Positions 1 through 64,000 of a stretch of 64,000 bases of DNA are shown piece after piece. A program made the position numbers and the translations under genes. How positions within the stretch are numbered: the stretch's first letter is position 1; each line of letters begins with the position of its first letter. The stretch is from Pirellulimonas nuda (GTDB lineage: Bacteria > Planctomycetota > Planctomycetia > Pirellulales > Lacipirellulaceae): contig NZ_CP036291.1 of NCBI RefSeq assembly GCF_007750855.1, forward strand, positions 3,472,001 through 3,536,000, read 5' to 3'. The notes under the pieces are model-generated. The model had not been told where the DNA came from. It ran no database searches and worked only from the letters and a program-made list of their open reading frames with translations.

Positions 1-681
1 TGGGACGAAGACGCCGTGCGCCGGCGACTCCAAGAGATCGTCCTCCGAGATCATGCGGGGCCGCACTCGATCGGCCTGATCGACGAAACGAGCGACGTCA
101 AGAAGGGGGACAAGACGCCCGGCGTGCAGCGGCAGTACTGCGGCTGCGTCGGCAAGCAGGAGAACGGCATCGTCACGGTCCACTTGGGCTACGCGACCGG
201 CGACTTCCACGCGCTGGTCGACGGCGAGTTGTTCTTGCCGGAGAGTTGGTCGGAGGACCGCCAGCGGTGTCGGGCCGCCGGCATTCCCGAGGACATGGTC
301 TACCGCTCCAAGTGGAAGATCGCCCTGGAGCTTTGCGATCGGGCCGCGGCCCACGGCGTGATGTTCGACTGGCTGACGTTCGACGAAGGCTACGGCGGAA
401 AGCCGCTGTTTTTGCAGGGCTTGGACGGTCGAAAGCAACGCTTCGTCGCCGAGGTCCCGACGACGTTCTCGTGTTGGACCGACCGGCCGCGCGTGACGGA
501 GCGACCCTTTCGCCGCGGCGGTCGCGGCCGGCCCCGCAAGGTCCCGCGGTTGGTCGCCGCAGCGAGCGCCCCGCAGAGCGTGCAAGACCTCGCCGAGAAC
601 TGGCCCGAGCTGCGCGATCAAGCGTGGACCCGGTACTACGTGAAGGACGGCGAGAAGGGGCCGCTCGTGTGGGAGGCGAAG
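1..681 (+). pseudogene. IS701-family transposase, 5' part (split by IS3)
   Basis: The gene enters from the left edge of the window. The reading frame shows DDE transposase features of the IS701 group: LIDETSDVKKG (first Asp) and LTFDEGYGG (second Asp), with the typical comparison of the target protein GCVGKQENG. The frame runs to the Lys codon AAG at 679-681, where an IS3 element begins. The protein resumes in frame at 3770 (HARIVMKNDDG) after the duplicated AAG, so this is one gene cut by an insertion. The element cannot make an intact transposase. Its start lies outside the window. Confidence 0.88.
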
Positions 682-719
682 TGAGGTGGTGCGGAATTGA
701 CGGACAGGCGAGGAGCTTA

Positions 720-1574
720 ATTGGCTGGCCGTTTGATGTTCTCGAATTGGTGGGGAGAGAGGTAGCTGAGAGCGGAGTGCTTTCTTTCGAGGTTGTAGTA
801 AGCGACGTAGTTGGCGATCTCGCCACGCGCCTCGGCATGGTCTTGGTACTCGGTCATTTCGAGTTCGGTCTTGAAGGTCCCGAAGCAAGATTCCATGAAG
901 GCGTTGTCGTAGCAGTCTCCGGCGCGGCTCATGCTCTGACGCATCTCGGCGCGTCGCAGCACGGCCCGGTACTCGGCGCCCGCGTACTGGCCGCCCCGAT
1001 CGGTGTGGTGGATCAGCCCAGCGCCCGGGCCGCGTGAGCGGATCGCCGCGGTAAGCGCCGCCAGCACGAGTTGTTCGGTCATGTCTTGGCCGAGTTCCCA
1101 GCCGACGATGCGCCGCGAAAAACGGTCCATCAGTGTCGCCAGGTAGCTGAACACCCCGCCGACGATCGGCACGTAGGTAATATCTCCCACCCATAGTTGG
1201 TTGATGCTCGTTGGCTGCTCGGCCTCCAAGAGTAGGTTGGGGCTGTAGCCCAAGCGGTGGCGGCTCTCGGTGGTGCGGGGCTTGTAGGACTTCGGCTGGA
1301 TTGCCCGCAGGCCCTGCATCTCCAGTAGCTTCGCGACGCGACGCCGGCCGCACGCGTGGCCCATGTCGCTGAGCTCCGCGGCGATCCGACGCGCCCCGTA
1401 GCGGCGGCTGTGCTTCTGGAAGACCGTACGCACCAAGGGCAGCAGTTCCGAGTCCTGCTCGTCACGTGTTGTCGGCTCGGCCCGACGCCAAGCGTAGTAC
1501 GCGCTGCGGCTCACGCCCAAGATGCCGCAGGCCTCCTGCACCGACGCGGCGTTGATAGCGACGATCGCTTCCAT
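720..1574 (-). CDS. IS3-family transposase OrfB (DDE integrase core)
   Basis: This 284- to 285-aa protein starts MEAIVAINAASVQEAC and has the IS3 OrfB layout: an HTH_21-like region, then an rve integrase core. The catalytic triad is visible as Asp in LWVGDITYVP, Asp in HHTDRGGQY and Glu in DNAFMESCFGTFK, followed by the terminal YYNLERKHSALSYLSP motif. In an intact IS3 it is made as an OrfAB fusion by -1 frameshifting. The A-run at 1622-1628 (minus strand), followed by GCG TTG ATT in the orfA frame, is the old slippery site. The upstream half, orfA, is now separated by the IS110 insertion, so the fusion can no longer be made. Confidence 0.9.
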
Positions 1575-1628
1575 GGCGGCGTAGACCTCCGTTACTCGTT
1601 GCGGCCGAAAATAATCAACGCTTTTTTT

Positions 1629-1884
1629 ATCGGGTATGGATGGAGTAGTTGTGTCTGTCCCAGGAACGTGGTCCGATGATGAGACCGGGTTTGGGACGGA
1701 ATGTCGGACTCTAATCTAGTGACGCGACGGGCCATTCATTCCGGGGCCGGCCGAGAGGTCTTATGGGCCACGAGCCCGTTTTTTTAATTGGCCGCCCCCA
1801 CGGCCCACCCGGCTGGGCTTCGAGCCCGAAGAGGTAGTTGCCGAACGGCCCGGCTCGTCCGTCACGCTTGATGAGGGCATCGCC
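1629..1884 (+). other. IS110 left noncoding end, bridge-RNA candidate region
   Basis: This 256-bp leader of the IS110 element has no gene but contains hairpin-forming sequence, for example GGGCTTCGAGCCC near 1816-1828. In IS110-group elements the left noncoding end encodes the bridge RNA that selects target and donor; in the IS1111 group the guide RNA is at the other end. That an RNA is made here is inference from family knowledge, since no promoter or covariance model was tested. Confidence 0.4.
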
Positions 1885-3186
1885 ATGAAGCGGTTCATTG
1901 GGCTCGACGTCCACAAGGCGGTCGTCGAGGTGTGCGTCATCGACGAGAAGGGGGAGCGGGTCTTTCGCCGCCGGATCGATTGCACGCGGGAGGCCTTGCT
2001 TCGGTTCGCCGAGGAGCTCACCGGCGAGGACAGCGTGGCGTTGGAAGTGACGACCAACGCTTGGGCCGTGGCAGACCTGCTCCGGCCGTTTGTCGGTCGG
2101 ATTGTTGTCAGCAACCCGATGAAGACCAAGGCGATCGCCGAGGCGAAGGTCAAGACCGATAAGGTTGACGCCGAAGTGCTGGCGCAGCTCCTGCGGTGCG
2201 ACTACCTGCCCAGTGTTTGGGTGCCGGATGACGTGACGAGGACGCTCCGCCAGCTCACCGGCCGGCGCGAACGGCTCGTAGCCGAGCGAACGCGTCTGAA
2301 GAACCGCATCCAGAGCGTTCTGGCCAGCATCCTTGTACCGGTTCCGGTGAAGACGCTGTTCTGCCAGGTCGGATTGCGGTGGCTGGCCGGCTGTGGCTTG
2401 CCTGCAGAACTACGAGCGCTCGTCGAATCGGACCTGCGGCTGATCGCTGTTGTCGATCAGGAGATCGATGCCTTGGAGGCGACGCTCCGCCAACAGGCGT
2501 GGGGCCTGCCGCGCGTCCGGCTGCTGATGACGGTCCCGGGGATGGACTACTGCGTCGCTCTTTCGCTGATCGCCGCCCTGGGAGACTTGTCTCGGTTCGA
2601 GGACGGTGAGCACGCCGCCAGCTACCTGGGCCTAACACCCTCGGTCAAGCAGTCGGCGGCCACATGCCACTATGGTCCGATCACGAAGCGCGGGAACTCC
2701 CACGCTCGGTGGTTGCTTACCCAGGCGGCCCAGAATATGGCCCGGCAGCCGGGTCCGCTGGGGGTCTTCTTCCGCCGACTCGCGAAACGGAAGTGCTGGA
2801 ATGTGGCGGTCTGCGCGACCGCTCGGAAGCTGGTCGGCGTCGCATGGCTGATGCTCAAGAACAACGAGCCCTACCGCTACGCGAACCCGACGACCACCCA
2901 GAGGAAACTCTCTCGCCTCCGGGTCGCCGTGACCGGCGAGCTGCGGAAGCCTGAGCACAAAGGCCGTCGACCGGGGGTCAAGAACGGCGCCAACCCTCCT
3001 TCCCGCTTGGAACCGTCGCTGCAGCGCGTATGCGAGCAGGAAGGGTTGCCGCCGGTTCACGGATTCGAGCAGCTGCCGGCCGGCGAACAACAGGTGCTGC
3101 GGACGCTGGGCGTCATCGACTTCGTCCAGCAGATCAACCAAGATCGGCGGTCACCGCGAAAATCTCCCACTCGTGCCAGGAACTAA
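1885..3186 (+). CDS. IS110-family transposase (DEDD, 433 aa)
   Basis: The N-terminus, MKRFIGLDVHKAVVEVCVID, is the RuvC-like DEDD domain with the first Asp in GLDVHK. It is followed by VALEVTTNAWAVADLL (Glu) and KTDKVDAEVLAQLL (Asp pair). The C-terminal half has the Transposase_20 region with MTVPGMDYCVALSLIAALGDLSRF, YLGLTPSVKQSA and the serine motif KRGNSHARWLLTQAA. Length and domain order are normal for IS110, and no frameshift is seen, so this is probably functional. The start follows GAGGGCATCGCC and fits the family N-terminus. The gene is antisense to the IS3 genes around it. Confidence 0.93.
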   Translation: MKRFIGLDVHKAVVEVCVIDEKGERVFRRRIDCTREALLRFAEELTGEDSVALEVTTNAWAVADLLRPFVGRIVVSNPMKTKAIAEAKVKTDKVDAEVLAQLLRCDYLPSVWVPDDVTRTLRQLTGRRERLVAERTRLKNRIQSVLASILVPVPVKTLFCQVGLRWLAGCGLPAELRALVESDLRLIAVVDQEIDALEATLRQQAWGLPRVRLLMTVPGMDYCVALSLIAALGDLSRFEDGEHAASYLGLTPSVKQSAATCHYGPITKRGNSHARWLLTQAAQNMARQPGPLGVFFRRLAKRKCWNVAVCATARKLVGVAWLMLKNNEPYRYANPTTTQRKLSRLRVAVTGELRKPEHKGRRPGVKNGANPPSRLEPSLQRVCEQEGLPPVHGFEQLPAGEQQVLRTLGVIDFVQQINQDRRSPRKSPTRARN

Positions 3187-3282
3187 GCGATCACCTTCCA
3201 GCAACACAAATCAATGATCGGAGCGACGCTCGCAATGCATCTGGCGGACGGCTACGCCGGCAATCTTTTGGCGTTCACGCAG

Positions 3283-3336
3283 ACCAGGGGTGCTCATTGC
3301 CGCCCCCTGGACCCCTGGCTAACCACTTCTCCTGTT
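3283..3336 (+). repeat. 54-bp dispersed repeat, copy 1
   Basis: This sequence begins ACCAGGGGTGCTCATTGCCG and ends CCACTTCTCCTGTTC. It recurs almost unchanged at 23006-23060 downstream of another transposase. It contains the inverted repeat CCAGGGG...CCCCTGG. Here it lies in the 3' noncoding end of the IS110 element. Confidence 0.75.
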
Positions 3337-3439
3337 CTGCGCTGCCGCGTTGAGCTTCACTCCGTCGTGGAGACGTCCTGTCCGAATCTCAATCCCGACC
3401 GTGACAACACCTTGCCGAGGAGTTGACCGATCCAGAGGT

Positions 3440-3726
3440 AACACGTCCCGCTCACGCTCGACCCGACGCAGCTCGACCTCTAGCTCACGGACACGCGTTT
3501 CCAAGGCGCCCGCCACAGGTCCGCTCTCGGCGAGCTGCTCACGCTTCCAGCGGTACAGCACGTTAGCGTGCGACACCCCCAGGCGCTCGGCGACCGAACC
3601 GGCCGTGTGACCGTCCAGCAGCATCTGCACCGCTTCCTGCTTGAACTCCGGCGTGAATACGCGGCGTCCCGGCTTCGTCGGCTGTGGCTTCTTGCGTGGC
3701 ATGGCGGCGATCCTTTCGCCAGACAT
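3440..3726 (-). pseudogene. IS3-family OrfA, 3' end lost to IS110 insertion
   Basis: The frame starting MSGERIAAMPRKKPQPTKPG (an alternative start at MPRKK, 3702, is equally plausible) has the HTH_Tnp_1 pattern FTPEFKQEAVQMLLDGHTAG then VAERLGVSHANVLYRWKREQ. A coiled-coil segment with ETRVRELEVELRRVERERDVL follows. At RDVL the gene is broken by the IS110 element, and the last residues (KKALIIFGRNE) are encoded at 1595-1628. The open frame continues a short way into IS110 but that tail is not native. Confidence 0.88.
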
Positions 3727-3766
3727 TCTAAGCTCCTCACCTGTCCGTCAATTCCGCACCACCTCA

Positions 3767-4316
3767 AAGCACGCCCGCATCGTCATGAAGAACGACGACG
3801 GGTTGCCGGGGATCGAACTCCACCTGCTCGTCGCCCGCAACGCATTGAACCACGATGAGGTGAAGTATTTCATCAGCAACGCCCCGTCCGACACGACCAT
3901 CGAGACGTTGTTGCTGGTTGCGTTCTCGCGGTGGCGCGTCGAACGGTGCTTCCGCGACCAGAAGCAGGAGATCGGACTCGATCAGTGGGAGGGCCGCTGT
4001 TACCTCGGTCTCAAACGCCACTTGATCCTGTCGTGCGTCAGCTACTTGTTCCTGGCCCGCTGTCGTGAACGGCTGCGGGGGAAAAAATCCGGAGGTCACG
4101 GTCTGCCAAGTCCACGCCGCCGTCGGCGCGCTGCTGCCGAGTTGGCAGCGTAACGGCCGGGCCTCGCCGACGCTCATCGAGCACACCGCCAACGTCATCC
4201 AGCACTGGCAACAACGCAACGCCGCCGCGCGGGCCTCCCACCGGAAGCGAACCCTGAAAAAACTGCGGAGAAACGGCATCATTCTCAAAGGCCTGATACG
4301 CTGCAGATGGACGTGA
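3767..4316 (+). pseudogene. IS701-family transposase, 3' part with frameshift
   Basis: This continues the frame broken at 681. The third catalytic residue is in the motif VERCFRDQKQEIGLDQWEGR, with the region LKRHLILSCVSYLFLARCRE after it. At about 4078-4088 (GGGGGAAAAAA) the frame is lost. The family C-terminus NPEVTVCQVHAAVGALLPSW through to GLIRCRW continues in the +1 frame to a stop at 4316. The copy therefore carries an indel as well as the insertion and is dead unless frameshifting occurs. Confidence 0.85.
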
Positions 4317-4330
4317 CCTAGCGCTGTAGT

Positions 4331-5420
4331 GTTAGGACGTTACAGTTGCAAGGCCGGTCGCAGCGGCGGATCGCTCGGGAGCTGGGGATTAGTCGTGGCG
4401 CCGTTGCACGTCAGTTGCTGGCGGGCTCCGGGCCGACGCTCCAGAGCGACGGGCCGGAGGGTTCAAACAGGGCCAAAGCGCCTCCCGGGTCGGAGGCTGC
4501 CGAAGCCCCCCCAAACAGGGCCAAAGCGCCCCCCGGGTCGCGGAGTCTGTGCGACCCGTTCCGCGGCTTGGTGCTTGCCAAGCTTGAGCAAGGCTTAGCG
4601 GCCCAGCGGATCTTCCAAGACCTGGTCGCCGAGCACGGATTTACCGGCAAGTACCACAGCGTACGCCGGTTCGTAGCCAAGCTCAGCCAGAACACGCCGC
4701 TGCCGTTTCGGCGGATGGAAGTCGCCCCTGGCCAAGAAGCCCAGATCGACTTTGGCACCGGGGCGCCGATCGTCGCGGCGGACGGCAGTCGCCGTCGGAC
4801 GCATGTCTTGCGAGTCGTGCTGAGCCATTCGCGCAAGGCGTATAGCGAGGTCGTCTATCGGCAGACTACCGACGATCTGATCCATTGTTTGGAGAACGCG
4901 TTTTGGCATTTTGGCGGCGTGCCCAAGACGCTGGTCCCTGACAATCTCAAAGCGGCCGTGCTGAAGGCCGATTGGTACGACCCCGATCTCAATCCGAAGC
5001 TACGCAGCTTCTGCGAGCACTACGGCGCCGCGCTCTTGCCGACCAAGCCACGCATGCCGCGTCACAAGGGCAAGGTCGAACGAGGGGTGGCCTATGTCCA
5101 GGAGAACGCGCTGAAGGGGCTTACGTTCAGCAGCCTGCGTGAGCAGAACGATCACCTGCTGCACTGGGAAACCACGGTTGCCGACACGCGGATTCACGGC
5201 ACGACGCAGCAGCAAGTGCTGAAGCACTTCCGTGAGGTGGAACGCCCCACGCTGGGGGCGTTGCCGCGCGAGCGCTTCCCTTGCTTCCAGGAAGGTCAAC
5301 GCATTGTCAGTCGCGACGGGCACATCGCGGTCGCCAAGTCGTACTACAGCGTGCCGCCAGAGTACTTGGGACGCACGCTATGGGTGCGGTGGGATTCCCA
5401 CTTGGTCCGCGTTCTCACTA
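4331..5420 (+). pseudogene. istA: IS21-family transposase IstA, truncated at both ends
   Basis: The frame opens just after a TAG at 4328 with VRTLQLQGRSQRRIARELGI, an IstA helix-turn-helix whose usual first residues are missing. An rve core follows: AQIDFGTGAPIVAADG (Asp), VPDNLKAAV (Asp) and HKGKVERGVAYVQ (Glu). The C-terminal region VAKSYYSVPPEYLGRTLWVRW ends after HLVRV, where the IS200 element begins. The linker after the HTH has a direct repeat coding for NRAKAPPGS twice (about 4466-4493 and 4512-4539). No istB follows. The last open residues are IS200 sequence. Confidence 0.85.
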
Positions 5421-5986
5421 AACTACCACCGGCTGAAGCCGGTGGGTTTGGATTCGGACTGAAGTCCTCAACTCACGATGGTGGAGTAACTTGGAATCGG
5501 TCGTCACCATCGCTTGGTTCGGCGCCGTCCTGCCCGCGGATGTACGCCGCGATAGCCTCGTCGGTCACGTTACCGCTGGTCGCCACGAAGTAGCCCCGCG
5601 CCCACAGATGCCGACCCCAGAACCGCCTCTCAATGTGCTTGAACTCCATCATCAGCTTCCGCGACGTCTTCCCCTTGATGGACTGCATAATCTTGCTCGG
5701 CGAGAGTGTCGGCGGGCACGACAGCAATACGTGCACGTGATCGAGCGACACCGACCCCTGCAGAATCTCGATGTCATTGGTCCGGCAGACCTCACGCACC
5801 AAGTCCCGAACCCGTGTGCCTACTGCACCCGAAAGGACCTGCTTCCGGTACTTCGTCACCCACACCAAGTGATACTTGATGTCAAAGCGGCTATGCGCAC
5901 CCGTGCGGTAGTTCTCCATCCACCCAATATATGAACCTAAAGGCTTCGCCTGAAGGCGAGGGTTTCAGACCCATCGCAGGGACAAT
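5421..5986 (-). mobile_element. IS200/IS605-type element with paired end hairpins
   Basis: The element carries a single tnpA on the minus strand. Both ends have imperfect palindromes with the same TGAA loop: CCACCGGC-TGAA-GCCGGTGG at 5426-5445 and CTTCGCC-TGAA-GGCGAGG at 5944-5961. Subterminal hairpins of this type are what Y1 HUH transposases recognise. The element joins a broken istA on the left to the start of the 2.1-kb duplicated segment (5987) on the right. Exact tips are estimated from those two joins. Confidence 0.75.
5473..5919 (-). CDS. tnpA: IS200/IS605-type transposase TnpA (Y1 HUH, 148 aa)
   Basis: This is a small single-domain Transposase_17 (Y1_Tnp) protein: RFDIKYHLVWVTKYRK at the N-terminus, the HUH metal motif in LDHVHVLLSCPP, and the nucleophile Tyr expected in the segment ARGYFVATSGNVTDEAIAAY. 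Length matches IS200 TnpA. These enzymes move single-stranded DNA by recognising end hairpins, and hairpins are present here at both ends. The C-terminal tail after YIRGQ is longer than usual. The frame is intact. Confidence 0.9.
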   Translation of the reverse strand: MENYRTGAHSRFDIKYHLVWVTKYRKQVLSGAVGTRVRDLVREVCRTNDIEILQGSVSLDHVHVLLSCPPTLSPSKIMQSIKGKTSRKLMMEFKHIERRFWGRHLWARGYFVATSGNVTDEAIAAYIRGQDGAEPSDGDDRFQVTPPS

Positions 5987-6118
5987 TCGGGCGCCGTCGC
6001 TGTGCACGGGGAGCCCCCCCGCGGCCAGCATCTGCATCACCATCGAGGTGCCGGACCGCGGGAGCCCGGTGACGATCGTGACAAAACCGGGCGGCGGGTC
6101 GATGCGAAGCGTCGTCAT
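5987..6118 (-). pseudogene. Sulfotransferase, 5' fragment
   Basis: Only the first 40-odd codons remain, starting MTTLRIDPPPGFVTIVTGLP with the PAPS-binding loop GLPRSGTSMVMQMLAAGG and ending at HSDGAR. It is almost identical to the start of the complete gene at 57701-58300. The rest has been replaced by the IS200 element. The fragment lacks the 3'-phosphate-binding part and cannot be active. Confidence 0.88.
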
Positions 6119-6318
6119 GGGTCGTTATTCGTGAGCAGCAAGGGGGCCCGCGGTAGCAGTCCCCGATCCGCGTTAGCGCGTTATACCTTGGATGGGCGTG
6201 TGCGTCCCCCCGGTCGCCGTGGAGGCCGCACCGGACCCCCGACGGCGCCAACGGCCAAGAGAACCGCTGCGTTAAACTCCGGGGCCACTCCCACTCTCGC
6301 TGAGGCTGCTCATCGACC

Positions 6319-6833
6319 TTAGCTTACGCCGCTTTGCTTATTCGGGCGAAATCTTGTTCTCGGGACCCCGGTCTGGTCGCGTCGAAGCCGCGAGCTTCGG
6401 TTGGAGCGCGGCGATCGACACGCCGGATTCTTCACTCCGGTGCGTGTAGGCGGCGTGCGGTGGGCGCGGCGCCTTGGTCATCGGTCGCCGCAGACCCACC
6501 GCCGGCGAAACAGCAGCGGCCCCCCACCTGCCGCCCGCCCGACCCGCGGAAGACCGTGTCGAGCTTTCGTTCCGACAGCACGTTGGCCGAGGGCCCTCGC
6601 ACCATCACCGCTGCGGGCGCCGGCTTGGCGGACCGCCGAGCCCGCATCGATCACCGCAATGCCCTCGGTGAGACCCAGAGGCTCCCACGAGTCCGCCAAG
6701 AAGCAGTACAATCAGCCCGTCGCTCGAGCAGGCGTTGGCCTGAAAGGGATGGGCGAACACGGACGAAACCCAACGAGCGCACCGCCGCTCGACCGCCACG
6801 CTCGAAGACGACTTATTCGCCCAAGGACCCAAG
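6319..6833. other. Noncoding stretch upstream of csrA (duplicated)
   Basis: I see no convincing gene here. Open frames on both strands have the look of GC-rich chance frames. The stretch is retained in both duplicate copies (58500-59016) with small indels that would shift any frame, which argues against a protein. It could hold the csrA promoter. Confidence 0.5.
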
Positions 6834-7019
6834 ATGGTGATCATCGAGCGGACGGTTGGGGAGTCCATCCGCGTACAGGGCGCCCTCATCCACATCGAGC
6901 AGATCGTCGGCGACGCCGTGCGTCTGGGGGTGGAGGCAGACCGGAGCATTTCGGTGCACCGTGGCGAGGTTTACGATGCGATCCAGCGGAGCATCGCCCC
7001 TGCCGGTCCTGAGGGATGA
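6834..7019 (+). CDS. csrA: Carbon storage regulator CsrA, copy 1
   Basis: This 61-aa protein matches CsrA/RsmA along its whole length: MVIIERTVGESIRVQGALIH, then GDAVRLGVEA and ISVHRGEVYDAIQ. The RNA-contacting residues expected in the family are present, with Arg near position 6 and Arg in the VHR motif near position 44. CsrA dimers bind GGA motifs in mRNA leaders and alter translation or stability. The start follows AAGGA at 6822-6826. A copy with the same translated sequence lies at 59017-59202. The neighbour is a HEAT-like gene on the other strand, so the target is not evident from context. Confidence 0.9.
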   Translation: MVIIERTVGESIRVQGALIHIEQIVGDAVRLGVEADRSISVHRGEVYDAIQRSIAPAGPEG

Positions 7020-7212
7020 GGCGCGTGGCGGCGTTCGCGCCCGCAGACAGGCAGGAAACCGGCGCGCTGCGGCTGGACTCGTTTCGCACGGGCCGTGTCT
7101 GCCCCGTGTCCTAGGCCCGCGGCGCAGCCAACTCGGCGACGATCGGCAGCGTGGGGTCGCGGCGGGAGAACGCCGACGTCAGCTTCCAGACGCCCCCGCC
7201 GGACCCCTCTGC

Positions 7213-8709
7213 CTACCCTCGATGCTGCTGCGATCCAACGAACGCATAGAACCCTCCCCGCCATTCGGGCGACGACACCATCCGCTCGGCGTCACCCGCC
7301 GACGGGTGGCCGATGTGACGCATCACCGCGGCGAGCTGGCCGGCGTCGGCGCGGTGCTCGTCGTGGAGCGCGCACTCATCAAGGTACTTCAGCAGCGCAT
7401 GACTCCCCTCGGCGTGCCCCGGCCGAGCGAGGGTCGCCAGCAGCACACGCAGCTCCAGTTCGACCGCAAGGTCGAGCCAGCGCGGGTCAAAGCAATCCGC
7501 GAACCGGCGCCAAAGCAGCGCGTTGGCGCCGTTGGGCGTACGAGCAGAAAAGGCGCCCATGGCCAGCTGCTGGATTACGTACGTGCAATAGTCGCTGCGC
7601 GAAGCGCGGTCGGCTTGGCGCAGGTAGGTGTGGAACGCGTCGTAGACTTCCGCAGGGTCCCAGCTCTGAAACGCGACATGGACAATGAGAGGAACGTAGG
7701 GAGGGAGCTGGTTTGGCAACGCCGCCACCAGCGCGTTCCGCAGCGCCGGTCCACCGCAGGCCATGCGTTCGACGAGATGCCCCTGGGCGTCGGGCGCCCT
7801 AAAACCGTCCAACTCGACCGGCATGGCCTCGCGTCGATCGAAGGCCTCCAACAAGAAGGCCTCGACCGCCGATTCCTGCTCCCGCCCACGCAGCGCCTGG
7901 AAAAGACGCGTCAGCCCCGCGGCGTGTTGCGCGTAGACCCCACGGTACCGGGTGCCGGCGGAGGTGATCGCCGCGAGACGGTCGCGCGCCTCGCCGATCA
8001 CTTCGTCGCTGCTGGGTTCCGGGAGCGGGTCGTGTGGGCCGGCGGTCCGCACCGCCACGAGCTCACCACGTTCGTCCTCCTCGAAGCGGAAGCCTTGGAC
8101 CGCGGGCGGGCGACACGGACCGTCACCGCGTTGGGCGATCGCCGCTGCCGCGGCGCTGCGTACCTCGGCGCCCTCGGAACTAGCAAGCTCTTCAAGGACC
8201 CCAGCGCCGCCTGAGAAATTGGCCAGGCGTTCGATCGCGGCCAGGCGGACCTCCATCGGGCCCGAACGGATCGCGTCGGCCAGGACCGGCCCCGCGCGGC
8301 GGGGATCGAGCTGGTGCAGCAGGCCGACCCGGCGGGCGTCCCCCTCGCCACCCTCGCCGAGCGTCCCGCGTAGCAGGGGGATCGCGATCGCCTGGAACTG
8401 AGTTGCGATCACGTGCGCGGCGGCGTCAGCGATCTGCCGATCGGGGTCGTCGAGCTTGGCGATCAGACGCTCCACGGGCCAGAGCGAAAGCCGCGGTTCT
8501 GGCTGATCGACCAGGGCGGCCCACTTGCGGTCGTAGGAGCCACGACCGGCGGCCTCGCCCTCCGAGGAACGCGCGCCACGGCTTTCGTGGCTGCCCAGAG
8601 CACCGAGCTGATCGAGCAGCTCGGCGAGCCGCGGCGACACCGAGAAGGCGTTGTTCAAATCGCACCTGCTGTCGTCAGTTATGGGGAAGCGTTCAATCCG
8701 TCGCACCAC
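7213..8709 (-). CDS. HEAT-like repeat protein A (498 aa)
   Basis: This soluble protein has no signal peptide. Residues about 75-200 look like alpha-helical HEAT/armadillo repeats (IADAAAHVIATQFQAIAIPL, VRLAAIERLANFSGG, VRSAAAAAIAQ). The second half has the family-specific segment PYVPLIVHVAFQSWDPAEVY, the motif CFDPRWLDLAVELELRVLL, then LARPGHAEGSHALLKYL and RHIGHPSAGDAERM near the C-terminus. Paralogues with the same C-terminal module follow at 8943, 10377 and 12550. The GTG start at 8709 is uncertain; a later start is possible. The 3' two thirds is part of the 2.1-kb duplication. Function unknown; such repeats usually form protein-binding scaffolds. Confidence 0.75.
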   Translation of the reverse strand: MVRRIERFPITDDSRCDLNNAFSVSPRLAELLDQLGALGSHESRGARSSEGEAAGRGSYDRKWAALVDQPEPRLSLWPVERLIAKLDDPDRQIADAAAHVIATQFQAIAIPLLRGTLGEGGEGDARRVGLLHQLDPRRAGPVLADAIRSGPMEVRLAAIERLANFSGGAGVLEELASSEGAEVRSAAAAAIAQRGDGPCRPPAVQGFRFEEDERGELVAVRTAGPHDPLPEPSSDEVIGEARDRLAAITSAGTRYRGVYAQHAAGLTRLFQALRGREQESAVEAFLLEAFDRREAMPVELDGFRAPDAQGHLVERMACGGPALRNALVAALPNQLPPYVPLIVHVAFQSWDPAEVYDAFHTYLRQADRASRSDYCTYVIQQLAMGAFSARTPNGANALLWRRFADCFDPRWLDLAVELELRVLLATLARPGHAEGSHALLKYLDECALHDEHRADAGQLAAVMRHIGHPSAGDAERMVSSPEWRGGFYAFVGSQQHRG

Positions 8710-8942
8710 TCATTATGACCCCGGTTGACCTCTGCGCAAGGCGCCGTACGGGAGCGGCGCCACCAATCGCAGCCGCGGCGCCCGGGCGGAACCGCTACCG
8801 GGCGCCGGACCCGCTGCAAGGGTAGCGACGTGCTGCTGGCAAGGCCGGTCGCCGTTCGCGACCCCCACCAGCATTGCGAAGTCACGCGTAGACCAGCCGC
8901 GGCCGCACGCGTCTTCGCCCCGGTTCTGGTGGGCCGGGCCAG

Positions 8943-9596
8943 CTACACCCGGTCTCCGGCGGGCGACCCCAGCCAGGCACGCGCGTCGTCGGCAAGCGGG
9001 TGGTTGATCGCGACGATCACCGTGGCGATGTCGTGGACCAGCTCGGCCGGCGTCGTGGGCTGCTCGGACGTAAACGCGTCGGTCAACAACCGGTCCACGC
9101 CCGCATGCCCGGGCGTCGCCAGGCAGAGCACCAAGTCCAGCCGGCCGAGGCTCGCGGCCAGCAGGAGCCAGGCAGGGTCAAGGCGCCAGGCCCCGTTGCC
9201 GGGGCGCTCGGCCCCCCACACGGAACGGTCGCCCGCCCAGCCCGCCAGCGAACGCAGCTGCCGGGTGACGAGCCGGTTCCGCTCGACCCCACCGGGCTTG
9301 CGCCCCTCGGACGGCTCAAGGAACTGGCTGAAGGCGACGAAGAACAGGCTGGGAGACCACAGCAAGCCGGCCCAGAAGACCGCGGCCAGGAAGCCGTCCT
9401 CCGAGAGGTGCGGGAGCTGCTCCAAGAGCTGGCGGCGGAGGCGGGGGCCCCCCGCGACCATGGCGCTGACGTCGTCCGACGTGAGCGGGGGGCGCTGCTT
9501 CCCAGCCGACGCGGCCTCGCAGCCGGCGGGGGGGACGACGGCTTCTGTGGTAGGTGGCGGGGGGACGTTGGCTGCGTTGTTAGGGACGACCATGGC
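8943..9596 (-). CDS. HEAT-family C-terminal-module protein C (217 aa)
   Basis: I place the start at MVVPNNAANVPPPPTTEAVV (9596), which follows GGAAGAG; the open frame extends further upstream without support. The C-terminal 100 residues match the end of the neighbouring HEAT-like proteins: RLDPAWLLLAASLGRLDLVL, LATPGHAGVDRLLTDAF and INHPLADDARAWL. The N-terminal HEAT repeats of the paralogues are absent, so this is either a shortened paralogue or a separate one-module protein. It is preceded by a Pro/Ala-rich stretch. Function unknown. Confidence 0.65.
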   Translation of the reverse strand, partial: AMVVPNNAANVPPPPTTEAVVPPAGCEAASAGKQRPPLTSDDVSAMVAGGPRLRRQLLEQLPHLSEDGFLAAVFWAGLLWSPSLFFVAFSQFLEPSEGRKPGGVERNRLVTRQLRSLAGWAGDRSVWGAERPGNGAWRLDPAWLLLAASLGRLDLVLCLATPGHAGVDRLLTDAFTSEQPTTPAELVHDIATVIVAINHPLADDARAWLGSPAGDRV

Positions 9597-10287
9597 TCTT
9601 CCGTGAACATAGGGGAATGGGGTTAAATCCGTCTGGCAGGCATTGTCGGAGCCGCGGGGGGGTGGGGTAAATACCAGATCGGGGTCCGAATGTTGAAATT
9701 CGATGACGCCCGAGGGCTCGATCGGGCGCCTTGGCGGGCCTTCGTCCCGCTTCGATTTTCGGACGCCTTGCGGGCCGGGTCCGGGCCGTTGAACGCTGCG
9801 AATGCGGCGGCCCGACAGGTCTGGTTCGGGCTGGATGGAAGTGCGCCTGCGGGGACGCATAGGGGAGACCTCTCGTATAGTGGGCCCACCTGATAGGTCT
9901 GGGCAGCGGCGTCGCGGAGGCCATTAAGGACCCCAGCCGTCGAGCCCTGAAAACCCCCTACACCCAAACGTTGACCCACCGCTGACCGCACCCACGCGCA
10001 GGTTCGGCAGTCCTCCGCTGGGAGCGAATGACTCCCTTCATCGCCCGCGAGAACGGTCTCGGCCCACGCCGCGGTTGGCGCCCACGGACTGGGTCCTACC
10101 ACCTCGCGGAAGGCGCAGTCGCGCCCCGTCTCATGCACGACCACGCAGTTCCCGAACGCACGGGTCCCCCGGTCCACGAGGGCCACGCGCGTCCAGAACA
10201 TTCCGCCTGCCGGGGCGACCGGACGGGCCGACTGCGGGTCGAGCCGCACCCGACCCGCCGCCGGCCGCCCGAACACCCACCTCCCAG
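9597..10287. other. Intergenic, no supported gene
   Basis: The stretch has long open frames on both strands, none with a family match, ribosome-binding site or start that I can support. A minus-strand frame around 9880-10210 (starting MFWTRVALVDRGT) is the least unlikely, but is not called. Confidence 0.4.
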
Positions 10288-10319
10288 AAAAAAGGCCCAC
10301 CGGCGTCCCGGTGGGCCTT
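10288..10319 (-). terminator. Rho-independent terminator after HEAT-like gene B
   Basis: On the minus strand the stem AAGGCCCACCGG pairs with CCGGTGGGCCTT around a 4-base loop and is followed by a run of six T. It lies about 58 bp after the stop of the 10377-11831 gene. Confidence 0.85.
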
Positions 10320-10376
10320 GATCCCTTGCCGCACAAGACGACGCGCCGAGGCTGACGCCGCCGTCGTCCGCTCTCG

Positions 10377-11831
10377 CTACAACCACGCCTCGGTAACGAC
10401 CCACATGCCAACCGGCGAGGCCGGCTGATTGGCCTTGGCCGCTTCCAGCTGCTTCAGCGCGTCGTCCGCCAACGGGTGCCCCACGTGGGACATCACGGCC
10501 ACGGTCTCGTACGCCTCGGCCGATGCGGGGGACTCGCGCAGCAGCTTCTGGAAGTGCTGCTTCAGCAACCGGTTCGCACCCGCGTGACCCGGCCTGGCGA
10601 GCGCCAGCACCAGGTCGACGCGGCCCCCGTTTACGGCGTCGTCGAGCCACCGGGCGTCGAAGCACTCCGCTAGCCGGCACGACGGCACGTCGGGGCTGTT
10701 GTCCCAAGCCCACCACGCCCGGCGCCCCCAGGCGAGCCGGCGGGTTACCCATAGATCCCACGAGTCGGTGCTGTCCCCTTCCACCGGCTGCAAGACGCCG
10801 TGGAACGCCTCGTAGACCTGGTCGGGTTCCAAGTTGTCGAAGGCGAGACTCACGACCATCGGCACGTAAGCCAGGTTCATGTCCGGCAACGAGGCGATCA
10901 GCGCCCCTTGCAGCGCGGCGGGGCCGCTCGCCATGCACTCGACGAGCTTCTCCAGCGGGTCTGCGATCAAGCCCGTTGGCGCCAGCCAATACAGCCCGGC
11001 GCGCTGGCTGTAAGCCTCGAGCAAGAACGACGCCACCTCCGGCTCGTGCTCGCGGCCCATGAGGCACAGCAGCAGCTTGCGGAGACCGGCGGCGTGCTCT
11101 CGGTAGGCCCGGCGGTCTTGCGACGCGTCGGAGGCCACCGCACTGAGCATCCGCCGCGCCGCGGCGATGAGCGCCCGGACGACCGAGGGGTAGCGGCACT
11201 CGCAGACCAGCCGGCTGGCAGGCGCCGCGATGTCCACGAGCAAGGCGTCAACCAAAGCCGTCGCCGCCTCGTCCGACGCGCTGCCGGCAAGCAGCTCCAA
11301 CGCCTTTTCGCGCACGCCCGCCGCCTCGCCGAGAGTCAGCCGGGCGAGCAGCCCGACGCCTTGCGGCGAGTCGGCCAGGCACGCCAGCGCGGCCTCCTGC
11401 AGGTCGGCCGACCCCGACGCGAGGGCGTCCGGGACCAACGCCAGGGCGCTGGGAGGGTCGAGCCGGCGCAGCAGCCCCAAGCGGCGCGGGTCGCCGCGCT
11501 GGGCGGCGCCCAGCGCGCCCCGCAAGAGCGGCACGGCGACCCGGCGGTAGCAGCGGACGATCGTCTCCTCGGCGGCGGCGGCGACCGCCGCGTCGGGGCT
11601 GTCGAGCGACGCGTTGAGCGTCTCGACCGGGTGGAGGGCGTCGCTTGCGTACGGTTCGTTGGCGATCTGCCGCCAGGGGATGGCGTAGGACAAGGGCGGG
11701 GGCGGGGCGCCCGCGCCGGTAGCAGCAGGCGGCGCCGTCGACGCTGCGTCGGCGTGTCCGCTGGGGAGGGGGAACAAGGACTCGTCCAGGAGAACCCGGA
11801 CCCGATCAAGAAACGTGATGGCGTTGGCCAT
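10377..11831 (-). CDS. HEAT-like repeat protein B (484 aa)
   Basis: The start is put at MANAITFLDRVRVLLDESLF (11831); the open frame upstream is arginine-rich noise. Residues about 65-210 are alpha-helical repeats (VAAAAEETIVRCYRRVAVPL, LLRGALG, LQEAALACLADSP, VREKALELLAGSA). The second half repeats the pattern of protein A: YVPMVVSLAFDNLEPDQVYE, CFDARWLDDAVNGGRVDLVL, ALARPGHAGANRLLKQHF and SHVGHPLADDALKQL. No signal peptide or membrane segment. It ends just before a strong terminator. Probably a protein-interaction scaffold; no enzyme motif is visible. Confidence 0.78.
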   Translation of the reverse strand: MANAITFLDRVRVLLDESLFPLPSGHADAASTAPPAATGAGAPPPPLSYAIPWRQIANEPYASDALHPVETLNASLDSPDAAVAAAAEETIVRCYRRVAVPLLRGALGAAQRGDPRRLGLLRRLDPPSALALVPDALASGSADLQEAALACLADSPQGVGLLARLTLGEAAGVREKALELLAGSASDEAATALVDALLVDIAAPASRLVCECRYPSVVRALIAAARRMLSAVASDASQDRRAYREHAAGLRKLLLCLMGREHEPEVASFLLEAYSQRAGLYWLAPTGLIADPLEKLVECMASGPAALQGALIASLPDMNLAYVPMVVSLAFDNLEPDQVYEAFHGVLQPVEGDSTDSWDLWVTRRLAWGRRAWWAWDNSPDVPSCRLAECFDARWLDDAVNGGRVDLVLALARPGHAGANRLLKQHFQKLLRESPASAEAYETVAVMSHVGHPLADDALKQLEAAKANQPASPVGMWVVTEAWL

Positions 11832-12549
11832 ATGGCGCCTAGGTGGAATACGAAGTGTTAAAAACTGAAACTCAAAGCGGCTTGGAGCGGCGGCTGCGTG
11901 GGGCTCGAGGTTGTTGCGGGCGGCGCTCGGGAGCGTTCGAACGGCGACGCCGGCGGAGAGCGTCGGGCGCACCGCGGCGCCCAGGCAGAATGGATGACGG
12001 GACGCGGCCGGTTAACGGCGTCCGCCGGTGCTGCCGGTCCGGTCCTCGCACCACGCCGGGAACGTGCGGAGGCGACACGCACGCCGCGTTGCGTGCCGCC
12101 GAGGCGGGCGCCCCGCCTCGGCGGGCCCCCGGCCGGGGACGCTAAGCGATGCGCGAAAGCCCGCCCTGCCCCGCCCGGTTGAGGGGCGGTCCGCGGACGC
12201 GTCGGTTGTGGCTTGGGTCGTTTCATCGGTACTGCCGTGCGTGCATCCATTGCTAGCAGCCACCCGTGGTAGCAGAGCCGGCGCGCGAATAAAATAGCGG
12301 TTGATCCATTTTCTGGGTGGTCTTGGTGTGAGCTTTTTGCACGGCCACCGCCGGCCCTGCGGCGGGCGCCGCTCGCAGGTCGAGGGCCCCACGAGCCCTG
12401 GACGACCGCCTCGCAGCGGCGCCTCATCCAACGGCGCCGGCGGCCCGGCGCCGTCGGTGAGTCTGGCCCGTTCCGGCGCCGGGGGCGCGTGCACCGCAAT
12501 AGGCGTGGCGGCGGCCGGCCGGAGCCGCCGAGAAGGGGCGTGCAGGTTC
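11832..12549. other. Intergenic, decayed sequence
   Basis: I see no gene. The base composition changes (the AT-richer block around 12200-12340 contains TTTTCTGGGTGG and AATAAAATAGCGG) and the flanking GC-rich parts give only chance frames. Confidence 0.4.
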
Positions 12550-12800
12550 AGCCCCCCCGACGGCGCCCGTTGTGCCTCCTGCATGCCCCAGCGCGCGAGG
12601 CCCAGTTCGGCACGCCGTTTCGGCTGCCCCAGGTAGTCGAGGTGACCCAGCACCGCCAACAACTCGTACCCAAACTGCGTCAGCAAGGCCCCACGCCGCA
12701 GTACTTTCAAAAACGTGCGGTTCAGCAGCCCTTCGGCGCCCGCGTGGCCCCCGCGGGCGCCACGTCGACGCGGCCGACCGGCCCCCCCCCATAACCGTCG
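12550..12800 (-). pseudogene. HEAT-family C-terminal module, decayed (E)
   Basis: The minus-strand frame reads GHAGAEGLLNRTFLKVLRR then LLAVLGHLDYLGQPKRRAEL, matching the PGHAG...LL...F and H-G-H-P-like end of proteins A, B and C. The preceding GRVDVA lies in a different frame, so there is a frameshift near 12755. It sits downstream of the short gene D (13109-13558), which carries the N-terminal half. The two look like remains of one paralogue. Confidence 0.6.
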
Positions 12801-13108
12801 GCCAGCGTTTGCAGGCGAGCAGGGCCGAGCGTCTGGGCGTCCTGGGCGCCCGGCGCCGCGCCCGTGCGTTGGGGGGAGCGGCTGGCGGGGGTTGGCGTGC
12901 GGCTTCCGGAGGGTTCCAAGCCTCGGCTTCCGGGGGCCACCATAGCGAAGTCCATGGGGGATGTGGGGGGCGTTCTTCGGAGCACCCCCGTCCAACTCGA
13001 CCAGCGGCGGCGTGGCCCTCCGGGCCCCGCCGCCGCGCATCCGTTATTCAACCCATCGCGCTGCGCCGATCGGTCACCCGGCTGCGGCAACCAGCCAACT
13101 CACGCGAC
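12801..13108. other. Degraded interval between D and E
   Basis: This may contain the broken middle of the HEAT paralogue (short matches only). No frame can be called. Confidence 0.3.
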
Positions 13109-13558
13109 TCACGCATCCGGGGCCGGCAACTCCCGCGCGACGTCGAGGGGCGTGAAGGGCGTCAGGCAGCTGCGGCGGTAGTGGTACCGCGCGATCCCCG
13201 TGGCGGCGCGGGCCACGACGTCCGACCCGAGGTCGCGGCACTCCTCGACCAGCCGCCGCGCCCCGATCGGATCGAGCTGGTCCAACAGCCAGAGCCGCAG
13301 CGCGTGGCCGTAGCCCCCCCGCGGGTCGAAGCCCATCAGCAGCGCAGGGATCACCTCCTTGCCGTGCTGGGACGCGATCTGCTGGGCGGCCTGGGCCGCG
13401 CGTCCGGGGTCGGCGTCGTGGAGCGGGGCGACCACGTTCCGCCGCTCGCTCACCATGCGATCCGCGGGGCTTTGGACGAGGCGCGTGCCGGGGGCGCAGA
13501 GGTAGGCCGGACGGCCCCTGCGGGTGTAGGTGACGAAGCTGATTCGATTGTGGGCCAT
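13109..13558 (-). CDS. HEAT-family N-terminal protein D (149 aa), probably a 5' remnant
   Basis: The start at MAHNRISFVTYTRRGRPAYL (13558) follows AAGGGAG. The body has helical repeat segments like those of proteins A and B: AAQAAQQIASQHGKEVIPAL, LRLWLLDQLDPIGARRLVEE and VVARAATGIARY. The protein stops at LPAPDA, where A and B would continue for 300 residues. A decayed C-terminal module lies just downstream on the same strand. It may still be translated, as the last gene of the operon from 15451. Confidence 0.55.
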   Translation of the reverse strand: MAHNRISFVTYTRRGRPAYLCAPGTRLVQSPADRMVSERRNVVAPLHDADPGRAAQAAQQIASQHGKEVIPALLMGFDPRGGYGHALRLWLLDQLDPIGARRLVEECRDLGSDVVARAATGIARYHYRRSCLTPFTPLDVARELPAPDA

Positions 13559-13638
13559 GGCGGCTCCCTTGGGTTGGTAAAAGTTGGTTCTAAAACCTTG
13601 GCGGAGCGACAACTGCTTCAGGTCGCGCCCCGGGTGCG

Positions 13639-14484
13639 CTAGCGCGGTTTACGGGGGAGCGTCGCGGCGCCGGCCTGGGGATCAACCGCAGCGGGGGCCG
13701 GCTCGGGGAGCGAATCGGCCAGCTTCTGGGCCCTCACAAAATTCTTGAGGGCGTGGCCCAGGCGCTGCTCGGCGTTGTTCAGGGCCGACTGTAGCTGGGG
13801 GCTCCGGATCTCTGCGATGTCGATCTTCGCCTCTGCCGCCTGGACCCCCAGCTCGCACATCACGATCCGCTGGGCGTAGGTCCGCACCATGGCGGACGTT
13901 CCCTCCGGCGCCATCCGCTCGACGCGGTCGAGGGCGTCCAACGCCAGCGACGCGACGGCGACCGGGTCGTCACCGCAGACCGCGCGGGCGAGCAGCAGCA
14001 GCGTCGGCGCCGAGGGCTCGTCCGTGAGGCGGAACTCCGGGTGGGCGTGGAGGTACTTGAAGAGCCTCCGTGCTGCGCCGCGGTCTCCGCGGTCGCGGCG
14101 GTCGTAGTTGTCAAGCAGCAGCGCGAGCTGCTCGGGCATCGCCTCGCCGGCGTCCTCCATCCGCTGGGCGTGCCGCTGCAGCAGCCCGCCGGGGGTGCAG
14201 TCGTACAGCGGCCGGATCCGCTGCGGCAAAGGGGTCCCCGCGCGCGGCCGGTAGCCGCGCAGATCGTCCTGGATCCGGCGTTCCGCGATCAGATCGGGGT
14301 CGGTCGTGGGGGGGCGCATGTTCCGCATGCGTTCGGCGCGCCGGGCCCCCTGCGCCTCGGCTTCCTCGGGGGCGAGCCGGGCCGATTTCTCGAGCCACTC
14401 CTGCTCGTCGTCGATGACGCTGCAGTCCGAGAAGAAGTACTCGCCGTTGTAGGTCGGGGAAAGCGCGGGCTTGTAGTTGTCCAT
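13639..14484 (-). CDS. Hypothetical protein (281 aa)
   Basis: Not recognised. It is hydrophilic and charged, without signal peptide or membrane helix. It starts MDNYKPALSPTYNGEYFFSD, has an acidic/basic segment RIRPLYDCTPGGLLQRHAQR, a helical stretch TLLLLARAVCGDDPVAVASL and a C-terminal region with LNNAEQRLGHALKNFVRAQK. It starts 10 bp after the stop of the 14495-14911 gene (intergenic AGGACC before the start), so the two are co-transcribed. It precedes HEAT-family gene D by 80 bp. Confidence 0.65.
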   Translation of the reverse strand: MDNYKPALSPTYNGEYFFSDCSVIDDEQEWLEKSARLAPEEAEAQGARRAERMRNMRPPTTDPDLIAERRIQDDLRGYRPRAGTPLPQRIRPLYDCTPGGLLQRHAQRMEDAGEAMPEQLALLLDNYDRRDRGDRGAARRLFKYLHAHPEFRLTDEPSAPTLLLLARAVCGDDPVAVASLALDALDRVERMAPEGTSAMVRTYAQRIVMCELGVQAAEAKIDIAEIRSPQLQSALNNAEQRLGHALKNFVRAQKLADSLPEPAPAAVDPQAGAATLPRKPR

Positions 14485-14494
14485 CGTTTAGGTC

Positions 14495-14911
14495 CTAGGG
14501 GTTAGAAAGTGCGCCCGTCGCCGCCACACCGGCGTCGGACGGGGGGGCCATCGGTGCGGCCGCGTCGTGCAAGTCGGCGCCCGCGGGCGGAGCAGCGGCG
14601 TCGTCTGGTTGGGCGCTAGTCCCGGATCGTTGCGTCCGCCACACGCCGTTGCGGTACCGCATCCCTGCCGCCAGCGCGGCGGCCCGCAGCGCGACGCCGA
14701 AATCGGTTCGACCCCGCTCCAGACGCGTGTCGAGGGCGCGGAGCTCGGCGGTCATTTGAGCGGCGCGACGCCGCGCAGCGACACGCTGCGCGACCGCTTG
14801 GGCCGCCCGCTCGCCTGCTTCGCCGGCGCCGCAGCAGACCTGCACCCTCACGCCGCCAATCCGCTGCGTGTGGTAGTAATACTTTTCGCCGCCGATTGTT
14901 CTCCATCCCAT
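14495..14911 (-). CDS. Hypothetical protein with MGWRxxGGxxYYY N-terminus (138 aa)
   Basis: The N-terminus MGWRTIGGEKYYYHTQRIGG resembles a small family I associate with planctomycete accessory regions (N-terminus of the kind RYYYRSRRVGGRV). An Ala/Arg-rich helix (AAQAVAQRVAARRRAAQ) follows, and the tail is Pro/Ala-rich. No catalytic motif. The start codon abuts the TAA of the upstream gene with no gap, a sign of translational coupling. Function unknown. Confidence 0.65.
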   Translation of the reverse strand: MGWRTIGGEKYYYHTQRIGGVRVQVCCGAGEAGERAAQAVAQRVAARRRAAQMTAELRALDTRLERGRTDFGVALRAAALAAGMRYRNGVWRTQRSGTSAQPDDAAAPPAGADLHDAAAPMAPPSDAGVAATGALSNP

Positions 14912-15451
14912 TTAGCACTCCTCCCTGCAGCGCTGGTCGACCGCGATCCCAGCAGAGCCGCTCGGCGCCCGAGCCGCATCGTCGTTCGAGTGTCGACCGA
15001 GGCGTTCGATCCGCAGCGCGGTGCGGTAGTCTTCCAGCGCCTCGCCGAGCCGCCGTTCCAGCCGGGCCAGCCGCACCTGGATGGGCGCATGCTGCAGGTC
15101 GTCGGGATGCAGCCGCTCCTCCGCCAGCCGCAGCGCCATTTCGCAGTCCGCGACCTGCGCCGCCGCGTCCCGCACCAACCCGCCGGCGCCCGGGGGAGTC
15201 AAGCGGGAGGCGCGGTCGGCCAACTCCCCAGCCCGCGATCCGACCTCCACCGGGTCACGCGGCGCGAAGCTCCCGAGCAGCTTGAGCAGCCGATCGACCG
15301 CCGCCGGCTGACCGGCTGCATCGACGGGAGCCGCAATCTCCCGGAGGCGTGCGAGCCGTTGGTCGCCCTGGGCCTCAAGCGCCGCCTCGATCGGGCGCAG
15401 CTCCGCCGGGAGGGGCAGGCCAGAGATCGTTTGGGTTGCGTGGGTCGTCAT
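14912..15451 (-). CDS. Hypothetical protein (179 aa), first gene of the operon
   Basis: Not recognised. It starts MTTHATQTISGLPLPAELRP after GGACGGAG. It is mainly helical, with DRLLKLLGSFAPRDPVEVGS, VADCEMALRLAEERLH and RLARLERRLGEALEDYRTAL, the last resembling a coiled coil. There are no membrane segments. Its stop touches the next start (14911). The order from 15451 to 13109 suggests one transcript of four genes ending in a HEAT-family piece, so a common role with the HEAT proteins is possible but unproven. Confidence 0.62.
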   Translation of the reverse strand: MTTHATQTISGLPLPAELRPIEAALEAQGDQRLARLREIAAPVDAAGQPAAVDRLLKLLGSFAPRDPVEVGSRAGELADRASRLTPPGAGGLVRDAAAQVADCEMALRLAEERLHPDDLQHAPIQVRLARLERRLGEALEDYRTALRIERLGRHSNDDAARAPSGSAGIAVDQRCREEC

Positions 15452-17235
15452 GGCTCCGTCCTTTCAATCGCGTGCTTCCTAGCACTGACAGCAGCCTACG
15501 ACGGTCGGCCGCGGCAAGTAAACTACGGTTTTTTATTTTTTCCTGGGTCGCCCCCCAGGCCCTGCGGTGCCCTCCGCCAGACGCCGAGCTTGGCCATAAG
15601 CCCTCGTTTTAAAGGCTCCGCGCGACCCGCGCCATGGGGACTCTGGTTCCCGCGTCCCGCGCACGCGTTCGCCGACGCCCCGGTTTGAACCAGCCGTTTC
15701 CGCTTCCTCGAACGGGAACGCATCCATTGCTCCGACGCGAGTCGGCTTCGGACCTCGAGGCTGCCGTCACGTCCGATTCGCTTCACTGCCGGCCGCAAGC
15801 TGGTGCGGCCGCTCACGCGGCAGCAACAAAAGCCGCTGCTGTTGATCAACAACGCCGCGGAGTCATGCACACGCAGCCGCAAAAGCGAAGCGGGGCGTCA
15901 GTCGCCTATCTCGCCGCACGGTTCGGAGCGCAACGACTCGAGGACATGAATCGCTTCACCGGAAGTGACAGTTCTCCGTCTCTTGGATTCAGACGCCCTT
16001 CATAGGCTCTGCTGGCAAGGTCGGCGGCCCCATCTACGATTGGGCCGGCCGCACGAGGCGGTGAGAGTCGTGGCGCGCTGGCCTGCAGCCCCGGGTCGCG
16101 AAGCCGCCGCAGAGCTTTGCGCAGGCCGCCGACGCAAGAGCGGCCGTCGGCAGTCGCGGCTGCCCCCTCCCCTCCCCTAAAGAAATCTCCGCGCGGGGGC
16201 GAATTCCAAGCGAACCGGTATTGGAGCGCAAACCGGGGTGTGCCAGAACGATGAACGCTGGCATCCGCGCACGCCGCGGGCGCCGCGGGCGTGACTGCCC
16301 GCCCAAGCGCCCAGAGTCCTCTGCCCGCTAGGACGGCAACCCGGCGGCCCGCGAGGCTGGCGCTCTTTGACAACTCAAGCCTTGCCCCGGCGGACAGAGC
16401 GTAAACGGCCGCGCCGGGGCCGCAACGTATCGCGAGCTTCGATAAGCCCAACGATAGACCTCGCCCGTGGGGAAGGCCGGGCAGCGCCCGGGCGCGCGGT
16501 TTACCGGTCGGATTCGAATCCCGAGCGACTCGGCCCATCGATAAACCGCTCCTCGAGACCGGCGTCGAGCGCGTTCCCCGCGTTTATCGCCAGCGGGCCC
16601 GGGTCGAGCCGCCGTCGACGCGGGACCGAAGTGATATTTGGCGAGTCGGTATGTAATCGGTGAGCAGCCCCGATGCCCCCAATCCCGGCGCCCCCGGCGG
16701 AGACTGCGGACCGCTACGGGCGCTAAATGCGCGCCGCTCACGAGCGATCCGGTCGGGTCGCCTGGCGCTACGGACGGGGCCGGGCGTGGTCCGGCAGCGG
16801 CCGTCAGAATACGAGCACTTCGGACCGACCGCGTCAGGGACAAGCGCAAAGCGAGGCGTTATCGTTCTCAAGGGCGACCCGAGCATCCGCCTGGGGGCGC
16901 GTGCGCCATGGCGAGAATGCGTATCACACGCTCCTTGGGCGGCGAACGCCCGACCTAAGCCGCCCCGCGGCTGGGCGGCCGATACCCGCCGGCGCCCCCT
17001 TCGGCCAGCGCCCGCTTGGTCGGGTCGCAGGTCGACGACGGGGCCTCTCATTGCCCTCACCAGCCGCGGGACGCTACGCGTCCGTGGCCTGGATTGGGCC
17101 ACTTGGGCCCCGGGGTCGCCGCTTCAGCTAGACCTGCGGCGCTCACCCGCCCCGGACGAGCGTGGGCAATCGCCATCGCCTTGATCGACGAAGGGCGGCC
17201 GCCGCGATCAGAGAACCATATCCTTGGACGGGTAG
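15452..17235. other. 1.8-kb gene-poor region
   Basis: Open frames exist on both strands throughout, but all are of the low-quality kind produced by GC-rich DNA. I find no start with a ribosome-binding site, no family match and no RNA gene. A sequence resembling a T-arm near 16507-16525 does not build into a tRNA. Confidence 0.5.
16384..16420. repeat. Palindromic repeat, copy 1
   Basis: GCCCCGGCG...CGCCGGGGC with a similar spacer recurs at 38013-38048. The two copies share the inner GGACA and GCGT blocks, so this is more than a simple GC palindrome. Confidence 0.45.
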
Positions 17236-17353
17236 AGTGATCGGTGGCGATTCGCCTCGGACCACCTCCGGTTCGAGCCGGTCCCGGAGCCCGCCTCGCT
17301 GGTGATCGCTGCAGTGAGGCTTGCGTGCCCGGCACGGCGACGCCGGAAATAAC
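17236..17353 (+). pseudogene. PEP-CTERM gene 3' fragment
   Basis: In one frame this reads RFASDHLRFEPVPEPASLVI then AAVRLACPARRRRK and a TAA stop. It is a close relative of the last 35 codons of the PEP-CTERM gene at 18911-19594 (FEPVPEPASLVTAAVGLACL). A TAG stands just upstream, so the rest of the gene is gone. The hydrophobic segment has been weakened by G-to-R and W-to-R-type changes. It is a decayed duplicate. Confidence 0.75.
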
Positions 17354-17785
17354 GCGGTGGCTGAGCGACCCCGCAGCCAACCAAGGCCTGCGCCCGGGCG
17401 CCGGGCAGGCATGTCCTCGAAAAGCGGGAGGAGACGATCCGCGGACCGAACGGCTTGCTGGACGGCGCCGACTGCGCTGTCGCAGGCTGAAGACCAGGCG
17501 GACCGCGGCGGGGCAACCGTCTCGGCCGGGGTAAGCCGGCCGCGCAGACGGGCGCCGCAGATCGGCTGGCGCGACCGCGCCGCCCCGAGCAATGGGCCCC
17601 CATTTTTGGATCAGGCCCGCCTGGAGCACCGGACGGGTCTCGAGAAGCGGGCCGTAGCGGTTGTGCCGGGGGGATCCAGGCGCAGGACGCTGGGCCGGCG
17701 CCGAGCCTTTCCACCTGCCGGGCGGGCTAGGCCTGCGGCAAACCGGCCAACGGCCGTCGGCCCAGAACCATTCGGAGAAACCCAG
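17354..17785. other. Intergenic before PilZ gene
   Basis: No gene supported. It presumably holds the promoter of the PilZ gene, but no clear -35/-10 pair can be picked. Confidence 0.4.
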
Positions 17786-18127
17786 ATGCCCGGCAAAGAA
17801 ACCACGCAAGCGTATTCGGAAGGGCTGCTCGACGATCTGCTGCTGGTCGCGCAGGCCGAGTTCAAGAGCGACCGCAGAACTGAGCAGCGCTACCCGTTCT
17901 TCCGCCCTGCCTCGGTCCAGGTCGGCGGTCACAACTTCTCGGCGTTCACGCGCGAGATCAGCGTTTCGGGGGTCGGGCTGCTGCACAGCATGGAGCTGCC
18001 GCTGAGCGAAGTCGTGATCCAGATCGCCGGGGGCGCGCGGCAGCTGCGCCTACGCATTGAACGGTGCGAACCGATCGGAGAAGGCTGGTACACCGGCGGC
18101 GGCGCGCTGCTGGGCGGCAACGCCTAG
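17786..18127 (+). CDS. PilZ domain protein (113 aa)
   Basis: The start MPGKETTQAYSEGLLDDLLL follows CGGAGAAACCC. The PilZ c-di-GMP-binding signature is visible: RTEQR (RxxxR) at about residues 31-35, then FTREISVSGVGLL in the place of the (D/N)xSxxG motif, with Glu at the first position instead of Asp or Asn. The rest is a beta-rich domain (LRLRIERCEPIGEGWYTGGG). It stands alone, so the output partner is unknown. Single-domain PilZ proteins usually respond to c-di-GMP and act on motility, surface or regulatory partners. The Glu change may weaken binding. Confidence 0.82.
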   Translation: MPGKETTQAYSEGLLDDLLLVAQAEFKSDRRTEQRYPFFRPASVQVGGHNFSAFTREISVSGVGLLHSMELPLSEVVIQIAGGARQLRLRIERCEPIGEGWYTGGGALLGGNA

Positions 18128-18896
18128 CACGAGACACGGTCGTCGACGAGCGACCCGATCCGAGCATCGATGCGGCTCGGGGCGGGCCTGCTGCGGGCGT
18201 ATGAAGCCGAGAACGCGTCGTGGCTGGCGCGCAGGCCGAAACCGACCGGCGAGACACCGGTGTGGGGTGTCTGGCCATCGTCGTGTTCCGACGAGAAGCG
18301 CGCGTATCAAGACACCAACGGATTCGATTGGACGCGGCGGCGGGCGTACGAATCGGCTCTCTCGGAAGCCCGTCAACAGGACGCGGCCGACAGCGCGCAC
18401 TATCTGGCCGGTGGAGACCCGTACCTTGCGCGGGAGCGCCTTGCCGGCCGGCGGCGTGAGCGCGGCGTCAGCCGCGACTACTTGCCCCCCGACCTTGAGG
18501 CGCGGGCCCCGTCCGCCCCAATCCGCTTGAAGGCTCGGGTTTGGCAGTGCGATCTGCCTTGGGGAGCCGCGGCAACCCTTCCGCGTGGCTAACCGGCTGC
18601 TGTGTTTGGCTTTACGAAGTCAGCGTTCACCAAGATTGAGAAAGACCCGTTTTCAGGCGCCGTTCACAAAGGCGATTGTCCAAGCCGTTCACGGACGTGT
18701 CGTCGGTGCGGATCGCCTTGCACTTGAGCGGCCCGTAGAACGGTTTGAGCCGCCCAGCACCGCCGACGAGACCGCCCGCCGCCGCGTCGGCGGTAGGCGC
18801 ATTCCCCCCGGCGGGCGGTTATACTAGGGCCGCCGGCTTGGGGGGACGAGCAGCCGCATCGCGGTGTCCCGCCACGAGTGACTCGCAACACCTCAC
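18128..18896. other. Intergenic with one doubtful ORF (18170-18592 +)
   Basis: A 140-aa frame starting MRLGAGLLRAYEAENASWLA is hydrophilic and without match or strong ribosome-binding site. Its last 20 residues look random. I do not call it a gene. The end of the interval holds the leader of the PEP-CTERM gene. Confidence 0.35.
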
Positions 18897-18910
18897 CGGG
18901 AGCAACGCTA

Positions 18911-19594
18911 ATGACCGCTGCATTTCAGTCCACCCTTGGGGCGCGCCGCCCGGCCTGGGTCGCCGCGCGGCAGGGGCTGTCCAAGCTTCTCGCCATGCTG
19001 ACCCCCGTCTTGTTGACGGCCCTGGTTGCTTCCAACGCCGAGGCCTTGAGCCCGATTGGCCCCGGAGACTTTTCTGGCAACGAATCGGTGGTCGACTTCG
19101 GCCCCGTCACCACCGGCGCTGCTGTCGATGGAGCAACGATCGGCGGAGTCACGTTCGGCTTCACCGTTGGCGGCATCCCCAGCAGCGACGCGACCATCGG
19201 CGCCGGGCCAGGCAACACGAATAACATCTTCGTCGCCAACATCGAGGGAAGTTCCTCCGGCGTGCTGTCGATGACCTTTCCGGGACCCCAAATCCGTGTG
19301 GGCTACGGCTGGGCCATCATCAGCTCCCCCGGCGTCACGAGCGTCGAGCTGTTCGACGCGGGGGATGTTTCTCTAGGGAGCCTCGACTTCCTGGGGGCGC
19401 CCGACCCCAACTTCGACGGCGGATGGGTGGGCGTCGAGAGCGGCGCGGCGTTCCTCCGCGCCGAGGTAACGTGGTCCCCCGATCAAGGGCGGTTCGCCTT
19501 TGACAACCTGCGGTTCGAGCCGGTCCCGGAACCTGCTTCGCTGGTGACCGCTGCGGTGGGGCTTGCGTGCCTCGCATGGCGACGCCGGAACTAG
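18911..19594 (+). CDS. PEP-CTERM sorting domain protein (227 aa)
   Basis: The start at 18911 (MTAAFQSTLGARRP) follows GGGAG; an upstream ATG at 18878 is less likely. A signal peptide occupies residues about 20-46 (LLAMLTPVLLTALVASNAEA). The body is a beta-rich secreted domain with SGVLSMTFPGPQIRVGYGWA, suggestive of the lectin-like beta-sandwich often seen in this class. The C-terminus has the full sorting signal: VPEPAS, a hydrophobic helix and WRRRN. An exosortase elsewhere in the genome would process it. A decayed copy of its 3' end lies at 17236. Confidence 0.85.
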   Translation: MTAAFQSTLGARRPAWVAARQGLSKLLAMLTPVLLTALVASNAEALSPIGPGDFSGNESVVDFGPVTTGAAVDGATIGGVTFGFTVGGIPSSDATIGAGPGNTNNIFVANIEGSSSGVLSMTFPGPQIRVGYGWAIISSPGVTSVELFDAGDVSLGSLDFLGAPDPNFDGGWVGVESGAAFLRAEVTWSPDQGRFAFDNLRFEPVPEPASLVTAAVGLACLAWRRRN

Positions 19595-19855
19595 GCGGAC
19601 TCGCACGGTTGGGAGCCCCGCTGATCTTGCGCCCGCGGGGCTTTCTGACCAGCTCTTCGCTCTGTGGCCTTCGTACACACCAGCGCCAGCAGTAGAAAAC
19701 TTGGTGCTACAATCGTCTGCTCCGGGCTGCTGGACCTGCCGGGCCGCGGAGGGCCTGACTGCGTCCGCTACCCCCTGGGTGCAGGGAACCAACGCCGCGG
19801 GAATGCTACACGGTGGGAATTGAGGGAGTTATTTTTGAGCGGTTCCTGAGCCGGG

Positions 19856-20042
19856 CGCCACCGACCCCCTGGGCTACGGCGTGGTAGAGAACAAGGTCTC
19901 CTTCCACGACCTCCACGCCACCAGGCTCCACATGTTTGGGATCGATCACGAACGCTTCACGGTCAAGTTCCAAGGCCTCGACGCCAAGCTCACCGGGGTC
20001 GAACCGGCCCGCGGGATCACCGAACTGATGGCGTGTGGGCAC
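19856..20042 (+). pseudogene. DUF1501 family C-terminal fragment
   Basis: The frame reads [40 protein letters not shown] and ends GITELMA. This corresponds to the conserved C-terminus of planctomycete DUF1501 (sulfatase-like) proteins, where ENKVHVHDLHAT, LGLDHE and FxGRDxRLTD are typical. Nothing of the other 400 residues is present, so it is a gene remnant. Confidence 0.8.
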
Positions 20043-20164
20043 CCCCAAGCCGAGCGAGGCCAAGCGGGGGATTGGAGAAGGCACACAAGTGCCCCGCGCC
20101 CCAGCCCCCACGCGGTGGCCCCGTTGGCAGACCTCGGTCACAAAACAAAAACTCGGGGCTCCTC

Positions 20165-21304
20165 TTAAAACCGCAGGATCAGGTCGACCGTCAGCCGGTT
20201 CTGCAGCACATCGCGGCGCTGAGTGACCGGGTTCTCCCAGGCGACGCCGATCTCGGTCTTGCGGTTCGGCTTGTACTTGCCGCCGAAGGCCGCGGTCACG
20301 ATGTCGTTGCCCGCTACGTCAGCCGAGCCGAGGTTGAACAAGTCACCCCCTTCGACACCGGATAGGCCAAGCCGGCCGTCGCCGCTTCCGGTCCAGTGGT
20401 ACAGGTTCATCTCTGCCAGCGCGTACCAACCACGGCGGAACTGGTAGTCGAGGTGGTTCGACCAGTAGTTGAAGCTCGAGTTGGCGTCGCCATCGACCGG
20501 GATAAGCCCGCCGAACGCGCTCACGTAGTGCCCACAATCACACACCTCGGCGCCACCGGTAAGGAACAGGTTGAACACCCCGTCCCCCAGCCCCTGCAGC
20601 GTCCGTGTCGAACCGACGGGGAGGCTGTAAGTAAAGCCGCCAGAGAGGAGCCGCTGGTTCTCCTCGTCACGGAACAACGCGTACTTGAAGCCCAGGTCGA
20701 TGTCGGCCCAGCCGTCGTCGATCAGCGGGTTGCTCGAAACCGCGTAGCCGTCCCGAGTAGCGATAAGGCTGAGCCGTTCGGACAAACGCGCTCGCACCTG
20801 CGCCGCGTAGAGTTGGATATCTCCCCCCCCGGCCCCCTGCGGCACGTGGTGCTGCAAGAAGATGCCCCGCACCTCGGTCACGTTGCGAGGGTCTTCAAAG
20901 TAAACCGGGTTGGTCATCGGGCTGATAAAGTTGTCGAAGCAGGGCTCGGTAGGGCACGCGATGCAGCCCAGCAGCAGCCCGGGGAGCGGGCAGCCTTGGC
21001 TGCACGGGTCGTGCGTCAGCAGGCCACAGCCCAGCAGGCCGGTGTTCGGCGGGCAGCAGCCCCCCCAACCCCGGCTGCTGCAATGGATCGCGTCGCCACA
21101 GCGATCGCCCCCAAAACAGCCGCCGCAATCGGCAGCAACGCCGCAGGAAGAGGGCGCGACTTGCCAGTCGACCATAAACGCGTCCGATTCCTCCAGCACC
21201 CCTTCAAAAGACTGGGCGACCGACCCCGCAGGCTCGGCGCCCCAACCCGAGGTCGCCAAAGCCGTTGTTGCTAGCGCGGCTATCCAAAGTCGATTGCGTC
21301 GCAT
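20165..21304 (-). CDS. Outer-membrane beta-barrel protein with Cys-rich N-terminus (379 aa)
   Basis: The start [20 protein letters not shown] follows GGAGGCAGGGCG and opens a signal peptide ending near GWGA. Residues about 50-125 have a Cys/Gly-rich segment ([40 protein letters not shown]), unusual for a barrel. From about 130 on the chain alternates as beta strands with aromatic girdles ([60 protein letters not shown]) and ends in TVDLILRF, with a terminal Phe typical of outer-membrane barrels. It resembles the MetA-pathway/porin-like transporters of planctomycetes. The cargo is unknown. Confidence 0.72.
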
Positions 21305-21633
21305 CGCCCTGCCTCCGTGTCAATCGTGGCTTGTTGAGCGTCCAAGCCGGGGTGACGCTCGAAACCGGGCGGCCTCCAAGCCGCGCCCATCGACAACTTC
21401 GGTCGACCACCGGCACCCACCGGCAAGTATCAGCGGCGGGACGCACAAAGATCACGATTGGCAAGAAATACCGAACCGTCGTAAGCGAATCCTGCCAAAG
21501 CGGTCCAACTTAAACCTAAGACAAACATGACATCCAAGTCACTGCTGTCCTAAAGTGCGATGGAGAGTGCCGCGGGCAGACGCGGCTATGCAAGCAACCC
21601 TTTATAACTCGCAGTTCTTGGGAATCGTCTTGG
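21305..21633. other. Intergenic
   Basis: No gene seen. It contains the divergent leaders of the beta-barrel gene and the IS3 element. Confidence 0.4.
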
Positions 21634-21685
21634 TGAGAGACTTCGTGATTAAGATGGGGCCGAGCCCAGTATCACGAAGGAGACG

Positions 21686-21997
21686 ATGACGACGGCGCAA
21701 CGCTGTGACGTGTCCATTGCCAACCGCCGCGAGGCGGTGCTGAAACTACTCCGAAGAGTACAGCCGGCTGCGGCGATCGCCCGCGAGGTTGGCGTCAGCG
21801 AGCCGACGCTGTGCCGCTGGCGGGACGAGTTGCTCGCCGGTGGTGAGCAGGCGCTCTCTGCCAAGGCAGGCAAGCACGACACCCGCGGCAAGCGGATCGC
21901 CGAGCTCGAAAGAGAGATCGAACGACGCGATCAGGTGATCGGCGAGTACACGATCGCCGACCGCATTCTAAAAAAGCTCTCGGACGCCTCCCTCTGA
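21686..21997 (+). CDS. IS3-family OrfA with -1 frameshift site
   Basis: This 103-aa protein has an HTH_Tnp_1-type domain (VLKLLRRVQPAAAIAREVGV then SEPTLCRWRDELLAGGEQAL) and a helical tail ELEREIERRDQVIGEY. The heptamer A-AAA-AAG at 21970-21976 lies exactly in the zero frame. A -1 slip there reads on as KALGRLPLSEETRTWIAAEL into orfB without a stop. This is the standard way IS3 elements make the active OrfAB transposase. Confidence 0.88.
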   Translation: MTTAQRCDVSIANRREAVLKLLRRVQPAAAIAREVGVSEPTLCRWRDELLAGGEQALSAKAGKHDTRGKRIAELEREIERRDQVIGEYTIADRILKKLSDASL

Positions 21998-22968
21998 GCG
22001 AAGAGACCCGCACATGGATCGCCGCCGAGCTCGAATCCGAAACGGCTTCGCCCACGCCACGTCAGACGGCGGTGCTGCGGCTGGTGGGGGTGGCGCCGTC
22101 GAGTTGGCATCGTCCGCCACGCGACGGGGAGCGGAAGCGTCCCGGCCCCACGCCGCAGGCGATCCCCACCCAGATCGTCCAAGGGGTGGTCGCCATGGCC
22201 ACCGGAAACCCCTGGTACGGCGCCAAGCGGATCGCCGTGATGCGCCGCCGCGGAGGCCTCGCCGTGACCGACCGCCAAGCGTACCGCGTGATGAAAGTCC
22301 ACAAGCTACTCAGGCAGAAGCGGACGCGGCGGGCCGAGGTCTACCAGGCGGCGAAGCTCTTCGAGCTGCTGCGGCAGGCTCCCAACGACCGGTGGCAGAT
22401 GGACGTGACGTACATCCACATCCCGGGCTCTGGCTGGAGGTATGCGGTGACGGTGATCGACTACTACAGCCGCTACCTGCTGGCGTGCTGCCTGACGCCC
22501 AGCTACAGCGGGCACGACGTGATTCATGGCCTGAAGCTGGCCCGCGAGGAGGCGGAGCGGATCCACGGCCCACTCGCCAAGAGCCCCAACCTGGTGACCG
22601 ACAACGGCCCGTCCTTCATCGCCCGGCGGTTCGGCGCGTTCGTAAAGGACCGTTTTTCGCACATGCGGATCCAGTATCGCACTCCGCAACAGCTAGGACT
22701 GCTCGAGAGGTTTCACCGGACCTTGAAGGAGGAAGAGGTGTACTGGCAGTTGTACGAGAATCCGCAGCACGTGCGGGAATGCTTGGCTGTGTTCCGCGAG
22801 CGTTACAACACGCGGCGACCGCACTGGTCGCTGGCGCCGAGCGAGGGGGGCGACGTGCTGGTTCCCCGCGAGGTGTACGCCGAAGGGAAAGAGATACGCC
22901 CCCCCCGTTGGCAGAGTTGGGCCGTGGCGGCCCAGGCGAAGCTGGAGGAGATGTTGACCGCCGCGTAG
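21976..22968 (+). CDS. IS3-family OrfB, DDE transposase (expressed by frameshift)
   Basis: The frame is open from the slippery site and includes ETASPTPRQTAVLRLVGVAP, an HTH_21-like segment GNPWYGAKRIAVMRRRGGLA and the rve core. The DDE residues are in WQMDVTYIHIPG, NLVTDNGPSFIARR and QLGLLERFHRTLKEEEVYW. The end YNTRRPHWSLAPSEGG is typical. A GTG at 22072 could start a separate OrfB, but the fusion is the likely product. The frame appears intact, so the element may be mobile. Confidence 0.9.
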   Translation, partial: ALGRLPLSEETRTWIAAELESETASPTPRQTAVLRLVGVAPSSWHRPPRDGERKRPGPTPQAIPTQIVQGVVAMATGNPWYGAKRIAVMRRRGGLAVTDRQAYRVMKVHKLLRQKRTRRAEVYQAAKLFELLRQAPNDRWQMDVTYIHIPGSGWRYAVTVIDYYSRYLLACCLTPSYSGHDVIHGLKLAREEAERIHGPLAKSPNLVTDNGPSFIARRFGAFVKDRFSHMRIQYRTPQQLGLLERFHRTLKEEEVYWQLYENPQHVRECLAVFRERYNTRRPHWSLAPSEGGDVLVPREVYAEGKEIRPPRWQSWAVAAQAKLEEMLTAA

Positions 22969-22987
22969 GACATCCTGTCCCGGATTT

Positions 22988-23060
22988 CGCCGCATCCATG
23001 CGGCGACCAGGGGGGCTCATTGCCGCCCCCTGGACCCCCGGCTAGCCACTTCTCCTGTTC
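22988..23060 (+). repeat. 54-bp dispersed repeat, copy 2, with adjoining hairpin
   Basis: A perfect hairpin, CGCCGCAT-CC-ATGCGGCG (22988-23005), is followed by the sequence shared with 3283-3336 (starts ACCAGGGGGGCTCATTGCCG, ends CCACTTCTCCTGTTC). The internal CCAGGGGG...CCCCCTGG can form a second hairpin. Both copies lie a short distance after a transposase stop codon. Confidence 0.7.
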
Positions 23061-23175
23061 GAAGAAGCACAGATCAAACCGTGAAAAGGTCTCTCACAAA
23101 GCGAGCCCCGACGATGCCACTTGCACTGCGTACCAAGACATATCGGTTCCAATCCTATGTACGTCTGTCATTTGT

Positions 23176-23634
23176 TCACGGAATCCGCCACTCCCATACT
23201 TCACCGTCCTCAGGATGGATTTCTTCGTTCCACAGCTCGAAACCAAGCTTTCTAAGGATGGTCGTCGAAGCGCCTTCTTCGCGAAGAGTTTGAGCGGCGA
23301 CTATGACCGTTGGGTCTGCCTGATTCGTGAGCCGAATTAGCTCGCTCGCCATCGCGGTTGCGAACCCAAGCCCCTCGTGCTCTGGAAGTGTGCAGTAGGC
23401 AATCTCGACCCGTAGCACACCTTCGTCCTTGGCGGGCGGGTGTTTGAAACCGCAGACGCCGACACACACATTCTCGGCAACAGCGACATAGCCTATCCAA
23501 GGGGGCCGATAGTCTAACTCCATATGAACCTTAGCGAATTCAGCTGCGACCTCGCTAATAAAAACTGGCGCCTCCTTCACTAACTCGGGTAGTTTTCCAT
23601 CGGGAGTGACCGGTAGCAAAATAATACTCGGCAT
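23176..23634 (-). CDS. GNAT-family N-acetyltransferase (152 aa)
   Basis: The layout is that of a GNAT domain: VAVAENVCVGVCGFKHPPAK as beta-4, RVEIAYCTLPEHEGLGFATA with the acetyl-CoA-binding motif A (the usual Q/RxxGxG/A is EGLGFA here), and the C-terminal TTILRKLGFELWNEE. It resembles RimJ/RimL-type enzymes that acetylate amino groups. The substrate cannot be read from sequence. The codon and base composition is clearly less GC-rich than its neighbours, which suggests recent transfer. No operon partner. Confidence 0.82.
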   Translation of the reverse strand: MPSIILLPVTPDGKLPELVKEAPVFISEVAAEFAKVHMELDYRPPWIGYVAVAENVCVGVCGFKHPPAKDEGVLRVEIAYCTLPEHEGLGFATAMASELIRLTNQADPTVIVAAQTLREEGASTTILRKLGFELWNEEIHPEDGEVWEWRIP

Positions 23635-23949
23635 AGATCCTGACCCGTCTTTTCGAATCGCAGTGAAAGAGCATCCTTGATGACACGCTTCGACGTGTTG
23701 GAGTTCGGTGCGTCAGATTCATCGTTCGACGCATTCTAGCAGAGAGCCGTAAGTGCAAAGGTGTGACCCTCCCGGGCAGCGAAATGCGACCGGCAAACCT
23801 ACCGCGGTTGCATCAACCTCGCTGAGTTAGGGCTCCCGCTAACGCGCGGCGGTGGACATCACCTCAGCGGGATGAGCCCAAGTTCGGAGCCGCCTCGGCG
23901 TCGCCCGTGACATGAGTGGATCGGTAACCTCACGGTCCTACAAGTGTTG
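23635..23949. other. Intergenic
   Basis: No gene found. This is AT-richer DNA upstream of the acetyltransferase, probably acquired with it. Confidence 0.4.
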
Positions 23950-23973
23950 CATGTCCACGTGAGCGTGGACATG
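23950..23973. repeat. Perfect hairpin at a gene-truncation point
   Basis: CATGTCCACG-TGAG-CGTGGACATG is a 10-bp perfect stem. The sugar transferase homology begins immediately after it, so the hairpin may be the remaining end of an IS200/IS605-type element. Confidence 0.6.
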
Positions 23974-24527
23974 GCATCCGGCTGGGGCTGGCGGCGCCGG
24001 CGCTGCCGATGCTCGTGATCGCCGCGGCCGTCAAGTTCACCAGCCCCGGGCCGGTCTTCTTCCGCCAGAAGCGCTACGGGCTCGATGGCCGCGAGATCCG
24101 CGTGTGGAAGTTCCGCTCGATGCGGGTGCAGGAGAACGGCGCCGAGGTCCGCCAGGCCACCAAGGGAGACGACCGCATCACCCCCGTGGGCCGGGTGCTG
24201 CGGAAGACCTCGCTGGACGAGCTGCCGCAGCTTTTGAACGTGATCGAGGGGACGATGAGCCTGGTGGGCCCTCGGCCCCACGCCACGGCCCACAACGAGC
24301 AGTACCGCTCGCGGATCGACGGCTACATGCTCCGCCACAAGGTGAAGCCGGGAATCACGGGGCTGGCCCAGGTGCGGGGCTACCGTGGCGAGACCGACAC
24401 GCTCGACAAGATGCAGGGCCGCGTCTACTTCGACCACCAGTACATCCGCAACTGGTCGATCTGGATGGACCTGCGGATCTTGTTCGAGACCATTTCGGTC
24501 GTCTTCAAGCAGGAGAACGCCTACTAA
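23974..24527 (+). pseudogene. Undecaprenyl-phosphate sugar phosphotransferase, C-terminal part
   Basis: The frame has the bacterial sugar transferase domain (WcaJ/PssY type). It starts inside the membrane-entry helix (LGLAAPALPMLVIAAAVKFT) and runs through SPGPVFFRQKRYGLDGR, VWKFRSMRV, LRKTSLDELPQLLNV, MSLVGPRPH and KPGITGLAQVRGYRGET. These enzymes load the first sugar phosphate onto undecaprenyl phosphate in exopolysaccharide synthesis. The usual 250-300 residues of N-terminal membrane and CoA-binding-like domain are absent. An ATG at 24009 could give a 172-aa product, but without the entry helix it is unlikely to work. Confidence 0.82.
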
Positions 24528-24596
24528 TCGCGGTTGCCCCGATGCTCATGCAAACAACGCGGCCGCGATGGCCACCGGTCAGAGGGACGGCTGTCT

Positions 24597-25439
24597 TCAG
24601 GAACGCCGCAACGCAGAGGGTGAACCTGTCAAATGGCGACTGACCAGCAGCATGCCCACGGCTCCGGCCAATAAGAGGACAACCGAAGCGGGCTCTGGCA
24701 CCGAGGTTGTGTAGATGCGTAGCTCGGTGTCCAAGGTGTCGAGGTCGAGGTCGTTGAACGCCAGAAGGTAACGAGCATTGCCGCTCAGGATATCGACTGC
24801 CTTCTCTGAGCTCAGGCGAAAATAAACGTCCGGCCGATTTGGCGTCGCACCGGCGTAGAATCCGGCGAACTGCGTCAAGGCAGCCCCCGAGAGTGAAAAG
24901 ACAATGTCGGGATTGGCTGGGACCTGACTGTTGCCCAGACCCGATAGACCCGAATCGTAGATGCCAACAAGTGAGTTCCCCGGTCCCGGATCAATCCCGG
25001 AATTGAGAAAGTCGCTGGCGACCGGCACGCCTCCCATCAGCGAGGCAACCATCCTTCCCATCTCGTCGGGGCGACTGACTTGCGACACTGTGATGTCGAA
25101 CTCGACGCCCGTGATGAGCTGGCCAACGGGCAGAGTTGGCAACGCAAACGAGAACACCGAATTCCGATCCATCCGCGTTCCCGGCATCGCCGTGGTCCCA
25201 GTGGACCCTGCTTCACCAACGAAACGAACATCTGAATTATTCGGAAGGTAGGCGGGAGCCGTGTCGATCGGCGGATTCATCCGAGCATCGATCAGTGTCC
25301 GGCCGGTGAGATTGCCCCCAGTCGAGGTTGCGGTGACCACGGTCACCGCTGCCAAGGCGGTGGAGCCGCTAGCCACTACGGACAACGCCAAGCTTAGCGC
25401 AGCGACGAATGGCGCCAATCGAACGGTGGTGCTTTTCAT
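24597..25439 (-). CDS. PEP-CTERM sorting domain protein (280 aa)
   Basis: I set the start at MKSTTVRLAPFVAALSLALS (25439), which opens a signal peptide ending at ALAA; the upstream frame is unsupported. The exported body has DVRFVGEAGSTGTTAMPGTR and PVGQLITGVEFDITVSQVSR, with no enzyme motif. The C-terminus SVPEPASVVLLLAGAVGMLL is the exosortase signal, though the basic tail is longer than usual (RHLTGSPSALRRS). It stands alone between a truncated gene and transposon remains. Confidence 0.82.
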   Translation of the reverse strand: MKSTTVRLAPFVAALSLALSVVASGSTALAAVTVVTATSTGGNLTGRTLIDARMNPPIDTAPAYLPNNSDVRFVGEAGSTGTTAMPGTRMDRNSVFSFALPTLPVGQLITGVEFDITVSQVSRPDEMGRMVASLMGGVPVASDFLNSGIDPGPGNSLVGIYDSGLSGLGNSQVPANPDIVFSLSGAALTQFAGFYAGATPNRPDVYFRLSSEKAVDILSGNARYLLAFNDLDLDTLDTELRIYTTSVPEPASVVLLLAGAVGMLLVSRHLTGSPSALRRS

Positions 25440-25680
25440 AACAGAAGACTCGTTGAATAGAACCAAAAGAAGAGAACTATTGCACGCTCTAGCACGCACC
25501 GACAATGGACACCGACGCCATGTCCCAATCCGGGATTTCCCGTGAGGAATTGCCCGCAACCCCCTAGCGATGGATTGCCCCCGATTGTAACTGCTGCGTG
25601 CCCGCCGGAGTCGAGCGCTTGGTGATTTTTTTTCTCACGCGTCTCGTGCCATGTTGCACGGTCAGGGCAATCGCATCTCA

Positions 25681-25950
25681 TCACGCGGCACTCCCCGTGA
25701 GAATTGCCTGAAGCGTGGCGTTGTTCCACCCTGCGCGGAGATGTTTGCCTCGGAGACTCTCACGGAGGGGAGTGTCCTGCTTGAGGATCGAGGGCGCCAG
25801 GCGGCGGAATCCAGAACCTGTTTCCTGGCCGCTGCCCTTGCGGATGCGGCTCTGATCTTCTGAAAAAGTTACATCGAGCAACCAATGCAGCGCGTTCTCC
25901 ATGCCCCAGTGTCCCCGAACATGAGCGGGTAGAGCCCGCACCGCGAGTGG
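25681..25950 (-). pseudogene. ISAs1-family transposase C-terminal remnant
   Basis: The frame reads VRGHWGMENALHWLLDVTFS, EDQSRIRKGSGQETGSGFRR, and then SILKQDTPLRESLRGKHLRA to AILTG. This is the conserved end of ISAs1 transposases (HWGIENSLHWVLDVTF, DDSRIRKG, RRxALxLLKQ). Some core residues have changed, and the frame upstream (25950-26110) is broken. Confidence 0.82.
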
Positions 25951-26151
25951 ACCGCCGCGGCGGACCGAGGAAGAACGACGCCTCGCGGCTCTCTTTGCCG
26001 CTGGCCTCCCGGCAGCGGTTAACGGTCCATCTGGGAACATCGTGGGTGTGAACGGCGCCTGAAAACTGCAGCGCGTGGCGCCCCAAACATGCATCGCGGG
26101 TTGGTGTGGGGATGACACCGATCTTCCCCACGTTGGCCTAACGGGTCGTCG

Positions 26152-26460
26152 TCAAACGGACGGCTTGGCGTCTCCTTGGTCTGTCTTTCGGCGCCTCCGT
26201 CTTGCGTCTTGAAGGCGGTAGCTCTCGCCAATCTGCCCGAGGACCACGCAGCGGTGGGTCAGCCGGTCGAGCGCCGCGCCGGTGAGCCGCTCGCTCCCCA
26301 CGACTTCGGTCCAGTTTTCGAACGGCAGGCTGGTGGTGACCACCAGGCTTTGCCGCTCGTGGGCTTGGCCGATCTGGTCGAACAGCGGCTCGGCGCCCAC
26401 CTTGCTGGCCGGGACGTAGCCGAGCTCGTCGAGCGCAAGCACTTCCTGTCTCGGCGATCG
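26152..26460 (-). pseudogene. istB: IS21-family helper ATPase IstB, C-terminal remnant
   Basis: The frame reads LALDELGYVPASKVGAEPLF, SLVVTTSLPFENWTEVVGSE and RLTGAALDRLTHRCVVLGQI then GESYRL. This is the IstB pattern: Walker B DELGY, sensor TTSLPF, and the arginine-finger region ERLTGALLDRLTH. The Walker A part is missing, and sequence upstream is unrelated or decayed. Confidence 0.82.
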
Positions 26461-27472
26461 CCTTTGCGTTGCTGCCGGTGTGGATGGATCAACGATCGCC
26501 CGCTCTCGTACATGCTCATCGGCCTGAGCACGCTGACCGGCGGCGCCCTCCACATCGGCGCCTTCTTGGGCCGACGCGCGGAGCGGCGCGGGAGGCCGTT
26601 GCATTGACCCCCCCAAACTGCGGTCCGAAGCGTAGTGGCTGAGAACCAGCTCCAAGTGCTCTTGGCCTTCCCCCAATCGATGATCCAGCCCGTATCAGCG
26701 AACCTGGGCTAAGGGCGCCGCTGCCTTGCCCGTGCGGAGAAGTCTGCTGAGGCGTAGCCAATGCCTTCGAAGCGGAGGTAAGGCAGCGGTCGACGATCTC
26801 CGCCGGTGGTCTTCCCCCCTGAAAGTAAGCCATCCGGAAGGAGAGAACCCCGCCCGCCGGCTCCCCAAACCTCGGGCGCAACGCACATCGAAGAGCTCCC
26901 CCGCAGCCGCCCCATCCCGCCGGAACCGCCAAGCACGCGCGATCGTGGTTTCTTGGCAGCCCGCCCCGGACGCCCCCATCAAACTCGCCTCTTAACCTGC
27001 AAGACCGCGAGTACGCCGGTTCGCGGCAAAAACTTCAAAGCCGCGAACCCAACAATGCCGCCAGCCCTTTCGCCGACACCTAACGAATTCCCCGCCGGAA
27101 TTTCGTTGCAATCTGAAACCGAATAGGATAGTCTCCTTTCACTTCTCTCGATCCGTTACGACCCCGCCGCTCAATTGGCCACAACTGGCATGATTTCTCT
27201 CAGGTGTCAATAAGCGCCAGAGGCAAGATGAACAAGTCGCCCAAAGGGTGACGCCCCCTACGCTGTCTCGCAAAGGCGACAGCTTATTCTTCCTCACCTC
27301 TCTCGAGAGTGAGACGACATAGGCGCAGCTTTTTCGCGGCCACACTTGCTTTCACCTTGGAGCAGACACTCGCTCCGATGGGTTGGCACGATGCTTCTAC
27401 ACCGCAATCATCGTGCGCGATGCTTGCCAGCCCCTCAGGCCTCGTTGCGAATCGCCTTTCAGGAGTTCGACG
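26461..27472. other. Intergenic, no supported gene
   Basis: About 1 kb without a credible gene. The right half (26990-27400) is AT-richer and is probably the leader of the large surface protein. Confidence 0.45.
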
Positions 27473-30400
27473 ATGCGATCTCTATCGTCTAGAAGAACCA
27501 ATTCTGTGGAACGTCCTACGCCACGCAACCCGAGGGCGCTGCGATTCGAGCCTTTAGAAGATCGGCGGCTGCTTGCCGTTTTTACGGTGATGAACCTGCT
27601 GAACAGCGGGCAAGACTCCCTTCGCGACGCGGTGCTTCAAGCAAACGCGAGTCCCAACGCGGGGGGCGTTCCCGACCGAATCGAGTTCCAGGCCGGTCTC
27701 AACGGCCCTATTCTACTCACCAGCCGGATCTCCATCAGCGGCGATGTGGTCATCGACGGAACCGGCCACAATATCACCATCGACGGACAGCTGAACACCC
27801 AGTTGCTTTATATCGAGTCGCCGCTTCTTACCGCCAATATCGATGTGACCCTCAGAGCGCTTACACTCCAGAATGGCAAAGACGTTCTATCAGGCCCCAA
27901 CAGCACGGGGGGCGCGATCGAATCGGGAGGCGTCGATCTGACGATCGACGGCGTAACTTTCGCTGGAAATCAAGCAGGCTTTGGGGGCGCTATCGCAGCC
28001 AAGGGAAACCGCTTTGTAAACAACACGTCTGTTCGAATTATCGACTCCTTGTTCACAACCAACGTAGCGCAATTCAACGGAGGTGCGATCGACAGCAACA
28101 GCGATGCGGTCGTACAACTAGAAATCTTGCGGAGCCGGTTTGTCAACAATGCCAGCGGATTTGGCGGCGCCTTGATGCACAACGAAGTTCTTTCTATCCG
28201 CGAGAGTGAGTTCACCGGCAACACCGCACAGAGCGACGGCGGCGCCATCGCCTTTCCCTTTGTCTCATTCCTGTACCCACAAACGATCGCTAACAGCACG
28301 TTTACGAGCAATGTCGCCGGCAACGCCGGCGGCGCGATCAGCTGGATAGCAGACGTCGCGGGCGCAGATATTAGTCTCGTCAATAATACGATCACCAACA
28401 ATTCAGCGGGTTCAGGCGGCGGGCTGAGCTACCAACCGGTCTCCCTCGGCGCTCCGACGCTTGAAAACAACATCATCGCGTTGAATACGGCTACCGGCGG
28501 CGTCTCGCCGGACTTATCCGGCGCTTTTGATCCGCTCAGCACAAACAACTTGATCGGCGTCGTCACAGGGTCGACGGGCATCAACGCCTCGATCAACCTG
28601 GTTGGGGCCAACCCCGACTTAGGCCTCCTCGCTTTCAACGGCGGCCCCAATCAGACGCAGACGCGCGCCCTGCTGGCGCAGAGCGCCGCCATCGACGCCG
28701 GCAGCAACGCCTCCGCGACTGGCTTGGTGACCGATCAGCGAGGCTTCCTTCGGATCTCGAACGGCACGGTTGACATCGGCGCCTACGAGGTTGCCGGCAC
28801 CGAAGGAGCGATTCACGGGCAAAAGTGGCACGATGTTAACGGCGACGGCGTTCGCGATCCGACGGAGCCTGGGCTCGATGGCTGGACCATCGAAGTCATC
28901 GATAGCGTCACCGGCGCCGTTGTCGCCTCGCAGTTGACCCGCAGCATGGACATGGACGGCGGCGGCATCGACCCCGTTTCTGAACAAGGGCTGTTCTGGA
29001 TAAGTGGCGTGCCCGCTGGGACCTATCGGGTGCGCGAGCTCGCGCAGCCCGGCTGGCGGGCGACTCTGCCGACCAACGCATCGGGTGAGTACACCGTGAC
29101 CGTACAAGCAGGACTGCCGCTTCAAGGGGTCGACTTTGGAAACTTCCTCCCAGGCTCCATCCATGGCCAGAAATGGGACGACCTGAATGACAATGGTCTG
29201 AAGGACCCCAATGAAATCGGCGTCGACGGCTGGGTCATCACCGCGGCCGAGCAGGGCGGCGGAGGGCTGCACCTAGCCCAGATCACGCGAGAGATGGACC
29301 TGAATCATGACGGCGTCATCGATCCAAGCACGGAGAAGGGGTTGTACTGGTTTGGGGACCTTCCTCCTGGGACCTATTTTGTGGGCGAGTCATCCCGGCC
29401 CGGCTGGCATCAATCGTATCCGTCCGCTCCGGGCGGCCACTTCGTGGCCATCAACGCCGGCCAGATCGAGGCGGACGTCAATTTCGGCAATAACCGGGAC
29501 ACCGGCTCGATCCACGGGTTTAAGTTCATCGACTTCGACGGAGACGGTTCCTACAACTCGGATATCGAAGTTCCGTTGCCGCACATCAAGATCGGCCTGT
29601 TCGGCGATTCGGACGGCGACGGCGTCAACGAATTGACGCTCACCCACACAGACGAGAACGGGGATTTTTGGTTCACCGATCTAGTCGCTGGCCAATACAT
29701 CGTCAGCGAGTCGCCCGGAGACTATATTCCCACGACGCCTACGTCCGTCAGCCTGACGGTGTTTCCCGACATAGAGCTTGTCGCGTTTGCCGGCCAGGCA
29801 ATGCTGCGGCCAGACCAAACAGAACAGGTCCTGGGATCGGCCCTGATGTTCGGCAACCTGCCGCCGAGCTCGATCCACGGCTTCAAATTCACCGATGCAG
29901 ACCGAAACGGTGTATACGATCCGCTTATCGACGAGCCCTGGGCCGGCGTGTGGTTCGGTCTGTGGGGCGACACGGACGGTGACGGGGACTCGGAATTGAA
30001 GAGCGCCGTGACCGACGCGAGCGGCAACTTTTGGTTCACGGGGCTCCACGCGGGACAGTACACCGTGTCGGAAGTTCCGCCGGACGGATCGATTCCAACG
30101 ACCCCTTCTTCCGTGACGGTGACGGTTGGGATCGGCCAGGAGCTCGTGGCGTTCGCCGGGCAGGCGATGCTGCTGCCGGGGCAGACGGAAGTGGTCGTCG
30201 GCGCCCCATTGATGTTTGGCAACGCCACAAACACGGGGTCGATCCACGGGCAAAAGCTCGAACTGCTGACGCGACAATGGCGTAACGCGGCTGGAACGGG
30301 CGGCCTGCAGGACAACTACGCCGCCGGCAACACGGAGACAACCAATCCAAGTGCAGGATTATTGCAGATCGCGAGCAACCTTGGAGCGACGGTCGCCGGA

Positions 30401-32260
30401 TACGATTCGAACTCGGTTGATCGGTTCTTCATCGACACGTTCTACGGCCTGCCGACGGGGATCATATCGGCCACGGTCAGGATCGGCCTCCGCTCAAATG
30501 GGGGAGGCTCAAGCAATGACACGATCGGATTGGGAGTTTTCTCCAGCGCCGGCGTGCTCGTGGACCCGCAGGCCTATTTTAGCGCCTCACTCAACAGCCT
30601 TCCCGCTGGCCCAATCAAGACCATTAGTCTACCAGCGACGATGCTCCCGTTTCTTAACGGCGGGCAGCTCGACGTGAGCGTGCAGGACGACACGGCTGTC
30701 GATTTCGTGGAGCTCTGTGTCTACTCTGAAAGCTACGTGCCCCGCGACGGGTGGACGATCGACCTGCTGGACACCGCCGGAAACGTCGTGTCGACGCAAC
30801 AAACGATGAGCATGGACGTCGATGGCAATGGCTCCATCGACCCCTTAACCGAGCGGAGTCTCTTCTGGTTTCAGAACCTTCCGGCGGACGTCTATCGAGT
30901 CCGAGAACGGGCGGGCAATCCCTTCGTTTGGCAGATCGTGTCCCCGTCCAGCGGAGAGTACTTCGTCTCGCTGCGCGGCGGCGAAGTCATCAACGGACGA
31001 GACTTTGTCAACGAGAACCAATTGGTGTGGTGGACGTCGTGCTGGGCCGTTGATTTGCCGGATCCAGAGCTTTCCTTCGGGAATCTCGTCGACGGGTTTA
31101 CAAGCGGTTTTATCGCCGACGGTCCGCTGACTGGCGTCCTGACCTTTGACGGTCTGTCCGGGGTTATACCGGCCGATCAGTACCTGCTGTCTGACGGCGT
31201 GTTGTTTGACAACCTTGGCGACTCGTTTGGCGCGGTTCCTGAGGGCGGCGTCAACGCTGAGAATATTGATGGCTACGATGGGTCTTACAACACAGATGGC
31301 GACACGGTCTACGGCAAGTATCCAAACCACTTGGAACCCTTCACGATCGTGTTCACCCAGCCGGTTTCAAAGGTGGGTAGCTTTATATTCACCGGCAGGG
31401 AGGGCCCAATCGATGTGTTGTCGATCTCGCTGTACGATACGGCTGGTAATCTGCTCGATACACGCGAGGTCCAAGTGCTGCCCTTCGCGGATTCGGACAA
31501 CAGGGAAGGATTCTGGGGCGTCGAAGCTACGGGCGATGTGATCGCCCGCGTAACAATCCGCAACAACAATCCTATCGACTTCGGCAACACGCTAGGGATT
31601 GACAACATCTACTTTGCACGTCTACAGGATCCCAGCGCACGGCCGGGCGACTACAACGGCGATGGCGCCGTCGACGCGGCCGACTACACCGTGTGGCGTG
31701 ACACCCTGGGCCTGGGTGGTCCGCCTCCTTTCAGCGGCGCGGATGGCGACGGGGATGGCGAAGTCACGCAGGCTGACTACAACGTGTGGAGGAGCCACTT
31801 CGGAGAGGCGCTGCCGCAGGGAGCGGGCAGCGTGTCGAGCACGGGTTCTGCTTTGGGGCAGCAATCCACTTTAGGCAGTGGCGCCGCGGTGCTTGACTCG
31901 GTCGAACCTGCGTTTGAGATTGGCAGAGCGACTGACCGAGCGCTGGCTGAGTCCAGACCGACCGCTGTTGAATCGAAGAACGGGATTTTAAGAGCGGCTG
32001 ACTTGGCATTGCTCGATAGTCGATTCACACGGCACGACTCGTTCTCTCGGCCGCGAGCGCGGGTGAACCCGTTTCGCTTCGCCGATCCCGTCCACGATTC
32101 TCTTCTGCTGTTGTTGGCTAACGACCGCGTGGGGCATAGCACACGGCAAGGCTGGTCCTCGACAAGCGATCGCGAGGGCGGCGACGATCGTGTCGATGGC
32201 TCCGACGGCCAGAGCTTGACCGACGAACCGCTTGCTTTGGCGCTGGCGGAATGGCGGTGA
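27473..32260 (+). CDS. Giant secreted beta-helix / SdrD-like / dockerin protein (1595 aa)
   Basis: The start at 27473 follows AGGAG; the frame upstream is not needed. The N-terminus has the planctomycete LEPR-XLL motif (RALRFEPLEDRRLLAV). Residues about 37-440 are a CSLREP/parallel beta-helix region (LNSGQDSLRDAVLQANA; NTITNNSAGSGGGLSY). SdrD/Cna-B-like repeats begin with (G/S)SIHGxK at about residues 446, 561, 678, 799 and 922, with Asp-rich DxNGDG calcium loops. The last repeat is interrupted by an extra module (about 930-1080). A dockerin type I pair lies at about 1390-1445 (YNGDGAVDAADYTVWRDTLG, DGDGEVTQADYNVWRSHFG), then a low-complexity tail. No PEP-CTERM. Probably a cell-surface or matrix protein. 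Confidence 0.88.
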   Translation: MRSLSSRRTNSVERPTPRNPRALRFEPLEDRRLLAVFTVMNLLNSGQDSLRDAVLQANASPNAGGVPDRIEFQAGLNGPILLTSRISISGDVVIDGTGHNITIDGQLNTQLLYIESPLLTANIDVTLRALTLQNGKDVLSGPNSTGGAIESGGVDLTIDGVTFAGNQAGFGGAIAAKGNRFVNNTSVRIIDSLFTTNVAQFNGGAIDSNSDAVVQLEILRSRFVNNASGFGGALMHNEVLSIRESEFTGNTAQSDGGAIAFPFVSFLYPQTIANSTFTSNVAGNAGGAISWIADVAGADISLVNNTITNNSAGSGGGLSYQPVSLGAPTLENNIIALNTATGGVSPDLSGAFDPLSTNNLIGVVTGSTGINASINLVGANPDLGLLAFNGGPNQTQTRALLAQSAAIDAGSNASATGLVTDQRGFLRISNGTVDIGAYEVAGTEGAIHGQKWHDVNGDGVRDPTEPGLDGWTIEVIDSVTGAVVASQLTRSMDMDGGGIDPVSEQGLFWISGVPAGTYRVRELAQPGWRATLPTNASGEYTVTVQAGLPLQGVDFGNFLPGSIHGQKWDDLNDNGLKDPNEIGVDGWVITAAEQGGGGLHLAQITREMDLNHDGVIDPSTEKGLYWFGDLPPGTYFVGESSRPGWHQSYPSAPGGHFVAINAGQIEADVNFGNNRDTGSIHGFKFIDFDGDGSYNSDIEVPLPHIKIGLFGDSDGDGVNELTLTHTDENGDFWFTDLVAGQYIVSESPGDYIPTTPTSVSLTVFPDIELVAFAGQAMLRPDQTEQVLGSALMFGNLPPSSIHGFKFTDADRNGVYDPLIDEPWAGVWFGLWGDTDGDGDSELKSAVTDASGNFWFTGLHAGQYTVSEVPPDGSIPTTPSSVTVTVGIGQELVAFAGQAMLLPGQTEVVVGAPLMFGNATNTGSIHGQKLELLTRQWRNAAGTGGLQDNYAAGNTETTNPSAGLLQIASNLGATVAGYDSNSVDRFFIDTFYGLPTGIISATVRIGLRSNGGGSSNDTIGLGVFSSAGVLVDPQAYFSASLNSLPAGPIKTISLPATMLPFLNGGQLDVSVQDDTAVDFVELCVYSESYVPRDGWTIDLLDTAGNVVSTQQTMSMDVDGNGSIDPLTERSLFWFQNLPADVYRVRERAGNPFVWQIVSPSSGEYFVSLRGGEVINGRDFVNENQLVWWTSCWAVDLPDPELSFGNLVDGFTSGFIADGPLTGVLTFDGLSGVIPADQYLLSDGVLFDNLGDSFGAVPEGGVNAENIDGYDGSYNTDGDTVYGKYPNHLEPFTIVFTQPVSKVGSFIFTGREGPIDVLSISLYDTAGNLLDTREVQVLPFADSDNREGFWGVEATGDVIARVTIRNNNPIDFGNTLGIDNIYFARLQDPSARPGDYNGDGAVDAADYTVWRDTLGLGGPPPFSGADGDGDGEVTQADYNVWRSHFGEALPQGAGSVSSTGSALGQQSTLGSGAAVLDSVEPAFEIGRATDRALAESRPTAVESKNGILRAADLALLDSRFTRHDSFSRPRARVNPFRFADPVHDSLLLLLANDRVGHSTRQGWSSTSDREGGDDRVDGSDGQSLTDEPLALALAEWR

Positions 32261-32329
32261 GTCTGGACGGGCGCCGGAGTGTTGCGTGTTCTTATCGCTC
32301 GAACGGCCTTGTTGATGAACCCCAGACGG

Positions 32330-32940
32330 CCGACGGCATGCCGGAGGGTGACGAACCCGTTGCTCAGTTTGCAGCGGGGTGCGACCTTGGTCGCCCGATT
32401 GGCGAGCGTTCGGTTCTTCAGGCGGTCGCCTGAGTTGGTCCGGAATCGAAACATGGCGGCCCCTGCCCAGCCGCGTCGGTGGTAGGCGATCGATTTCCTC
32501 CAAGCCGTCTTGCTGTTGCGGCGGATCTGTTGCAGGCGCCCGTCGCGTACCAGCGGCTCGACCGCATCGCCGTCCCGGGTGTTGGCGCCCATCACGACCC
32601 GGGCGACGATGGTGTGGGTGGCGGGATCGACGGCGAGGTGAACCGTCCGCCAAGTGCGACGCTTGTCGACCCCGCGCTTCTTGCGCTTCCACGCCCGCTC
32701 GCCGCAGACCTGCAGGCCCGTGCGGTCGACCACGACGACGATCGGGTGCTTGGTCTCACGCACGTCGTTCAAGACCCCCAGCTTGGCCGCTCGCTTCGCC
32801 CTTGCCTGGACAAAGGGCAGGTTGATGGCGCAGCTAGCGCAAGCCGCCTGGTCAATCGCCCGAGTGACCGCTAAGGCCTCATGGAAGCAGTCTCCTTGCC
32901 AAAGCCGAAGCCCTTTCCGCGGCCGGACCCCGCGGCTGAT
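32330..32940 (-). pseudogene. IS5-family transposase remnant
   Basis: The frame reads PIVVVVDRTGLQVCGERAWK, RKKRGVDKRRTWRTVHLAVD and further on KTAWRKSIAYHRRGWAGAAM with RFRTNSGDRLKNRTLANRAT. This is the IS5 pattern (DSTGLKVYGEGEW, RRTWRKLHLAVD, YHRRGLAETAMFRFK). The segment that carries the second Asp (DGAYDT) is missing between RDGRLQQI and KTAW. The first Asp context is DRTGL instead of DSTGL. It is dead. Confidence 0.82.
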
Positions 32941-32962
32941 TTCGTGCGGAAGCAAGTGGCCC

Positions 32963-35302
32963 CTACCGGCGGCGTTTCGGGCTGGCCACAATCCGGCGGC
33001 GTTCGAGCTTGTCGAGGACTTCCATAAACCGCGGTCGGTTGCGGTACTTCTCCCGAATGTGCTTGACGAGTTCGGTCCAGATGTTGTCGCGATCGAGCGA
33101 CCGCAAGACAGGCCGCATCTTGCGGAGGCAGTCGGCAGCGGACTCGTACGCTCCTTGGTTGGCGTGCGGGAGGTGCATCTCGAGCTCGCGGCGGTAGACC
33201 TCGAGAGCTCGCTCAGGATGCGACTTGGCTACGGCGGCCGCGACGCGAGAGGCGAGCGCCGCGGTGGCGTCCGACGCCGTCGCACGGGGGGCTCTCCCCG
33301 ACTTTGGCGTCTCGTCGTCGACAATCGCGTCGTACCACCGGAGGGCTTCGTCTGGCTTCTTCTCGGCGATGGCGAGATCGACCAGGACGTTGCGGTAGTT
33401 CCTCTGGCGATCGAAGGGACCAGGCGGACTCAGGAACGCCGCGGCGAGGTAGTCGGGCAGCGGCAGCGGCCAGCCCGTTTCACTGGAGAACCTGAGAGTC
33501 GGCGGCGAAGGCGCCGCAGCGGCGACCCTCCGCTTCGCGGACCCCGCCCCCTTCTTCTTCACGGCAGTCTTCGCCGCCTTCGCGGGGGCCGCTTCGCAGC
33601 GGATCGGGGCAATCCCCGTTTCAAGGAACTGTTCGGCGCGGCGACGAACGGCGGGGCCGCATTTGGCTTTTTCGGCGGCGCCGACGAGGTCTCGGAAGGA
33701 CCGGACACTGGGACGGCGAAAGAACTCGCACGCGGCCCGCGCCGCGACGATGTCCCATTGCTTGCGGCCGCGGGCCAGATCAACGAGCCGGTCGGCCAGA
33801 TGGGCCGCGCTGCCAGGGAGTCTTGCCCGGGTCTGCTCGATCCCCTCCCGCGCCCAGCGTTCCGCGTCGTCGAAGCGTTTGAGCCGCATCAAGTGATCGA
33901 CCAGCCGTTCGTAGCTGCCCGTGCGCCGGGCCTCTGCTTCGAATACCGAGAGGGTCTCGTCCTGCCGGCCGGCCTTTTCGAGGGCCTTAACGAGCCAATT
34001 GCTGAGCGAGTCGCGGCGGTAATTGCGGGTCCAACGATCAGAAACCGCATCGTCATCCGCACCCGCGTCGTCGTCCCCGCACTGCGGCGACGAGGGGTAG
34101 AGCCGGCCAACCAGAACGTCGGCGACGGCGGACCAGTCGGCCCGCGTCCGTCGCGCGGCGAGGATCGTTGCGGCCGGTTGACCGACGTAGTCCCACTGGT
34201 CGAGCTCACAGGCGTCGATCGCGTAGAGGATCTTTTCGGCCGGCGCCAGCGACGAGGCCGCAACGGCGGCGAAGAGCACTGGAAAACACTCGGCCAGGGC
34301 CAGGCCGGTCTCGCCCTCGTCGTGCGACTGCCCGACTTGGCTCATCCCCCGTTCGAGAAGCTCCCGGCCCAGGTCGACGACCGCGTCGGCATGGCCGAGT
34401 TCGGCAAGACGTTCGAGGCGATGCTTGAGCCGGCTGTAGTCGGGCGTGTGGCCGTCGTGCTGCCAATGGTTTTGCCAGCCGATCTCGGAAGTGACCGACC
34501 GCAGCTCGTTGCGAGCCTCGCCGATCAGCCGGGGAGCGTCCCCCTCGGCTAGGAGGATGCGTTCCTGGAACTCCTGGCGGAGTTCGGGAAAGCGATTCAC
34601 GAGCGCCAGCACGAGCGTCGCCAACTCGTCGGGGGGCTTCTTGACCACGTCGGCCCGAATCAGGGCGTCCCATTCGGCGCGCGAGCGACGAGGCGTTTTG
34701 GGGGCGGACCCTGCGCGCTTGGCTTTCCCGGAGCTGCCGCGTGCCCGTCGACGAGCATCCCCCCTGGGGCCGATCACCGCCGATCTCAACGAATCGTCGG
34801 CATCGGCCCCATCCTCATTGTCCCCTACGTCGCCGGCCGCATCGTCGAAGGAGGCTTCTTCGCCTGCGTATCTATCGACCGCGGACCCCGCGAGGCGGGC
34901 CCAACGAGAGTCGTCGTCCGCGGCAGCGGGGGGTGTTTTGCCGTCAGCGACCTGCGCCAGGTACTCGGCGATCACGGCGACCGCATGCTTGCACTGATTG
35001 CCAACCGGGCAGGTGCAGGCGCCGGTGATCCGGTCGCGAGGCTTCCGACTCGGGTCGAGCTGCGCCGAGGTTATGTAGCTTCGTGTCCCCCGAACAGCGG
35101 CCAGCAGCCGGCCGTCGCTGGAAACGCCCAAGTTCTTCACTTGGCCGCCCCGCTGGTAGGAGCGGCCGCGCTGAACGCTGCGCTTGTCGAAGGCCCGGTC
35201 AAGGTCCTCCCACGTGAGCTTGGCCCAGGCGGCCGCGTGGGGAGTAGCGGCCACGGCGTTCGGCGGGTCGAGGCGTGGAGCAGACGTCTTCTTGCGAGGC
35301 AT
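32963..35302 (-). CDS. SWIM zinc-finger protein (779 aa)
   Basis: The start MPRKKTSAPRLDPPNAVAAT (35302) is chosen because upstream sequence is not coding in style. The SWIM motif CxCx(n)CxH is present as GACTCPVGNQCKHAVAVIAE near residues 90-110. The rest is a long alpha-helical body with solenoid-like segments (WLVKALEKAGRQDETLSVFE, DHLMRLKRFDDAERWAREGI) and a charged internal linker. SWIM domains bind DNA or protein; family members of this size are often annotated only as SWIM proteins. There is no helicase motif here, although SWIM proteins often neighbour SNF2 helicases. The 3' end abuts an IS5 remnant. Confidence 0.85.
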   Translation of the reverse strand: MPRKKTSAPRLDPPNAVAATPHAAAWAKLTWEDLDRAFDKRSVQRGRSYQRGGQVKNLGVSSDGRLLAAVRGTRSYITSAQLDPSRKPRDRITGACTCPVGNQCKHAVAVIAEYLAQVADGKTPPAAADDDSRWARLAGSAVDRYAGEEASFDDAAGDVGDNEDGADADDSLRSAVIGPRGDARRRARGSSGKAKRAGSAPKTPRRSRAEWDALIRADVVKKPPDELATLVLALVNRFPELRQEFQERILLAEGDAPRLIGEARNELRSVTSEIGWQNHWQHDGHTPDYSRLKHRLERLAELGHADAVVDLGRELLERGMSQVGQSHDEGETGLALAECFPVLFAAVAASSLAPAEKILYAIDACELDQWDYVGQPAATILAARRTRADWSAVADVLVGRLYPSSPQCGDDDAGADDDAVSDRWTRNYRRDSLSNWLVKALEKAGRQDETLSVFEAEARRTGSYERLVDHLMRLKRFDDAERWAREGIEQTRARLPGSAAHLADRLVDLARGRKQWDIVAARAACEFFRRPSVRSFRDLVGAAEKAKCGPAVRRRAEQFLETGIAPIRCEAAPAKAAKTAVKKKGAGSAKRRVAAAAPSPPTLRFSSETGWPLPLPDYLAAAFLSPPGPFDRQRNYRNVLVDLAIAEKKPDEALRWYDAIVDDETPKSGRAPRATASDATAALASRVAAAVAKSHPERALEVYRRELEMHLPHANQGAYESAADCLRKMRPVLRSLDRDNIWTELVKHIREKYRNRPRFMEVLDKLERRRIVASPKRRR

Positions 35303-35926
35303 CGGGGGGGGGGCCTGCGTCGTGAGCGAGCGGTCGATTGACCCAGTGTAGTGGGGTCTGCGCAGTGCGCCGATTGCCCGACGATCGAGCGGCCGTTCAA
35401 CAGCCGCACGGTCAACGAAGCGAACACAAGGTCTCTTGAAGGGTCGTTGCATACCAGGTCCAGCCGTCCGGTCAGGCCAGACCCGGCGGCGGCAGGATTG
35501 GGGAGTCGTGCGGAACGCGAAACCTTTAGACACAAGAGCCGCACCAAGCCCTCGATTAGTCAGCCCTGCGATCCATTTGCCGCCGACATTAAGCGGCCGC
35601 GTCTGACCTCGTATCAAATTGCCTCAGCCGTTCAGCCGATCCTGCCTCGGGTGCGATTATCGCCGCAGCGTTTGCGTCGGCTTGTGCGGCTAGAGTTGTT
35701 CGCAAGCTGCGGGCGGTGGTGCTTTTTGGCAGAACCAGTTCTCGACTTGGAGTCGACCGCAAATCGCACGCGGTCGCCCCTGAGAATCCGGCCTGTTCCG
35801 GGCGTGGCAGATCGATAGCAATCCAACCGCACGGAGATCCGCCGAGGACGGGATCGGACCGCCTCAATCTATCATGGCCTCGACCGAGAACTCGGAGCTC
35901 ACGTCGCTCAACCGTCGGCCCGGCGC
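35303..35926. other. Intergenic
   Basis: No supported gene in 620 bp. It contains the divergent or upstream leader of the SWIM gene. Confidence 0.4.
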
Positions 35927-36481
35927 TCAGCCCTGCTCGGTGACTTCTAGTTCGAGCCATCCAGCCACCGTCTCAGCGACGGCCCGCACGCGGCGTTCTT
36001 GGCCGTTCTCGGTCTCGTCGAGCACGATGGCGCGGCGGGGTTTGCGGAGACGCAGCCGGGCGCGGCAGACCTTGGCAGGGAAGGCGCCGTGGTCGTCGTG
36101 GTGCGGGCGGGCCTCTTCGTGCCGCTCGATTGCTACGCTGTGAATCTCCTCCAGCCGAAACGAGCAAGGCTTGCCGACGTCGATCACCGGCGAGTAGACA
36201 TCGTAGCTCGCGTCGCCTGTCCGGCGGTCGAGCACCAGCCGCACCCGGCCGGCGGCCAGCGTCAGAAGGCCGACCGAGAAGAGGGCGACCCCCATCAAGG
36301 AGCCGAAGCCCAGCGGGATGAGCTGCAAGTAGCCGCCCGCCTCCCCAACGCAGACCCAGGCGAACCACCCGGTAGCCGCCACGACCGCGGCGCCGAGCAG
36401 GGTGGCCAGCGCGCCCCCCGGCGTACCCTTCAGGACCAACCGTTCGGTGGTGTTCTCGACGATCCGCATCATCATCAGCAT
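35927..36481 (-). CDS. Putative membrane protein with two helices (184 aa)
   Basis: The start MLMMMRIVENTTERLVLKGT (36481, or one of the next Met codons) is followed by two hydrophobic helices (ATLLGAAVVAATGWFAWVCV; LIPLGFGSLMGVALFSVGLL). The remaining part looks cytoplasmic and beta-rich: RVRLVLDRRTGDASYDVYSP, FRLEEIHSVAIERHEEARPH and RAIVLDETENGQERRVRAVA. The layout resembles small PH-like membrane proteins, but I do not recognise a named family. No operon partner. Confidence 0.6.
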   Translation of the reverse strand: MLMMMRIVENTTERLVLKGTPGGALATLLGAAVVAATGWFAWVCVGEAGGYLQLIPLGFGSLMGVALFSVGLLTLAAGRVRLVLDRRTGDASYDVYSPVIDVGKPCSFRLEEIHSVAIERHEEARPHHDDHGAFPAKVCRARLRLRKPRRAIVLDETENGQERRVRAVAETVAGWLELEVTEQG

Positions 36482-37144
36482 ATTCGTTCGGCTGGACGCA
36501 AGCTTGGGACCGTTCGGCCCGAATCGGTGTCTCTGCCGGGAAGGCGTAGGTCTGAGCCGGGGGGATGTCGTGTCGCGGCGGCCAAGCCCGGCGGGCTGCC
36601 GCGACGCGTTCAAGAACGCGTCGGCCGGTTCCCGACGAAGCGTGTGCTGGGTCTTCTCCCCGCGCCCAGACCGTTCCGGTTGCCCGCGCCTCGGGCGCAA
36701 GCAACCCGCCTTCCGCCGCAGAGGCGACCTCCCAGGGGTCACGACCGTGGGCGACGGAGCGTGTCGTGCTTCAGCACACCGTCCGAAGCGCCGCATCTCA
36801 CGCCCTAAATGGGGGAGTTGCGACGGCCGTCGAGTCGACCGAGGGCGAATTGAACCGGGTACAACGGCCGTGCGGCCGCTTCTTGCCGCTAATCGGCGCA
36901 GGCCGACGCCCAGGAGACTAACGTCCAGGCGCGCACTCGGTCGGAAGCGAGTCGACTCGATCGCGTAACGTATGTTTGTAGCGAGGCGCCCCCATTCGAC
37001 GCGGACCGGCGTTTCGCTTAGCTCTGTCCTGCGATGACGGTAGGTAAGCCACCTAGGCAGCGGGTTTCCCAACTCGTTCACCGCACCCGCACCGCACCCG
37101 TTAATGCAAGTCGAGGGACACGCCGCTCAGTCAGGCGAGGCGCC
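36482..37144. other. Intergenic
   Basis: No supported gene. Long antisense frames are chance. Confidence 0.4.
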
Positions 37145-37792
37145 ATGGACCTTTGGAAGACCCAGCTCCAGTGGGCAGCGGCGTTGTTCGAACGGTGCGA
37201 CGGCGAGCAGCCGATCGCCATGCAATTAACCTGGCGGCCGCTCGGGTCCCCCCTCGCCGCCGCTCCGCAGCAAGCCGACGCCCGCTTGAGCCGGGCGCCG
37301 CTGCACTTTCTCAAGCGGTTTGGCGCGGGGTGGAGTCCGAGTGTCTCCCCGCCGGCCGCCTGGCCTCCCGGTCTCGACAAGCCGGGGCTGCTGCTGGTGG
37401 ACCTGTTCGCGCAGGAGCAGGGCGCCGCCGGGAAGGTGGCTCTGGTCACCACGATGGAGGCCTCTCTCAAAGCCGCTCAGGCTCTCAGCAATGCTCCCGG
37501 CGACCTGCTGCTGTGGCTGGGATACACGCGCGTCCCGCAAGCGAAGCCGGAGGCGTGGTTCGCCGTGCTTTGGTCGCTTGCGTGGCGTCGCACCCCGGGC
37601 CCCGGCCCCGCCGCAGACCGCTGGTTCTATCCCCAGGGCGAGCAGGGCGACTGCTTCAACCTGCTTCCGGGGCAATCGCCCGAAGACGTCCGCTTCTTAT
37701 CCGCGGCCGTCACCGAGGACGCGTTGTGGCGTTCCTACCTAGATGATATCGCCCAGGCGAGCCTCCGAGCGATCGAGGTGCTGCTGCAATGA
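37145..37792 (+). CDS. Hypothetical protein (215 aa)
   Basis: Not recognised. It starts MDLWKTQLQWAAALFERCDG. It is rich in Trp and aromatic residues, with segments LHFLKRFGAGWSPSVSPPAA, LLLVDLFAQEQGAAGKVALV and LLLWLGYTRVPQAKPEAWFA. No signal peptide, no membrane helix and no metal or nucleotide motif. The third-position GC pattern and a full-length open frame make it a likely gene. Its neighbours are unrelated. Confidence 0.55.
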   Translation: MDLWKTQLQWAAALFERCDGEQPIAMQLTWRPLGSPLAAAPQQADARLSRAPLHFLKRFGAGWSPSVSPPAAWPPGLDKPGLLLVDLFAQEQGAAGKVALVTTMEASLKAAQALSNAPGDLLLWLGYTRVPQAKPEAWFAVLWSLAWRRTPGPGPAADRWFYPQGEQGDCFNLLPGQSPEDVRFLSAAVTEDALWRSYLDDIAQASLRAIEVLLQ

Positions 37793-38297
37793 GAGCCAGA
37801 GCGGCAGTGGTCGCCCCTCCCGCCGAACATCGCGACGGGGCTTCTGACACTCGCAGCCGCGGACCAACTCAGTCGTCGCCGCGCGGCCGGATGCCGACGC
37901 GGCGTGCGACGGAACCCAACGCCTCACGCCTGCCGCACCGCTGACCTCCTCCGGCCGGAGGCTGGAGAGGGCTGGGCGGCAGCGAACGCCGGCTAGCATG
38001 GAACCAGGCCCTGCCCCGGCGGACAATGCGTGTACACCGCGCCGGGGTCCCTTGGCGTCGCGACGATCGACCGGCCCAACTCGAGACCTCCCCGGGCGAG
38101 CGGGCTTGCCCCGGCTCGGCCAGGACGGCAGCAGTGGACCAGGGCGTCCCTGGCGACCTCGGGCCCGGTCTCCGCAGCCGGCAGCGTCGGGGCCGACCCG
38201 CGGGCGGGCCGGGCTTGGGCGAGCCTCGCCGCGGCCGCTCAGTCGGCGACGGCTCGCTGACCTGCCCGGTCGCCGTGGGCCCGCAACGCCCGCGCGA
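37793..38297. other. Intergenic with palindromic repeat copy 2
   Basis: No gene. A palindrome GCCCCGGCG...CGCCGGGGT at 38013-38048 matches the one at 16384-16420, including inner bases. Confidence 0.4.
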
Positions 38298-39053
38298 TTA
38301 CCGCTCCTGGTCGACCCGAGCTCTGCCCCGCCGCCCTCGCACGAGGGCGCCCGTCGCGGCGAGACCGAGCCAGGTAAGGACGCTGTACGGTTCCGGGATG
38401 GCGTGGGCCGTGGAGATCGAAACCTCGTTGGCGACGCCCAGGAACACAAGCTCCGAGAGGGTAATCTCTTCGGTCCCGGCGTTGAACAGATCGATATGCA
38501 GGCTGGTGAACGAGATCGCCTCCTGCGTCAGGTCCAGAGCGATGCCGGAGAACCGAGCAGGATCGTTGGGGTAATCGGCGCTGAATTCGCCGAGCCGCGC
38601 CCCGTCGTCGAACGGCTCAGGGCCCCCCAAGGCGGCAAGCCGCTGGGCGTTCACTACTTGTTCGTTGTCACTGATGTTGGTGCGGTAGCTCCCGGTAGCT
38701 CCGCCGATCTGGACATCGAAGTTGATCTGCGATTGCCCGATGCCTGCGAGTTCCAACAGAATGCCTTCGTTTGGAAGGGTCGAGGCCCCCCCCTCGTCGA
38801 GATGGAGCCGCTGGGCGTTTCCCCCGTCCTGGAAATTGAGCCAAATCTTCAGCGACTCGCCCGGCAGGATTGACTTGTTTAGGACAAAGGTCGGGGACTG
38901 GTACACGCCTAGATAGTCCGTCGCCTGCGAACCTGTCGCGGGGAGTGTGACGAACTGGCCGTCGTTCAGATCGAAATCGATCGTGATCGACGCGTGGCAC
39001 GGGAGAGAACTCGCCAAACACAGAACTAGACCAGCGGCGAAACAGCGGACCAT
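38298..39053 (-). CDS. PEP-CTERM sorting domain protein (251 aa)
   Basis: The start is taken at MVRCFAAGLVLCLASSLPCH (39053), which gives a clean signal peptide; an ATG at 39098 would add 15 residues. The body contains SITIDFDLNDGQFVTLPATG, LKIWLNFQDGGNAQRLHLDE and a beta-rich fold of the type often called choice-of-anchor. The end has IPEPYSVLTWLGLAATGALV and a basic GRRGR tail, which is the sorting signal. Exported and probably surface retained. Confidence 0.82.
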   Translation of the reverse strand: MVRCFAAGLVLCLASSLPCHASITIDFDLNDGQFVTLPATGSQATDYLGVYQSPTFVLNKSILPGESLKIWLNFQDGGNAQRLHLDEGGASTLPNEGILLELAGIGQSQINFDVQIGGATGSYRTNISDNEQVVNAQRLAALGGPEPFDDGARLGEFSADYPNDPARFSGIALDLTQEAISFTSLHIDLFNAGTEEITLSELVFLGVANEVSISTAHAIPEPYSVLTWLGLAATGALVRGRRGRARVDQER

Positions 39054-40409
39054 CGGCGGAATCCCCAAGTTGGAGGCCTTTGAGCTGAGCGTCTCCAACG
39101 CGGCGAACTACGGCATCGTTGCGGGGATTACGCTACCACAGGCGGGGCGCCGCAGTCAAGGGATTTTCTCGGTGTCGTCATGAAAACGAATGAGGAGCGG
39201 AGGTCGAACTACCCCGTCCGCCCTCGACGCTCAACGAGCACGCCCCCTCGATCGCCCCATCGGCTCCCGAGCGGCCCCGCGGCTTGCCCTTCACTACGAT
39301 GTGATCTTCCCTGGTACGTGGGTCGCAACGCGGCTCCATCGCAACCGTACGAATGCCCCTTGAGATGACCGACCCCGATCTGCTCGCAGAGCGTCGCCTG
39401 CTGGACGCCTGCGTGGCCGCCGCGACCAGCAGCAGCGCCGCCGGACTGCGGGAGCCGGCGGCGGGCCGCGTCTACGGCCGGCCAAGCGGGACGCTGCGGT
39501 CGGCGGCCTGGCAGTGGCGGGCGACGCGGCGGGCCCACTCGATGCAACGCGGCCGATCCCAGGGGCGCTCGGCGAACTCTAGGGTCCGCTGCCAAGGGGC
39601 CGAGCCCCAAACCAGGCACGCTAAGCCGCTCGGCGCCAAGCCAACGCGAAGAACTTCCGCTGGCAGGCGTGGCATCGCATCCGAGCCACTAGCAGCAACC
39701 GGAAAACCAGCGAGTCATGCCGGCGGCTCGGATGGACGTCGGTCGAGGTGCAGTGTGGGCATTGCATGGGGCTGGCTCCTACCGGTGTTCATCGGGGGGC
39801 GGCGTCGGCACGGTTGAGCCGCGACCCGCGCGTGCCGCCGGAAGGCGTCCGCCGAAACCCGGTCCTGACGGTCGCAACGAACTTGTTGGGGACGCGCCAG
39901 CTCGGCCGCCCCCCCACAAGCGGGTCCAACCGCCTTCCGGCCCACGCGGGAAGGATTACCACGCCGCACTCTGGGCCACCCGCGCGGCCCGGGACGCACC
40001 GGGGTGGGCGAGGGGTCCTCAGGCCTTGGGAAGAGGTTTGGGCCAGCGGGCCGCGGCCATGGCTGACGGTCGCGCCTGGCGGCCTCCGGGCCGAAGGCGA
40101 GCGGCCCGCGACCGGTGAACGCCTCTTTCCAGCACGGGCGCCGCGGACGGCCGAGCAGTCCGCGGCGCCACCCACGGTTGCTTCCGGGCATCATCCGGGG
40201 GCGGCGCCTTGTTGCAAGCCTTCAACATGCGCCACGACCCCTCCTCAAACCCGCCAATGGCGGCGCGTTCGGGTGTCCGTGGACGCCGCACCCCCGCTCG
40301 ACGCGACGTAGGTTTGCTTTGGCGGGCCGCGCCGTGCCCGCCACGGTCAGCCCCGCTTCTTACTTCAGCATGCGTCGCGTGTCCCCCGGGTCCGCGGCGC
40401 CTCCACTCC
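39054..40409. other. 1.3-kb intergenic region
   Basis: No convincing gene. A short frame at 39365 (MTDPDLLAERRLLDACVAAA) resembles TDPDLIAERRIQD of the 13639-14484 protein over 13 residues, which may be chance. The remainder has only GC-type frames. Confidence 0.4.
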
Positions 40410-43187
40410 ATGGACCGTAATCGCAGCCGCAAGCCGCGCTCTTGCCGGGTCGAATCGCTCGAAGCACGACAGGTGATGTCGGCCGACCCGTTGGTCGACC
40501 TGCTGGCCGGCGCCGTGAACCACCCCGGCGGGCTCGACCTCCCAGCCCTCGCGCAGCCGGCCACGCTCGATGCGCCCCCGATTGTGCTGCCTGCCGAACT
40601 CGACCCCCCGCCGTTGCCGGGGCTCGCGATCGCGGCGGCCGACCCCGGCGGCGCCGCCCTCCCCTCCCAGGCCGCGCTCGCCCAGCAATCGCTCGCCAGC
40701 GCCCACCTGCTGACGGGGCTCGATCAGGTCCGGGCCAACTACGGCTTCGACGGGGGCGGGCAGACCGTCGCGGTGATCGACACCGGCGTCGCGTGGGACC
40801 ACTTCGCCCTGGGGGGGGGCTTCGGTTCGGGCTACCGCGTCGTCGGCGGCTGGGACTTCGCGGAGAACGACGCCAACCCCTACGACGACGGCCCCGCCGG
40901 CTTCCACGGCACCCACGTCTCGGGGGTCATCGGCGCCGACGGCGGCGCAAGCTCCGGGGTGGCCCCGGGCGTCGACCTGGTGGCCCTGCGGGTCTTCAGC
41001 GACACCGGCGCCGGCTACACCAACTGGGTCGAGAGCGCGCTGCAGTGGGTGCACGAGAACCGCAACGCGTTCGAGAACCCGATCACCGCGGTCAACCTCT
41101 CGCTGGGGAACAGCTGGAACGCCGACACGGTCCCCAACTGGGCCGCCCTGGAAGACGAGTTCGCCCAGCTCGAGGCGGACGGCATCTTCATCGCCGTCGC
41201 CGCGGGCAACGACTTCACCAGCTACAACGCCCCCGGGCTCAGCTACCCGGCGGTGAGCCCGTACGTCGTGCCGGTGATGAGCGTCGACGACTCGGGCGCG
41301 CTGAGCTACTTCTCCCAGCGCCACACACGCGCGCTCGCGGCGCCGGGCCGCTTCATCTCCAGCACGGCGCCCGACTACGCCGGCGACAGCAACGGCGTCG
41401 TGGACGACTACAAGACCGCCTCCGGCACGAACATGGCGGCGCCCTACGTGGCCGGCGCCAGCGTGCTGGTGCGCGAGGCGATGGAGTTTGTCGGCACGAC
41501 CGGCGTCACGCAGGACATGATCTACGATCACCTGATGGCGACCGCCGACACGTTGTTCGACTCCGCCACCCAGCAGAGCTACAAGCGGCTGAACCTCGCC
41601 CGGGCGATCGACGCCCTGATGCCGGCCGACGACTACGGATCGAGCGTCGCGACCGCGTACAACCTGGGAACGCTGGGGGGCTCGCTGCAGAGCCAGAGCC
41701 ACCTCGCAATGGATGGGTTGATCGGCAAGCTGGACGACGCGGACTACTTCACCTTCACCGCCGCCGAGACCGGCCGCGTGACCTTCAACGCCACGGGCGG
41801 CACCCACGATTTCGCGGCGAGCTGGGCGGGCTTCGGCGCCACCGGCTGGACCTCCGTCAACGCCGGCGCCGGCTGCGCGATGACCGTCGTCGCGGGCCAG
41901 ACCTACACGGTCGCTCTGAGCTCGTCCGGCGGGCTGGGCTACTACGGCCTCGACGTGGAGTTCGAGAACGCCGTTAACTTCATCGACTGGGGCGCGGTCG
42001 GCGTCCAGCAGACCAAAGCGAACCTGACGATCAACGGCGAGCAGTGGTACCGGATCACCGCCAGCCGGAACGGCTACCTGACGGTCGACGCGGTGGCCGG
42101 CGGCCAGAACATCTCGCTCGACCTCTACAACGCGAGCATGAAGCTCGTCCGGCAAGGGGGCGCAACCGACCGCGCCGACGTGCTGACCACCGCCGGGACC
42201 CAGTACTATGTGCGTGTGACCGGCACGGCGAGCGGCGTGGCCCTGCGGCTCACCAACGCCGTGGCCATCTCGGGCGACACGGTCCACGTCGTGGGGACCG
42301 AGGGGAACGACGCGATCGCGTTCAGCACCGGCACGGGCGGTTTCTACCACGGGCTCTCGGTCAACGGGCTCGTCTTTGCGTTCGACACGTCGGTCTACAA
42401 GAACCTGGCGGTCAGCGGCGCCGGGGGCACAGACTCTTTCGTCTTGCACGGCACGGCGCAGAAGGAGACGGTCCTGCTGGGGGTCAACAGCATCAGCCTG
42501 ACCGGCCCCGGGTACGTGCTGGTGGGGAGCAGCTTCGAGAACATCGTCGTGGTCGGCATGGGGGGGGACGACGCCGCGTACATGTACGGCTCCGCCGGCG
42601 CGGACACCTACCGCACCTACGGGGACCGGGTCGTCATGTCGGGCGCCGGGTACAACAACCGCGCCGAAGGTTTCGCCAACACCTACGGGTTCGCCAACAG
42701 CCTGATCGACGTGGCGTACATGTACGGGTCCGCCGGCGCGGACACCTACCGCACCTACGCGGACCGGGTCATCATGTCCGGGCCGGGCTACGCCAACCGC
42801 GCCTACTCGTTTGTGGCCACGCACGGGTTCGCGGACAGCACCAGCGACACGGCGCTGATGTACGACTCGGCCGGCAGCGACTTCTACCGCGCCTACAGCG
42901 ACCGCGCGATCATGTCGGGCACGCTGTACAACAACCGCGCCACCGGCTTCGCGCGCGTGACCGGCTACGCGTCGACGGGGTATGACCAGGCCTATCTGCA
43001 CGACTCCGCCGGCAACGACCTGGGGACGGTCCGCAGCTGGGGGGGCGCCATCGACCACGCCTCCGGCGGACACATCGAGGCGAGGGGCTTCGACCTGATG
43101 CTGCTGTACGGCCTTGAAGGGGGGACGAACACCCTGGACCTGGAGGCGGTCGACTACGTGTTCGCCCAGATCGGCCTGTGGGGCTAG
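40410..43187 (+). CDS. S8 subtilase-like surface protein, catalytic Ser replaced (925 aa)
   Basis: The start at MDRNRSRKPRSCRVESLEAR (40410) opens an LEPR-XLL-like N-terminus (VESLEARQVMSAD). The subtilisin fold covers about residues 100-380: Asp124 in VAVIDTGVAW, His166 in FHGTHVSGVIG, the oxyanion Asn in VAVAAGNDF. The catalytic Ser motif, normally GTSMAxP, reads ASGTNMAAPYVAG, with AAC at 41430-41432 giving Asn341. It should therefore bind but not cleave in the classical way. A PPC-like beta domain (ADYFTFTAAETGRVTF) follows, then four C-terminal repeats of about 45 residues (GSAGADTYRTYxDRVxMSG). No PEP-CTERM. Confidence 0.87.
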   Translation: MDRNRSRKPRSCRVESLEARQVMSADPLVDLLAGAVNHPGGLDLPALAQPATLDAPPIVLPAELDPPPLPGLAIAAADPGGAALPSQAALAQQSLASAHLLTGLDQVRANYGFDGGGQTVAVIDTGVAWDHFALGGGFGSGYRVVGGWDFAENDANPYDDGPAGFHGTHVSGVIGADGGASSGVAPGVDLVALRVFSDTGAGYTNWVESALQWVHENRNAFENPITAVNLSLGNSWNADTVPNWAALEDEFAQLEADGIFIAVAAGNDFTSYNAPGLSYPAVSPYVVPVMSVDDSGALSYFSQRHTRALAAPGRFISSTAPDYAGDSNGVVDDYKTASGTNMAAPYVAGASVLVREAMEFVGTTGVTQDMIYDHLMATADTLFDSATQQSYKRLNLARAIDALMPADDYGSSVATAYNLGTLGGSLQSQSHLAMDGLIGKLDDADYFTFTAAETGRVTFNATGGTHDFAASWAGFGATGWTSVNAGAGCAMTVVAGQTYTVALSSSGGLGYYGLDVEFENAVNFIDWGAVGVQQTKANLTINGEQWYRITASRNGYLTVDAVAGGQNISLDLYNASMKLVRQGGATDRADVLTTAGTQYYVRVTGTASGVALRLTNAVAISGDTVHVVGTEGNDAIAFSTGTGGFYHGLSVNGLVFAFDTSVYKNLAVSGAGGTDSFVLHGTAQKETVLLGVNSISLTGPGYVLVGSSFENIVVVGMGGDDAAYMYGSAGADTYRTYGDRVVMSGAGYNNRAEGFANTYGFANSLIDVAYMYGSAGADTYRTYADRVIMSGPGYANRAYSFVATHGFADSTSDTALMYDSAGSDFYRAYSDRAIMSGTLYNNRATGFARVTGYASTGYDQAYLHDSAGNDLGTVRSWGGAIDHASGGHIEARGFDLMLLYGLEGGTNTLDLEAVDYVFAQIGLWG

Positions 43188-44047
43188 CATTCCGCCGGGG
43201 CGCCCTGCCGAGCGTTGGAGGCGCCGGCGCCGCTCGTCGCGAGCGCGTCCCCGAAAGCAGAAGCACCAGCAACGAATCGTGCCGATCAAGAGGGACTCGT
43301 ATCGGGACTGCCCTGGCGCCAAACTGTTAGAGAGTTTCCTCCTGGACCAACGCAGCCTCCCGGAACTCCCTGCAGCGTCCAAGGATCTTTCTCCACTTAC
43401 CGCATCACGGGCTGCATCGTGGAGCTTCCGATCCACTGGCTCTGCGGAGTGACGACTCCTCGGCTTCTCCGACACCCCGTGCCTCCATCCGCCGCCTCGC
43501 GGGCCGCTGGGACTCTCGCATCCCAGGGATCAGCTGCCGGAGAGCCGCTCCGGCAGGCAAGAGAGGCCCGAATGCAGAGCATCGATCCGGGCGAAGATCG
43601 CCCGCGGTTCCAAGAGGACTTCCTTACCACGGGCGGCAACGCCGCTGACGAGCACCGGACCAAGCAGTGAACGGCGCCCGGGCTCTTGGGGATGTTCGCC
43701 AGGCCCCGCGAACAGGGAGACGGACTCCCATCAGTGGCCGACATTCTCCACATCCTAGCTGAGCGGGCAGACTGCCTGCGGCCTTCGGCGCCAACTGATG
43801 GGTTGACGCCGCGTCGGTCGCGTACAGGCGACTAGCCCTAACGCAGGCCAGAACGGCGGCGATCCGCGTTTTTGAGGGAAGTTTCGATCCTCCATCGGTC
43901 GCTCCTCTTGCGGACTACCGTCAGATGCCGAGCGTGTCTTCTAGCGGAAATCTCTGCGGCGACGCTTGACCCCGCCCGCTGTCTTGCTGATAATCTCCAT
44001 CCAATCTGTAACTTTTCTCACTTTTCAGTCGTCCCAAGAGGTAGAGC
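43188..44047. other. 860-bp intergenic region
   Basis: No supported gene. The final 60 bp hold the leader of the next PEP-CTERM gene with AAGAGGTAGAGC before its ATG. Confidence 0.4.
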
Positions 44048-44758
44048 ATGAGTATTCGCTTTGGCGCCGGTGTACTAATCGCCACGCTGTTGTCCACCGC
44101 TCCGGCGTGGGCCAGTGTCACGATTGACGCCTACGAGTTTGATCTCACTCAGTTCGATGGGGCGGCCGTTACCTACCGGTCAGATGGTGGTGTAACCTTC
44201 GACGGGAAGCTGTGGGACAACCACGTCGGCGTCGATGGCGTCACGACGGGCGAACTGGCCTCCGGCCAGTTCGGTGGCGATCCCGGCGATCAGCTCTCAC
44301 TCAACAGCAGGGGAGCGGCTGGGCCAGACTGGTTCCAGCTGGACTACGCCGGCGCCGGGCTCACGATCGGCGGTTCGGACAGGGACACCTTCGTGGTCTA
44401 CGAGATCACCAGCTCGAGTGCAGGCGTTGATACCGAGGGCACAAGCTGGCGCATCAGCTTCAACGGCGGCGCCTTCATCGACGCCAGTTCGGGTGTAGCG
44501 AAATTCCTTCAGTTCACCCCCGCGGCCGAGAACGTGAATCAGATTGCGTTCGACCTGACCTCGTTCGGATTCACCGCCGGCGACCTGCTTAAGAGCGTGC
44601 GGTTCGAGAACAAGGACACCGGATCCAGCACGTCCGATCCAGATTTTATCTTCACCGCTCTAGAGGGTTCTGTGGCGCCCGTGCCCGAAGCCACGAGCAT
44701 TATTGCCTGGGGCGGGCTGCTAGGCGCCGTTGGGCTGATCCTACGCAAGAAGCGCTAA
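44048..44758 (+). CDS. PEP-CTERM-like protein with VPEA variant (236 aa)
   Basis: It starts MSIRFGAGVLIATLLSTAPA, a short signal peptide cleaved near AWA. The mature part is a beta-rich domain (FDGKLWDNHVGVDGVTTGEL; LSLNSRGAAGPDWFQLDYAG). The sorting signal is APVPEATSIIAWGGLLGAVG followed by LILRKKR, with Pro replaced by Ala after PE, a variant also seen in two other genes of this window. The ribosome-binding site AAGAGG precedes the ATG. A strong terminator follows at 44785. Confidence 0.82.
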   Translation: MSIRFGAGVLIATLLSTAPAWASVTIDAYEFDLTQFDGAAVTYRSDGGVTFDGKLWDNHVGVDGVTTGELASGQFGGDPGDQLSLNSRGAAGPDWFQLDYAGAGLTIGGSDRDTFVVYEITSSSAGVDTEGTSWRISFNGGAFIDASSGVAKFLQFTPAAENVNQIAFDLTSFGFTAGDLLKSVRFENKDTGSSTSDPDFIFTALEGSVAPVPEATSIIAWGGLLGAVGLILRKKR

Positions 44759-44784
44759 GTCGCGATCAGAAGCTCTAAAACGAG

Positions 44785-44820
44785 AAGGCGAGGCCCACGT
44801 CGGTGGGCCTCGCCTTTTTC
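44785..44820 (+). terminator. Rho-independent terminator
   Basis: AAGGCGAGGCCCAC-GTCG-GTGGGCCTCGCCTT is a 14-bp stem followed by TTT, 27 bp after the stop of the 44048 gene. Confidence 0.9.
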
Positions 44821-45089
44821 GTTGCTCCCGCCGTGGACTTAGCTTTGGCTCCGTGGCCGCGTCCGGGCAGGCGTGGTCGGGGCAATTCACTGCTGCACCA
44901 GGCTGGACCTTTCGGGCGTCCTCCGGGCACCGGTCGGCCGGGGCTGTACCCGACAAGCGATTCAGGCGGCTGGCGCACTCCGCGCGCCAACCAGAGGGCA
45001 AACTGCCGCAGCTTCACGGAGCGTTGAACACAACCTCCGGCCGACCGGACCAACCGGCTGTAGGCGCCGGCAACGGCACGCGGGGACAA

Positions 45090-45534
45090 CGAGGGGGTCG
45101 TCGCGACCCCCAACTACATCAAGAAGACGGGCGCGGCTTTTGTCCGCCGGGCCGAGGGGTTCGCCAAATTCTCGAACAATTCGGGCGGCGGGGTCGATTC
45201 GATCGACTTCTGCGACTCCGCCGGGGTCGACATCTTTAACGCACGCCGGTCGTCGGCCCACATGTCGGGCGCGGGGTGCCTGAACGTCGCAACGGACTTC
45301 GCACGGGTGCGGGCGTTTAGCGACCTGGGGAGCGACCTCGCAGTGCTGAACGACTGGGCCGGCGCCGACGCGCTCGAGGTCGGCGGCAGCGTCGCGTCGC
45401 TGACCTGCCCGGGGGGCACGATTGAAACCCAGCGGTCCGGCAAGGTCGTCGCCTACGGCCTCAGCGGGGGACAAGACACCGCGCTGCTCACCGCCTACGA
45501 CGGAGTCTTCCAGCTGCTTGGCGACTGGGCCTAG
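45090..45534 (+). pseudogene. C-terminal remnant of a subtilase-like surface protein paralogue
   Basis: The frame reads YIKKTGAAFVRRAEGFAKFS, VDSIDFCDSAGVDIFNARRS and HMSGAGCLNVATDFARVRAF, then ends FQLLGDWA. It matches the C-terminal repeat region of the 40410-43187 protein (RAEGFAN, YMYGSAGADTYRTY, MSGAGYNNRA, YVFAQIGLWG). No N-terminal domain is present, and no start with a ribosome-binding site. It is a partial duplicate left about 2 kb downstream of the intact gene. Confidence 0.75.
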
Positions 45535-45928
45535 TCCGCCCGACGGCTGACCTGCGGCGGTCCGGAGGGCAGGCCGGTAGCGTTAATTCAGTGCCGGCCT
45601 TGATGGACGAAGAGGCCTCACGGCGCCGTCGGCGGTCGCTACCCAACTAGCTCGATGTGTTACAAGCACGAGGCCAAGCCGCGATCACCCCCCAAGCGAC
45701 GCGTGGGCAGAGGTCACCTCAGCGGGTCTAGCCATCTCTGCGCTAGGGTCTCACAGTCCGCTTGAGATACGCAGCCACGCGATCAGCCGCGGCGTATGAT
45801 CGGCGCGGGGCGATCCAGGCAAGGTAATTCGTGCTTAGCCCGCCCGAGCCACTCTACTGGCTACGCCGCGTCATCACGCGTCCCACTCGATCGCGTTCCG
45901 CGGGGCGACGTCGGACTCGAAAACGAAC
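45535..45928. other. Intergenic
   Basis: Nothing supported in this 390-bp stretch. Confidence 0.4.
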
Positions 45929-46552
45929 CTAAGCAGTCGCCGAACAAGTCGAGCGGCCTTTGCGGTACACGGCACCCGCGACCCCGACGAACATCAGCGA
46001 CCAAAACGCGAGCGTCGACGCTTCGGGAACAGGAGCAGAGTCGCCCGTCCAGAAAGAGACGTGAGAAATGTCCGTTTTCGTCGTGTCGTCGCGGGTGAGA
46101 AGATTTAATCCGTCCTCCAGGACGTATAGGGAGAACCCCTTTCCTGCCTTGACGCTGTAGTAGGTGACCGACTCAGGACCGGTGTACTTGAAGTACGCCG
46201 TCTCGAGACTTGTCAGGGCCGCCTCCGTGGTGACCGCCATAGTTCCGGCCATGTCCGAGAAGAACATAAAACCGTTGGCCATATTGAACACAAACGCTGA
46301 GTCTACGTCCGTTTTCTTGAACAGCGTATCGGGCTTGATCAGATCAGGGTCTTTGGCAGCGTTGTAAGCGTCGATTACGGCTTCGATGTCCGACAACTTG
46401 TCTTGAGAGTTATCGTCATCGGTGCCCACGAGGGGCAGGGTGCCCACCAGGATCGACGCCTCCGACTGCATGCCGGTCAAAGCGACCAGCGCAAGTGTCA
46501 TCAATAGCAGCCCGCTACGGCGCCTGAGTCTTTCTGCGAGTGAGTGTGACAT
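45929..46552 (-). CDS. PEP-CTERM-like protein with VPEA variant (207 aa)
   Basis: The start MSHSLAERLRRRSGLLLMTL (46552) follows the strong site GGGAGGATTCGAAA, so the upstream Met is rejected. A signal peptide ends near SEA. The mature domain has DDDNSQDKLSDIEAVIDAYN and the segment ESVTYYSVKAGKGFSLYVLE, seen in several exported planctomycete proteins. The end is APVPEASTLAFWSLMFVGVA then a basic KGRS tail, a VPEA-type sorting signal. A terminator is not obvious. Confidence 0.8.
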   Translation of the reverse strand: MSHSLAERLRRRSGLLLMTLALVALTGMQSEASILVGTLPLVGTDDDNSQDKLSDIEAVIDAYNAAKDPDLIKPDTLFKKTDVDSAFVFNMANGFMFFSDMAGTMAVTTEAALTSLETAYFKYTGPESVTYYSVKAGKGFSLYVLEDGLNLLTRDDTTKTDISHVSFWTGDSAPVPEASTLAFWSLMFVGVAGAVYRKGRSTCSATA

Positions 46553-46962
46553 TTTCGAATCCTCCCATCCAGGAACGCGCGGCAGCCCAAGATCGATCAC
46601 GACAACGTGATAGACATTTTCGGCGGCCTACCGCAAACTACAAGCAACGACGGTTATCCGAAGCAAGCGGTTGGGGGCATTTTTCTTGAAGTTTGTCGAG
46701 CCCAGGAACCTGGCCCCGCCAAACGCCGATGTTTCCCGTTTGTTCTCGGTCACGGGTTCTTCTCAACGGGGGATTGCGGGTGGCCCCCGACGCGGCTTTC
46801 CCGGCCGCCTCGGTCCGATTCGATGGACGTAGGCCTCGCCCGTGCCCGGCGGTACCGGCGGCGAGTCTTCGCAAGGAGGTGCGCGTCGCGCTTTGCGGCG
46901 AGCTCGCAAGACCGCGCGACACGCCCGTCCCTCCCGATCTGGCCCACCCCCGAGGCTTTGGC
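46553..46962. other. Intergenic
   Basis: No supported gene. Confidence 0.4.
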
Positions 46963-47457
46963 TTACCAACTCGCAGTGCCGGGACCCCCCTTGAACGGGC
47001 CGACGACCGTGCTGGTGATCCAGCCGCCGTAGAAGCCACCGGCCTGGGGCATGACGCGTTCTCCGTCGACGTAGCAGGCGTCCATCATCCCGGCGTAGAA
47101 GGCGACCCGCCCTGCGATTGCCCCGAACCGCGTCGCAGGCGCCGGGTAGCCCCACGCGGCCCTGGGCGCTACTTGGTCGCGCACGCACACGTCAAAGTAA
47201 ACCGCCCTACCCTTCCACTCGCAGAAGCTTTGGTCGGCGTTCGGAACGAGCAGCCCTCGGACCAGCTCCTCCATCGGCAAGTAGTAGCTGGGGGGGTGGC
47301 TGGTCTCCAGCACGCGCACGGCGTCCATCGTCTCCAGGATCACCTCGCCGGCAAACTCGACGCGAACCGCCTGCCTCACCCGCTCTAACCGGGGGGGCCG
47401 CGGATAGTCCCAAACCGACTCTTGGCCGGGGCCTGGCTCGATGCGTTCGGTCTTCAT
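46963..47457 (-). CDS. DUF427 domain protein (164 aa)
   Basis: The conserved DUF427 pattern is clear: ESVWDYPRPPRLERVRQAVR, VEFAGEVILETMDAVRVLET, SHPPSYYLPMEEL, SFCEWKGRAVYFDV and AAWGYPAPATRF. The fold is a small beta barrel, and the SHPPxYY and CEWKG motifs are the family's hallmark. Biochemical role is not established. The protein is cytoplasmic. The C-terminal extension (AFYAGMMDACYVDGERVMPQ) also belongs to the family. It stands alone. Confidence 0.88.
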   Translation of the reverse strand: MKTERIEPGPGQESVWDYPRPPRLERVRQAVRVEFAGEVILETMDAVRVLETSHPPSYYLPMEELVRGLLVPNADQSFCEWKGRAVYFDVCVRDQVAPRAAWGYPAPATRFGAIAGRVAFYAGMMDACYVDGERVMPQAGGFYGGWITSTVVGPFKGGPGTASW

Positions 47458-48152
47458 GGCGTCGGAACCCGAGCGAGACGCGTCGGTAGAACGGTGCGCT
47501 GGTGTGGGCCAGCCGGTCCGCCAACGCTACCTCCGGCGTCCGGCAATTCATCATACTGCCCGGATGGCGTCACTAATTCGTCAGTCTAGATAGTAACCCT
47601 CGCTAGACAACTCATTCCAGCCGCAGCGGCTTGCGGCTGGCCCGGCGGTGGCGGCGAGGACGAGGTCCCCACCTCCCTGGTGACCCCCGCGAGACCGCGG
47701 TCAGCACAGCCCGAGGTCGGCCCGCTGCCGTCGACAGAACTGCTCGAGCCGGCAAGAACGGCCAAGTTTCCCGCTCCGGCGGCTCTCTTCTTGCAAACTG
47801 CTTGAACCTTCAGGTAGCCGCAATTATCCTCAAGGCACGGCTTGGGCTGTGGAGAGGCGGCCGGTCGGCGAACAACGCGCCGCCGTGCGTCCCGATCCTT
47901 TAGCTCAGGCGATGCCGCGGTCTCGCGACTATCGCCGTGCCGCCGGCCCGATCTGGGAGGGGGGGCCGGCGGCGAGCGGCGTGGCTCGTTTCCAAGACAA
48001 CTTCCGTTGGTGGCGCCGGACGCTCGAACAAGCAGCGTTCGTCGACACCCACGCCAACCCGTCGTCGAGCTGGCCTAGTGCGTCTGGCTGGGCGGCCGGC
48101 CCCCCCCAAACCGCCCCGCGTCCTGCCTCCGAGCGACGAACCCAAGAATTCC
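47458..48152. other. Intergenic
   Basis: About 700 bp without a supported gene. It ends in the leader of the PEP-CTERM gene at 48153. Confidence 0.4.
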
Positions 48153-49058
48153 ATGACGCAGCATCACCGACCGAGCGCCGCACCGACTCCGCCGGGTCGC
48201 CCCCAAACCACCCCCAACGCCCCCCGGCTCGCCTCCAAACGGGCGGTCTACTCGATCGCCGCCGGCGCCGCGGTCGGCGTCGTGCCGCCGCCGGCGGACG
48301 GGGCGGTCGTCTACTCGGGCGTGCAGGACCTCAGCATCGGCCAGGGGCTGGCGCAAGACCTCGACATCAACAGCGACGCCGTAACGGACATCTTGCTGAA
48401 GAACTACGTCTTCTTCGGCGGCAACTACCAGGGGGCGAGCGTCAACGGCTACCCGGGCAAGCTCGTCGGGTTTGAGGGCGCGCTCGCCTATGCATCGGCG
48501 CTGGCCAGCGGCAGCCTGGTCGACGCCACGACGGTCGGCCCCGCGTTCTTTGGGTCGATGGCCTACGGCGCCGCCAACCCAAGCGCCGAGTTCAATGACG
48601 TCAGCGGCGTCTTCCTCGGACTCAGCTTCCCGATCGGGGGCAACGAGCCAGAGTTTCTGCACTACGGCTGGGTCCGGGTCTCGGTCAATAACGCCAATGG
48701 CACGTTCGTTATCAACGATTGGGCCTACCAAGACGCCGCTAACACGGGGATCCTCACCGGCGAAACCGGTCCGCTCGGCGTCCCGGGCGACTTCAACGAG
48801 GACGGCGCCGTCGACGCGGCCGACTACACGGTCTGGCGCGACAATCTGGGGGTCGAGACCAGCCTGCCGAACGGCGTCGACACCGGCGGCCCCGTGGGCC
48901 AGGCGGACTACGACTTGTGGGTTGCCGGCTTCGGCGGGCCTGCCCCGGCCGCGGCCTCGGCCGGCGCCGCGGTCCCCGAACCCTCGACGCTTGGCCTGCT
49001 CGCGGCGGGATGCCTCGGAGTAGCCGCGCTCCGACGCAGGCAGAAGCGCGAGGACTGA
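48153..49058 (+). CDS. PEP-CTERM protein with dockerin, paralogue 1 (301 aa)
   Basis: The start MTQHHRPSAAPTPPGRPQTT (48153) is used; upstream frame is not coding-like. A short export signal RAVYSIAAGAAVGVVPPPAD precedes the mature start at GAVVYSG. Next is a 160-residue domain shared with the 52547 and 53329 genes (VQDLSIGQGLAQDLDIN, ILLKNYVFFGGNYQGASVNG, FLGLSFPIGG, HYGWVRVSVNN). Then come a dockerin type I pair (FNEDGAVDAADYTVWRDNLG; GPVGQADYDLWVAGFG) and the sorting signal VPEPSTLGLLAAGCLGVAAL with a basic tail. Probably surface exported; the domain's function is unknown. Confidence 0.85.
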   Translation: MTQHHRPSAAPTPPGRPQTTPNAPRLASKRAVYSIAAGAAVGVVPPPADGAVVYSGVQDLSIGQGLAQDLDINSDAVTDILLKNYVFFGGNYQGASVNGYPGKLVGFEGALAYASALASGSLVDATTVGPAFFGSMAYGAANPSAEFNDVSGVFLGLSFPIGGNEPEFLHYGWVRVSVNNANGTFVINDWAYQDAANTGILTGETGPLGVPGDFNEDGAVDAADYTVWRDNLGVETSLPNGVDTGGPVGQADYDLWVAGFGGPAPAAASAGAAVPEPSTLGLLAAGCLGVAALRRRQKRED

Positions 49059-49756
49059 TCCCCCGCGGGCGTCGCCTCGCCGATCGCGTCCTATTCCCGC
49101 CGCCTAGCGGCTGAGACGTTTCGGTCGGGCCGCCTCGGCCGGGCGGGAGCGGAAGGCGCCGCGGCGCACCGGCGTCGAGCGGGAAGAGCATCGCCCGCCT
49201 CGCTTGCGGCGTCCACAGCGGCGCCCATCTCAACCACGAGAGTCTTCGGCGCGGGCCGCTGCCGGCTAGGCGTGGCCCACCGCCGCGCCCATCGGCTCCG
49301 GCTCCGGCACCGGCGGCTCCCACACACGAGTCGGCAGCGGATTGGGATCTCACCCTAACGAGGGCGTCGCACCTCGCTCACGCGGTCAGCTTGCCCTCCC
49401 AGGGGGCGTCCCACTGGTCGGTCGACCGCGCGCCCACGTGGGGTCTTAGAGCAGCAGATGCCCGGCCGGGCTTCTTGTCCCGGATGAAACCCGGCCGGCG
49501 AGCGATCTTGCGGGTGCTCGTGTGGTTGAGGGCGCCACGCTTTCTGCATCTCTCAACGGCGCCACGAGCTGGAATTCCTGCGCCGCGCAGACGACCACTG
49601 CAGGCCCCCGCAAAGCCCGGAGCACGCCCGGAAACTCCGGTTCATCGGGGGTGAGGGGCAAGACGCCCGACACTGCATTTCCGAGCTCTCACGAGCGTGA
49701 CCGGCCATGCAGTGATCGGGTGCAGACAGCTACGATGCATACCCATGGCGCGAAAA
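49059..49756. other. Intergenic
   Basis: No supported gene. It holds the region downstream of the dockerin paralogue. Confidence 0.4.
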
Positions 49757-49793
49757 AATCCGTGGGCCGCTCCAGAGAGCGACCCACGGATGG
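49757..49793 (-). terminator. Rho-independent terminator
   Basis: On the minus strand ATCCGTGGGTCGCTC pairs with GAGCGGCCCACGGAT around a short loop (one bulge) and is followed by TTTTTT. It lies about 50 bp after the stop of the 49842-50459 gene. Confidence 0.82.
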
Positions 49794-49841
49794 CGTTATT
49801 CTGCTGGCGTCGGCGGAGCCCAGGCCCGCCAGGCGCCGGGC

Positions 49842-50459
49842 CTAGACGCGGGCGTTGCGACGAAGCCGCACGAAGCCAAAGAAGCCACCGGCCAAGACCG
49901 ACCAAGCGATCAAGCTCCCTGCTTCTGGCACGTACTCGACCTTGAGGTTGTCAATGCCAACCGGGTTGGTGTCGTTGTCGGTAAAGATCAGCTTCGTCGT
50001 GTAGAACGGCAAGACCAGCGGTCCGCCGATGACGTCCGTGAACCAAGCCGGGTTCAATCCACCCGCGTTGCTGGAGAACACGACGATATTGGGGCCCGGA
50101 CCCGGAATGCGGATGGTGAAGTCGGTGCCGCCAGAATCCTGAAACAAGGCGTCAAGACTCAGAATCGAAGAAATCGGCTTATTGAAAACGATCTCAACCG
50201 CGCGGTCCTGGGGGTCGGCCCCCCCGTCATCGCTGTAAAGATACTGGTCACCGGCGCCGGCCGGGCCGCCGCCGGCCACGATCGATCCGGTTTGTGAACC
50301 CACCTTTGCGACCAACGACCCAACCGTTGCGAGCTCGTCACCAGACACCTTGGCGCCCGGAACCGCGCTCTCAAAATCAACAGTCGCGATCGAGGCGAAC
50401 GTGGGGACGCACGTGGCGAAGACCACTAAACCAGCGGCGCAAATCGTTGCTAAACGCAT
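49842..50459 (-). CDS. PEP-CTERM-like protein with VPEA variant (205 aa)
   Basis: It starts MRLATICAAGLVVFATCVPT after GAAAGGGG and opens a signal peptide ending TFA. The mature domain includes ATVDFESAVPGAKVSGDELA, DRAVEIVFNKPISSILSLDA and LIFTDNDTNPVGIDNLKVEY, a beta-sandwich style seen in carbohydrate-associated PEP-CTERM proteins. The end VPEAGSLIAWSVLAGGFFGF with VRLRRNARV is the sorting signal with Ala after PE. A terminator follows at 49757-49793. Confidence 0.83.
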   Translation of the reverse strand: MRLATICAAGLVVFATCVPTFASIATVDFESAVPGAKVSGDELATVGSLVAKVGSQTGSIVAGGGPAGAGDQYLYSDDGGADPQDRAVEIVFNKPISSILSLDALFQDSGGTDFTIRIPGPGPNIVVFSSNAGGLNPAWFTDVIGGPLVLPFYTTKLIFTDNDTNPVGIDNLKVEYVPEAGSLIAWSVLAGGFFGFVRLRRNARV

Positions 50460-50933
50460 CCAAAACCCCTTTCGAGTATCCGAGTTCTACAATGAAGATT
50501 GACGTGATCGTGACATCGTCGCTCCATCGCGATTCGGTCTCCGATCCGTAAGCCCCCGCATTGTACTTGGCACGCGGGGGAGTGCAACGCGAGATCTGGT
50601 GTTTTCCAGTGCGCGTTGGCGCACGCCATCGCCGACCCAGACGGCTCCACGCAATGCCCACCGCCGCGAGGCCCCGCTCTCCTCCCGCCTGGGCGCGGGC
50701 TTCGGAGCAAGTCGCGGTCCGTCTCGGCCGAAGCCCAGGACCGGCAGGGCCCCACACCGACCCGCTGACCGGCCGCTGGGCCGGGGCGGACGCCGCGACG
50801 GCCAAGTCGCACTGGACCCGCTCCGGTGGCGGGCGAGATCGCACCCCCGGATGAGGGTCGCAAGGGAGTGGGATAGTACACTAGGTTGGTGGGAACTCTT
50901 GCACGTCAACCAGCGCCAGGGCCGTTTGGCCGT
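50460..50933. other. Intergenic between divergent genes
   Basis: No gene. A GC hairpin with CCCCCGC and GCGGGGG arms lies around 50551-50580 and could be a structured leader or terminator; this is not tested. Confidence 0.4.
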
Positions 50934-52406
50934 ATGCACCAGCCGCTTCGCTTCGCGTTCTTGTTGTCAGCGCTGCTTGGCGCCGTCCCCGACGCCGCTG
51001 GCTTCTTTGCCAACGGCAGCTGGCCGGCCACGGCGGTCGATGGTCCGACCCCCGCTAGCGGCGTTCCGATCACGCTCACCTGGAGCATCGTGGCCGATGG
51101 CGTGCCCATACCCAGCCTGGGGCCGAGCCCCGGCCGCGCCAACAACCTCGCCGCCGTGTTCGACGGCCTGATCGGAGGCAGCGGCGTGCCGGATGTTGTC
51201 GACAAGCCCTGGTTCGCCTTGATCGAAGACTCGTTCGATCGCTGGGCCGAGCTAAGCGGCGTCACGCTGCTCTACGAGCCCAACGACGACGGCCAGCCGC
51301 TTGGCGCCGCCCCCGGCGTGCCGGGGGTGCGGGGCGACATCCGCCTGGCGGGCGCCTCGATCGACGGCGTCGGGACCGCCCTCGGGCAGTCCGGCTACTT
51401 GCCCGATGGCGACATCACGCTGGATACCAGCGAGGCGGCGTACTTCGGCGACCCGACGGACGACTACCTCCGTTTCCGCCACACCCTGATGCACGAGATC
51501 GGGCACAGCCTGGGGCTGGGCCACACCGAGTCGTTCAACGCCTTGGTGCTGATGAGCCCCACCGCCAGCACGGCGTTCGACGGCCCACAGTTCGACGACC
51601 TCCGCGGCGCCCACCAGCTCTACGGCGACGCCTACGAGAAGCAGGCCGCGGCCGGCAACAACGCCCCGGGCTCGGCGACGCCGCTGGGCGCATTGGCCAT
51701 CGGCGGGTCGCTGCAGATCGGTGGGGACGTGCCCGCCAGTTCTGCCCCAATCGGCCCCCAGCAAACCGACTTCGTCAGCATCACCAACCAATCGGACGAG
51801 GACTACTTCGCGTTCACGATTGCCGAGCCCGCCTCGGTCGACCTGACCCTGACGCCGGTCGGCCGCACCTACAGCGAACGCTCGAACCCCAGCGACCTCT
51901 ATACCACAGTCAACTCGGCTCGGCAGAGCGACCTGAGCCTGCAACTCTATCGTGCGGCGGGGGGGACCCCCGTCTTGCTGGCGACCGCCGCGGCCGCGGG
52001 GCTTGGCGTAGCGGAATCGCTGCTCGGGGTCGAGTTGTCGCTGCCCGGCGAGTACCTGGTGCGTGTGGCGGGCGGCGCCGACAGCGTGCAGTTCTATTCT
52101 CTTGCGATCGCCGCCGAGGCGGTGGTCATCGATCCGCCCACGCTCGTGGGCGACTTCAACCAAGACGGCTTGGTCGACGCCGCAGACTACTCGGTGTGGC
52201 GCGACCTGTTGGGGACGAGCACGCCGCTCGCCAACGCCCCAGACTCCCCCGGCATCGTCGACCAGGCGGACTACCAGAGCTGGCGTACGGCGTTCGGCGG
52301 ACGGCTTGAGGCGGCCGGCGTGACGCCGGTTCCCGAGCCGGCGTCGGTGACGTTTTGCATCGTTGTTGCAGCGCTAACTTATGTGCGGCGAACCGCTTGG
52401 CTTTAG
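50934..52406 (+). CDS. Matrixin-type metalloprotease with dockerin and PEP-CTERM (490 aa)
   Basis: The start MHQPLRFAFLLSALLGAVPD (50934) opens a signal peptide. Peptidase M10 features: the zinc motif HEIGHSLGLGH with His187, Glu188, His191 and His197, and a Met-turn at Met207 in VLMSPTAS. The segment AAVFDGLIGGSG and the FDRWAELSGVTLLYEPNDDG region match planctomycete matrixins. A PPC-like domain (DYFAFTIAEPASVDLTLTPV), a dockerin pair (FNQDGLVDAADYSVWRDLLG; GIVDQADYQSWRTAFGG) and VPEPASVTFCIVVAALTYVR follow. It should be an exported, surface-sorted protease. The propeptide cysteine switch is not seen. Confidence 0.87.
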   Translation: MHQPLRFAFLLSALLGAVPDAAGFFANGSWPATAVDGPTPASGVPITLTWSIVADGVPIPSLGPSPGRANNLAAVFDGLIGGSGVPDVVDKPWFALIEDSFDRWAELSGVTLLYEPNDDGQPLGAAPGVPGVRGDIRLAGASIDGVGTALGQSGYLPDGDITLDTSEAAYFGDPTDDYLRFRHTLMHEIGHSLGLGHTESFNALVLMSPTASTAFDGPQFDDLRGAHQLYGDAYEKQAAAGNNAPGSATPLGALAIGGSLQIGGDVPASSAPIGPQQTDFVSITNQSDEDYFAFTIAEPASVDLTLTPVGRTYSERSNPSDLYTTVNSARQSDLSLQLYRAAGGTPVLLATAAAAGLGVAESLLGVELSLPGEYLVRVAGGADSVQFYSLAIAAEAVVIDPPTLVGDFNQDGLVDAADYSVWRDLLGTSTPLANAPDSPGIVDQADYQSWRTAFGGRLEAAGVTPVPEPASVTFCIVVAALTYVRRTAWL

Positions 52407-52546
52407 GGCAGCAGATGTCTTGTAGGACCGGCAATGGCCAACTACGATCGACTTCGTTCGCGGCGTTCAAGTCTCAGGCGGAGTTCTGACGCGCCAACCC
52501 TTGCTTTACGATCCCCCCCCTGTTTGGTACCTGAGGAATTCCGCCA

Positions 52547-53215
52547 ATGAGCCCGCACCAAGATCGTGACGCCGCGGCGTCACACAAGACTTCTAGCCGC
52601 CGCGTTGCTTACACGCTCGCCGCCGGCGCCGCCGCGGGTGGTCTCGCCGCCGACTCGGATGGGGCGGTTGTCTACTCGGGTCCACAAGACCTTCCGGTCG
52701 CCCAGTTCGGCGCCCTGGACCTGAACCTCGATGGCGACGCATACACCGATGTTCTCTTGAAGAACTACGTCCTGGGCGCAGGCAATTACCAGGGCGCGAC
52801 CGTGAACGGTTACCCCGGGAAACTGGTGGGCTTTAACAACGGCCTCGCCTACGTCTCTGCGCTCTCCGCGGGCAGCTTGATCGACGGGTCCACGTTGGGT
52901 ACGGGCTTCTTCGGGTCGCTCGCCTACGGGGCCGCCAATCCGAATGCAGAGTTCAATAGCGTTAGCGGCGCCTACATCGGATTGAGTTTCCCGATCGGCG
53001 GCAATGCTCCCCAGTTCGCGCACTACGGCTGGGTCCGCGTGAGCATCGACAACGCCGCCGGGACCTTCGTGATCAACGATTGGGCGTACGACGACGTCCC
53101 CGGGCAGGGGATCCTCGCGGGCCAGGTGCCCGAGCCCGGTTCACTCGGCCTGTTGGCCGCCGGCGCCCTGGGCGTCGCGGCGCTGAAGCGACGCCGCTCG
53201 GCCGCGCAGGCCTGA
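52547..53215 (+). CDS. PEP-CTERM protein without dockerin, paralogue 2 (222 aa)
   Basis: It starts MSPHQDRDAAASHKTSSRRV with the RRxAYxxAAGAAAG export signal. It has the same 160-residue domain as the 48153 and 53329 proteins (DVLLKNYVLGAGNYQGATVN, FLPIGG-type segment YIGLSFPIGGNAPQFAHYGW, GTFVINDWAYDD). It goes straight from this domain to VPEPGSLGLLAAGALGVAAL and a basic tail, with no dockerin between. It is the first gene of a plus-strand run that continues to 57628. Confidence 0.85.
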   Translation: MSPHQDRDAAASHKTSSRRVAYTLAAGAAAGGLAADSDGAVVYSGPQDLPVAQFGALDLNLDGDAYTDVLLKNYVLGAGNYQGATVNGYPGKLVGFNNGLAYVSALSAGSLIDGSTLGTGFFGSLAYGAANPNAEFNSVSGAYIGLSFPIGGNAPQFAHYGWVRVSIDNAAGTFVINDWAYDDVPGQGILAGQVPEPGSLGLLAAGALGVAALKRRRSAAQA

Positions 53216-53328
53216 GCGCTGCGACTGTGCACAGACGCGTTGGCGACCTTTCTTGGCGACGCTCCAAGAGCGGCCGGCGGGCCCGCGTCTGGTTTGTGAA
53301 ACCTGTTCTCGAAAGGAGTCGACCGATC

Positions 53329-54204
53329 GTGCACGCACCCCAGCAATCGAATGCCCTGCCGAACGCCATCCCCTCCGGCGGCGCCGCCAACGCCCGACGC
53401 CTGGCCTACGCGCTGGCCGCCGGCGCGGCCGCGGGGTCGGCCGACGCCGCCGTGGTGTGGTCGGGCGTGCAGGACTTGAGCATCGGCCAGGGGCTGGCCC
53501 AGGACCTCAACCTCGACGGCGACGCGTTTACCGACGTGCTGCTGAAGAACTACGTCTTCTTCGGCGGCAACTACCAGGGCGCCACGGTCAACGGCGCCCC
53601 GGGCCAGCTGGCGGCGTTTCGGGGCGCCCTGATCTACGCCTCGGCGCTGGGGAGCGGCGCCATGATCGACGCATCGGTCGTCGGCCCCACCTTCTTTGGG
53701 TCGCTCGCCTACGGCGCCGCCAACCCGGCCGCCGAGTTCAACGACGTCGAAGGCGCCTTCCTGGGGCTGAGCTTCCCGATCGGCGGCAACGCACAAGCCA
53801 ATATCCACTACGGCTGGCTGCGCGTCTCGGTCAACAACGCCGCCGGCACGTTTGTGGTGAACGACTGGGCGTACGACGACGATCCCGGCGTCGGGATCCT
53901 CACCGGCGACACCGGACCGGCCGGGACGCCGGGCGACTTCAACGAAGACGGCCTTGTCGACGCCGCCGACTACTCGGTGTGGCGCGACAACCTCGGCGCC
54001 CAGGTCGGGCTGCCCAACGGCGTCGACAACGGCGGCCCCGTGGGCCAGGCCGACTACGACCTGTGGGCCGCCGGTTTCGGCGGCCCCGCCGCGGGCGAGG
54101 CAGCGGCCGGCGCCGCGGTCCCCGAGCCCTCGACGCTCGGGCTGCTCGCCGCGGGCGTGCTGGGGGTCGCCGCGTTGCGCCGCAAACGGGGGCGCCCCGG
54201 CTGA
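53329..54204 (+). CDS. PEP-CTERM protein with dockerin, paralogue 3 (291 aa)
   Basis: The GTG start at 53329 is preceded by AAGGAG at 53313 (spacing 10). The export signal reads ARRLAYALAAGAAAGSADAA. The shared domain (VQDLSIGQGLAQDLNLDGDA, VLLKNYVFFGGNYQGATVNG) is followed by a dockerin pair (FNEDGLVDAADYSVWRDNLG; GPVGQADYDLWAAGFGG) and VPEPSTLGLLAAGVLGVAAL. The TGA stop at 54202 overlaps the next ATG at 54204, so translation of the phosphodiesterase-like gene is coupled to this one. Confidence 0.86.
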   Translation: MHAPQQSNALPNAIPSGGAANARRLAYALAAGAAAGSADAAVVWSGVQDLSIGQGLAQDLNLDGDAFTDVLLKNYVFFGGNYQGATVNGAPGQLAAFRGALIYASALGSGAMIDASVVGPTFFGSLAYGAANPAAEFNDVEGAFLGLSFPIGGNAQANIHYGWLRVSVNNAAGTFVVNDWAYDDDPGVGILTGDTGPAGTPGDFNEDGLVDAADYSVWRDNLGAQVGLPNGVDNGGPVGQADYDLWAAGFGGPAAGEAAAGAAVPEPSTLGLLAAGVLGVAALRRKRGRPG

Positions 54205-56201
54205 TGCGGTTCGAACGCAATCGAGGAAGCGACGCCCCCGACCGCGTGCTGCTGGTCGGTTGGGACGCGGCCGACTGGCAGATGATCCAGCCGCTGGTTG
54301 AGCGGGGGTTGATGCCGACGCTCGCGTCGCTGATGCGCGAGGGCGCCTGGGGCAACCTGGCCAGCATCCAGCCGATGCTCTCGCCGATGCTGTGGAACAG
54401 CATCGCCACCGGCAAACGCGCCTCGAAGCACGGCGTCTACGGGTTCACCGAGCCCGACCCCGACCACGGCGGGGTCCGCCCCTCCTCGAGCACCACCCGC
54501 AAGTGCAAGGCGCTGTGGAATATCGCCACGCAGTGCGGCCTGAAGTCGAACGTGGTGGGCTGGTACGCGTCGCACCCGGCCGAACCGATCGACGGCGTGA
54601 TGGTGTCCAACCAGTTCGAGGTGTTCCGGCCGCAGGGGGACGGCGTCTCGCCCCCGGCCCCCCAAAGCGTGCACCCGCCGGAGCTGCTCGAGAGCCTCGC
54701 GGAGCTGCGGGTCCGGCCCGCCGAGATCGACGCGGCCGCGATCCTCCCCTTTATCCCCGACGCGGCGCGTCTGGTCGGCCAGGACGCGCACCGCGTCGGC
54801 AAGCTCCAACAGCTGCTGGCGCAGACCGCCACGGTGCACGCGGCCGCCACCCGGCTGATGACCGACACCGACTGGGACTTCTCGGCGGTCTACTACGAGG
54901 GGATCGACCGCTTCGGGCACGAGTTCATGGAGTTCCATCCCCCGAAGATGGACGCGGTGTCGCAGGCCGACTTTGAGGCCTACCGCCACTGCATGGCCGG
55001 CGTCTACCGGTTCCACGACATGATGCTCCAGACGCTGCTGACCCTGGCCGGCGACCGCACGGCCGTGGTGCTGATGTCGGACCACGGCTACTACAGCAAT
55101 CACCTGCGGCCCGACCCGCGGCCCGGCAAGGCGGGGCCGGTCGAGTGGCACCGGCCGTTCGGCGTGCTCGCCGCGAAGGGGCCGGGCGTACGCCCGGGCT
55201 CGCGGCTGTTCGGGGCGTCGATCCTCGACGTGGCGCCGACCGTGCTGCGGCTGCTGGGCCTCCCCGCCGGCTACGACATGCCGGGCCGAGAGCTCGCCGA
55301 GGCGCTCGTCTGCCCGCCGGGCCCCGAGCGGGTCAACTCCTGGGAGCAGATCGACGGACCGTGCGGCATGCACCCGGCCGACCTGCGGGTCGACCCCGTC
55401 GAGGCCCGCGAGGCGATGCAGCAACTGGTCGCGTTGGGGTACATCGACGCGCCCAGCGAAGACACCGAGGCCTCGGTGCGGGACACGATCGCGCAGAACC
55501 AGCTGGTGCTGGCCCAATCGATGGTCGACGCAGGCGAGTTCCAAGAGGCGCTCGCGGTGATCGACGCCATCGACCCCACGCTCCGAGAGACAACGCCGGG
55601 GCAGTTGCTACGCGCCTCGTGCCTGCTGGCCCTCGGCGATCGGGCCGCGGCCAGGCAGACGCTGGCGCCGCTCGCCGACTCGGGCGAAGACGCCCCGCGC
55701 ATGCACATGATGCTGGGGACGCTGGAGCTGGCCGACGGCGACACCGAGCAGGCCCTGGCCCACTTCCAGCAGGTCGCCGCCGCCAGCCCTCGGCTTCCGG
55801 GGCTGCACACCAAGCTGGGGGGCGTCTACCTCACCGTGGGGCGGTACGACCAAGCCATCGAGGCCTACGAGAGGGCGCTCGAGATCGACCCCGAGAGCCC
55901 GCCGGCGCTCGAGGGCCTCGCGCGGGCCAGGCTCGAGACCGGCCGGCCCCAGGAGGCCCTCGACCTGGCGCTGTGTGCGGCCGAGTTTGTGCACCAGTTC
56001 CCCAGGGCCCACCTGACGATCGGCAGGGCGATGATCGCGTTGGGCGACTACCCCGGCGCCGCCGAGGCGCTGGAGTTGTGCGTCCGTCAGGCGCCCAAGC
56101 TGGCCGACGCACACCGCGCGCTCGCCGCGGTTTACCGCGAGCTGGGAGACTCGGCCCGGGCGGTCGAGTCCGAACTGCGCGCCTCTCGGGTGCTCGCTTG
56201 A
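54204..56201 (+). CDS. Alkaline phosphatase superfamily (NPP-like) protein with TPR domain (665 aa)
   Basis: Residues about 1-400 match the type I phosphodiesterase/nucleotide pyrophosphatase fold: metal-ligand Asp in VLLVGWDAADW, nucleophile region MLSPMLWNSIATGKR with KHGVYGF, and the metal-binding SDHGYYSNH. From about residue 430 the chain has TPR-type helix pairs (LVLAQSMVDAGEFQEALAVI, QALAHFQQVAAASP, KLGGVYLTVGRYDQAIEAYE, LTIGRAMIALGDYPGAAEAL). No signal peptide is seen at this start. Similar proteins are common in planctomycetes; the substrate is not known. The ATG overlaps the stop of the preceding PEP-CTERM gene. Confidence 0.87.
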   Translation: MRFERNRGSDAPDRVLLVGWDAADWQMIQPLVERGLMPTLASLMREGAWGNLASIQPMLSPMLWNSIATGKRASKHGVYGFTEPDPDHGGVRPSSSTTRKCKALWNIATQCGLKSNVVGWYASHPAEPIDGVMVSNQFEVFRPQGDGVSPPAPQSVHPPELLESLAELRVRPAEIDAAAILPFIPDAARLVGQDAHRVGKLQQLLAQTATVHAAATRLMTDTDWDFSAVYYEGIDRFGHEFMEFHPPKMDAVSQADFEAYRHCMAGVYRFHDMMLQTLLTLAGDRTAVVLMSDHGYYSNHLRPDPRPGKAGPVEWHRPFGVLAAKGPGVRPGSRLFGASILDVAPTVLRLLGLPAGYDMPGRELAEALVCPPGPERVNSWEQIDGPCGMHPADLRVDPVEAREAMQQLVALGYIDAPSEDTEASVRDTIAQNQLVLAQSMVDAGEFQEALAVIDAIDPTLRETTPGQLLRASCLLALGDRAAARQTLAPLADSGEDAPRMHMMLGTLELADGDTEQALAHFQQVAAASPRLPGLHTKLGGVYLTVGRYDQAIEAYERALEIDPESPPALEGLARARLETGRPQEALDLALCAAEFVHQFPRAHLTIGRAMIALGDYPGAAEALELCVRQAPKLADAHRALAAVYRELGDSARAVESELRASRVLA

Positions 56202-56221
56202 ACCAACCACAGGAGAACCCT

Positions 56222-56404
56222 ATGCCGCTCCAGAACGCCCCGTCCGCCGAGCGGCGCCCGTGGCTGCCCGCCGCCTTTGCCTGCGTGGCGGCCTCGGTGA
56301 TCTGTTGCGCCGCCGCCGGCTGCGGCGGGCCGGACGAGCCGCAGAATCAGGTCCCCGAGAACCCCGCGCCGCTGCCCGACCCCAGTGAACGGATCGAGGG
56401 CTAA
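56222..56404 (+). CDS. Small lipoprotein (60 aa)
   Basis: The start MPLQNAPSAERRPWLPAAFA follows CACAGGAGAACCC. The hydrophobic stretch FACVAASVICCAAAGCGG ends in a lipobox (AAAGC), so lipidation at the Cys is expected. The mature part is short, acidic and Pro-rich (GPDEPQNQVPENPAPLPDPS). It lies 20 bp after the phosphodiesterase-like gene and 33 bp before the DUF1559 gene, in one operon. Confidence 0.78.
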   Translation: MPLQNAPSAERRPWLPAAFACVAASVICCAAAGCGGPDEPQNQVPENPAPLPDPSERIEG

Positions 56405-56437
56405 CCCGTCCGTCTCGACCAACCCGAGGAATCCCAG

Positions 56438-57628
56438 ATGCGTGGCGCCATATTGCCAGTGATTACGGTCTGCAATGCGGCGCTGGGGACCGGCGTGCCT
56501 GCCCGCCGTCGGGGTCCGTCCCCCCGCCCCGGCTTTACGCTGGTAGAGCTGCTGGTGGTGATCGCGATCATCGGCATCCTTGTAGCGATGCTGCTCCCCG
56601 CGGTGCAGTCGGCCCGCGAGGCCTCGCGTCGGTCCTCATGCGCAAACAACATCCGCCAGCTGGGGATCGCGGCGCTCAACTTCGAGTCGGGCAACCGGCG
56701 CCTGCCCCCCGGCTTCTTGGGCAGCAAGAACTACGCGTTCCCCAACGCGAACGCCGAGGGGGCCGGCAAGTTCAATCAGTGGGTAGGAGTGCTGGCCCAG
56801 CTGCTCCCGTACGTCGAGGCCGGCGCCGTGCACGACCGACTCACCACCGACTACGGCATCGGCGCCGACCAGTACGACCTGAACTACTGGACCAGCCCCA
56901 ACGCCTGGGCCGCCGGCCAGAGCCGGATCACCAACTTCCGCTGCCCGACGGTCCCGGACGAGCTCCCGGTAGACGCCGTGGTCGACAAGGTCTACGTCAA
57001 GGACGGCGGCGGCTCTAGCAGCCCGGTGCCGGTGGCTACCTTCGAGAGCCCCAGCGGCGCCAACTATCAGCAGAAGTCCGCCGTGTGGCCCGTCCCCACC
57101 GGGTCGGTCCTGGGGCTCACCAGCTATCAGGGGGTCTGGGGCGTGTACGGCGAGGTTGGGCCGAACGCCCGCGTGGTGTCGGCCGACGGCACGGTGTTTA
57201 GCGTCGACCGCGACCTGCTGGGTGTATTCAGCATCCGCTCGAAGACACGCATGGGTCAGGTGACCGACGGCACATCAAAGACGCTGATGTTTGGCGAGGC
57301 GCCGGGAACGATCGGCTCGAACTTCATCGACGGCGTCTCCGGCAACCGCACCGGTGGGTTCTCGCAGGGGGTGGCCTGGATCGGCTCCTGCCTGTTGCCC
57401 ACCTACCTGGGGCTCGACCTGGGCCGCGAGACGCAGTTCGCGGCCGCGGGCGACAACCCGCAGTACAACACCAAGTGGTCGTACTTCGGGTCGATGCACC
57501 CCGGCGTGGTGCAGTTCACGTTCGTCGACGGTTCGACGCGTTCGCTGACCCGCGAGATCGACGTCGACCTCTTCAAGGCCCTCTCGTCGATGCGCGGCGG
57601 CGAGCTCGTCAGCGAAGACCAGCTCTAG
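56438..57628 (+). CDS. DUF1559 prepilin-like protein (396 aa)
   Basis: The type IV pilin-like N-terminal signal is GFTLVELLVVIAIIGILVAM, with cleavage by prepilin peptidase expected before Phe, followed by LLPAVQSAREASRRSSCANN. The planctomycete DUF1559 body follows: CANNIRQLGIAALNFES, QLLPYVEAGAVHDRLTTDYG, GMHPGV-type FGSMHPGVVQFTFVDGSTRS. These proteins are numerous in planctomycetes and are thought to be pseudopilin-like surface components. A leader of 30 residues before the signal is unusually long. GAGGAATCCC precedes the ATG. Last gene of the run. Confidence 0.93.
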   Translation: MRGAILPVITVCNAALGTGVPARRRGPSPRPGFTLVELLVVIAIIGILVAMLLPAVQSAREASRRSSCANNIRQLGIAALNFESGNRRLPPGFLGSKNYAFPNANAEGAGKFNQWVGVLAQLLPYVEAGAVHDRLTTDYGIGADQYDLNYWTSPNAWAAGQSRITNFRCPTVPDELPVDAVVDKVYVKDGGGSSSPVPVATFESPSGANYQQKSAVWPVPTGSVLGLTSYQGVWGVYGEVGPNARVVSADGTVFSVDRDLLGVFSIRSKTRMGQVTDGTSKTLMFGEAPGTIGSNFIDGVSGNRTGGFSQGVAWIGSCLLPTYLGLDLGRETQFAAAGDNPQYNTKWSYFGSMHPGVVQFTFVDGSTRSLTREIDVDLFKALSSMRGGELVSEDQL

Positions 57629-57700
57629 AACGCAACCAGTCGCAGGCCCGCTGCTGGTAGGCCCGGGCTAGTAGGTCTGGGCTAGTAGACGCGACGTCGC

Positions 57701-58300
57701 TCACGCTTGCTTGCGGCAGCGGTAGAGGCCGGCGTCGACAACGGCCGCCATCGCGGCCACGTCCAGCGGCACGCCGAGCAGCGTCTGAATCGCGAGGGCC
57801 GCCTCCGCCGGCGTCTGCAACAACGCGCGGTGCTCTAGCTCCAGCAGCCGGGTGTCGGGGCGCTGCGACAAAAACGACGCCGCCCGCGCCAGCTGCTGCG
57901 CAAACACCCCCTTGAGGCGATCGGGCGCGATCGCCGCGCCGGTCGTCCCGGCGCGGGCGATCATCTTCTGCTGCGACTGGAGCACCTCGTCGAGGTCGCG
58001 TCGCACCAAGATCGCCCGGCAAGGCACGCCGGCAGGGAGGTGAACGACCAGCGGGGCGACAATCTTGACGGCCGAACCGCCGGCCTCCGCCAGCCAGCGC
58101 GCGTCCGCGGCGAGGCGTTTGACGGCCTCGTGTTCGTAGTACCCCCGAGGGTTGTCCTCGTCCACCGGTCGGGCGCCGTCGCTGTGCACGGGGAGCCCCC
58201 CCGCGGCCAGCATCTGCATCACCATCGAGGTGCCGGACCGCGGGAGTCCGGTGACGATCGTGACAAATCCGGTGGGCGGGTCGATGCGAAGTGTCGTCAT
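57701..58300 (-). CDS. PAPS-dependent sulfotransferase family protein (199 aa)
   Basis: The PAPS 5'-phosphosulfate loop is GLPRSGTSMVMQML near residue 18. The 3'-phosphate-binding part is VRRDLDEVLQSQQKMIARAG. The segment RPVDEDNPRGYYEHEAVKRL is typical of this planctomycete/bacterial family. It would transfer sulfate from PAPS to an unknown acceptor. The C-terminus LLELEHRALLQTPAEAALAI and the short length are normal for this group. The 5' end is inside the 2.1-kb duplication, and a fragment of the same gene lies at 5987-6118. It converges with the DUF1559 gene. Confidence 0.85.
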   Translation of the reverse strand: MTTLRIDPPTGFVTIVTGLPRSGTSMVMQMLAAGGLPVHSDGARPVDEDNPRGYYEHEAVKRLAADARWLAEAGGSAVKIVAPLVVHLPAGVPCRAILVRRDLDEVLQSQQKMIARAGTTGAAIAPDRLKGVFAQQLARAASFLSQRPDTRLLELEHRALLQTPAEAALAIQTLLGVPLDVAAMAAVVDAGLYRCRKQA

Positions 58301-59016
58301 GGGTCGTTATTCGTGAGCAGCAAAGAGGTCCGCGGTAGCAGTCCCCGATCCGCGTTAGCGCGTTATACCTTGGATGTGCGTGGGCGTCCCCCCGGTCGCC
58401 GTGGAGACCGCACCGGACCCCCGACGGCGCCAACGGCCAAGAGAACCGCTGCGTTAAACTCCGGGGCCACTCCCACTCTCGCTGGGGCTGCTTATCGACC
58501 TTAGCTTACGCCGCTTTGCTTATTCGGGCGAAATCTTGTTCTCGGGACCCGGGCTGGTCGCGCCGAAGCCGGCGAGCTTTGCTTGGAGCGCGGCGATCGA
58601 CACGCCGGATTCTTCACTCCGGTGCGTGTAGGCCGAGTGCGGTGGGCGCGGCGCCTTGGTCATCGGTCGCCGCAGACCCACCGCCGGCGAAACAGCAGCG
58701 GGCCCCCACCTGCCACCCGCCCGACCCGCGAAAGACCGTGCCGAGCTTTCGTTCCGACAGCACGTTGGCCAAGGGCCCTCGCACCATCACCGCTGCGGGC
58801 GCCGGCTTGGCGGACCGCGCGAGCCCGCATCGATCACCGCAATGCCCTCGGTGAGACCCAGAGGCTCCCACGAATCCGGCAAGAACCAGTACAATCGGCC
58901 CGTCGCCCGAGCAGGCGTTGGCCTGAAAGGGATGGGCGAACACGGCCGACACCCAACGAGCGCACCGCCGCTCGACCGCCACGCTCGAAGACGACCTATT
59001 TGCCCAAGGACCCAAG

Positions 59017-59202
59017 ATGGTGATCATCGAGCGGACGGTTGGGGAGTCCATCCGCGTACAGGGCGCCCTCATCCACATCGAGCAGATCGTCGGCGACGCC
59101 GTGCGTCTGGGGGTGGAGGCAGACCGGAGCATTTCGGTGCACCGTGGCGAGGTTTACGATGCGATCCAGCGGAGCATCGCCCCTGCCGGTCCTGAGGGAT
59201 GA
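59017..59202 (+). CDS. csrA: Carbon storage regulator CsrA, copy 2
   Basis: The 61-aa translation is the same as that of the 6834-7019 gene (MVIIERTVGESIRVQGALIH; ISVHRGEVYDAIQ), including the family's RNA-contacting Arg residues. AAGGA precedes the ATG. Two copies of the same regulator would raise CsrA dosage if both are expressed. No neighbour points to a specific regulon. Confidence 0.9.
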   Translation: MVIIERTVGESIRVQGALIHIEQIVGDAVRLGVEADRSISVHRGEVYDAIQRSIAPAGPEG

Positions 59203-59395
59203 GGCGCGTGGCGGCGTTCGCGCCAGCAGACAGGCAGGAAACAAGCATGCAGCGGCCGGACTCGTTTCGCGCGGGCCGTGTCTGCCCCGTGTCCTAGGCC
59301 CGCAGCGAAGCCACCTCGGCGACGATCGACAGCGTTGGTCGCGTCGTGAAGAACGCCGACTTCAGCTTCCAGACGCCCCCGCCCGGCCCCTTTTT

Positions 59396-60306
59396 TCAGA
59401 GCTTTGATTGCTGCTGCGATCCAGCGAACGCATAGAACCCTCCCCGCCATTCGGGCGACGACCCCATCCGCTCGGCCACGTCTGCCGACGGGTGGCCGAT
59501 GTGACGCATCACCGCCGCGAGCTGGCCCGCGTCGGCGCGGAGCTCGTCGTGGAGCACGCACTCGTCAAGGTACTTCAGCAGCGCATGACTCCCCTCGGAG
59601 TGCCCCGGCCGAGCGAGGGTCGCCAGCAGCACACGCAGCTCCAGTTCGACCACAAGGTCGAGCCAGCGCGGGTCAAAGCAATCCGCGAACCGGCGCCAAA
59701 GCAACGCGTTGGCGCCGTTGGGCATACGAGCAGAAAAGGCGCCCATGGCCAGCTGCTGGATTACGTACGTGCAATAGTCGCTGCGCGAAGCGCGGTCGGT
59801 TTGGCGCAGGTAGGGGTGGAACGCGTCGTAGACTTCCGCAGGGTCCCAGCTCTGAAACGCGACATGGACAACGAGAGGAACGTAGGGAGGGAACAGGTCT
59901 GGCAACGCCGCCACCAGCGCGTTCCGCAGCGCCGGTCCACCGCAGGCCATGCGCTCGACGAGATGCCCTGGGCGTCGGGCGCCTTAAAACCGTCCCACTC
60001 GACCGGCATGGCCTCGCGTCGATCGAAGGCCTCCAACAAGAAGGCCTCGACCGCCGATTCCTGCTCGCGCCCACGCAGCGCTCCGAACAAACGCGCTAGT
60101 TCCGCGGCGTGTTGCTTGTACACCCCGCGGTACGGGGGGCCGGCCGAGGTGATCGCCGCGAGACGGTCGCGCGCCTCGCCGATCACTTCGTCGCTGCTGC
60201 GTTCCGGGAGCGGGTCGTGTGGGCCGGCGGTCCGCACCGCCACGAGTTCACCACGTTCGTCCGCCTTGAAGCGGAGGCCTTGGACCGCGGGCGGGCGACA
60301 CGGACC
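59396..60306 (-). pseudogene. HEAT-like protein A, broken second copy
   Basis: It corresponds to the 3' two thirds of the intact gene at 7213-8709 (VIHVAFQSWDPAEVY-like, PRWLDLVVELELRVLL, LARPGHSEGSHALLKYL). Near 59968 the intact gene has CCCC and this copy has CCC, which shifts the frame, so two open parts remain (59396-59950 and 59761 upwards). The N-terminal third is missing because the duplication ends at 60306. Confidence 0.87.
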
Positions 60307-60749
60307 GAGAGGGGACCGTTTCGATGCGGCGTAAGCCCATGTATTTCCAACAGGCAGGCAAGCTCCATGCAGATGTCTGCTGACACCCACTCCTTGTCGA
60401 TATTCCAATGGGGCTCGCCGGCGTCGTCGAGGTCGAGGTAGAGGTGCTGCTGGAGTGCCGCGACGATCCGGATCAGAGCGTCATGCGAGAGTTGGCTGGG
60501 ATCGGCGGGCGTTTGTCGCGGCGTGGCGGTCGGCTCGACGGCAAAGTCGGGGCCCGCAGCAGCCAACGAGCTGCCGACATCGGTCTCGGCCAGAGCGATC
60601 AAGGGGGATACCGCAAGCCCACACACCGCGGCCTCGGCCGTTCCGCCGGTCCCTTCAGCATCCCACTCGACGACAATCTGCTTCAGCCTTGTATCGCTCG
60701 CAAAGGCGTCTTGCACGACGCCCCCGGCTACGCTCAGGATCACGTGCAT
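60307..60749 (-). pseudogene. Hypothetical accessory protein, 3' end replaced
   Basis: The frame starts MHVILSVAGGVVQDAFASDT and reads VVEWDAEGTGGTAEAAVCGL, LSHDALIRIVAALQQHLYLD and WVSADICMELACLLEIHGLT. It resembles small accessory proteins with a GGVVQxV and DWDAEG-type start, known from mobile DNA. The native sequence stops at about 60307, where the duplicated HEAT-family DNA begins. The open frame runs on for 40 residues out of frame with the HEAT protein. Either the last few residues are missing or the gene was cut. Confidence 0.6.
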
Positions 60750-61354
60750 GGCGCCCTGGGTGTCAGAAGGTTGAGAAACCCAGCCCGCAGAGAGCTAGCT
60801 ATTGAGAGCCGGCCGCTCAGGGGTCAGTCGGTCGGCGGCGGAGACCGCTCACGGGCGGCAAGGCCATCAAAGCGACGACCGTCGCCGGGCAACGTTTTGG
60901 CGAGACGCCTGCTCCCGCTCCTGGGGCCTCGGAGCAAGACTGATTACGGGGGCTTGCCGATGTGACGGCGCTCGACGGTCGTGCAGTTTGGGGCATGGTG
61001 GAGAGTGCGTCGTTCTGCTTCACCTCTGCGGGATCCTGGCTTCTTCGAGCCGCTGAGGCGAGCTGCACCGCCGCGCCGTGGGGTTGGCCGTTCGGTGCTG
61101 ACGTGATGAGCACCGACAGCCGTGGTGGAGCGACATGAAGCCGCGTTGAACTACTAGCCTGTGCATCTTGCTCGCAACCTCAACAGAGCCGACGTGTTAC
61201 TTGCCGTAGCGTTTGTACAAGCCGCGCCGTCCCCTGGGGTTACGACCTCGCGCGATTACGAGTTGGAGAACAACCGAGTTGGTTTGTGCCTCTGGCCAGG
61301 CAGCAAGGAAGCGAATGCACGAACCTCCGCACCCGAGCAGCCAACCGCCGATGT
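60750..61354. other. Intergenic
   Basis: No supported gene in 600 bp. Confidence 0.4.
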
Positions 61355-64000
61355 TCAGATCTCGCCGCCGAAGGCGGACCACGCTTGCAAAGCCTCGCCC
61401 TCGTCGAGCAACTCTTCACTCCACACTTCTTCGTCATCGGTCCACGCCAACGTATCGACTTCGCACCGGGCGATGGGGTAGAGGATCAACGAGTCGTCCA
61501 GCCGCCGGGGGGCGTCATCAGCTTGCTGAGTCATCGCCGCGAACACTAGGTCACGGGGTTCGTTTGCCGCCATCGGCCGGTCCCGTAAGAACGCGGCGAG
61601 GGCTGCCGAGGGGAGCGATGCCGGAAGCGAAGACGCTGCGGCAGAGGGAGACGCCTCCGCCAACGACGCCAAGGCAGGCGCCGCCGTGGCCGGCGCCGAC
61701 TGACCGAGGCGGTCGCGCCACACGCTGTAGTCGGCGGCGTCTACTTGGCCGTCGTTGTTGCCGTCCGCTTGCAATCCGATGCCGCTGGTCGCGCCGAAGT
61801 GGGTCTTCCAGAAGGCGTAGTCGAGCTGATCGACTGTGCCGCTGCGGTCGTAGTCGCCCGGCAGCGTGGGCGCCGTCGCGGCGACCGCGAAGTTCTGATT
61901 GAACAACTGGTTCGAGCCGTTGAGCGTGAGCCGCAGCGAGCCGGGCGCCAGCGTGTTGGCGAGCACCGCCAGCGAGCCGTTATTCGCGTCGCCGCGGACC
62001 GCCGCCAGGTCGACGATGTCGTCGCCGTTGAGGTCGGCCGCGAGCACCTGCTTGACGCCGCTGGCGACCAGTGAGGCGAAGCTCGCCAGCCCCGTGCTCT
62101 CCGGGAAGCTGTAGACGCCGCCGTTGTTCCGCAACAGCACCACGTCGTTGTCGAGCGAGCGCCCCACCACCAGGTCGGCGTCGCCGTCCTGGTCGATATC
62201 GACGACCGACACCGACCTCGGGCCCTGGGCGACGGGGATCGGCGTCAGGCCGGTCAGCACGCCGGCGCCGTTGTTGATCAGGCGAAAGACGCTGTTCGCG
62301 CCGATGCTGGCGCCCACCACGTCAGGCGCGGTGCTCCCGCCGATGTGGGCGATGGTCACCGACGCCGGCCCTGCGCCAACCGGCACGGCCGCGAGCGCCG
62401 TAAAGCTCGTCCCGCCGTTGTTTCGGAGCACCTGCACGGAGTGACCGTCGAAGTTGCCGATGACAACGTCCGGGTAGAGGTCGCCCGTGAGGTCCCCCAC
62501 CGCCAGCGATAGTGGGCCTGAGGCCCCCATCGCGACGTCGGCCAGCGGCGTGAAGCTGGGCGAAGTCAGGCCACTGTTGAGCAAGAACCTCACCCGGTCG
62601 TTCGGCTGGGCGCCGACGTCAAGCGTCACCACCAAGTCGTCGTCACCGTCGCGATCGAGGTCCGCTACCGAAACGTGGGCCCGGGCGAACAGCAGGGCCG
62701 AAGCGGGATTCAGTGGGTCTTGTCGCAGCGCGACCTCCTGCGGGGCCCGCGTGAACCCGCCGGCGCCGTCGCCGAGCAAGAACACGACGTACGCGTACGA
62801 CCAGTGAACCACCGCGATGTCTGGGTAAGAGTCGTTATTGAAGTCGCCGACGGCGATCCCCGCCGGCTGGTCGCCGACGGCATACTCGGTCCTCACGCCG
62901 TAGCCGCCGTCTGCTTTACGGAGCCGCACCGAGACCTTGTCCGACCCGCCGTCGACGCTCACTAGGTCGGGGCCGCTGACGCCATCGAGGTCTACGGCTT
63001 GCAGGCCCAGCGGGTTGGGGCCGGTGTTCAGCGTCTGCGTCGAGAAGGCGTTCCCCTGCAGGCCGGCGAGCGACTCGCCCGGCGTGGTCACCAGCCGCAC
63101 GACGTAGTTGGTCGCCCCCAGGCCGGTGAACGAGTAGGCGCCCGTGGCGGTGGTGGTGCGGACCGGCTCCGAGGGTTCCCGCACGCCGTTGTCGTTCACG
63201 TCCAAGTAGACCTGTCGGTTCGCCAGCTCCTCCCCGGAGTCAGGCACGCCGTTTCCGTTGAGGTCCTCGAACACAAAGCCGCTGACCTGGCTCGAGCCCT
63301 GCCCGCTGAGCGTGTTGTAGACCAGGAAGTCGGCGCCGACATACACCTGATCGGGCGCGAGATCCACGCTCCACTCGTTCTGCTGCGAGGGCGCCGGGGA
63401 GGTGACGGTCTGGCTGGCCAGCGTATTGAGCCGCACCTCGTACACGCCCGGCGCGGCGAGGTTCTCGAAACGGTACTCGCCCAGCGGGCCGGTAACCCGG
63501 GTGATGTCTCCCGCCGTGAACGTGTTGGAGTGGTCGAGGTCGAGGTAGACGCTTACCCCGGCGAGGCCCGACTCGCTCGGGTCACGGAGGCCGTTGTTGT
63601 TCGTGTCCGAGTAGACGATCCCGCGGATCTCACCCGGGGCGCTGCGGGCGCTGAAGTCCGCCCCCGTAATCTCCGTGCCCACCTGCAGCGTCTTGCGGTC
63701 TAGCCCCGCCCCGTCGCGAACGAACTGCGTCAGCGCGTTCTCGTCTCCCCCCGCAATCACGTAGAGGAACCCACCGGTCGCCAGTGCGTCAACGCCATTC
63801 TCAAGGTTCTCCACCGGGCCGCCGAACGCGTCGGGGACGCCGTCGGCGAGCGCGTGGAGAAACGTTAAGCGACCGGACGATGCGTTGCGGCTAAACACCG
63901 CCACCGCACCGACCAACAAGGGGTCTTCGGGGGAACCGTAGTTTCGCTTGCCGGTAACGTAGACCCGGCTACCGTCCGCACTGATCGTCACCGACGACGC
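61355..64000 (-). CDS. SdrD-like / FG-GAP repeat / dockerin surface protein, partial (878+ aa)
   Basis: The gene runs off the right edge, so its N-terminus is not seen. In order: a beta-propeller-like segment (ADGSRVYVTGKRNYGSPEDP), SdrD/Cna-B-like repeats (GEIRGIVYSDTNNNGLRDPS; VSGFVFEDLNGNGVPDSGEE), then FG-GAP/VCBS repeats with Ca-binding DxDxDGDxD loops (IAVGDFNNDSYPDIAVVHWS; VADLDRDGDDDLVVTLDVGA; VVDIDQDGDADLVVGRSLDN). A dockerin pair follows (DYDRSGTVDQLDYAFWKTHF; NNDGQVDAADYSVWRDRLGQ) and an acidic tail. No PEP-CTERM at the end. A large calcium-binding secreted or surface protein, similar in build to the 27473 protein. Confidence 0.88.
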   Translation of the reverse strand, partial: ASSVTISADGSRVYVTGKRNYGSPEDPLLVGAVAVFSRNASSGRLTFLHALADGVPDAFGGPVENLENGVDALATGGFLYVIAGGDENALTQFVRDGAGLDRKTLQVGTEITGADFSARSAPGEIRGIVYSDTNNNGLRDPSESGLAGVSVYLDLDHSNTFTAGDITRVTGPLGEYRFENLAAPGVYEVRLNTLASQTVTSPAPSQQNEWSVDLAPDQVYVGADFLVYNTLSGQGSSQVSGFVFEDLNGNGVPDSGEELANRQVYLDVNDNGVREPSEPVRTTTATGAYSFTGLGATNYVVRLVTTPGESLAGLQGNAFSTQTLNTGPNPLGLQAVDLDGVSGPDLVSVDGGSDKVSVRLRKADGGYGVRTEYAVGDQPAGIAVGDFNNDSYPDIAVVHWSYAYVVFLLGDGAGGFTRAPQEVALRQDPLNPASALLFARAHVSVADLDRDGDDDLVVTLDVGAQPNDRVRFLLNSGLTSPSFTPLADVAMGASGPLSLAVGDLTGDLYPDVVIGNFDGHSVQVLRNNGGTSFTALAAVPVGAGPASVTIAHIGGSTAPDVVGASIGANSVFRLINNGAGVLTGLTPIPVAQGPRSVSVVDIDQDGDADLVVGRSLDNDVVLLRNNGGVYSFPESTGLASFASLVASGVKQVLAADLNGDDIVDLAAVRGDANNGSLAVLANTLAPGSLRLTLNGSNQLFNQNFAVAATAPTLPGDYDRSGTVDQLDYAFWKTHFGATSGIGLQADGNNDGQVDAADYSVWRDRLGQSAPATAAPALASLAEASPSAAASSLPASLPSAALAAFLRDRPMAANEPRDLVFAAMTQQADDAPRRLDDSLILYPIARCEVDTLAWTDDEEVWSEELLDEGEALQAWSAFGGEI

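Follow-up and report, generated by a model that had tools for sequence, protein, structure and literature searches.

Here, we describe a subtilase-homologue gene whose nucleophile codon is replaced, located at 40410-43187 (+) of the window (the whole 64,000-nucleotide stretch that was analysed, from Pirellulimonas nuda). The open frame encodes 925 residues with no internal stop (ORF translation), and codon 341, where subtilases carry the nucleophilic Ser, reads AAC (Asn341; context SGTNMAAPYVAGAS). The features of the locus are as follows.

40410-43187 (+): subtilase-homologue gene with replaced nucleophile; 925 amino acids plus stop; PF00082 at 120.6 bits; model pLDDT 85.1
40302-43181 (+): duplicated block comprising the coding region and some 108 bases in front of it; blastn identity 78.2% to the paralogue stretch of G000:C1, this genome (locus L117, 5680-8570)
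40722-41624 (+): catalytic (subtilisin-fold) domain, residues 105-405 as used in the constraint tests; from profile, alignment and model
40446-40490 (+): weak resemblance to Planc_extracel at residues 13-27, which may mark an export signal; PF07595 at 16.2 bits, cut-off 25.5
40779-40781 (+): codon of Asp124, the catalytic Asp, kept; Asp in 108 of 108 aligned rows
40905-40907 (+): codon of His166, the catalytic His, kept; His in 107 of 108 rows, the exception being L121 of genome G027
41208-41210 (+): codon of Asn267, the oxyanion-hole Asn, kept; Asn in 108 of 108 rows
41430-41432 (+): codon AAC, giving Asn341 instead of the nucleophile Ser; the paralogue and the five codon-alignment outgroups read AGC
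42243-43184 (+): C-terminal beta-solenoid, residues 612-925; model pLDDT 93.1, pTM 0.89

The initial annotation had reported the change from Ser to Asn341, with Asp124, His166 and the oxyanion Asn retained, and this is confirmed by the codon, by the profile and by alignment with the structure file of nattokinase 3vyv, in which Asn341 pairs with the Ser of GTSMATP, which we take to be subtilisin number 221. Thr340, beside Asn341, is also retained. Pfam PF00082 matches residues 115-389 (protein score 120.6 bits, cut-off 21.8), with profile positions 1-283 covered by one 275-residue stretch. The annotation's further statement that the fold motifs are otherwise well kept also holds, as 1 of 71 near-invariant positions of the catalytic domain is broken, namely the Ser. 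The PF00082 score and the fold place the protein among S8 homologues, and it has the Asp and His of active S8 peptidases and lacks the nucleophile Ser in GTSMAxP; judged from its sequence, it is an S8 homologue by profile and fold and not an S8 serine peptidase by the defining residue. The NCBIfam names mycosin and dentilisin were rejected for scores under their cut-offs (type VII secretion mycosin TIGR03921, 115.2 bits versus 278.75). An antisense open frame of 1036 amino acids at 40365-43475 (-) spans the whole gene, and is most likely a by-product of high G+C content rather than a gene.

The full-length predicted model (mean pLDDT 85.1, pTM 0.56) is laid out as a subtilisin domain, then all-beta stretches and then a C-terminal beta-solenoid. 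The predicted fold of the subtilisin domain is retained: the model's domain aligns with 9ues_B (Z 38.4, rmsd 2.3, 286 aligned; predicted model only) and with Clostridium CspB 4i0w (Z 36.0, rmsd 2.7, 294 aligned). Residues 1-92 are modelled with pLDDT below 50, and inhibitor I9 is not among the protein's Pfam matches. The match to the Planctomycete extracellular signal PF07595 stays below its cut-off (16.2 < 25.5 bits), and the protein is probably secreted. Within the solenoid region, a repeat of 138 bases (46 residues) occurs in 2.7 copies at 42569-42941. A Foldseek search of the solenoid against the PDB gave no match at E 0.001 or better, and its best VIA match is an RTX domain (Z 7.5), a resemblance that may be just a common arrangement. 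The C-terminal solenoid part also has matches elsewhere in the order, in open frames that are much longer.

Homologues were aligned at the nucleophile place, the check that the initial annotation had proposed for a family-wide Asn. Among 166 distinct homologous catalytic cores (reduced from 183 rows), Ser is found in 164, Asn in one (the window gene) and His in one, with no Cys or Thr; after 97% clustering, Ser is found in 150 of 152. The protein alignment of 108 de-duplicated rows, consisting of the window protein and 107 others left from 119 frames after removal of identical cores and five repeats of the window gene or its paralogue, contains 106 Ser, one Asn (window) and one His (L121). Additional copies fetched from the order carry Ser in 75 of 75, some of these being genes already counted in other rows, and in one of them (row L201) the Asp and His are unreadable owing to a run of N. 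A truncated copy in genome G034, with Arg at this place, lies outside the 166 cores as it is without the Asp and His.

At the DNA level, a pattern for GTNMA(A/S/T)P occurs at six places in 296 genomes of the order, where the window gene is the sole subtilase by reading frame; the five other places were rejected as non-subtilases, judged by their frames. The motif with a codon beginning with G or C at the Ser place (next four residues constrained) was present only once in these 296 genomes, and the reading frame concerned has none of the other subtilase motifs; these order-wide scans covered Asn codons and codons beginning with G or C. A pattern of Ser plus neighbouring codons occurs at 60 places in 43 family genomes, nine with another residue at the Ser place, and only one of those nine is a homologue, the truncated G034 place (GTR); the remaining eight lie in frames without subtilase motifs. 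A family-wide Asn is thus ruled out by Ser in 164 of the 166 cores, and the substitution is a single-lineage change.

The genome has seven PF00082 places. The closest paralogue, G000:C1:878789-881569, is 76% identical over its full length, has the same Pfam domain and carries GTSMAAP. Another of the seven, G000:C1:3541212-3542015 (-), is in a 3105-aa frame about 5 kb past the window end and is the genome's best S8 match. At the nucleophile codon, the five outgroups of the codon alignment share AGC with the paralogue, so that Asn requires no more than one G-to-A transition. The window protein and the paralogue come out as sisters in the 106-row tree (SH-aLRT 100%), on branches of 0.14 and 0.053 changes per column, respectively. 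DNA similarity between the two loci extends from 40302 to 43181, so that about 108 upstream bases were copied along with the coding region.

The paralogue's locus is conserved: genes for an amidohydrolase and a glycosyltransferase flank it, and its neighbours (MiaE, short-chain dehydrogenase, amidohydrolase, glycosyltransferase) have relatives adjoining other genomes' copies. Flanking genes are common to the paralogue and 18 other copies, versus none for the window copy. As the window copy lacks shared neighbours despite having the longest examined flanks among 34 copies (10.1 and 11.8 kb), it is the copy that moved. Around it, 47937-49058 (+) encodes a protein with a PEP-CTERM motif (26.9 bits), and the tails of ORFs 38298-39098 (-), 44048-44758 (+) and 45929-46600 (-) resemble, by eye, the tail of that protein, which suggests surroundings of probable exported proteins. 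An orphan 156-aa frame at 45064-45531 (+), 1.9 kb downstream, is 56% identical to residues 1079-1225 of a frame in genome G015 and 36% to the window protein; it resembles the C-terminal piece of a family member and, being closer to the G015 frame, appears to be what is left of a different copy or of a tail since lost.

Neighbour sharing, defined as BLASTP E 1e-25 or better on the same side and in the same orientation, was scored for all 34 copies. Excluded were the contig-end fragments in G008, G032 and G036, the own-genome copy G000:C1:2404653-2405543 (53% identity in the catalytic domain only; Ser) and weaker family-genome matches of 38% or less; some flanks were short (G038, 2 bases downstream; G033, 1.6 kb on one side; G031, 2.6 and 3.7 kb; G001, 4.0 kb on one side). 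Three copies share no flanking gene, namely those of the window and G027 and the truncated one of G034, and all three are without Ser: Asn in the window, His (plus a His-to-Gln change) in G027 and Arg in G034. The remaining 31 of 34 copies each have Ser and at least one neighbour partner, G002 just one. An exact match of the three non-Ser copies with the three non-conserved loci would arise by random picking of three from 34 with a probability of 1/5984. The idea arose from the first 22 copies; each of the 12 included afterwards agrees with it, but these are without exception Ser copies with partners.

The G027 copy (L121, G027:C1:3027006-3029384 (-)) reads GTHLATP, with His changed to Gln, Ser to His and the Met beside it to Leu, in a 1452-aa frame, and the second copy of that genome (L129) has Ser. 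L121 has 41 private changes, of which four are at the 71 near-invariant sites (p 0.015). Three of these four concern catalytic residues or the position beside the Ser; among the other 38 private changes, one is on a near-invariant site. Genome G034 has two Ser copies plus a third (L138 and L159; G034:C1:3974843-3976144) that reads GTRMASP, has sequence from residue 326 only and is 71.7% identical to its sibling copy. In the tree, the window and G027 losses fall in different clades and require two changes, which the starred branches force too. Because the three non-Ser copies are the three without conserved neighbours, dispersed duplicates have lost the nucleophile three times. The initial annotation would have given up its reading if homologues had Ser and the change were a lone sequencing or point mutation; homologues do have Ser, but calling the change a lone mutation would say too little, as the gene is a duplicate that has moved and, in related genomes, two further moved duplicates have each lost this residue independently.

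We propose, with about an even chance of being right, that the window protein is a functional pseudoprotease, non-cleaving and derived by relocated duplication. In this scenario, the subtilase gene and about 108 bases of upstream DNA would have been copied from the ancestral locus to an unrelated place in the genome, with the ancestral copy G000:C1:878789-881569 keeping the triad Asp, His and Ser, and one G-to-A transition in the moved copy would have turned the nucleophile Ser into Asn. The acyl-enzyme intermediate of subtilisins requires the Ser hydroxyl. Asn would be unable to form it, and so the window protein should not cleave peptides; this expected lack of activity follows from known subtilisin chemistry. 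The protein retains its predicted fold, the oxyanion Asn, the conserved motifs of the cleft and the C-terminal beta-solenoid, and so most likely persists as a non-cleaving binder of the active copy's ligands. Given the retained cleft motifs and solenoid, the simplest role would be to bind the ligands of the active sister uncut, at the surface or outside the cell, most likely as a decoy, regulator or adhesin. The annotation's view that the loss is tolerated or selected is borne out as to tolerance, the frame having stayed open; selection, and with it any benefit of the Ser loss, is conceivable, as are the binding role and the cell-surface location that it suggested, for which the sole surface hint is the sub-threshold Planc_extracel match.

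The strongest rival, which we regard as quite possible though not as the better bet, is an incipient pseudogene, i.e., a redundant moved copy that recently lost its nucleophile by neutral change and is decaying without a function of its own. In its favour, Asn is one transition away from Ser, and the truncation of the moved G034 copy, which is without everything before residue 326, shows that moved copies can simply decay. The catalytic domain of the window copy has also evolved faster, with 33 changes on the window branch versus 18 on the paralogue branch (p 0.049); the corresponding counts are 60 versus 54 in the middle and C-terminal parts and 22 versus 11 in the N-terminal part (p 0.08), and the contrast between the catalytic and the middle plus C-terminal parts is not significant alone (p 0.18). 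A three-ratio model gives the catalytic domain an omega of 0.28 on the window branch versus 0.012 on the paralogue branch (p 0.0018), and omega = 1 is not rejected there for the window branch (p 0.60). Setting the window branch against all remaining branches in the plainer two-ratio test gives no significant difference (p 0.08 for the catalytic and 0.30 for the middle domain), and in the middle domain the omegas of the two sisters do not differ (p 0.38). Two caveats apply to these rate tests: towards the outgroups, synonymous change is almost saturated, and the partition between the two sister branches seems unstable, with t 0.21 and 0.79 in one domain but 0.96 and 0.40 in the other.

Against decay, all 925 codons are free of stops, whereas a neutral divergence of 0.1 to 0.35 would predict about 6.5 to 23 of them. 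The sequence is also constrained: 32 of the 33 catalytic-domain changes on the window branch lie off the 71 near-invariant sites, the exception being the Ser (hypergeometric p 0.001), and a second polarisation places 1 of 29 on them (p 0.003). NG86 comparison with the paralogue gives dN 0.149 and dS 0.708 overall (ratio about 0.21), and dN 0.099 and dS 0.696 in the catalytic domain (ratio about 0.14). For the middle domain, omega = 1 is rejected on the window branch (p 0.0024). The G027 copy, moreover, keeps its long frame of 1452 residues despite two changed catalytic residues, versus the truncation seen in G034. The constraint is not datable relative to the Ser loss and may have acted while the enzyme was active, and the evidence on decay of the window gene is mixed.

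A sequencing or assembly error at this one base, in a gene that is otherwise active, is very unlikely. Only one base is concerned, and the window assembly is the sole assembly of its genus in the search; however, the window copy is one of 3 of 34 without conserved neighbours and both others are also without Ser, the moved copy is faster elsewhere in the catalytic domain, and the context contains, by eye, no common methylation motif. No more credit can be given to a still active peptidase that uses another nucleophile or Asn self-cleavage. Asp, His, Thr340 and the oxyanion Asn are retained, and in asparagine peptide lyases self-cleavage can be driven by the side chain of an Asn; however, the conserved nucleophile of the 166 cores is Ser in 164, with Cys or Thr in none, and engineered S221A subtilisin served as an inactive control (PMC7935941). 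A pseudoenzyme group with Asn as its family-wide rule is already refuted within the genomes searched, where the window gene is the only GTNMAxP subtilase, and has next to no chance of being correct.

Returning to the functional pseudoprotease, the pattern across genomes may extend beyond this gene. We suggest tentatively, and rather doubt, that dispersed duplicates repeatedly become pseudoproteases off the conserved locus, and that the long ones stay on without cleaving, as partners, decoys or inhibitors of the active ancestral-locus copy. If this reading of repeated conversion is true, these genomes hold a natural repeated experiment in pseudoprotease making. One genome offers an intact-triad enzyme and a near-intact dead sister at 76% identity, one base apart at the decisive codon, and a related genome (G027) offers a second long case. 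It can be asked directly whether pseudoproteases begin by losing the nucleophile while keeping the fold, and whether departure from the ancestral neighbourhood allows that loss.

Among the matches listed in the literature searched (titles and the starts of abstracts), no planctomycete subtilase pseudoprotease was found, and the bacterial subtilase pseudoproteases met there are the Csp proteins. Planctomycete members of the family with an unbroken triad offer one comparison, for instance the own-genome paralogue (76% identity, same Pfam domain), from which the window protein differs by the Ser and by the paralogue's conserved locus. Engineered subtilisin Ser221 variants (S221A; selenosubtilisins 1sel and 1ubn) have the same residue replaced and the fold kept, and are laboratory designs. 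PIMMS2 of Plasmodium berghei, a subtilisin-like protein with a signal peptide, is called a potential pseudoenzyme by its authors, and in this description, that of a putative subtilisin-like pseudoenzyme, resembles the window protein (PMC5520436). PIMMS2 is from a eukaryote and keeps all three triad residues, and its HGT and GTS motifs are absent (PMC5520436). CspC of Clostridioides difficile has D105, T170 and G485 at the triad places, and CspA and CspC, subtilase pseudoproteases that act in spore germination, share with the window protein a subtilisin fold with lost catalytic residues and an active paralogue (CspB) alongside (PMC6636752). The Csp proteins carry a prodomain as well as a jelly-roll insertion, and two triad residues are changed in CspA and CspC, whereas the window protein has lost the Ser alone, has a beta-solenoid after the subtilase domain and belongs to a different phylum; that domain shows no jelly-roll insertion, given the unbroken PF00082 match and a model secondary structure without an inserted beta domain. 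If functional, the window protein would work like CspA and CspC, yet is not one of them, and pseudoenzyme roles of such kinds are discussed by authors of work on the Csp proteins (PMC12880746).
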